Source: Thermoplasmata archaeon (lineage in GTDB: Archaea; Thermoplasmatota; Thermoplasmata; Thermoplasmatales; ARK-15). Taken from it: a DNA stretch of 36,602 bases. The stretch covers positions 1,373-37,974 of the forward strand of contig JAGDXR010000042.1 of NCBI GenBank assembly GCA_023261745.1, written 5' to 3'. The number at the start of each line of letters is the position of its first letter. The stretch's first letter is position 1. Shown one piece after another: positions 1-36,602 of this stretch. A program made the position numbers and the translations under genes. The notes under the pieces were generated by a model. That model ran no database searches, had not been told where the DNA came from, and was given only the letters and a program-made list of their open reading frames with translations.

Positions 1-292
1 ACACAATAACATTTCAGGAACCTAATGGAACGTATGATTACACGGTATCCACAGTCAATAAGAGCTACAAACCATCCCCTTCATCAGGATCGTTTACAGT
101 GAATGGTGTAAGTGTAACCGAAACAATAACATTCAATCTGGCAACATATAATGTGAGTTTCAGTGAGAGCGGACTACCATCGGGAACGAAATGGTACGTG
201 AATCTGACCAACGGGCAGACATATTCATCGACAACAAACACAATAACATTTCAGGAACCTAATGGAACGTATGATTACACGGTATCCACAGT
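1..292 (+). repeat. Exact 55-bp direct repeat (1-55 and 238-292), spacing 237 bp = 79 codons
   Basis: acacaataacatttcaggaacctaatggaacgtatgattacacggtatccacagt occurs at both positions without mismatch. Confidence 0.95.
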
Positions 293-2903
293 GAATAAAG
301 AATATTCCCCTACTCCATCATCAGGATCTCTTAATGTTAGTGGTAAAAATGTAAATCAGAATGTGGTATTTAATTTAGTAACTTATTATGCAATTTTTAC
401 CGAGACAGGATTACCAAGTAATGTTACTTGGTATGTCAACATTTCGAATAATGGAATTTCAGAGCATTCTGATTTAAATAATATTTTAATATCGCTTCCA
501 AATGGAACTTATTATTATAAAATTTCCACCATTAATAAATCATATTATCCTGTTCCATCCGGTGGAAATTTTACAATAAAAGGAAAGAATATATATATAA
601 GCATTAAATTTATATTGAAAACATATAATGTATCTTTTGAAGAAAATAATTTACCAAATGGAACTTTATGGTATTTGAAAATAACAGGCAACGGAATTAA
701 CAAAACCTTCAATTCGACTAATCGATACATAAATATTTCACTTCCAAATGGAACATATACCTATATTCCATCATCTAACAATTCTAATTATTCTGCAATT
801 CAGAGAAGCTTTATTATAAATGGATCTTCTCAATTAATCATCATTAATTTTACGTTTGCAACATATGAAGTTGTTTTTTATGTTATTAATTATACTAAAA
901 ATGTAAAATGGTACATCAATTTATCAAACAATCAGAGTTTCAACAGTACAGACAACTCATTAATAATTTATGTATACAGGGGGAATTATTATTTTAATGT
1001 GTCAGTTTCAAATAAAAATTATTATATTTTACCCAACTATGGAACTTTTACTGTCATTAACAAATCTTTGAAAATAAATCTTGAAATGTATATAAAATAT
1101 TACAACTTAACTGTAACTGAAACAGGTCTTCCAAATTCCATAAAATGGTATTTCAACATTACAAATTATGCTTTTTTCAATACAACCAATAATGAAATGA
1201 AAATAAAGGTTCCTAACGGCACATATTATTACAATATTTCTACAAACGATAAAAATTATAGACCCAGCCAATCTACAGGTATTTTCGTAATAAATGGAAG
1301 GAATGATCAAATAAACATATCATTCATCCCTGTAAAATTTCTGATTACATTCAATGCAATAAATTTACCTCCTGGAATCACATGGTATGTCAATATTTCC
1401 GGAATTAATTTTTATCATAGCAATAATTCAAGGATTAATTTTTATTTATTTAATGGCACTTATTATTATAATATAAGTTCACAAAATAAATCTTATAAGC
1501 CCAATTTTTATTCAGGTATTTTGAATGTAAATGGATCTTCCATATCAATAAATGTTACATTTTTACCTGTTCTGTATTCTGTCAAATTTACGGAATATGG
1601 ACTTCCACAGGGTCTTGAATGGTATGTATCCATTGGAAATAAGACGATAAAAACATATTCAAATATTGTAGAATTTCAATTATTTAACGGTACTTACAAA
1701 TATTATATAGATAATATAATAAACATCACTTCATCAGAAAGACTCTTTGCAAACCAATCCAATGGTTATATAAATGTAAACGGTAAAAATATAACTGTTG
1801 ATGTAATATTCAGGATTCAGTATTATCTGACAATTATCGTATTTCCATCAAATTCCGCAATAACTAATATTTCATCAGAATGGGTAACCATTAATTCAAC
1901 AATTCATATAGGCATTATTCCAATTAATAAATATAAATTTATAAAATGGGAAGGATATGGGAAAGGAAATTACAGTGGTTATAATCAAAATATCAGTATA
2001 AAGATGGAGTCGGCCATCACAGAAAAGGCAATTTTAAATTTGACATATCAAGTAAAAATAATTGAATATGGTTTACCAAACGGTACATACTGGTATGTTT
2101 CAATTCAAAACTATACAATTTCAACAAACAATACATTCATCCCTGTTAATCTGATAAACGGTACATATAATTTAATATTCTTTTCCAGTAATAAGGATTT
2201 TATAGCAAACAATACAACAATGGAAATAAATGGAAAAAGTGAAAATATATCAGTTTACTTTTATTTATTGAAATTCCCCGTATATGTTGTAGAAAATTTA
2301 ACAGATCAGAGTGTTTACTGGGGGATTAAAATATCTGGTCCATATATTAATCAAACAATTAAAGGATATAATTCCACATTAATTGCCTATCTGCCAAATG
2401 GTACTTTTAATTTATATATAATATCTCCTGAGGGGTATCATGTTTCATCGGAAAAATTGACTGTAAATATATCTGGAGAACCTGTAAAAATATCTGTTTA
2501 CTTTATAATTAATAAATATTTATTAAATATAACAATTTTTGGTATAAAAAATACAACTAAATGGCAATTATATATTTCTGGTAAAACATTCAATGGACAA
2601 AATGTAAACATCTTTTATAATTTCACTGGTTCAACCGCCCAAATTTTAATACCCAACGGTACATACAATATAAAAATAATTTCAAATACATTTTCATTGA
2701 ATGAATCTAATCTAAATATCAATATTTCAGGAAAAAATTTATCAATAAAAGTAAGTACAAATCAACCTTATTCCATATTTTACATTATTATACCTGTAAT
2801 TTTAATTTTAATTCTATTATTTATATTATATAGAAAGAGGAAAAAACCTGAAGAAACAAATGAGGAAGAAATTGAAATATATAGAAATGATAATCTTCTC
2901 TGA
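1..2903 (+). CDS. Repeat-rich secreted surface protein with C-terminal TM anchor (5' truncated by window edge)
   Basis: Frame of the 99..2903 ORF stays open upstream to nt 3 (TITFQEPNGTYDYTVSTVNKSYKPSPSSGSFTVNGV...), so the listed GTG start is not the true start. About 11 diverged ~79-aa units with GLPxGxxWYVNIT ... PNGTYxYxIST, then hydrophobic YSIFYIIIPVILILILLFILYRKRKK and an acidic tail. Confidence 0.85.
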   Translation, partial: TITFQEPNGTYDYTVSTVNKSYKPSPSSGSFTVNGVSVTETITFNLATYNVSFSESGLPSGTKWYVNLTNGQTYSSTTNTITFQEPNGTYDYTVSTVNKEYSPTPSSGSLNVSGKNVNQNVVFNLVTYYAIFTETGLPSNVTWYVNISNNGISEHSDLNNILISLPNGTYYYKISTINKSYYPVPSGGNFTIKGKNIYISIKFILKTYNVSFEENNLPNGTLWYLKITGNGINKTFNSTNRYINISLPNGTYTYIPSSNNSNYSAIQRSFIINGSSQLIIINFTFATYEVVFYVINYTKNVKWYINLSNNQSFNSTDNSLIIYVYRGNYYFNVSVSNKNYYILPNYGTFTVINKSLKINLEMYIKYYNLTVTETGLPNSIKWYFNITNYAFFNTTNNEMKIKVPNGTYYYNISTNDKNYRPSQSTGIFVINGRNDQINISFIPVKFLITFNAINLPPGITWYVNISGINFYHSNNSRINFYLFNGTYYYNISSQNKSYKPNFYSGILNVNGSSISINVTFLPVLYSVKFTEYGLPQGLEWYVSIGNKTIKTYSNIVEFQLFNGTYKYYIDNIINITSSERLFANQSNGYINVNGKNITVDVIFRIQYYLTIIVFPSNSAITNISSEWVTINSTIHIGIIPINKYKFIKWEGYGKGNYSGYNQNISIKMESAITEKAILNLTYQVKIIEYGLPNGTYWYVSIQNYTISTNNTFIPVNLINGTYNLIFFSSNKDFIANNTTMEINGKSENISVYFYLLKFPVYVVENLTDQSVYWGIKISGPYINQTIKGYNSTLIAYLPNGTFNLYIISPEGYHVSSEKLTVNISGEPVKISVYFIINKYLLNITIFGIKNTTKWQLYISGKTFNGQNVNIFYNFTGSTAQILIPNGTYNIKIISNTFSLNESNLNINISGKNLSIKVSTNQPYSIFYIIIPVILILILLFILYRKRKKPEETNEEEIEIYRNDNLL

Positions 2904-2908
2904 AAACT

Positions 2909-3481
2909 ATGTGCAATTTATGCATATTGATGAGGCATGGAGAATCCCTTGCTAACAAAAATAAAATTGTATGGAGTCTAAAACATGGATTTCCATTAAC
3001 CGATTTAGGAAGAGAAATGGTTTTAAAAAGAATTCATGAATTGAAGAAATTGAAAATAGATCTCATCGTAACCAGTGAAATAGAGAGGGCGGTTGAAACG
3101 GCAAAAATCATATCTTCGAAGATTAATGTTCCTTATAAAATAGATTCAAGGATAAATGAGATAAACTTCACAATATTTTCTGGAAATAGTGAAGATATTG
3201 TTCCAAGATATACTTATGAATCTGTGTATATTGAGAACTGGGATGAAATAATGAAAAGATCATTAGATGCAATCAATTCATATGATGGATCCATTCTGTA
3301 TATCACACATGCATTTATCATAAGAGTTATTCTTTCCTATTTTTTGGATTTAACAGAAAACAATAGTTTTGGGATAAATGTGGGATATGCAACCTTAAGC
3401 ATAATAAATAATAACAGGATAATTTCCATAGGTGCTGAAAACATCGATTTGAAAAAAATACAATATCATACAATGGTATGA
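2909..3481 (+). CDS. Histidine phosphatase superfamily protein (phosphoglycerate mutase-like)
   Basis: N-terminal LMRHGESLANKNK (RHG motif), TSEIERAVETAKII, and late catalytic His in LYITHAFIIRVI. Confidence 0.9.
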   Translation: MCNLCILMRHGESLANKNKIVWSLKHGFPLTDLGREMVLKRIHELKKLKIDLIVTSEIERAVETAKIISSKINVPYKIDSRINEINFTIFSGNSEDIVPRYTYESVYIENWDEIMKRSLDAINSYDGSILYITHAFIIRVILSYFLDLTENNSFGINVGYATLSIINNNRIISIGAENIDLKKIQYHTMV

Positions 3482-3564
3482 CATTTGTAAAATTTTATTA
3501 AAATATTGTAAAACATTAGTTTTTCATTAATTTTTTATTTTTTTGTATTTAAATATAACGGAAA

Positions 3565-3621
3565 AAAATTTCGAAAAGAATATATATAGTTTTTATAATA
3601 TGGTAACTTGGAGGATTTATT
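3565..3621 (+). promoter_or_regulatory. Putative TATA-like element plus Shine-Dalgarno for the 3622 surface-protein gene
   Basis: AT-rich tatatatag near 3580-3588, then ggagg a few nt before the start (ggaggatttattATG). Confidence 0.45.
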
Positions 3622-6600
3622 ATGAAAAACGCAATATATAAAAAGGGGGTCTTTGCAATATTCGTAGTGTCTTTGATGATACTTTCAGCATTCTTTGTAA
3701 CATCCCCTGCAATGGCAATAAAACCACAAACAGTAGGAACAGTGACTTTCAATCCATCAAGCGGAGCATTTCCAGGTCAACTAGTCACATATACATGGTC
3801 GGGATTACCAAGCAATCTGATTGCACCGGTTTATGTTACTGTATTCATAAATGGAGCACCCTATACAACAACACAGGCATCATATTCAGCAGGAACGATC
3901 ACAGGTGAATTCACAATGCCGAATGGCCAGCCGGGAACAACATATTCAGTATATTTAGAATATAAGGACAGTGCAGGAAACTATGGGATATCCTCTACTA
4001 ACAAGGGAAAAATAACTGTAAATCTTTATGCTGCACCTACAGGAGTAGCTGGAACTACATACTATACAGATAATATAATGATGCCAACAACAATAAACGG
4101 TATGGTCAATTATACAGGTCAAAAAAATGTTACAGCAATATTCAATACTGGCTCAAACAATCTGAATGTAATAACCAATTCTACATTTAATGCAAGCAAA
4201 TCAAAAACAACATTATCTTCATTAAACCTGTCTACAATGAATGTGGGCATTCAAACCATTTATGGTGGATTGCAAACATTCAATCAGGTATATAAATATC
4301 AGAACATATCAATGAATTCGACTGCATACAATGGAGGGATTTATGGACTTTCACTGCCCGCCTCAAGTATATTCACGACCACTTTTTCTGTAAGTAATGG
4401 CAAGATAACATCTATAGTTCTTTTGGCATACATAAATCAAACAGTAAATGGCCAACTGGTGTCATTTGAATTAAATGGTAAATATACGAATACCATTTCC
4501 AGCCCTGGGAATTATACAATGCTTGGAACAATCAATGCAATTGAACCAGCAATGTTAAAAAATAACTTCACAGGACAGATGTCTGCAACATATGACATCG
4601 TGTCATTTTACCAGGGCACAAGCTATACATATGTTAATTATACTTTGTCAGTCAATCTAAACGGTAATACATATGATAATATTGTAATTCTAAAAGCACA
4701 GTATGTCAATACAACAACGGTATATGGAAAATCAACCACAACAACTGTAACATCACAGGATAAATTAAATGTGCAGTCTGGATATGAATTCCAGAGCATA
4801 TATGTAAGTTTAAGAGATCCCGGAATATTTGGAACATTCATACAGAATTATGTTAATTCAAAATTGATGACTGGTAATCTGTCATTCTCATTCAAAAATT
4901 ATTCAAAATCAGTACTTTCAGGATCATTTGTATGGAAAGACAACATGACTGGAATAACAATCACATTAAACAATGTAACATTAGCAGGATATCTATATCT
5001 GAATATAACAACAAACAATTATTCACCGGGAGTAGATTACATCAGCCCTGCAGTATGGAATTACACTAGTTTAACCACCGTTTATTTGATTAACAAAACA
5101 ACAGGAATCAACATATCAGGTAAAAATTCATTCACGACACAGTTCAGTACACCTGTTCTGACAGGCGGACAGACCAAGAATGTTTATCAGAACAATACTG
5201 AGGTTACAATCAATACGAACTTCTATGATAAGATTGGATATCCATATTTAGTATCTGCAACTGTTCCATATACACAGATTGAATTAATATATAATAATGA
5301 AATTGCATATGTGAGCCAGAATTTCTCCCTAGTTACAAATCCATACAATCTTACAGTTTCAAACCATAATAATAATACCCTGTATACAAACATTAAAGGA
5401 TTCAACATAACACTAAATAATAATGCAGGTAATTTGTGGATCAATGTAACGAATGAGAATGATACGCTGTACGGATTCAGCAGTAATGGGGACATCAGTT
5501 ATTATCTGACAATCAAGGGATCAGTATCCTCAACTTATGTTAGTGAAATATATAATGCAAATTATACACCATCAAAAGTAACACAAAATATAATTAACAA
5601 ATATGCGGGAAGTTCTACATTATCGTTATCACAGAATTTAACAGTAACCTTTACAATAACTGATATTTATGGATCCATATCTTACGGGTTTATAAAATCT
5701 GGATCATTAAGTGTAGCTTATCCTGCATACAGTGGATCAATCACAATAAACGGTATGGGAACCTCCAGCATTTCTTCATTGGCATTTTCTGCAGCAAGCA
5801 GCAAATCTTCAATAGGTGTAATAACATCTACCTCAGGGTTTAAGAATTCAACAGTTTTAGGATATTACAATACCACATTCAAGGTTGTTAAAGTGATTCC
5901 TGCATTGTTTGGATTATCAACAATGAATGGTATGGCGGTTTTGTGGGCGAATACAACAATCAAAAATGCAACACATTCAATAAAACTGGATCCATTATTC
6001 AAGGGTATGCAGAATGATACGATAATACTGACAATATATTCGTTGAAACCATATTACAATCTAACAAGTTCCGTAAACTCTAATTCGCAGTACCTGAATA
6101 TCACAGGTATTGGATATTCTGGATATATTCAGAACGTTATGATTTCAGGGACAGTTACGATAACTGATATGTATTATGCAATATCAAATAACTATACATA
6201 TACGGGATATGTAAAGGAAATACCATTCTTAAATACAAAAACGCTGACTGTTAATACGTATTTCAATTATACATCAGGGGCGATTCCAACTACAACAAAT
6301 GTATCAAGTTCGAATATTACAGCTATTATAGCTTCGCCCATGGTTAATCTGACACTTACACCTGAATATAACATTTATCTGCAGATAAACATAACAGATC
6401 TGTATAATAACTACTACAATTCCTTCGGGATATATGATGGGATGATGGTGTCAACATATAAAGGTCTGTTTAACTATGGTAATCTTTCAAAGATGACATT
6501 AACAGGAACATCGGCAGGACAAGTAATAATTGAAGCGTCTGTAATGGAATCACAGTTGTTCATTTCTGGAACTTATGGTAATATAACATTTACCACAAAT

Positions 6601-7656
6601 GGAGTAGACGTATATAATGCAGGTCCTATCCCGATTTCAGGTATAACAACAGTAACAAACGGATTCGGCAGCGGTACAGTTTCCGGAGAATTAATGATTA
6701 CCGATTTCATGCCATATATTTATTCAAATGGTGAGTATCTAAGCTCATTTAACGTTACAGGAATGTTATATGTACAGGGATTCTACGCAAATAACACGGC
6801 ATTTGGCATGACAATTATGTTGAATCAGACAGTGGTTATGCAAAACTATTATATGTCAACGACGACACAATCAACTGTGAATTATGTATATAATGGGACA
6901 TATGCTATGGATAATATGGGAATATCACCAAGCTATTCATATGCATTATTGCAGGGTTCTGGAGCATTGGTAATATCAATATCTAACAACACAATTGCCG
7001 AAATTGCAACACAGACAGGTCAGATAGTTAATATCAGCCTTAAACAGCTCAATGCCAAGATTGAAGGAGTCTGGACAACTGAGAATAATACATATGCAGA
7101 AATTAATACAGATTATGGAAACATGATAGCTGCTCTGAATTCACTTAATGCAACAATACAGAATGTAAATAAAAATGGAATCGCAACCATTGAAACCAGC
7201 CTTGGAACAATACAGACAAGCATTAACAATCTTAATTCAAAGATCATTGCATTGAATGGAACTGTAGCCACGATTTCAACATCTATCGGAACAATACAGA
7301 CAAACATTAACAACCTTGGAACAACGATAAATACGATAAATGGCAACGTTAACAATTTAGTTGGCGCATCTGTAACAATTGAAACCATGCTTGGAAATAT
7401 CACCGGGCATGTAATTGCAATACAGAACGGAACAGCAAAAATCGCAACAAACATGGGAGAGGTTACAGTAGCAATGCAGAATGTATCTTCAAATATGAAA
7501 CAGGTTGGAACAGGCGTCAATGACGTGATGATATGGAACATCATAGTAATGATTCTGGTACTGGTAACACTTGTGTTTGTACTGATTGTGATCCTTCAGG
7601 TAAACAGAATAGCAAAGAAACAGTCCCAGCATACAACAGAAGAAGGCAACCAGTAA
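3622..7656 (+). CDS. Large secreted S-layer-like surface protein with C-terminal coiled-coil stalk and TM anchor
   Basis: Signal peptide (VFAIFVVSLMILSAFFVTSPAMA), Ser/Thr/Asn-rich ectodomain with many NxS/T sequons, heptad-like segment (TSLGTIQTSINNLNSKIIALNGTVATISTSIGTIQTNINNLG...), then MIWNIIVMILVLVTLVFVLIVILQ TM and short basic tail. Confidence 0.75.
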   Translation: MKNAIYKKGVFAIFVVSLMILSAFFVTSPAMAIKPQTVGTVTFNPSSGAFPGQLVTYTWSGLPSNLIAPVYVTVFINGAPYTTTQASYSAGTITGEFTMPNGQPGTTYSVYLEYKDSAGNYGISSTNKGKITVNLYAAPTGVAGTTYYTDNIMMPTTINGMVNYTGQKNVTAIFNTGSNNLNVITNSTFNASKSKTTLSSLNLSTMNVGIQTIYGGLQTFNQVYKYQNISMNSTAYNGGIYGLSLPASSIFTTTFSVSNGKITSIVLLAYINQTVNGQLVSFELNGKYTNTISSPGNYTMLGTINAIEPAMLKNNFTGQMSATYDIVSFYQGTSYTYVNYTLSVNLNGNTYDNIVILKAQYVNTTTVYGKSTTTTVTSQDKLNVQSGYEFQSIYVSLRDPGIFGTFIQNYVNSKLMTGNLSFSFKNYSKSVLSGSFVWKDNMTGITITLNNVTLAGYLYLNITTNNYSPGVDYISPAVWNYTSLTTVYLINKTTGINISGKNSFTTQFSTPVLTGGQTKNVYQNNTEVTINTNFYDKIGYPYLVSATVPYTQIELIYNNEIAYVSQNFSLVTNPYNLTVSNHNNNTLYTNIKGFNITLNNNAGNLWINVTNENDTLYGFSSNGDISYYLTIKGSVSSTYVSEIYNANYTPSKVTQNIINKYAGSSTLSLSQNLTVTFTITDIYGSISYGFIKSGSLSVAYPAYSGSITINGMGTSSISSLAFSAASSKSSIGVITSTSGFKNSTVLGYYNTTFKVVKVIPALFGLSTMNGMAVLWANTTIKNATHSIKLDPLFKGMQNDTIILTIYSLKPYYNLTSSVNSNSQYLNITGIGYSGYIQNVMISGTVTITDMYYAISNNYTYTGYVKEIPFLNTKTLTVNTYFNYTSGAIPTTTNVSSSNITAIIASPMVNLTLTPEYNIYLQINITDLYNNYYNSFGIYDGMMVSTYKGLFNYGNLSKMTLTGTSAGQVIIEASVMESQLFISGTYGNITFTTNGVDVYNAGPIPISGITTVTNGFGSGTVSGELMITDFMPYIYSNGEYLSSFNVTGMLYVQGFYANNTAFGMTIMLNQTVVMQNYYMSTTTQSTVNYVYNGTYAMDNMGISPSYSYALLQGSGALVISISNNTIAEIATQTGQIVNISLKQLNAKIEGVWTTENNTYAEINTDYGNMIAALNSLNATIQNVNKNGIATIETSLGTIQTSINNLNSKIIALNGTVATISTSIGTIQTNINNLGTTINTINGNVNNLVGASVTIETMLGNITGHVIAIQNGTAKIATNMGEVTVAMQNVSSNMKQVGTGVNDVMIWNIIVMILVLVTLVFVLIVILQVNRIAKKQSQHTTEEGNQ
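7204..7313 (+). repeat. 84-nt (28-aa, four-heptad) internal repeat in the stalk
   Basis: ggaacaatacagacaa[g/a]cattaacaa at 7204 and 7288, offset 84 nt; protein GTIQTSINNL / GTIQTNINNL. Confidence 0.7.
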
Positions 7657-7781
7657 AACTCTTTTAAATTTTTATCCTTTTTATTTTTATTGTTTCTATG
7701 AATAATATATTCTAAATAAAAATATGGCATTGAAAAAATTTAAGATATGTAATTTCATAATATTAGTTAGGAGGGTATAAA

Positions 7782-10700
7782 ATGGCAAAACCTCAAATAA
7801 AAAAGTATTTAGCGATATTGGTAGTATCTCTTTTTCTGGTCTCGGCATTTGCAGTGATATCGTCTGCCGCAACTAACAATAAGTATTATACGGTGGAAAA
7901 TCAGGCAGTTAAGGGATATCACTTTGTTTCAGAAATGCAATCTAGCAGCTATGTTACAGGTGAAATATACATACCTTTAAAGAATGCTGATTTATTAAGT
8001 TTCTATGTACAGCAGGTATCCGATCCAAATTCCCCAATGTATGAGCATTATCTAAAAGCTTCACAAATAGAAAATCTCTTTGAAAATAAAGCATTGTTTG
8101 ATTCAACTCTCAATTATCTAAAAAGTAACAATATACAAATAGTAGGAACAGCAATGAATTCAATCATTATTTTCAGGGCAACAACTGCTCAGGTAAAAAA
8201 TGATCTTGGTATGAATATCGGGATTTATTCAAATGGATCGAGTAAATATTATTATTCATATGGAACACCTAAAATCCCGAATGTAATGATATTTGCATCC
8301 AATATATCATCTCTTCTTTTCAATAAGCCATCAACATTCGTTTCTTCACAGGATGTAAAGGAAATGAAAAACAGGTTTATGCAGGTAAATCCAGTATTTT
8401 CCATAGAACCATATTACACAACCTGGTTGCAGAATGTATATAATGCCACAGGATTATATTCCAAAGGATATATGGGTCAGGGACAGACAATAGGAATTCT
8501 TGATTTTGCCGGAGATCCGTATGTTCAGCAGGCTCTTGAAGAATATGACATGATGTATGGATTACCAAATCCACCGAATTTTAACATAGTTCCAATAGGC
8601 CCATACAACCCTATGGTTGGCGTCATAACAGGATGGCAGGGAGAAATTGAGATGGATGTAGAGGCATCACATACAATGGCACCAATGGCCAACATAACGT
8701 TATTCATTGCAAATTATGATTTAAATCTTGGGCCAGTAATAGCATTCATTGATCAATATGCCATGAACCATACTGTTGATTCATTATCCCAGAGTTTTGG
8801 AATTTCAGAATCATATTTTGCCAATTTTCCAGGCCCAGCTGTAGTATATAATTTACAGATGCCTGATATATATTATGAAATCGGATCAATTATGGGAATT
8901 ACATTTTCTGCTTCAACCGGTGATACTGGAGGATCCGGAGACGGAGCGGGACCTCTGGGTGCAACTGAATATCCCTCTATATCTCCGTATGTCACGGCAA
9001 TTGGTGGATCAACCGTATTTGTAACCGTAAATTCATCATTTGGAGTTACAGGTTATGAGAATACTGCCTGGTCAGGTTATGGATTTGTTGCTCCTCATGT
9101 GAATTATGGAGGAGGTACCGGAGGAATATCATCTTTAGAGGCAAGACCCTGGTATCAGAAGAATATGAATACAAATACAATAAGTCCTTTACCGGTGGGA
9201 TATACAAATGGTAGAATGGTTCCTGATATTTCATTAGAAGCAAATGTATTCCCAGGAATGGTCTTTGTGTTCTGGTATAATGGTGCATTTATACCATCGA
9301 TTTCTGGAGGTACCAGTGAGGCCAGTCCACTGTTTGCTGGGTTGATTGTACTGGCATCCCAATATACAGAGTCAATGCATATGGGAAGAGGCATGGGTCT
9401 GGTTAACCCACTGATATACAAATTTGGATTGAACAGCACGATATTTAAGAAAGTATTCGAGCCCATGCAATTTGGATATACAATACCATGGTTTGTTACA
9501 GGTGGATATAACCTGGCAACCGGTTTTGGTTCAATCAACATTGGAATGTTTGCTCATTATGCTTCTAAAGTTTATTCAAGTATGGCAAACCCATTGACAA
9601 TAAATGCAACGATATTAAATCCAACAAATACCACAGGAATGAACGAATTTATAGGAGGGTATAATATCAAAATTGCTGCAGATATAACCTTCAACAACAT
9701 AAATGTAACAACTGGATCATTCTATGCATATATAGAGGACATATACAGTAATTATAATCCAGTAAAACTCATTTACAATTCAACTTTAAAAGAATGGCTT
9801 GGGGAAATTACCGTACCTAAAAATGCAGGTGGAATGGGTTATCTCATAATCAATGGTACATACATGAATTATTCTACATCAGAATTCATGCAGGAATTCT
9901 TTGGTTACATCATATATTTCCTCTATCCAGCAGATTCACCTTACATGATGTCAGTATCACAGATTCCAGCACTGGTATATTATCTGAATGGAACGTTAGT
10001 TAACAATAAAACAATCTATTACTCAGTATTGATGTATTCGATATTCAACAATACTTACTTTAATGTTTACAATGGCTATTCAGTAATAACCAATGGTTCA
10101 GTATATTATGACATTTATGATCCAAGTCTATCCAGTATTAATGGAGTAGGAATTCTGGAGACGATGGGTGGCATGGGAATGTTTCCATTCTTCAATGGTG
10201 ATGATCTCCAGGGTTCTCTCATACTTTCACCTGAAGTTATAGAACCTTCTACGGTAACACCTGGTTCCGACATATTTGTGGAGGGTACAGTATTACCTCC
10301 TATGAATCTATATTATATGGATCCTATGGCTTATGCAGATTCTTATTATTTCTCTTCAATAGAATTTTCACTTGTTTCATTTACAGGTAAAGTATACAGC
10401 AGCATAGTTCTTCCAGCAAATACATTAGGACAGCTTTCAGTTCCAGTAAATGTAGCACCGGGTTACTATGTGGTTGAAATAAACAGCTCTTATAATTCTT
10501 ATTCTCTTGGTACGTGGATAAATGGATCGTTCTTTGGTGAAATTTATGTGGCTCCGGAAAACCTCACACCTCAGCTTTCAATTTCACCAAGTGTAGTTTA
10601 CGAAGGTCAGAGTCCATTGATCACCGCAAGCATATATGCAGGAAAAACGCCAGTCGAATTTGGAATGTTCTCCCTGACGATCTATCCGGAATCTCTAAAC

Positions 10701-11603
10701 TATACCTATTATACAATAACAAACGTTGAAAACATCCCACTCTATTTCGACACTGATTACAACATATGGATTGCACCCCCAGTGTATACCACGATGCCAT
10801 CTGAATCTTCATCAAACGTTCTTTCAGCAATATTGAATGGTCCGTATTACTGGCCTGGCAAATATTTTGTACTTCCACAGGGGATATCAGTGAATGGTAT
10901 ACCCACACCACCCACACAGCAGTTTGCATCATCTCTCATATTGCTGCAGGGTCCTGAACTGATGATCACCTCACCATCGAATTCAAATGCTCCTATTTAC
11001 AATTCTTCAACGGTGACAATATCCGGATTAACCACAGGAAGTTTAGTGCAGGTTAACTATCCGGGTGGGGTCATGAATGCTACTCCTGTAAATGGAACAT
11101 TTACAGTATCCATACCGCTTCAGAATGGTGAAAATCTCATTGAAGTAACTGCATATGATACAAATGGATATTCAAATACGCAGTATGTATCAGTACTTTA
11201 TTTACCGCAGATAATGAAAATTGAAACGCAGATGCAAAAGATAAATGAAAGCCTGAATTACATAAATCAGGAGATGCATGTAGCCGGAGCAAATATGAAT
11301 GCACTGAAACAGAATTTAACGAATCTTGCAAATAATCTCACAACCCTGGCAAATGATGTTAGCATACTCAACCAGACATATGCGGGAAAACTGACACAGT
11401 TGGCGCAGGGATTGCAGACACTCGCAGGCAAATTAAATGAAACAAAGAGCGCAATTGAAACCGTAGCCTCAAAGGCAAATGGAGGAGTAAATACATCCGT
11501 TGATATTGGAATAGTAGCATTGATATTTGCACTGATAGCTATTGCCATATCTGCACTGAATATGTTCAGAAAGAAGGGTGGAAATAACAAACAAAATTCT
11601 TAA
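7782..11603 (+). CDS. Membrane-anchored peptidase S53 (sedolisin / pro-kumamolisin type) with long C-terminal region and coiled-coil stalk
   Basis: Signal peptide; pro-kumamolisin-like propeptide (DPNSPMYEHYLKASQIENLF); GQGQTIGILDFAGDP; E/D pair in GEIEMDVEASHTMAP; STGDTGGSGDG; SGGTSEASPLFAGL (SGTSxxxP-type Ser motif); C-terminal coiled coil and TM (IGIVALIFALIAIAISALNMFRKK). SD aggagg upstream. Confidence 0.9.
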   Translation: MAKPQIKKYLAILVVSLFLVSAFAVISSAATNNKYYTVENQAVKGYHFVSEMQSSSYVTGEIYIPLKNADLLSFYVQQVSDPNSPMYEHYLKASQIENLFENKALFDSTLNYLKSNNIQIVGTAMNSIIIFRATTAQVKNDLGMNIGIYSNGSSKYYYSYGTPKIPNVMIFASNISSLLFNKPSTFVSSQDVKEMKNRFMQVNPVFSIEPYYTTWLQNVYNATGLYSKGYMGQGQTIGILDFAGDPYVQQALEEYDMMYGLPNPPNFNIVPIGPYNPMVGVITGWQGEIEMDVEASHTMAPMANITLFIANYDLNLGPVIAFIDQYAMNHTVDSLSQSFGISESYFANFPGPAVVYNLQMPDIYYEIGSIMGITFSASTGDTGGSGDGAGPLGATEYPSISPYVTAIGGSTVFVTVNSSFGVTGYENTAWSGYGFVAPHVNYGGGTGGISSLEARPWYQKNMNTNTISPLPVGYTNGRMVPDISLEANVFPGMVFVFWYNGAFIPSISGGTSEASPLFAGLIVLASQYTESMHMGRGMGLVNPLIYKFGLNSTIFKKVFEPMQFGYTIPWFVTGGYNLATGFGSINIGMFAHYASKVYSSMANPLTINATILNPTNTTGMNEFIGGYNIKIAADITFNNINVTTGSFYAYIEDIYSNYNPVKLIYNSTLKEWLGEITVPKNAGGMGYLIINGTYMNYSTSEFMQEFFGYIIYFLYPADSPYMMSVSQIPALVYYLNGTLVNNKTIYYSVLMYSIFNNTYFNVYNGYSVITNGSVYYDIYDPSLSSINGVGILETMGGMGMFPFFNGDDLQGSLILSPEVIEPSTVTPGSDIFVEGTVLPPMNLYYMDPMAYADSYYFSSIEFSLVSFTGKVYSSIVLPANTLGQLSVPVNVAPGYYVVEINSSYNSYSLGTWINGSFFGEIYVAPENLTPQLSISPSVVYEGQSPLITASIYAGKTPVEFGMFSLTIYPESLNYTYYTITNVENIPLYFDTDYNIWIAPPVYTTMPSESSSNVLSAILNGPYYWPGKYFVLPQGISVNGIPTPPTQQFASSLILLQGPELMITSPSNSNAPIYNSSTVTISGLTTGSLVQVNYPGGVMNATPVNGTFTVSIPLQNGENLIEVTAYDTNGYSNTQYVSVLYLPQIMKIETQMQKINESLNYINQEMHVAGANMNALKQNLTNLANNLTTLANDVSILNQTYAGKLTQLAQGLQTLAGKLNETKSAIETVASKANGGVNTSVDIGIVALIFALIAIAISALNMFRKKGGNNKQNS

Positions 11604-11686
11604 ATTTTTTATAATTTTTATTTTTATTATTTTTAAATTGAATAGGATTAAATAACCGAATTTCAATCTTAATTTTGGTGAGATCT

Positions 11687-11860
11687 ATGCCCAACAAGAA
11701 GAAAGGAAAGAAAAAGGATATTGAAGAAGAGATTGAAGAGTATAATGATTATGATGATCTGGATCTGGATGATTTCCAGGATATTGATGAAGATTTAGAT
11801 TTAGAAGAGGAGGAAGACGAAGAAGAGGAAGAGGAAAACGAAAAAGATGAAGAAAAATAA
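11687..11860 (+). CDS. Small protein with basic N-terminus and extremely acidic C-terminus, function unknown
   Basis: ATG at 11687 preceded by ggtgag (the listed 11675 start is TTG). MPNKKKGKKKDIEEEIEEYNDYDDLDLDDFQDIDEDLDLEEEEDEEEEEENEKDEEK. Confidence 0.65.
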   Translation: MPNKKKGKKKDIEEEIEEYNDYDDLDLDDFQDIDEDLDLEEEEDEEEEEENEKDEEK

Positions 11861-11895
11861 TAAAACTTTTAAAGTTTATTAATTATTTATCAAAT

Positions 11896-13194
11896 TTAAG
11901 GCTCAATTCTTTTTCTGTCTCTTGGGAACAGTGTTACCTCCCTTATATTTTTTGAATCTGTCAATATCATGGTTAACCTTTCAAGCCCTATAGCCCATCC
12001 GGCATGTGGAGGCATACCGTATCTGAATGCATCAAGATAAAATCTAAAATTTTCCGGATTCAGCCCCTTTTTTACCATATTTTCCTTGAGGGAAGAATAT
12101 ATATGATTTCTCTGTGCTCCGGATGTTATTTCTCTTTCTCCAAACATTAAATCGAAAGCCTTCCCGTATTTTGGATCATCATCATAAGGCATGACATAAA
12201 AGGCTCTTGTTTCCATAGGCCATCTGGTAATGAAATAAAATCCTGTATATTTTTTCCCGATAACATTGAGTGCTTCGGATGAAAAATCTTCACCGAATTT
12301 CATATTGATTCCCTGTGAGTTGACATAATTCAGAAGATCATCATATTTTAACCTGGGAAAGGGTAATTCGGGAATTTCAATATCTAGATTAAGTGTTTTA
12401 AGATCATTGATATTGTTTTCTTTAACATATTTTAGAGAATAAAACACAACATTTTCAAGAAGATTCATTACATCCTCTTCATCCGCAAAGCTCATTTCAA
12501 TATCAACACTTACAAATTCATTGAGGTGTCTGGAGGTATTGTGTTCCTCTGCCCTGAAGGCTGGGGCAATTTCATAAACCCTTTCAAAACCTGCCGACAT
12601 CATTATCTGTTTGTATAATTGTGGGCTCTGAACAAGATATGCATCCTTTTCAAAATATTTTAACCTGAACAGTTCAGTTCCGCCTTCAGTTGCCGTAGCT
12701 ATTATTTTTGGGGTATGTATTTCTATAAAACCTTCATCCTCAAGTTTTCTCCTTATGCTTTTTCCAATGTTAGATTCTATTTTGAATACGGACAGTATTT
12801 CCGGTCTTCTGAGATCCATGAATCGTACATCAAGCCTTGTTTCAAGGTCCACTGAAACTCTGTCAATGACTCCCATTGGAAGGGGTGTTTCAGCAACTGA
12901 AAGTATTTCCACGTTATCGGGTATGACTTCAGCACCCAATTTACTTTGTGTATTTTTATTGATTTTTCCTTTGACGCATATAACACTCTCCCTGTTAAGG
13001 CCGGTAATTTCCCTGAATTTTTCATTTCCAATGGAATTTTTCATAACTGTTATCTGTGCAACACCTTCCCTGTCCCTCAGAATTAAGAATGCTATATTTC
13101 CCAGTTTTCTGATTTCTTGCACCCAGCCACACAGAATCACATCAGAAGCATCAGGTAAATTATATATTTCAGAGGTATAATTTTTCCTTCCCAT
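11896..13194 (-). CDS. aspS: Aspartyl-tRNA synthetase (archaeal type, AspRS/AsxRS)
   Basis: N-terminal OB-fold (VILCGWVQEIRKLGNIAFLILRDREGVAQI) and class II motifs (FIEIHTPKI, FRAEEHNTSRHLNEF, GWAIGLERLTM). Confidence 0.95.
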   Translation of the reverse strand: MGRKNYTSEIYNLPDASDVILCGWVQEIRKLGNIAFLILRDREGVAQITVMKNSIGNEKFREITGLNRESVICVKGKINKNTQSKLGAEVIPDNVEILSVAETPLPMGVIDRVSVDLETRLDVRFMDLRRPEILSVFKIESNIGKSIRRKLEDEGFIEIHTPKIIATATEGGTELFRLKYFEKDAYLVQSPQLYKQIMMSAGFERVYEIAPAFRAEEHNTSRHLNEFVSVDIEMSFADEEDVMNLLENVVFYSLKYVKENNINDLKTLNLDIEIPELPFPRLKYDDLLNYVNSQGINMKFGEDFSSEALNVIGKKYTGFYFITRWPMETRAFYVMPYDDDPKYGKAFDLMFGEREITSGAQRNHIYSSLKENMVKKGLNPENFRFYLDAFRYGMPPHAGWAIGLERLTMILTDSKNIREVTLFPRDRKRIEP

Positions 13195-13241
13195 GTATGA
13201 ATAAAAAGAATATTTAATAAAATACTTTCCGATTACATATC

Positions 13242-13775
13242 ATGAGGGTTCTGATACCCGGAAGATTCCAGCCATTTCATCTGGGACATCTCCATCTTGT
13301 TGAACACGCATTCAGGGAGAATGATGATATAATAATACTGATAGAAAATGCCGATGAATCATTTACATTCAACAATCCCATGACTTCGGGTGAAAGAATT
13401 GAGATGGTGCGTGAAGTTCTTCTGAAGAATTTTAAAAATGAATTTCACAGGTTGATGATCTTTCCCATGGTAAATATAAAAAACAATGCTGAATGGGTAT
13501 ACCATTTAAAAACGATGATTCCCTCATTTGACTTATGTTATTCCAACAATCCCTTAGTAAAAATTCTGATGGAAAATGCAGGAATCAATGTTATGGGTGT
13601 AAATTTAAAGGAAAGGGAAAAATTTTCCGGAAGAGAAATAAGGAGAAGGATATCTTTGAAAATGGACTGGGAGAGCCTTGTTCCCGGAGAAGTATACAGA
13701 TATATTATTTCAAGAAAAATAGATGAAAGGATCAGAAGACTGGTGACTGAAAATGATAATATCGTTCATGGGTAA
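13242..13775 (+). CDS. nadM: Nicotinamide-nucleotide adenylyltransferase (archaeal NadM type)
   Basis: MRVLIPGRFQPFHLGHLHLVE (GRFQPxHxGH nucleotidyltransferase motif), FTFNNPMTSGERIEMV, FSGREIRRRI. Confidence 0.9.
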   Translation: MRVLIPGRFQPFHLGHLHLVEHAFRENDDIIILIENADESFTFNNPMTSGERIEMVREVLLKNFKNEFHRLMIFPMVNIKNNAEWVYHLKTMIPSFDLCYSNNPLVKILMENAGINVMGVNLKEREKFSGREIRRRISLKMDWESLVPGEVYRYIISRKIDERIRRLVTENDNIVHG

Positions 13776-14541
13776 GGGGGGTACGGGAAAAACTTCAATA
13801 TCCGTTGCATATTCTTTATATTTAAAAGAACAGGGCAAAGACGTAGCCCTGCTGAGCATTGATGATCAGCCTACCATATCATATTTTGGGAAAAATTTTC
13901 CTTTCAGTATATATGAATATTCATATGAAAAATGTGCCATGGAATGGAAAGAAAAATATGGAAAGGATGTATATAATATCATATCATCAATATTCGATGT
14001 TGATGAAAGCATAATAGACCATATTTCATATGCTCCCGGTATAGCAGATGAATTCATTTTCTCAAAAATTCTGGACATAGAAAAATATCATGATATTATT
14101 GTAATGGATACGGCCGCGATGTCATCCACATTTCATCTCCTCAGACTCCAGAGTGAATTTTATGATCATCTGAATAGGGACGTTAAGTACATTATTTCAA
14201 TAATGGATAAATTAAAGATAAAGGACAGGAAAATTCTGGATATTATAGAGGAATGGAAAAAATTGTCCCGGGATGTATGGAAAAAGATAAGGGAATCAAG
14301 CATATATCTGGTGACAACGGATGAGGATATACCATATCAATATACAAAAAACCTTGAAAAACAGATATCAAGATTCGAAATATATATTAGGGGAACAATC
14401 ATAAATAGGTACAGGGGTAATTACAATGGCATTCTCCAGATACCTGAATTCAGAGAAAATGTTTTAGAGAACATTTATGAATATTTTTTATCATTGAATT
14501 TAAAAAAAGGAGAAATGGGGAAAAATATTTTATTATTATAA
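13753..14541 (+). CDS. ArsA/Get3-like P-loop ATPase
   Basis: Deviant Walker A MGKGGTGKTSIS, SIDDQPT, APGIADEF, and DTAAMSSTFHLLRLQ resembling the ArsA/Get3 DTAPTGHTLRLL motif. Overlaps nadM end by 23 nt. Confidence 0.7.
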   Translation: MIISFMGKGGTGKTSISVAYSLYLKEQGKDVALLSIDDQPTISYFGKNFPFSIYEYSYEKCAMEWKEKYGKDVYNIISSIFDVDESIIDHISYAPGIADEFIFSKILDIEKYHDIIVMDTAAMSSTFHLLRLQSEFYDHLNRDVKYIISIMDKLKIKDRKILDIIEEWKKLSRDVWKKIRESSIYLVTTDEDIPYQYTKNLEKQISRFEIYIRGTIINRYRGNYNGILQIPEFRENVLENIYEYFLSLNLKKGEMGKNILLL

Positions 14542-14568
14542 ATATAATAAGAATGGAGGTTTCAGGTC

Positions 14569-14787
14569 ATGAGAATCGATCTTGAAAATTACGGTAAAGA
14601 TGAATCATATGAAATTAGGTTGCAGATATCCCTGATAAAGAATGCTGAAGGAATGCTTCCATATTATGAAGAAAAAAGGGATAAATTTGAAGAATATATA
14701 CACGAAAGAATAAAAAAGATAAAGGAAATTTTAAATGTAGAACATGCTGAGGTTTTTGAAAATGGAAGGATAATATTCAAATTTTGA
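14569..14787 (+). CDS. Small conserved-looking hypothetical protein (72 aa)
   Basis: ATG preceded by tggaggtttcaggtc; well-mixed composition, charged helix, no recognised motif. Confidence 0.6.
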   Translation: MRIDLENYGKDESYEIRLQISLIKNAEGMLPYYEEKRDKFEEYIHERIKKIKEILNVEHAEVFENGRIIFKF

Positions 14788-14840
14788 TTTTTTGAGAAAA
14801 TTGGGAAATATTTATTTTTTTTAATTCCATTACCAATGCA

Positions 14841-15215
14841 ATGGATGATATAGCCTCAAAATACTTTAATTGCAGTGACAGGGAAAGGGCGGTATTTGAA
14901 GCGGGAATCAAACTTGGCACGATATATCATCAGTTTATTGGAACACCATTGAACGTATCGAGTCTGGACACGTTAGAAAAAGCAATAGAGGAAAGCATAA
15001 AAGTACAGCCATTTGTTTATGATGTTAAAGTAAGAATAAAAAGGGAAATGATTAAAAAGAAGAAGGGAATATATAAATATCAGACTTTGACAGGGGAAAT
15101 GCTTGATATAGAATTGAAAATAAAATATAACAATATAATTGCAGCATGCAGGATGGAATATATAAAAGAAATGAAATATCCATTAATGTATGTTGAAGAA
15201 ATAAAAGAGGAATGA
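14841..15215 (+). CDS. mptD: Archaeal dihydroneopterin aldolase (MptD-like)
   Basis: IASKYFNCSDRERAVFEAGIKLGTIYHQFIGTPLN is characteristic of archaeal DHNA. Confidence 0.85.
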   Translation: MDDIASKYFNCSDRERAVFEAGIKLGTIYHQFIGTPLNVSSLDTLEKAIEESIKVQPFVYDVKVRIKREMIKKKKGIYKYQTLTGEMLDIELKIKYNNIIAACRMEYIKEMKYPLMYVEEIKEE

Positions 15216-15754
15216 AAATGTATATAAAGATTGGGATTTCAGGAGTTCCAGGTTCGGGGAAGACAACCGTTGTAAAAAAGGTAATTGAATTATTGAAGGA
15301 AGAATATACACTTGGTGGTATCATAACGGATGAGATAAGGGGGGATGAAAGGGAAGGTTTCATGCTCATTGATGTATCGACATTGGAAACTGCAGTACTG
15401 GCATCAAAGAACATACAGTCCAGATACAGGGTGGGGAAATATGGTGTTGACATAAGGGTTCTTGATGATCTTGGAGTGAAGGCCCTGGATGAGGCAATGA
15501 ACAAGGATATAATCGTAATAGATGAGATTGGCAAAATGGAGATGGAATCAAAAAAATTTGTTGAGAGGGTCAGGGAAATACTTCACATGGAAAAAAATCT
15601 CATCATGACACTGAACAAAAAGAGCAGGAATCCTCTTCTTCAGGAGATCAGGAGAATGGACGACATAAGGTTTCTTGAGGTCACGGTTGTAAACAGGAAT
15701 GTAATGCCATACAAAATTGTGGATATGATAAAGAATGAACTGAACAGGAAATGA
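15212..15754 (+). CDS. Nucleoside-triphosphatase, THEP1 family
   Basis: IGISGVPGSGKTTVVKKV, GGIITDEIRGDEREGFMLID, VIDEIGKMEMESKKF. Confidence 0.92.
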   Translation: MKMYIKIGISGVPGSGKTTVVKKVIELLKEEYTLGGIITDEIRGDEREGFMLIDVSTLETAVLASKNIQSRYRVGKYGVDIRVLDDLGVKALDEAMNKDIIVIDEIGKMEMESKKFVERVREILHMEKNLIMTLNKKSRNPLLQEIRRMDDIRFLEVTVVNRNVMPYKIVDMIKNELNRK

Positions 15755-16785
15755 TTGTAAGGGAAGGTCTTGTGGAGATTGAAATCGAAAGGATATCCAC
15801 ATACAGGGGTCCGGGGCAGTCTGAAGCTGGATACTATTCTCTTCCCATGGCGTTAACAAGGGATTTCACAATTCTTGTTTTAAAGCAAAATTTCAGGGAA
15901 AATTTTACAGCACTTGACATGCTTGGAGGCACGGGTATCAGGGGATTCAGAATAGAGAAAGAAGCCAATGGAAAAGTATTCATAAATGACGTAAATAAAA
16001 AAAATATTGAAATAATTAAAAAAAACAGGGACATGGTCGGATCAGATGCCACAATCCTGAATTATGATGCATCCAAATGTATGCCTGGATTTTATGATTA
16101 CATAGACATAGATCCATATGGTAGCCCTATCCCGTTCATAGATGTATCACTGAAATCAATAAAGAACAATGGGATCATAGGAATAACATCGACAGATAAT
16201 GCAAACCTTGCAGGTACAAATCCCGGTACATGTTTAAGAAAATATCATTCTATTCCCATAAGAAATGTTTACAAGCATGAAATCGGTACGAGGATACTGA
16301 TAAAATATTTCATAGAAAGGGCAGCGGAATACGATTTTTATTCTTATCCTATTCTCTCCATTTTTGGAGGATATTATTACAGGATATTTTTTAGATTAAA
16401 GAAATCCAGAACCATGGCGAGGAAAAATCTTGACTACATAATGAAAATGGATCTCCTGAATTCATTCAATTCGTACGGACCGGTATGGTACGGAAACCTG
16501 CATGATCCTGATACGGTAAAATCCATAAATATTCCGTATTATTTTCAGAACAAGGAAAAGATTGAAAATCTCCTTAAAATAATGCAGAATGAAAACATAT
16601 TTCTTTTCTATGATATGGAAGAAATTTCAAAAAAGTTGAAAATAGACATGTTGGGGATAGAAAAGACAATAAATTTAATTGAAAGATACAATGGGAAAGC
16701 TTCAAGGACACAGTTCAGTTTTACAGGTATAAAAACAAAGATTACTTTTAAAAAATTAAAGGAAATAATAATGAAAAATTTATAA
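15751..16785 (+). CDS. trm1: tRNA (guanine26-N2)-dimethyltransferase Trm1
   Basis: LDMLGGTGIRGFRIEKE, DIDPYGSPIPFIDVSLKSIKNNGIIGITSTDNANLAGTNPGTCLRKY. Confidence 0.92.
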   Translation: MIVREGLVEIEIERISTYRGPGQSEAGYYSLPMALTRDFTILVLKQNFRENFTALDMLGGTGIRGFRIEKEANGKVFINDVNKKNIEIIKKNRDMVGSDATILNYDASKCMPGFYDYIDIDPYGSPIPFIDVSLKSIKNNGIIGITSTDNANLAGTNPGTCLRKYHSIPIRNVYKHEIGTRILIKYFIERAAEYDFYSYPILSIFGGYYYRIFFRLKKSRTMARKNLDYIMKMDLLNSFNSYGPVWYGNLHDPDTVKSINIPYYFQNKEKIENLLKIMQNENIFLFYDMEEISKKLKIDMLGIEKTINLIERYNGKASRTQFSFTGIKTKITFKKLKEIIMKNL

Positions 16786-16826
16786 AGAATAAGTTTTTTA
16801 TGTAACCATAAGAGGTGATATATGTT

Positions 16827-17552
16827 ATGCAGCCTTCACAGATGGCTTATGATAGGGCAATTACAGTATTTTCTCCTGAGGGAAGACTTTATCAGGTTGA
16901 GTATGCAAGGGAAGCAGTTAAAATGGGTTCAACTACAATAGGTATCAAGTTCAAGGATGGTGTGATTCTTGTTATAGATAAAAAGGTAAGGAGCAGGTTA
17001 ATTGAACCGAAATCGATTGAGAAGATTTACGTTATTGATGATCACATAGGTGCGGCCTCTTCGGGCCTTATGGCCGATGCAAGGACTCTTGTTGACTTTG
17101 CAAGGATAAATGCACAGATTGAAAAGATAACTTACGGTGAAAAGACAAGTCTTGAATCACTCGTTAAAAAGATAAGCGATTACATTCAGCAGTATACACA
17201 GTATGGGGGAGTAAGGCCCTTTGGTACATCACTGCTCATAGGCGGTATAGATGACAATGAGATTGGACTTTATGAAACTGAGCCAAGCGGTGCATATACT
17301 GGATACAAGGCAACATGCATTGGAAGGGGCAGGGAAACGGTAATATCATTATTTGAAAAGGAATATCAGGACAATCTTGACATGGAAGGTGCAATAATGC
17401 TTGCCCTGAAAGGCATAAAATCTGTACTTGAAGAACCCAACCAGCCCCTAGTTGTTGAAATTGGAATGATCAAGCGTGGTGAAAGTTTCAGGATTTTATC
17501 ACAAGAAGAGATTGATGAATACATAAAAAAGTTCAATTCCGTGAATAAATGA
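16827..17552 (+). CDS. psmA: Proteasome alpha subunit
   Basis: MQPSQMAYDRAITVFSPEGRLYQVEYAREAVKMGSTTIGIKF...VRSRLIEP. ATG at 16827 with gaggtgat upstream preferred over the listed GTG at 16815. Confidence 0.97.
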   Translation: MQPSQMAYDRAITVFSPEGRLYQVEYAREAVKMGSTTIGIKFKDGVILVIDKKVRSRLIEPKSIEKIYVIDDHIGAASSGLMADARTLVDFARINAQIEKITYGEKTSLESLVKKISDYIQQYTQYGGVRPFGTSLLIGGIDDNEIGLYETEPSGAYTGYKATCIGRGRETVISLFEKEYQDNLDMEGAIMLALKGIKSVLEEPNQPLVVEIGMIKRGESFRILSQEEIDEYIKKFNSVNK

Positions 17553-17561
17553 GGGTCTTAT

Positions 17562-18260
17562 ATGGTAAGGCTGGAGGATGCTGTAGTAGCCAGGTATGAA
17601 TATAAGGGGCATCATTTTGAAATACTCATAGATCCGAATATCATAGATGCAGTTAAGGATGGTAAAATAAAGAACATTGTTGATTACATGGTAATAGATC
17701 AGGTTTTTAAAGATGCAAGGAAAGGAGACAAGATTGGTGAAGAGGTTCTCAAGGATGTTTTTGGCACAACTGATATAAATGAGATTGCGAGGACCATAAT
17801 TTCTAAGGGACAGGTACAGCTTACCACGGAACAGAGAAGAAAGATGCTTGAGGATAAAAAGAAGCAGATAGTTTCGGAAATAGCCAAGAATGCAATAAAT
17901 CCACAGACCAATACTCCGCATCCTCCTCAAAGGATTGAAAAGGCGATTGAAGAAGCAAAGGTGCATATAGATCCTTTTAAAAGTGTCCAGGAACAGATCC
18001 CGGGTGTAATCAAAGCTATAAGCAGATTAATACCCATCAAGATTGAAAAATTGAAGATAGAGATAAAGGTAAGCGGTGAAGCATACGGAAAAATATATCA
18101 GGACATAATTCGAATGGGAAATCTTGTAAGGGAGGAATGGCTGGACAACGGAAGCTGGGTTGGAGTTGTTGAAATCCCGGCAGGCATGCAGACTGAATTT
18201 TTTGACATGCTGAATAAAAAACTCCATGGAAATCTGGAAAGCAGGATTCTAAAAGGGTGA
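17562..18260 (+). CDS. SBDS/Sdo1 ribosome maturation factor
   Basis: [25 protein letters not shown]...[24 protein letters not shown]...[17 protein letters not shown]...[21 protein letters not shown]. Confidence 0.95.
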
Positions 18261-18265
18261 AAAAT

Positions 18266-18931
18266 ATGGAAAACAGCAATATTCGAGAGATAGTATTGCC
18301 TGGTGATATGGTTGACCTTCAGGGCAACAAACCGGGCACTGGAATTTATATGGAAGATGGAAAGGCGTATTCTGAAATACTTGGTGTAAAGACGGTAAGG
18401 TCAGGTTATGTGAATATAATTCCCCTAACGGGGAGGTATCATCCACAGAAAGGAGACAAGGTCATAGGAAAGGTAATTGATGTTCTTCCATCGAACTGGG
18501 TTCTGGACATCAATGCGCCCTATCTGGCACCCCTTCATGTTAATGAGACGTCATGGAAGATTGACTTCGGTGATACGGGAAAGTTCCTTAACATAGGGGA
18601 TACTGTTCTGGCCAAGATAATGAGCGTAAATGAAGTCAAGCAGGTATGGCTGACCATGAAGGAGCAGGGTCTGAGGAAACTTGAGGGTGGACACATCATA
18701 TCAGTATCCCCGACCAAGGTTCCAAGGATCATAGGAAAGGAGGGGTCCATGATAAAAATGTTGAAGGAGACAACAAACACAAAGATATACATCGGACAGA
18801 ACGGAGTTATATGGATTGACGGTGAAACAGATAACATTCTTAAGGTTGTTGGCGCAATAAGGATGATCGAAAGGGAAGCCCATACAATTGGGTTAACCGA
18901 CAGGATAAAGGAATATCTCAATAAAAGTTAA
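18266..18931 (+). CDS. rrp4: Exosome complex RNA-binding protein Rrp4 (S1 + KH)
   Basis: VLPGDMVD, GKVIDVLPSNWVLDINAPYLAPLHV, KVPRIIGKEGSMIKMLKETTNTKIYIGQNGVIWIDG. ATG 18266 likely, ORF track starts at GTG 18257. Confidence 0.93.
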   Translation: MENSNIREIVLPGDMVDLQGNKPGTGIYMEDGKAYSEILGVKTVRSGYVNIIPLTGRYHPQKGDKVIGKVIDVLPSNWVLDINAPYLAPLHVNETSWKIDFGDTGKFLNIGDTVLAKIMSVNEVKQVWLTMKEQGLRKLEGGHIISVSPTKVPRIIGKEGSMIKMLKETTNTKIYIGQNGVIWIDGETDNILKVVGAIRMIEREAHTIGLTDRIKEYLNKS

Positions 18932-18943
18932 AGGTGGTATAAA

Positions 18944-19690
18944 ATGTCTGGTATGAAGAGTGATGTGAAACTTATTGATGAATCTGGAAAGAGGATTGAC
19001 GGAAGACTTTTTAATGAAATGAGGCCAATAAAGATTGAAGCAGGAATACTCGAAAGAGCGGATGGGTCGGCGTACATAGAATGGGGTAATAATAAAATAA
19101 TTGCTGCTGTATTTGGGCCAAGGGAAATATATCCCAAGCACATTCAGGATCCGAGCAAGGCCGTCCTGAGAGCGAGGTATAACATGGCAGCATTCAGTGT
19201 AGATGAAAGGAAAAAGCCCGGACCGGACAGGAGGTCTGTGGAACTATCTCTGGTCATTTCAAATGCGCTGAGTTCAGTTGTATTTCTTGAGCAGTATCCA
19301 AGGACTGCCATAGATGTGTTCATTGAAGTTCTTCAGGCGGATGCCGGGACAAGGATAGCTGGTTTGACCGCTGCGTCAGTTGCACTGGCCGATGCCGGAA
19401 TACCCATGAAGGACCTCATTGCCGGTTGTGCAGTAGGAAAAGTTGAAAACACGATCGTTCTTGATCTTAACAAGGATGAGGATAATTATGGTCAGGCCGA
19501 TATGCCCGTGGCAATAATACCAAGGACAAAGGAGATAGTTCTTTTCCAGATGGATGGGGACATGGATTATCAGGAAATAAAAAATGGACTTAACATGGCA
19601 CTTGATGCATCAATGAAGGTATATGAGATTGAAAAGGAAGCACTGAAGAATAAATACATAAAGCTTGCGGGAGGCGATTCAGATGAGTAA
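18944..19690 (+). CDS. rrp41: Exosome complex exonuclease Rrp41
   Basis: RNase PH fold: KRIDGRLFNEMRPIKIEAGILERADGSAYIEWGNNKIIAAVFGPRE, PGPDRRSVELSLVI. Confidence 0.95.
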   Translation: MSGMKSDVKLIDESGKRIDGRLFNEMRPIKIEAGILERADGSAYIEWGNNKIIAAVFGPREIYPKHIQDPSKAVLRARYNMAAFSVDERKKPGPDRRSVELSLVISNALSSVVFLEQYPRTAIDVFIEVLQADAGTRIAGLTAASVALADAGIPMKDLIAGCAVGKVENTIVLDLNKDEDNYGQADMPVAIIPRTKEIVLFQMDGDMDYQEIKNGLNMALDASMKVYEIEKEALKNKYIKLAGGDSDE

Positions 19691-20477
19691 GTTTACCGAG
19701 AATGTGGTTTCTGAAATCACAAAGGATTATATTAAAAAGCTTTTAGAAAAGGGCACAAGGCTCGATGGCAGGACGGCGGATGAATACAGAAAAATTGAAG
19801 TTCAGAGAAATTTCATACCAAGAGCTGATGGTTCAGCACTCGTAAAAATTGGAAAAACTCAGGTTCTTGTAGGTGTAAAGGTTGAAAAGGGGCCACCGTT
19901 TCCAGACACACCGAATCTTGGAATACTGGCAACCAATGCCGAACTTGTTCCACTGGCCAGTCCAACATTTGAACCGGGTCCACCGGGAGAGGAGGCCATA
20001 GAACTGGCAAGGGTTGTTGACAGGGGGATAAGGGAAGGAAAGGTAATAGATCTGGAAAAACTCGTAATAAAGGAAAACGAACTCGTATGGGTTGTATTTG
20101 CGGATATTCATGTATTGGATTATGATGGAAACCTGTTTGACGCATCATCTCTTGCAACCATGATAGCATTGCTTAATACAAAGGTTCCTGCCAAAAGGAA
20201 TGATCTGGGTGAAGATTTCAACCTGCCCATAAATCACATAGCCGTAGCAAATACATTCGTAAAGATTGGAGACAATATTGTTGTTGATCCAAATCTTGAT
20301 GAGGAGAACATTGCAACGGCAAGGATAACAGTATCAACGACCGAAGATGGCAAAGTGCACGCAATACAGAAAGGCCTTGAAGGATCATTTACATATGAGG
20401 AAATACTGAATACAATAGATTCAGCAAAGAGGATAGGAAAAGATATAAGGGAGAACATCATATCTGGGGTGGATTGA
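19683..20477 (+). CDS. rrp42: Exosome complex component Rrp42
   Basis: RLDGRTADEYRKIEVQRNFIPRADGSALVKIGKTQVLVGVKVEKGPPFPDTPNLGIL. ATG 19683 (MSKFTENVV) overlaps the rrp41 stop. Confidence 0.95.
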   Translation: MSKFTENVVSEITKDYIKKLLEKGTRLDGRTADEYRKIEVQRNFIPRADGSALVKIGKTQVLVGVKVEKGPPFPDTPNLGILATNAELVPLASPTFEPGPPGEEAIELARVVDRGIREGKVIDLEKLVIKENELVWVVFADIHVLDYDGNLFDASSLATMIALLNTKVPAKRNDLGEDFNLPINHIAVANTFVKIGDNIVVDPNLDEENIATARITVSTTEDGKVHAIQKGLEGSFTYEEILNTIDSAKRIGKDIRENIISGVD

Positions 20478-20478
20478 T

Positions 20479-20739
20479 ATGTCTAGGAGGACAAAGAAGG
20501 TTGGCATTGCCGGGAGATTCGGGCCCAGGTATGGAGTTGCCCCCAAAAAGCAGTGGAAGGACATCATGGAACTGAGAATTCAGTATTATGAATGTCCCAG
20601 CTGTGGGCACAGGACATTGAGAAGGGTCAGCACATCCATCTGGGAATGCAGGAGATGCGGGTATACCTTTGCCGGAGGAGCTTACATTCCTTTTGTAAAG
20701 AAAGAAATATCAAAGGAGGGGGAAAATGTCAAACTTTAG
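20479..20739 (+). CDS. rpl37ae: Ribosomal protein L37Ae (eL43)
   Basis: MSRRTKKVGIAGRFGPRYGVAPKKQW, CPSCGHRTLRRVSTSIWECRRCGYTFAGGAY zinc ribbon. Confidence 0.95.
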   Translation: MSRRTKKVGIAGRFGPRYGVAPKKQWKDIMELRIQYYECPSCGHRTLRRVSTSIWECRRCGYTFAGGAYIPFVKKEISKEGENVKL

Positions 20740-20863
20740 ATGTGCCATATGTGGCAGAATACATGAAGGAGAACTCACTCCACAGAACCTTGTCTGTGAG
20801 TGTGGTTCAACAATATTTTACAAGGAGAGACCGAATACAAAGGTAACATTTTCATCTGATTAA
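20726..20863 (+). CDS. rpoP: DNA-directed RNA polymerase subunit P (Rpo12)
   Basis: Hand translation: MSNFRCAICGRIHEGELTPQNLVCECGSTIFYKERPNTKVTFSSD* (45 aa), CxxC + CxC zinc motif, SD ggaggggg upstream, overlaps rpl37ae by 14 nt. Not in supplied ORF track (too short). Confidence 0.93.
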   Translation: MSNFRCAICGRIHEGELTPQNLVCECGSTIFYKERPNTKVTFSSD

Positions 20864-20943
20864 ATATTTTATTCTTTATAGAAAGCAAATACCAAAAAAA
20901 TTTTTATTAACCGTGCAATCTCAGGTTACATTATAAATGGGGA

Positions 20944-23900
20944 ATGGTGAAAGTCTGTATGCGCATACAAATGGATGAAAGTGCAAGAAAGGCCTTGTTA
21001 TTATCGGTGGTACTGGCAGTTATAGTTATCCTGGGATTTTTCCTCAGGACGTATTATGTGCTTGGTGTTTCCGTACAGAGTAATTTTGGTGTGTCAGGCG
21101 GTTCAGACAGTTTTTACCATGAAAGGGTAATACAATATATTGTATCCACAGGCCATCAGCTCATAAGGGATCCTTTATTAAACTATCCGGTTGGGGCCAA
21201 CGATCCCAGACCTCCATTTTTTGAATGGTCTGTGGTTTCAATGGCATACATGTATTTACCATTCGTAAAGGGTATGGGGGATGCTCTTGGATATTCCCTG
21301 ATTTTAATTTCCGCAATATTTGGTGGTCTCATAGCAATACCGACATACCTTATGGGTGCAGAGGCGTTTAATAAGAGAGTTGGCATGATATCTGCATTGC
21401 TCATAGCAACAAGCGCATCCAACATGATGAGGAGTATGGCATCATGGGGAGGATATGATGTTACAATCCTGTTTTTTGCAATGTGGGCATGGTATTTCTT
21501 CCTCAAGGCAGTAAAAACGGTTAAATATGACGTCTGGGTGGAAAATTATTTTGACCGGAAATCGTTGTTGAGGGGAATAAGGGCTTACTTTTCAAACAAC
21601 GAAAGGTCACTTCTATATTCTGCTCTTGCTGGCATAAGTTTTGGGACAATCGTTCTTATGTGGCAGGGTTTTGCATATGTTGAGGTAATCATACTGCTCT
21701 ATGTTGTTTTTCAGGTTCTGTATAACAGAATAAGAAACACGTCATCATTCCATCTTTTCTGGATAACAGTCTTTCTTGGTTTATTTGCATATCCCCTGGC
21801 CATACCATTCTATTATGTTGATGTTACCAATATATTCACAAATACATATTTCAGCACACCTCTGTATATCTGGCTTTTCGTTCTGATTTTTATTTCAATT
21901 GTTGAAATAACTGACAGGATACCATGGACATTGACATTCACAATAATAATATTATTCATAGCAGGAGTTCTTCTTGCCGGAATATTATTTTTCCCGAGTA
22001 TAATGAGGTATGTTTATACAGGAGAAGGTTATTTTGTCAAAACACCAATATATGCAACCATTGCAGAAGCCCAATCACCCACCATGGGAGAAGTTGTCAT
22101 GAGTGTTGGAGTTGGGGTATTCTTCCTGTGGGTAGCCGGCCTGATTTTCATGATATGGGAGATGAGAAAGAAAAGGGCAGAATATTACATATATTTCATA
22201 ATATTCTCACTGATTTCCGTTTACATGGCATTTGCAGCGGCCAGGTTCATATATGAAGCCTCACCTGCATTTATAATTCCGGCGGCATACATGCTTGATA
22301 AGATAGTTGAAAGGTTGAAAATATATGAAATGGCTTCAAGCATTAAGGAACTCTCATTTTCATGGAGAACACTTTTAAGGAGAGGCATAAAATGGGGAAA
22401 GGTTTCAGCCATAATACTGATTGCATTTCTTGTCATTCTGCCCAACATGTGGGCTGCTGTGGATTCGGCAATACCGTTCAATACCAAGGCTCAATATGAT
22501 CAACAGGTATACAATATGATGCCATCATTCTTGAGGCCACAGAATTACACTCCACCATATTATTTGGGGGCATATGGCGTGGAAATAGATAACAATCAGA
22601 CTGATCCCTGGGTAATGGCACTGCAATGGTTTTCACAGCAGGACACTAACTATCCTCCAGCACAGAGGCCAGGTTTCATATCATGGTGGGATTACGGTTT
22701 TCAGGAAATAGAGCAGGGTCAACATCCTACCGTGGCAGACAACTTCCAGTATGGTTATCAGATAGCAGGTCAGGCACTGATGGCACAGAATGAATCCCAG
22801 GAAATATCGTTTTACATTGCAAGATTGCTGGATGCAACGCTATTCAACAGTACTTACGGATCTGGGGTACAGCATATACTAAATGAATATCTCGGTGAAA
22901 ATGAAACCGGAAAAATAATCCAGTATTATACGGTTTTGATGAAAAATCCAGAGCCTTATATAAAAGAAATAATATCAAATCCGAAATATTACGGTAATTT
23001 TTCAGCAAATCTATCCAATGTAAATGCAAAATATGTAATGATAATGGGAGACCTTTCTAACAAATATAATGAAAACACATTAATCAATCTATATGTATCT
23101 TTGGAGAGGTATACCGGTCTGGGAATAGATTATTTTGCAACGGATTACAGGCTGTTTCCATTATCCGGTATGGATACCGGTATATTTTATGCTCCTGCAT
23201 ATCTCTCTGGCAGGGTGACGGAAAACATCAATGGAGAATTCATACCGGTTGACTTTTACAATATTGTAGCCGTCGATGTGAACGGGAATATGTATCCCCT
23301 TAACCAGATTCCCGCCAATGCTCAGATAGTAAATTATGAAATTCAATACAAGCCAATGTTCTTCAATACAATGCTATACAGGGCATATGTAGGATATTCA
23401 GGAATCAATCTGGGGATGGGCCCACAGATACCAGGACTGTCATCAAATATGTCATATTATCCTGTAATGCCGGCATGGAATTTAACGCACTTTGAAGTCG
23501 TTTATTCAATGGCTTTCTGGAACCCTTATAAGGATTATCAGAATCATACAGGTGCATGGAGGCCGATTCCACTCCAGGAAGCATACTATCTGCAGAAGCA
23601 GGGAAATGGAACAGTGGTATTGTTTCCCTCAGCAAGGGATCTGCTGCAGCAGAATGTTATAATTTTGAAATTTTATCCTGGAGCAATAATAGAGGGAAGA
23701 ATATCACTGCCAAATGGTCAACCTTTATCGCATGTCCTTGTTACACTGGATGACCAGTACGGAATACCGCATACGTATGTATATACAAATTCTCAGGGTT
23801 ATTATAAATTATATGGAGTAGCAGGAAACGATACGATTATTGTATCAACCGATGGAGGGTTTAACAGTCTTTACCTTACAGAAAAAACCATACTGACATC

Positions 23901-26900
23901 CAGGCACATTTACATATCAAATGATCAGGCTCTGAGGATTGAGACAGGTCTAAATGAATATGGCATGCCAAATTATTATGTTCCTGAAAATTTCATTGTA
24001 AATGAATCAAATATAAATGGCATGGTGTTTTATCAGTTCAATAAAAATGCAACATTTTCATATGGAGATATTCCACTTGGAAATTCAACAATATATCTCG
24101 TTAACAGTACATATGGGTTAAACTACTCATCAACTGTAAAAAATACAGGTTATTATTCCATAAATAATATAATACCTCATTATTATAACATATACATAAA
24201 AGTAAACAATACATTCAGTTACATAGGAAATGTAACCATGACACCGGGAGAAAATCTCACAAAGGATATTCCGATAAAACCGGGTGTCATCCAGGGACTG
24301 GTTCTCTATCCTAACGGCACGGCTGTAAAAAATCCAGTACTCAAATTATCAAATGGTATCGTTGTCAGGGGTACCGTTTTTGGTGAATATACCATATATA
24401 CACCTCCGGGCACGTTTGTCCTTTCAGTGATAAAGAATGGATATTATGCAAAGCCCATAAAGGTATCAATACTCAACTGGGGAATGAACACAACGGAAGA
24501 TATAACACTGAGTGCTTCATACAATGTTACTTTAAAGGTATTTTTGAACAATCAGGCCGTTGAGGGTGCCATGGTCAGATTGATAGATGAATTCAATTTC
24601 CAGAATGAATTCATATTTTATTCGAATTCCAATGGCATAATATATGGCCAGCTACCTTATGGATATTATTCCATTTATGCTCTATACAGCGAAAATGGGA
24701 ATACCTATTCATACATTGGAAACCTGACCGCAAATAATACTGGCATGATTAATATCAATTTGAGGATTTCCTATCCCGTATACGGATATGTTTATGCAGG
24801 CAAATTAAGGGAAGGAAATGTTGAAGTGATGTTTTTAAACGGCTATAATTTTATAAGACTATATACCAACAGTTCAGGATATTACTACGTTTACCTTCCA
24901 CAGGGTATATACAATGTGGGAACATATTATACAAACAGTTCAGAATATTATTCATATTATGGCCAGGTTACGGTGACTGCACCAATTCAAACCGATCTAT
25001 ATATGTCAAAGGCATTTTCAGTAAACGGTTCCCTGATATCCGGAATGCTCAGGATGAAAATGGGTGTAGTATTCCTCAAAGGGCCTGAAGGTGTAATGTA
25101 TGAAACATACGTTTCACCGGATGGGGATTTCTATTTCTATCCCAATTTTAATAATTACAAAATATATGCATTTATACCGGGTTATTATGTTAATAACATA
25201 TCACAGATGAAGAATTTCATACAGGTCAATCTCAACCCCCAGCCTGTAAGATTATACGGCCACCTAAATTATTCAGAATATTACAATGGAACTGTAAAAA
25301 TAATATTCGAGAGCGGAAAGAATATGTATTACATTGAAACGGACAACAGATCATATTCAATTTATCTGCCTCCGGGATCATACAATGTATCTGTGGAAGC
25401 CAGTGGCCTCATGGCAACGCCAGATGTGACATTCATAGGTATAAATAACGGTGAAGGATTCTTAAACCAGAATATATACATCGATCTCAGGGCAAGGGTA
25501 ACAATCCTCCCCTATTCAGATAACATATTCTGGTTCTATCCTAACGGTTCCATAGCAAGTTATGGAAACAACGTATCATTATCCCCAGGATATTACACAT
25601 ACTATATTTACAGTGGAAGTCTCGGTTACATTGGATCAATATTCGTGAATTCATCCATCATATTCCAGACTGAAATGGTTAAATCTTATATTGCCAATAT
25701 AAATATTCAGAATTATACCGGAACAGTTAAACTGTTTATACAGTACAATGGCCATATCATATCAAAGCCAGTCATGAACAGGGTATCCCTTGTATTACCT
25801 GAAGGATTTTACCATTTCTACATAAACGAAATAATAAACGGTATGATTCCAGTATCCATTTCAGCATCTTCATATGCATTTGTATACATGAATACAAATG
25901 TTTATCTTCATATACAGTCATCACCGTACTTTGTGAGACTTTCAGGTAAAATAAATTCGGGTGGTTATTACACGAATATCATGCTTTATGGAAAATACAA
26001 TTATTCATTTGGAGGTTATTTAAATTATAATATTTCTGTATATCCAGGCAATTATGTGATATATGCATATACGTTATCCGGAATCCCTGAATCCTATATT
26101 GGATCCCTATCCGTTTTAAATTCGGAAGTCTTCAATATCAATCTTACAAAATCAAAAATTTATTATTTAAATCCCGTCGTACCCGGACATTCTTTCATGG
26201 GAACATTTAACATTTACAACGGTACATTCAATTTAACCCTGAATTATATCGGTTTGCCGGTTGAAATGGTATTAAAACCAGGTAATTACAGTTTATATGG
26301 AATATACAACACAACAGAATACGGTGTAGATGTAAAATATATAATTAATACCTCATATTCATTTGGCAATGAGGAATACATCAATCTTATATTCACAAGG
26401 GAAAATGTCAATTCCATAGAGATGAACGTTCTGACACCCAGGATCAATGCAGCAGTTGGTCAGAAACTTGTATATTATGTGGAAATTGTCAACAACGGAA
26501 ATCTTCCTGAGAATGTTACCCTTGAAAGCGTTCAGATGTGGAATGTGACATTCAATCAGACCAGGCTATTCATCATGCCATCTGAATCGAGGATTGTAAA
26601 GGCCTATTATACGGTTCAGAATACAGATACGCTCGGTCTAAATTACGTACAGATCAGGGCCTTATATGCAAACGACCTTGTTGCAGGAGCTTCTCTTCTC
26701 GTCAACGTTTCTCCATACCATTATGTATTCGTAAAATTCGGCAATCCATACGTAAATGGAAATGAAATAATCTTAAACTTCACGGTATACAATCATGGCA
26801 ATGTCAACGAAAATGTTTCATTCAGCATTCTCAATTCCATTGAATTGGATTCACTCGGATGGCATTCAAGGATCTTCAGACCTTCAAGCAACAATACATA

Positions 26901-27198
26901 TGCGGAGGTCTACACATATTCAGACACGAATATTACAGTGATATTAATTCCATACAGGTCCACATTTGCACCCATGATAAATATAGGAATATCCCTGAAT
27001 TATTCTAACATTCAGTATACAGCATATACAAACCTGACGGTACCTTCACTGGGCAATGTGTACGAGAAAATAGAAACCGGTAATATCACATACAATATAC
27101 CGAACTATAATATGGAAATAGAATATATTCTTATTGCATCCGCCGTGCTATTTTTCATATCTTTAACATACATTATGTTCAGGAGGGTTAGAAAATGA
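20944..27198 (+). CDS. aglB: Stt3/AglB-type oligosaccharyltransferase with giant C-terminal extracellular beta-repeat extension
   Basis: Multi-TM N-terminus with GGSDSFYHERVIQYI, NDPRPPFFEW and WWDYGFQEIEQGQ (WWDYG catalytic-site motif). After ~aa 910, CarboxypepD_reg-like GAIIEGRISLPNGQPLSHVLVTLDDQYGIPHTYVYTNSQGYYKLYGV and many LPxGxYxxY-like repeats; C-terminal TM IEYILIASAVLFFISLTYIMFRRVRK. Continuous ORF. Confidence 0.9.
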   Translation: MVKVCMRIQMDESARKALLLSVVLAVIVILGFFLRTYYVLGVSVQSNFGVSGGSDSFYHERVIQYIVSTGHQLIRDPLLNYPVGANDPRPPFFEWSVVSMAYMYLPFVKGMGDALGYSLILISAIFGGLIAIPTYLMGAEAFNKRVGMISALLIATSASNMMRSMASWGGYDVTILFFAMWAWYFFLKAVKTVKYDVWVENYFDRKSLLRGIRAYFSNNERSLLYSALAGISFGTIVLMWQGFAYVEVIILLYVVFQVLYNRIRNTSSFHLFWITVFLGLFAYPLAIPFYYVDVTNIFTNTYFSTPLYIWLFVLIFISIVEITDRIPWTLTFTIIILFIAGVLLAGILFFPSIMRYVYTGEGYFVKTPIYATIAEAQSPTMGEVVMSVGVGVFFLWVAGLIFMIWEMRKKRAEYYIYFIIFSLISVYMAFAAARFIYEASPAFIIPAAYMLDKIVERLKIYEMASSIKELSFSWRTLLRRGIKWGKVSAIILIAFLVILPNMWAAVDSAIPFNTKAQYDQQVYNMMPSFLRPQNYTPPYYLGAYGVEIDNNQTDPWVMALQWFSQQDTNYPPAQRPGFISWWDYGFQEIEQGQHPTVADNFQYGYQIAGQALMAQNESQEISFYIARLLDATLFNSTYGSGVQHILNEYLGENETGKIIQYYTVLMKNPEPYIKEIISNPKYYGNFSANLSNVNAKYVMIMGDLSNKYNENTLINLYVSLERYTGLGIDYFATDYRLFPLSGMDTGIFYAPAYLSGRVTENINGEFIPVDFYNIVAVDVNGNMYPLNQIPANAQIVNYEIQYKPMFFNTMLYRAYVGYSGINLGMGPQIPGLSSNMSYYPVMPAWNLTHFEVVYSMAFWNPYKDYQNHTGAWRPIPLQEAYYLQKQGNGTVVLFPSARDLLQQNVIILKFYPGAIIEGRISLPNGQPLSHVLVTLDDQYGIPHTYVYTNSQGYYKLYGVAGNDTIIVSTDGGFNSLYLTEKTILTSRHIYISNDQALRIETGLNEYGMPNYYVPENFIVNESNINGMVFYQFNKNATFSYGDIPLGNSTIYLVNSTYGLNYSSTVKNTGYYSINNIIPHYYNIYIKVNNTFSYIGNVTMTPGENLTKDIPIKPGVIQGLVLYPNGTAVKNPVLKLSNGIVVRGTVFGEYTIYTPPGTFVLSVIKNGYYAKPIKVSILNWGMNTTEDITLSASYNVTLKVFLNNQAVEGAMVRLIDEFNFQNEFIFYSNSNGIIYGQLPYGYYSIYALYSENGNTYSYIGNLTANNTGMININLRISYPVYGYVYAGKLREGNVEVMFLNGYNFIRLYTNSSGYYYVYLPQGIYNVGTYYTNSSEYYSYYGQVTVTAPIQTDLYMSKAFSVNGSLISGMLRMKMGVVFLKGPEGVMYETYVSPDGDFYFYPNFNNYKIYAFIPGYYVNNISQMKNFIQVNLNPQPVRLYGHLNYSEYYNGTVKIIFESGKNMYYIETDNRSYSIYLPPGSYNVSVEASGLMATPDVTFIGINNGEGFLNQNIYIDLRARVTILPYSDNIFWFYPNGSIASYGNNVSLSPGYYTYYIYSGSLGYIGSIFVNSSIIFQTEMVKSYIANINIQNYTGTVKLFIQYNGHIISKPVMNRVSLVLPEGFYHFYINEIINGMIPVSISASSYAFVYMNTNVYLHIQSSPYFVRLSGKINSGGYYTNIMLYGKYNYSFGGYLNYNISVYPGNYVIYAYTLSGIPESYIGSLSVLNSEVFNINLTKSKIYYLNPVVPGHSFMGTFNIYNGTFNLTLNYIGLPVEMVLKPGNYSLYGIYNTTEYGVDVKYIINTSYSFGNEEYINLIFTRENVNSIEMNVLTPRINAAVGQKLVYYVEIVNNGNLPENVTLESVQMWNVTFNQTRLFIMPSESRIVKAYYTVQNTDTLGLNYVQIRALYANDLVAGASLLVNVSPYHYVFVKFGNPYVNGNEIILNFTVYNHGNVNENVSFSILNSIELDSLGWHSRIFRPSSNNTYAEVYTYSDTNITVILIPYRSTFAPMINIGISLNYSNIQYTAYTNLTVPSLGNVYEKIETGNITYNIPNYNMEIEYILIASAVLFFISLTYIMFRRVRK

Positions 27199-27947
27199 AG
27201 AAATTCATTTTCCTTTTATTTGTAATTATGCTATTATTCTCATCATCATTTTCCCTCTCATCACCCGTGACTGTCAATGTTTCTGGTCCAAGTATGGTGG
27301 GAGCTAATACAACACATGAATATTCGATTTCGGTTAACGGTTATTTCTATAAATTTGGATATCACCTTTTACTCACAGGGGAGAATCTCAGCGGACTGAA
27401 ACAGGTTGAATACACCGGAATATCATATAATGGTCACTTCAAAATAAATATTACATTTCCCTCCATGCCACAGACCGTGATTCTTGTAATCATGGGCTTT
27501 GGGTACTATGAAAATTCCACGATCGCATATTCACAGATAGTTAAATATACCATAAATGTTGTTAAATCAATACCTTTCATTGTAAAAATAACAAACCCAT
27601 CATCCATGTGGATATATAAGGTCAATATTTCATATTATCTAAACGGTCAATTCATAGGTAACCAGACTTTAAATTCAATAGGGCCAAACCAGCAGGAAAA
27701 TATAACGTACTATTATGTTGGTACTATAAATTCTGGCACGAATTATCTGACAGTAAAACTTAATTCAAGTGTTCTTAAATTTTCAAATTATTCAAGTGTT
27801 TATACAATTGGATTCTATTATGGACAGCCCCCTGATTATTCATGGGCATGGTACATTTTTGCGGTTGTTGTCATAGTTATAATATTTTTCATTTACATGG
27901 CAGAGTTTTCAAGAAAAAGAAGGCCAAGACCAAAATGGAAAAAATAA
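27195..27947 (+). CDS. Secreted/membrane-anchored beta-sandwich protein coupled to aglB, function unknown
   Basis: Signal peptide FIFLLFVIMLLFSSSFSLSS, N-glycosylation sequons, C-terminal TM WAWYIFAVVVIVIIFFIYMAEF; ATGA overlap with the aglB stop. Confidence 0.75.
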   Translation: MKKFIFLLFVIMLLFSSSFSLSSPVTVNVSGPSMVGANTTHEYSISVNGYFYKFGYHLLLTGENLSGLKQVEYTGISYNGHFKINITFPSMPQTVILVIMGFGYYENSTIAYSQIVKYTINVVKSIPFIVKITNPSSMWIYKVNISYYLNGQFIGNQTLNSIGPNQQENITYYYVGTINSGTNYLTVKLNSSVLKFSNYSSVYTIGFYYGQPPDYSWAWYIFAVVVIVIIFFIYMAEFSRKRRPRPKWKK

Positions 27948-27949
27948 AC

Positions 27950-28663
27950 CTATTTTTTTCTTTTTTCTAATTCAATTGCCTCATCCATTGTTATGTTTCC
28001 CCTTATAACCAGTATGGCTAGTTCTCTGGATATTGTAATTTCATTATTGCTCTGTATCCTGCTTATTCTCTGAACATCCCTTATCTGGCCCGACCTTATT
28101 CTGTTTTTCATTTTTCTTTTTATGAATTCACCATTTTTCGCGGCTATCTTTTTTGCAGCTTCAATATTTCTGTTTTTAGCAGGTGTAGTTTTATCTTCAT
28201 CCACAATTTCCACATCGTAATCCCTGTATAATGAATTGACAATTATGTTTCTTCTGTGGATATCCCCCCTGCCTATTTTTATTGAAAATTTTTCAGGTCT
28301 ATAATCTGCGTATATTTTATCAATAATGTCCCGGACCTTAAATGGAGAAGTGATCTCTAATCCTTCCAGCATATATCCGTCTCCAAGTACAACTATCCCT
28401 GTCCTGACACCTGGATCTATACCTATTATGATTTCATCAAACCTTTTTTTTCCATAGAGATAGCTGAGAGATTCCCTTACAGCCCTCTCAGGATCACTGT
28501 CTCTCACAGCATTCATGAATGATATATCTGTATCGGTTATTACAGCAGCCACATTTTTATATTCTCCCTCATGGAGGTCCACAAATTCTATTTCCCTCAA
28601 TTTCAATTCTTTCAGGAGCATGTAATAATACTTGGGATTTTCAACAAAAATGCCAAGTTTCAT
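27950..28663 (-). CDS. Predicted RuvC-like / RNase H-fold nuclease
   Basis: IIIGIDPGVRTGIVVLGDGYMLEGLEI is a RuvC-type IGIDPGxxxTG strand; further acidic residues in VEIVDEDKTTPAKNRN and SGQIRDVQRISRIQ. Start overlaps upstream gene stop. Confidence 0.6.
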   Translation of the reverse strand: MKLGIFVENPKYYYMLLKELKLREIEFVDLHEGEYKNVAAVITDTDISFMNAVRDSDPERAVRESLSYLYGKKRFDEIIIGIDPGVRTGIVVLGDGYMLEGLEITSPFKVRDIIDKIYADYRPEKFSIKIGRGDIHRRNIIVNSLYRDYDVEIVDEDKTTPAKNRNIEAAKKIAAKNGEFIKRKMKNRIRSGQIRDVQRISRIQSNNEITISRELAILVIRGNITMDEAIELEKRKK

Positions 28664-29322
28664 TCATTCTCTCCCCTGTAATATCTGCAGTATTCATTCA
28701 AAGGACATTCATTACATACCGGTATCTTTTTACAGTAATTTTTACCCAGTTCCACAAGAAGGGCATGGAATTCTTTCAGATCATTCACATCTTTAAATAT
28801 GTTCATAACGTTTTTCTTTATATCCTCCCTCTTTTCAGGCAATCCCATTCTTCCAAATATCCTTATAGTATATGAATCAACCACAAAAACCGGTTTATCC
28901 AGTGCGTATAATAATATGCTTTCAGCTGTTTCACAGCCAACACCATTCAGGGAAAGAAGATATTCCATCACCTTTTCCGTATCCATATTTCTCATATTTT
29001 CGATATTGCCAAAATCCTTTAAAATAACAAGAGATATGTTTTTCAGTCTGATGGCCTTCTGCCTATAAAATCCGGATGGTTTAATTAATTCTGCAAGAAA
29101 ATCGATATCTGTTTCGGCAATTTTTTTTAAATCCAGAAGGTTATTTTCCTTTAAATTTTTAATAGCCTTTTTAACATTTCTCCATGAAGTATTTTGGGTT
29201 AAAATAGCCCCAACTACAACCTCATAGGAAGTTTCTGCCGGCCACCATCCCTGATGACCAAAAAATTCTAAAAGTATGTGATAAATTTTTTCTATTTCTT
29301 CATTTATTGTTGAGAAAATCAT
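28660..29322 (-). CDS. Endonuclease III-related HhH-GPD protein with FeS-cluster loop (COG2231-like)
   Basis: WWPAETSYEVVVGAILTQNTSWRNVKKAIKNL, LLSLNGVGCETAESILLYALDKPVFVVDSYTIRIFGRMG, CKKIPVCNECPLNEYC. Confidence 0.88.
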   Translation of the reverse strand: MIFSTINEEIEKIYHILLEFFGHQGWWPAETSYEVVVGAILTQNTSWRNVKKAIKNLKENNLLDLKKIAETDIDFLAELIKPSGFYRQKAIRLKNISLVILKDFGNIENMRNMDTEKVMEYLLSLNGVGCETAESILLYALDKPVFVVDSYTIRIFGRMGLPEKREDIKKNVMNIFKDVNDLKEFHALLVELGKNYCKKIPVCNECPLNEYCRYYRGENE

Positions 29323-29623
29323 CTCTAATTTTTAACGGATCCTTATCAGGTGGTACTATCAGTGCCCAGAAATCTCGTGGTCCATTTGGAAACATTACCA
29401 CATTTCCTTCCTGTCCGTTTATGGTGATTAGATGAGGATCCTTAAACCTGAGTTCATCATATGCTGTGGCTGCACCACCATAAACAGTTGCACACATTAT
29501 TGAGAAGGTCTCCTTATCCACGTAATCCGGTAATAGACTTTCCTCCAATGTACCGTCCCTTTTGATTAAGCTTGCACCCATGATCCCTAAATTTTTCAAT
29601 ACATCCATATTAATCATATACAT
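29300..29623 (-). CDS. Roadblock/LC7-like small protein
   Basis: LGIMGASLIKRDGTLEESLLPDYVDKETFSIMCATVYGGAATAYDELRFKDPHLITINGQEGNVVMFPNGPRDFWALIV resembles the Roadblock/LC7 fold. Start may be the internal ATG at 29608 (MDVLKN). Confidence 0.6.
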   Translation of the reverse strand: MYMINMDVLKNLGIMGASLIKRDGTLEESLLPDYVDKETFSIMCATVYGGAATAYDELRFKDPHLITINGQEGNVVMFPNGPRDFWALIVPPDKDPLKIRDDFLNNK

Positions 29624-29879
29624 CCCACTCGGATTTCAAATTGACATTATCGATATTAATAATAGATTTAATAAAGTTTATGCTTATAGAGAAGTTAGTA
29701 TTTTGAATGAATCAGTAAAACTCCGGCCTTAAAGGAGGATACATGAACTTCACCAATGGAAATATTTGCATATAGATAATTCTAATAATCATTTTTTTCC
29801 GAACATGAAATGATAAGGCATTTTCTCGAAACGCAATACGGTTAAGTAAATTATGTTAAACATTTCTTCAGAAAATTTC

Positions 29880-30073
29880 CCGCAGGGAGAAAGGATATAT
29901 TCAATAAGCCTCTACTAAAATGTTGTGGAGTGTTGCCCGAAAGGGATAATGTATATCCCCTTTTTCATGGGGGAAGTCAAAAAGACATTCGTTGCATTTT
30001 AATGAAACTTCATTTATAAGTGGATCAAAAGGCCAGCAACTGGCTACGAAGCTTTAGGGAATAATAGCAGACT
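29880..30073 (+). pseudogene. Decayed 3' end of an IS200/IS605-family tnpB
   Basis: 30020-30073 is 44/54 identical to the reverse complement of 36548-36601. Frame gives VDQKASNWLRSFRE* versus VEQEASNRLRSFSEE* at the window end. Upstream in frame, KCCGVLPERDNV is weakly reminiscent of the TnpB zinc-ribbon region; an in-frame stop sits at 30017. Confidence 0.6.
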
Positions 30074-30938
30074 ATTTTAACAATGTTGTAATATAAATTC
30101 TGTCATTGAAAATCACAAAAGTATGTTCATGTTGTGAAACATTTCCATGTTTTTTTTCAACCAGTATTCCAAACTTTTTAACCTTTCTTGAATTCATCAG
30201 TTTTTCCATGATCTTTTCAGGTTGTGAGAAATCCCTATATACCCATCTCACAGAAAATGGCAGTGAATGATATTTTTCATATACTTCGGGAAATTCTTTT
30301 TCATCCATGAGCATGAGGATGTTTCCAAACTTTCCCTCCTTAATTAATCCCATACCATCAGTTGCAAAGGGTTCGATTGCAAATGCCATGCCATTTTTAA
30401 CAATATCCTTTTCCCCGCTAGGATAATTGGGAAAGCTCATTCCGGTATGCAGTATATATCTATCCAGCTGATGTCCGGTTAAATTATAAATTGGTTTATA
30501 ATTAAAGAAATTGATTGAATTTTCAATAATTTCACCAATATCGTTAAGTGTAATCCCGGGTCTCAGATTCCTTGCCACATTTTCAAGTGCGTGCCTGGAG
30601 GCATTCAACAATTTCTCATTTTTACCGCTCATATCAATGCTTATTGCGGTATCCGCAATGTATCCATCAATGTGGACACCCAGATCTAGTTTTATTATAT
30701 CGTTATTTGAAATTCTTCTGTCATCATTGAACCCTGGTGAATAATGCGCGGCCTCATCATTTCTGCTCAGGTTTACTGGAAATGCTGGTTTTCCACCCTT
30801 TGAAATTATGAAACTGTCTATTTCATCAGCAATCTTTTCGGCTCTTTCCCCAACTTTTATAATAGATTTTCCATATTCAATTGCAGATGATGCTATTTTC
30901 CCTGCCCTGAGGTATTTTTCAAGTATTTCTGCATCCAT
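30072..30938 (-). CDS. map: Methionine aminopeptidase, type II (archaeal)
   Basis: KPAFPVNLSRNDEAAHYSPG, IIKLDLGVHIDGYIADTAISI, NLTGHQLDRYILHTG, GMAFAIEPFATDG. Confidence 0.95.
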   Translation of the reverse strand: MDAEILEKYLRAGKIASSAIEYGKSIIKVGERAEKIADEIDSFIISKGGKPAFPVNLSRNDEAAHYSPGFNDDRRISNNDIIKLDLGVHIDGYIADTAISIDMSGKNEKLLNASRHALENVARNLRPGITLNDIGEIIENSINFFNYKPIYNLTGHQLDRYILHTGMSFPNYPSGEKDIVKNGMAFAIEPFATDGMGLIKEGKFGNILMLMDEKEFPEVYEKYHSLPFSVRWVYRDFSQPEKIMEKLMNSRKVKKFGILVEKKHGNVSQHEHTFVIFNDRIYITTLLK

Positions 30939-30966
30939 TTTCAGGTTTACCCCTTTAACAAATATA

Positions 30967-31040
30967 TGGGGCTGCCCGGATTTGAACCGGGGTCTCAGGC
31001 TCCCAAGGCCTGTAGGATAACCAAGCTACCCCACAGCCCC
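30967..31040 (-). tRNA. tRNA-Pro (anticodon UGG)
   Basis: Reverse strand ggggctgtggggtagcttggttatcctacaggccttgggagcctgagaccccggttcaaatccgggcagcccca: acceptor ggggctg/cagcccc, anticodon stem caggc/gcctg with loop cttggga, T-arm cccgg-ttcaaat-ccggg. Confidence 0.96.
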
Positions 31041-31468
31041 TATATCCTTTCAATGATTATGTAAGTTGATGTTCTTTCAATACCTTTTATGTTAATTAAT
31101 TTTTTCAATTCATCCTTCAGATGTTCCTCATTTTTTGAAATTATGTGTATCATAAGATCGTTTTCACCCAGCAAAGATTCAATACTGGTTATCTGATCCA
31201 GCTTTTTGATTTCCTCTATGATTTCATTATATTTCATCTCTGAAAAATTAACTCTCGCACATATTACTGCATTTATTGTATATCCAAGTTTTTTATAGTT
31301 CAGATTAACTGTATATCCCTCAATTATTCCCTCTTCTTCTAGCTTTTTTATTCTATAATGTATGGTTGATTTTGAAGCATTCAATTCCCTGCTCATTTCT
31401 TCCAGAGGCATCCTCCCGTTCTTTTTCAACAATTCAATAATTTTCATATCTATTTCATCGAGATCCAT
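31040..31468 (-). CDS. Lrp/AsnC family transcriptional regulator
   Basis: LDEIDMKIIELLKKNGRMPLEEMSRELNASKSTIHYRIKKLEEEGIIEGYTVNLNYKKLGY winged HTH plus RAM-like domain. Confidence 0.94.
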   Translation of the reverse strand: MDLDEIDMKIIELLKKNGRMPLEEMSRELNASKSTIHYRIKKLEEEGIIEGYTVNLNYKKLGYTINAVICARVNFSEMKYNEIIEEIKKLDQITSIESLLGENDLMIHIISKNEEHLKDELKKLINIKGIERTSTYIIIERI

Positions 31469-31587
31469 CTACAGTCCCCATTTAGTAAAAAGTTTATAAA
31501 TATTTAATTTTTTTGAAAATTTTTTAATGATCTGAGATGACATATCAAACGATCATGTTTAATAATTATTATTCAATTACCTGTAAT

Positions 31588-32370
31588 ATGATTGAATTAA
31601 GATTGCCCGAACTTGCGGAGGAAACAATTGTTGATTTCATTAAAAATTTTTCCAATGGAAAGAAGGTTGTCATAGGTTTGAGTGGAGGCATTGATTCAAC
31701 ATTGGCATTATATCTTCTGGTCAGGGCAATAGGAAGGGAAAATGTGATTGGTGTTCATCTGCCGGAAAAAACATCCAATCCCATGGATACAGAGGATGTT
31801 AAAAAAATATCTTCATTGACAGGAATAGATCTCATGATTGACAATCTTGATCCTTTTCTTGAACCATTCAGATCAAAATTCTCAGATAAAAGAATTCTGG
31901 GGAATATAAAAGCAAGAATGAGGATGGTATATCTTTATTCAATTTCAAATAAAGTCAATGGCCTGGTGATCGGCACCAGCAATAAAAGCGAGTTTCTGAC
32001 AGGATATTTCACCAAATATGGCGACGGTGCAGCGGATTTTTATCCACTGGGAGATCTTTACAAAACCCAGGTAAGGATTCTTTCCAGAAAAATTGGAATC
32101 CCTGAAAATATCATTACAAAAGTTCCAACAGCCGGGCTATGGGATAACCAGACCGATGAAATTGAGCTCGGCATTTCGTATGATGACCTTGATAAAATCC
32201 TTTATGGAATTGAGCAGTTCATGGATGACAGAAAAATTCATGATGAAACCGGAATATCAATGGAAAAGATATCTTATGTCAGATCACTGGTTAAAAAAAG
32301 CACGCACAAAAGAAATATCTACATACCTAAAATAAATACAAGGACGATAGGTCTGGACTGGAGGGAATGA
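31588..32370 (+). CDS. nadE: NAD+ synthetase (NH3-dependent)
   Basis: VVIGLSGGIDSTLALYLLVRAIG, NIKARMRMVYLYSISNKVNGLVIGTSNKSEFLTGYFTKYGDGAADFYPLGDLYKTQV. ATG 31588 (MIELRLPELAEE) more likely than 31537. Confidence 0.94.
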   Translation: MIELRLPELAEETIVDFIKNFSNGKKVVIGLSGGIDSTLALYLLVRAIGRENVIGVHLPEKTSNPMDTEDVKKISSLTGIDLMIDNLDPFLEPFRSKFSDKRILGNIKARMRMVYLYSISNKVNGLVIGTSNKSEFLTGYFTKYGDGAADFYPLGDLYKTQVRILSRKIGIPENIITKVPTAGLWDNQTDEIELGISYDDLDKILYGIEQFMDDRKIHDETGISMEKISYVRSLVKKSTHKRNIYIPKINTRTIGLDWRE

Positions 32371-32985
32371 TCATTTCAATATCAATTTTGCATCAACAAC
32401 CCAGTATCCGTTCTCATTGAAAATTATGGGATTCAGATCAAGCTGATCCACATTCTTTAAATCATCCACAAGCCTCGAAACCTTGAGCAATAATTCAACA
32501 ACGTCTTCTTTATTTATCCTGTAATTCCTGAAACCATCAAACAGTTTCTTTCCCTTAAGGTCATCAATCATTGAGACTGCATCACTTTCATTTATTGGGA
32601 TTAAGCGAAATGAAACATCCCTGTAAAGTTCTACAAATATGCCTCCTATGCCAAGCATGATTGTCTGGCCAAAGGTTTTATCATTACTGGAACCTATTAT
32701 TATCTCAACTCCCGGTTTCACCATACTCTCTATCAAAAATTTGGATTCCGGGAACCTTTTTTTCATAAGAATGAATTTTTCTTTAAGTTCATCCATATTT
32801 TTTATGTTTATAATAACCCCTCCCACATCGCTCTTATGCAGTATTTTTTTATCTGATACCTTCAGGACAACAGGGAACGGAAAATTCAATTTTTCAGGTA
32901 TATCCGTTACAATGATGCTATCTGGTATCCTTATATCATATCTTTTAAGCATCTGTTTCACATCATACTCTTCCAATACTTCCAT
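32371..32985 (-). CDS. Acetate/acyl-CoA ligase (ADP-forming) beta subunit, ATP-grasp
   Basis: FPVVLKVSDKKILHKSDVGGVIINIKN, LIESMVKPGVEIIIGSSNDKTFGQTIMLGIGGIFVELYRDVSFRLIPI. Start at 32985 (MEVLEEYDVKQ), one nt after the alpha stop; the ORF track extends to 33024. Confidence 0.9.
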   Translation of the reverse strand: MEVLEEYDVKQMLKRYDIRIPDSIIVTDIPEKLNFPFPVVLKVSDKKILHKSDVGGVIINIKNMDELKEKFILMKKRFPESKFLIESMVKPGVEIIIGSSNDKTFGQTIMLGIGGIFVELYRDVSFRLIPINESDAVSMIDDLKGKKLFDGFRNYRINKEDVVELLLKVSRLVDDLKNVDQLDLNPIIFNENGYWVVDAKLILK

Positions 32986-32986
32986 A

Positions 32987-34366
32987 TCAATCACCAATAT
33001 ATTTTCCCCTGATATAAAGGGCATGCATCGCCTTTACGGTTCTTTCAATATCGGGATATGCTGGAATTTTCCTCTTTTCTGCTTCAATAAGCATTTTCTT
33101 TCCTATCTTTGAGCCCATTATACCTGCAACCATTGGCTTTTCTTTCATGTATTTTTCAAGAACATCTATCAAATCTATATCAATTTTTGCTGTCTGATAC
33201 AGGGCATAAACAATTATTCCATCTACATTTTCATCTTTATTGAGTAATCCCAGAACAGTATCATACTGGTCTGTTGATCCATCCGCAGTTAAATCCACTG
33301 GATTTTCAGCCGAACCGAAAGGAACTATGTTTTTCTTTATGTTCATTTTAGTTTCATCTTTCAGTCTGGCCAGCTTCAGTCCAACACCATTGACCTGAGA
33401 TGTGATATAATCCGATGTTACAACCCCAACGCCTCCTGCGGTTGTAACTATTGCAATTCTGTCTCCTTTAAGGGGTTTCTGGTATGCAAGAACCTTGGCA
33501 TAGTCAAAGAGTTCAAGCTCCGTATAGGCCCTTACTATTCCGGCCTGTTTTGCCATCCCTTCAACAATACTGTCATTGGAAGCTATTGCACCGGTGTGTA
33601 AGGATGCGGCTCTGGCACCCGCATCAGTTCTGCCTCCCTTTAAAAGTATTATGGGCTTTTTTCTGGATATTTCCTTGACAGTTTCATAAAATTTCCTTCC
33701 CTCCTTGAACGTCTCAAGATAAAGTGCTATGGATCTGGTTTTATCATCTTTCATGAAATAATCAATCAGTTCTATTTCACTCATGTCAATTCTGTTACCA
33801 ATATTTATGAAACCCGACACACCCAGCCCATATTCCGATATCATGTCCATGGTAAGCAATCCCAGTGCACCGCTCTGAGAAATGAATCCTATGTGTCCAT
33901 CTCCGGGCAACGAGGTTCTTTCAGGCAAAGTTAATGCAGTGCTTACATTGGCCCTTGGAATGTAAATTCCAACAGTGTTGGGGCCAATGATCCTTGTATT
34001 TGAATTCTTTATTGATTCCAGCAATTCATTTTCAAGCCTTTTACCTTCTTCGCCCGTTTCTGAAAATCCACCTGCAATAACAATAACAAATGGCACCTCT
34101 TTTTTTACACACTCCTTCACGGCCGGAATAGACTGGGACGAGGAAAGTGTTATTACAGCAATATCAACATTATTATCTATATCCAGAATCGATCTGTAAA
34201 CTTTGAAACCGAGTATTTCATCCTCTTTTGGATTTATCGGAAATATTTTACCTCCGTAGCCCATGGCTTTTAAATTTTTAAGAACAACGTTTCCTATCTT
34301 TTTTTCATCCCTAGAAGCTCCAATAACCGCTATTGATGACGGATTAAAAAGTTTATGAAACATCAT
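32987..34366 (-). CDS. Acetate/acyl-CoA ligase (ADP-forming) alpha subunit
   Basis: FNPSSIAVIGASRDEKKIGNVVLKNLKAMGYGGKIFPINPKEDEILG, GPNTVGIYIP, GFISQSGALGLLTMD, LHTGAIASND. Confidence 0.93.
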   Translation of the reverse strand: MMFHKLFNPSSIAVIGASRDEKKIGNVVLKNLKAMGYGGKIFPINPKEDEILGFKVYRSILDIDNNVDIAVITLSSSQSIPAVKECVKKEVPFVIVIAGGFSETGEEGKRLENELLESIKNSNTRIIGPNTVGIYIPRANVSTALTLPERTSLPGDGHIGFISQSGALGLLTMDMISEYGLGVSGFINIGNRIDMSEIELIDYFMKDDKTRSIALYLETFKEGRKFYETVKEISRKKPIILLKGGRTDAGARAASLHTGAIASNDSIVEGMAKQAGIVRAYTELELFDYAKVLAYQKPLKGDRIAIVTTAGGVGVVTSDYITSQVNGVGLKLARLKDETKMNIKKNIVPFGSAENPVDLTADGSTDQYDTVLGLLNKDENVDGIIVYALYQTAKIDIDLIDVLEKYMKEKPMVAGIMGSKIGKKMLIEAEKRKIPAYPDIERTVKAMHALYIRGKYIGD

Positions 34367-34398
34367 AACCAGAATTGCATAATAAAAATTAAACTTTT

Positions 34399-35160
34399 TT
34401 ATTCTATGTATTCTGTCAATCTTTTCAGAGCTTCAAGCTCCATGAAGTGAAGATTGCCTGAGATAACAATTAAATGTGGCGTTTTTCCAAAATTTTTATC
34501 TATCAGGTCCTTTATTTTTCCAGCATAGACTTTTTGATCTGCAGATCCTGCACGGGAAATTACAGCCACCACTGCATTTTCATCGATTACATTTTCTGAA
34601 TACATCTTTTCCATGAACAGGAGTATATCCATGCCCATGTTTGCAGACATTTCTCTCTCATCCTTTAAATCAAGAAAAGAGATGGTGTGTAATCCCCCAT
34701 TCCTGTTGTATTTGAGAAAATCATAGACGCTTTTCGGGTAATAGTTGTATTCAGGGAAAGGAATTGAAATAGACCTCCCGAATTTATAGCTCTGAAGGCC
34801 TGTCAGTGATGGTACAGTGCAGAGTATTGAAATACCATTTATAATCCTGTATTCTATGTTTTCATTGATGAGATCAAGGATCAATGATACATGCGTTGTT
34901 GCAATCATTGGATCACCTGGCATAACCAGAGAAACATTTTTTTTTCTTGCCCTTTCTATCAAAAATTTACTTTCCACATCATTCCTACTGAGGATTGAAA
35001 TTTTTTTATTTATCAAATTTTCAATGTCAACAATTCCCGAATCCATGAACCTTGATGTATATTCCTCAAGATATATTTCATCCGAACATTTCAGGGCGTC
35101 AATGGCCTCCAGAGTCATATGTTTCATGGGATTCAATCCCAAACCTATAAGTGAAAGCAT
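34399..35160 (-). CDS. dphB: Diphthine synthase
   Basis: MLSLIGLGLNPMKHMTLEAIDALKCSDEIYLEEYTS, VMPGDPMIATTHVSL, SILCTVPSLTGLQSYKFGRSISIPFPEYNYYPKSVYD. Confidence 0.95.
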   Translation of the reverse strand: MLSLIGLGLNPMKHMTLEAIDALKCSDEIYLEEYTSRFMDSGIVDIENLINKKISILSRNDVESKFLIERARKKNVSLVMPGDPMIATTHVSLILDLINENIEYRIINGISILCTVPSLTGLQSYKFGRSISIPFPEYNYYPKSVYDFLKYNRNGGLHTISFLDLKDEREMSANMGMDILLFMEKMYSENVIDENAVVAVISRAGSADQKVYAGKIKDLIDKNFGKTPHLIVISGNLHFMELEALKRLTEYIE

Positions 35161-35219
35161 AGCATGAATATAATATATATGTATTAAAAATTTAAATAAA
35201 CAATAGAAATTACATTCCT

Positions 35220-36365
35220 ATGGTATCTTCTGTCGTAAAATCAGTTTCACCATCTGCTACAATTTCTCTTATCAACAAAGAAAATGCACTGAAGGCAGCG
35301 GGGAAAAAAGTCATTTCATTTTCTCTCGGTGAGCCGGATTTCACCACTCCTATTCAAATACTTGATTATGCATCAGAAAAAATGAGGGAAGGATATACCC
35401 ATTATACCCAGAGCCCTGGAATTCCAGAACTAAGAAAAAAGATAGCCGAAAAATTTTCAATTGAAAAAAATGTTAAAATTGATGATAAATCCGTACTTGT
35501 AACCCCCACAAAGTTTGCCCTTTATGCATCTTATCTGGCATTGCTCGACCCTGGGGATGAAATATTGATTCCGGATCCTGGATGGGTCTCATACATTGAA
35601 ATGGCCCATCTGGTCGGTGCAAAACCGGTGTATTACAAATTAGATGAAAAAAGAAATTTCTCACTCGATCAGGAAGATATAAAAAATAGGATAGGCGAAA
35701 AGACCAAAGCGATTGTAATAAATTCTCCCAACAATCCTACGGGAAGTGTTCTTTCAAATGAAGATTTAAAATTCCTAAGGGATATTGTCAGGGACAGAAA
35801 AATAACCGTTATAAGCGATGAGATTTACGAGAAACTTGTATTTGAAGGAAAACATGAATCTTTTCTGAACGATTTTACACTTCTTGAAAATTCTATAATT
35901 GTATCGGGTTTTTCCAAATCTCATGCCATGACGGGTCTGAGAATAGGATACATGATTTCAAGTGAGGAAATGATCAAATATGTTGACAGGATACAGCAGC
36001 ATACCATGACATGTGCCGCAACATATTCTCAGTATGCTGCTCTGAAGGCCCTTGACGATGATTCCAGCCCTGAAAAAATGAAGATGGAATATAGAAAGAG
36101 AAGGGATGTTCTGGTTGAGGGTCTGAAGGAGATACCCATATTCAAGATAAATCCACCACAGGCAACATTTTACATGTATCCTGAAATAGATTATAAGGGA
36201 ATGGATTCCATGGAATTTTCAAATTATCTGCTTGAAAAACTCTACATAAGTGTTGTTCCGGGAATAGCTTTTGGTCCATCTGGAAAATACAGGATAAGGA
36301 TTTCATTTTCTACGGGCATAGAAAACATAAAAGAGGGGATAGAAAGATTGAAAAACCTTAAATAA
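35220..36365 (+). CDS. Class I/II pyridoxal-phosphate aminotransferase (aspartate aminotransferase-like)
   Basis: FSLGEPDFTTPIQILDYASEKMREGYTHYTQSPGIPELRKKI, INSPNNPTGSVLS, SDEIYEKLVFEG, VSGFSKSHAMTGLRIGY. Confidence 0.94.
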   Translation: MVSSVVKSVSPSATISLINKENALKAAGKKVISFSLGEPDFTTPIQILDYASEKMREGYTHYTQSPGIPELRKKIAEKFSIEKNVKIDDKSVLVTPTKFALYASYLALLDPGDEILIPDPGWVSYIEMAHLVGAKPVYYKLDEKRNFSLDQEDIKNRIGEKTKAIVINSPNNPTGSVLSNEDLKFLRDIVRDRKITVISDEIYEKLVFEGKHESFLNDFTLLENSIIVSGFSKSHAMTGLRIGYMISSEEMIKYVDRIQQHTMTCAATYSQYAALKALDDDSSPEKMKMEYRKRRDVLVEGLKEIPIFKINPPQATFYMYPEIDYKGMDSMEFSNYLLEKLYISVVPGIAFGPSGKYRIRISFSTGIENIKEGIERLKNLK

Positions 36366-36386
36366 AGTTTTAAAATAATATTATGG

Positions 36387-36460
36387 GGGCCTGTGGTCTA
36401 GCTGGTTATGACGTCGCTCTCACACAGCGAAGGTCACCGGTTCGAATCCGGTCAGGCCCA
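36387..36460 (+). tRNA. tRNA-Val (anticodon CAC)
   Basis: gggcctgtggtctagctggttatgacgtcgctctcacacagcgaaggtcaccggttcgaatccggtcaggccca: acceptor gggcctg/caggccc, anticodon stem tcgct/agcga with loop ctcacac, T-arm accgg-ttcgaat-ccggt. Confidence 0.96.
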
Positions 36461-36547
36461 TTAACAATCATAAGTGAATACTTTAAATAAAAGCAAGTGG
36501 TACTATCAATCATGACATTTGAACCTAAATACAAAATACTTTTAGAA

Positions 36548-36602
36548 AGTCAGCTACTCCTCGCTAAAGCTTCGGAGCCTGTTGCTGGCCTCCTGCTCCA
36601 CC
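36548..36602 (-). mobile_element. tnpB: 3' tip of a probable IS200/IS605-family tnpB and start of its right end (truncated by window edge)
   Basis: Reverse strand gtggagcaggaggccagcaacaggctccgaagctttagcgaggagtag = VEQEASNRLRSFSEE*, resembling TnpB C-termini; second copy at 30020-30073. Confidence 0.55.

Follow-up and report, generated by a model that had tools for sequence, protein, structure and literature searches.

We find that a Thermoplasmata archaeon encodes a giant AglB oligosaccharyltransferase (OST), in which the catalytic region runs on into a long string of beta-domains that ends in a second membrane anchor. This architecture is conserved across the class and is coupled to an adjacent gene for a small membrane protein that resembles the end of the string. 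Both are retained in relatives that have lost the catalytic motifs. The pair is most likely a two-component scaffold for surface-protein biogenesis built onto an OST, and we infer that its role would be similar to that of eukaryotic NOMO.

Architecture and distribution of the giant AglB

Giant AglB is a single intact gene with an ATG start. It was found in a window of 36,602 nucleotides (the whole stretch of DNA that was analyzed), together with the partner gene that follows it. Their features, all on the + strand, are listed with the evidence for each.

20944..27198, +: giant AglB, 2084 aa, comprising OST catalytic region, beta-repeat extension and C-terminal transmembrane (TM) helix (one open reading frame [ORF] in 41/41 loci and in 56 complete genes of a GTDB scan)
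20944..23655, +: catalytic AglB/STT3 part, residues 1-904 (Pfam STT3; weak AglB_core-like match at 572-618; alignment)
21097..21108, +: GGSD, first acidic (DXD-type) motif, residues 52-55 (alignment)
22057..22068, +: TIAE (TIXE motif of loop EL5), residues 372-375 (alignment; motif role from PMC8342417)
22684..22698, +: WWDYG Ser/Thr-binding motif, residues 581-585 (alignment; DNA pattern match G000:C34:24056, equal to window position 22684)
23674..27111, +: extension, residues 911-2056, 1,146 aa, 45 sequons (Pfam; AF2 pLDDT 87.7; sequon counts)
23689..23856, +: first CarboxypepD_reg domain, residues 916-971 (Pfam E 1e-14; invariant G, A, T, D and Q columns)
26428..27060, +: two C-terminal CARDB/NEW3-like domains, approximately residues 1829-2039, partner-like (hhalign against the partner profile)
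27109..27192, +: C-terminal TM helix, residues 2056-2083, with short basic tail (AF2 helix; hydropathy peak 2061-2079; 41/41 loci)
27195..27947, +: conserved partner gene, 250 aa (adjacent homologue in 40/41 loci and 52/53 GTDB loci; AF2; CARDB)

By its sequence, the window protein is an AglB/STT3 oligosaccharyltransferase with predicted sugar transfer activity. An earlier note on this DNA had read the ORF in the same way, as one gene with GGSDSFYH, NDPRPPFF and WWDYG, all of which are present. The catalytic part is multi-TM to approximately residue 500 and continues as an extracellular catalytic globular domain. Its STT3-type N-terminal region is matched by PF02516 at residues 53-466 (E 6e-13; 49.5 bits against a cut-off of 24.5), while the archaeosortase-A-associated model TIGR04154 (archaeo_STT3) scores 183.7 bits, below its curated cut-off of 450. 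The acidic motif, TIXE and WWDYG are all present, with key residues invariant across 24 aligned relatives, and D55 of GGSD is invariant among catalytically intact relatives. Residues 722-756, downstream of WWDYG, are also conserved, although their assignment to the DK or the MI motif is uncertain. The multi-TM GT-C-type N-terminus, GGSD, TIAE, WWDYG and extracellular globular domain are shared with known archaeal AglB (A. fulgidus AglB-L, STT3/PglB family). The globular domain of A. fulgidus AglB, however, ends at residue 868 (PMC8342417), whereas the window protein has ~1,150 further residues and a second membrane anchor.

The extension is a chain of beta-domains. Motif spacing indicates approximately twelve TTR/CarboxypepD_reg-like units, slightly more than the ten or so repeats counted earlier, followed at the C-terminal end by two CARDB/NEW3-like units, a type of module that had also been recognized. 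The best conserved portion is the first CarboxypepD_reg domain, whose start at residue 916 agrees with a catalytic part ending near nt 23680 (residue ~912), as the earlier note had placed it. An AF2 model of residues 900-2084, built with 56 aligned sequences, shows an all-beta string without break, a low-confidence linker and the previously noted second C-terminal TM helix (~2056-2083), with a mean pLDDT of 87.7. Foldseek with the extension returned generic beta-strings only (alpha-2-macroglobulin/complement and ciliary HYDIN-type).

The giant form is a lineage trait and is not peculiar to the window genome, because frames of similar or larger size occur throughout the class and phylum. Within the order, the gene is present in 57/61 genomes, with a frame that is nearly always 2030-2127 aa unless a contig end cuts the gene. 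A match was found in 238/250 genomes of the class, the listed frames being mostly 2050-2300 aa; phylum-wide, frames reach 3324 aa and the shortest uncut ones are ~1150-1430 aa. All 41 fully read loci (those of 40 relatives plus the window), from more than 20 families of the class, have one ORF of 2034-2221 aa with an identical layout. The C-terminal TM helix and basic tail are present in every one of them, and column occupancy is high throughout the extension. The GTDB scan, whose species overlap partly with those of the 41-locus set, gave its 56 complete genes among the 80 nearest matches, with relatives including Cuniculiplasma, DHVE2, I-plasma, Thermoplasma and Methanomassiliicoccales. The expectation that AglB is usually well below 2084 aa thus suits A. 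fulgidus AglB and is false for this phylum. An assembly fusion or frameshift that merged two adjacent genes, as the earlier note had allowed for, is ruled out. No point speaks for it, and dozens of independent assemblies, single-contig chromosomes included, carry the same single ORF.

The AglB/STT3 family is known, but we did not find the giant class-wide form, its partner or the loss of WWDYG in Methanomassiliicoccales described in the open-access literature. Queries on AglB with carboxypeptidase-regulatory domains, AglB in Thermoplasmata and OST in Methanomassiliicoccales gave no matching account there. Papers on Thermoplasmatales name AglB in passages that carry no remark on its size or on a partner (PMC5155288, PMC3750248). 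The architecture is therefore standard across the class, as the earlier note had considered, but not one for which we found a published description.

The partner gene

AglB is co-encoded with a conserved type I membrane protein. The partner ORF starts within the aglB 3' end, overlapping it by 4 bp, and a 4-bp overlap is usual among the loci. BLAST clustering placed a partner homologue directly downstream in 36 loci. When start-codon choice is allowed for, the partner is adjacent in 39/40 loci, or 40/41 with the window; the six loci that had seemed to lack it were mostly artefacts of that choice, and one absence stays (L068). The partner likewise adjoins aglB in 52/53 GTDB loci whose downstream sequence extends for 1 kb or more. 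Outside the class but within the phylum, it is adjacent in three genomes (families f37 and f52), and the same test found no adjacent partner for the other giant AglBs of the phylum. The pair is thus not universal in the phylum. Neither the partner nor the catalytically degenerate relatives described below had featured in the earlier note.

The partner consists of a signal helix, two Ig-like domains (the second CARDB-like), a TM helix at 216-241 and a basic tail. Nearly all homologues have the signal helix, an ectodomain of ~200 aa, the C-terminal TM helix and the basic tail. AF2 models the two Ig-like domains with a pLDDT of 94.1, and CARDB matches 53/53 partner members in Pfam. When the extension profile is aligned with the partner profile using hhalign (probability 95.5, E 1.4e-8), the match covers the last two domains of AglB and its TM helix. 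This suggests that the partner and the AglB C-terminal region are a duplicated module.

Archaeal OST has been described as single-subunit (PMC8342417), in contrast to the window AglB with its co-encoded partner. As a small type I protein with an Ig-like ectodomain and a basic cytosolic tail, encoded beside the OST gene, the partner can be likened to TRAP alpha/beta and to OST accessory subunits (OST48, ribophorin). It differs from TRAP and OST48 in its two CARDB-type Ig-like domains, and homology with either was rejected. A TRAP profile gave weak TRAP_beta matches to 2/53 members (best E 0.0054), below the CARDB result; neither TRAP nor OST48 appeared among the listed solved-structure matches by sequence or fold, and a fold search returned tandem Ig pairs only. 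In the passages concerned, accessory-subunit homologues are mentioned for some Asgards only (PMC8993221) and TRAP-like proteins for Heimdallarchaeota (PMC11186639). If our reading is true, the class-wide giant AglB and its partner would provide an example, from archaea other than the Asgards, of an OST that has an accessory subunit.

Sequons and apparent loss of the active site

The window extension is richer in sequons than chance predicts. It has 45 N-x-S/T sequons, compared with 19.3 +/- 3.9 in shuffled sequences and 17 for the reversed motif. Sequon density is 2.4-7.2 per 100 aa in other exported proteins of the window and near chance in cytosolic ones; at 3.9, the extension has a density that is ordinary among exported proteins. 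The sequon density emphasized earlier is therefore real against chance, but not exceptional for an exported protein here. Across relatives of unchanged architecture, the number per extension ranges from 9 to 82. The ratio of forward to reverse sequons is 2.06 in the 41 intact loci (bootstrap 1.89-2.22) and 1.32 in WWDYG-less proteins of family f11 (bootstrap 1.15-1.49), intervals that are optimistic as the bootstrap ignores relatedness. For N-x-T vs T-x-N, the ratios are 2.56 and 1.11, respectively. These biases support real use of the sequons, with weaker use where the active site is lost. Where it is intact, extension sequons are probably glycosylated, by the same molecule or a neighboring copy.

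Catalysis has apparently been lost twice independently, as judged from active-site residues. The larger case is family f11, which we read as Methanomethylophilaceae (methanogens). The homologues of ten f11 genomes have lengths of 1818-2544 aa, keep the C-terminal TM helix and basic tail, and are accompanied by the partner (10/10). The greater part of the catalytic-domain profile aligns to them, with E values of 1e-83 to 1e-139, and most of the homologues also match the extension profile, with L168 doing so weakly. WWDYG is found in none of the ten, the conserved Arg of NPRPP is lost, and the Glu of TIAE is mostly lost. D55 is lost in seven proteins, and GGSD is kept in three. A PF02516 search of these genomes found no second STT3, a weak result by itself as the model also misses some giants. 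By our own tally by family, the WWDYG codon pattern occurs in 202/218 genomes sampled from other families of the class vs 1/32 sampled f11 genomes. In the whole f11 family it occurs in 6/102 genomes, all from two genera. The degenerate f11 proteins form one fully supported clade, whose sister is an intact f11 member (G170).

The second loss is in a genome of family f32 (G198), which is surrounded by intact relatives. Here the motifs read GGYD, NPIPP, TISL and WNGYG, and the genome retains a 2116-aa protein and the partner. Since the extension and partner are kept where active-site residues have decayed, they probably have a function that is separable from catalysis.

Proposed function and alternatives

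We propose, with somewhat better than even confidence, that the Thermoplasmatota OST comprises AglB, its string and the partner in one complex, as a scaffold cradle over the exit site. AglB is fused to approximately fourteen extracellular beta-domains, with the far end anchored by the second TM helix, and is co-encoded with a type I partner resembling a copy of the last two domains of the string and its TM helix. As one complex, string and partner could form a membrane-tethered cradle over the site where secreted and membrane proteins exit, holding the emerging chains during glycosylation and folding. Selection would then keep this scaffold role, beyond sugar transfer alone. More tentatively, the scaffold role may be the primary one in the two-component complex, with sugar transfer lost at least twice in methanogens to leave pseudo-oligosaccharyltransferases in the role of NOMO-like translocon companions.

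Such a scaffold would be analogous to the translocon companions of the NOMO/TRAP type in eukaryotes, or to OST accessory subunits, but built into AglB and beside it. Searched against solved structures, the extension profile has NOMO2 as its top match (E 3.1e-23), spanning several TTR units. NOMO domain models also match many of the 38 rows (of a 56-row alignment) scanned with Pfam, NOMO_5th matching 25/38 (best 1e-17). CarboxypepD_reg matches 38/38 (best 5e-67), and this general model outscores the NOMO-specific ones. CarboxypepD_reg/TTR units are common and modular. For both reasons we do not claim NOMO membership; the likeness claimed is one of plan, and it may be convergent. NOMO shares with the window protein a chain of TTR-like beta-sandwiches and a single C-terminal TM helix. 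Unlike the extension, which forms one protein with AglB at every locus read, NOMO is a separate type I protein with an N-terminal signal peptide. It is partnered by Nicalin and TMEM147 (BOS complex), whereas the chain of the extension is part of an OST. NOMO is located in the ER multipass translocon (PMC7505659).

Retention after catalytic loss could instead reflect a structural envelope role, in which extension and partner are a surface structure replacing the S-layer and the catalytic part is a mere anchor. An all-beta string anchored at both ends beside a type I Ig-like partner would suit a coat, as would the persistence of both where catalytic motifs are lost, and S-layers are stated to be absent from most Thermoplasmatales in the passages cited (PMC5155288). 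We nevertheless consider this unlikely. A protein made from a single gene copy and joined to a membrane enzyme would probably not reach the abundance that a coat requires, and degenerate homologues keep the fold of the catalytic domain, for which a pure coat would have no use. Slightly less probable still is an arm for substrate presentation only, in which extension and partner gather acceptor sequons, and the WWDYG-less proteins are decaying relics or transfer sugar with an altered site. This would fit the fact that most of the class has the fusion on an AglB with intact catalytic motifs, and a sequon excess that points to glycosylation in use. However, relics should tend to fragment, and the WWDYG-less proteins are full length with a partner in ten f11 genomes. 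Moreover, most f11 genera lack WWDYG, a second lineage has likewise lost it while keeping a full-length protein and partner, and the TIAE and Arg positions are degenerate too.

The least plausible role is the one suggested in the earlier note, a glycan shield or self-substrate, in which N-glycans on the extension keep the enzyme safe under acidic conditions or link it to the surface layer. It draws on the 45 sequons against 19 expected and on the 2.06-fold bias in intact relatives. We reject it as the main role and regard it as highly improbable. Relatives of equal architecture have as few as 9 sequons, and the extension outlasts the apparent loss of catalytic residues. A special shield is also unsupported because the extension is no denser in sequons than exported proteins in general here. 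As for a link to an S-layer, the cultured relative Cuniculiplasma encodes AglB and has no S-layer (PMC5155288).

Under the proposed scaffold, lineages that keep it without an apparent active site are a natural experiment that parts glycosylation from other roles. The purpose of the non-catalytic parts of OST thus becomes directly testable in archaea. Such lineages include methanogens of the gut and rumen whose genomes are complete, among them the rumen methanogen ISO4-H5, whose genome is published (PMC5011839), and culturable Thermoplasmatales carry the giant form.

AglB size and gene number across the phylum

Reading frames of about 3,200 aa encode AglB elsewhere in the phylum Thermoplasmatota (genomes G335, G346 and G348, among others; families f47 and f55), and these are an even larger version of the giant AglB encoded in the window. 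At L181, the sole locus checked among these frames, no adjacent gene was found for the partner, the type I membrane protein encoded directly downstream of aglB in the window.

A DNA pattern scan found two to four sites per genome coding for the catalytic motif WWDYG in G266, G074, G084, G069 and others, which suggests additional AglB copies in families f15 and f20. Neither an AglB match nor the WWDYG pattern was found in seven genomes of families f14, f17 and f26 (G089, G105, G091, G099, G139, G107 and G113). Both are present in same-family relatives of these genomes. The absence of AglB from the seven could reflect either genome incompleteness or further losses.

Contig ends in G154

In genome G154, the AglB homologue and the partner lie at opposite ends of one long contig:

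G154:C1:150-1595, AglB homologue, at the contig start
G154:C1:1512135-1512908, partner, near the contig end, same strand as the AglB homologue

These positions fit a circular contig in which the two genes are neighbours across the junction.

Other genes of the window

Upstream of aglB lies a same-strand gene run:

16815-20739, first gene a proteasome subunit

The genes that follow this subunit look like a putative archaeal exosome/SBDS cluster. The window also encodes three large proteins, each with a hydrophobic C-terminal segment:

99-2903, exported-looking protein, 934 aa
3622-7656, exported-looking protein, 1344 aa
7782-11603, 1273-aa protein with a Pro-kumamolisin activation domain and a glucodextranase-B-type domain

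Pfam assigned a confident family to neither the 934-aa nor the 1344-aa protein; both show a strong excess of N-x-S/T glycosylation sequons (z 10.1 and z 4.3, respectively).
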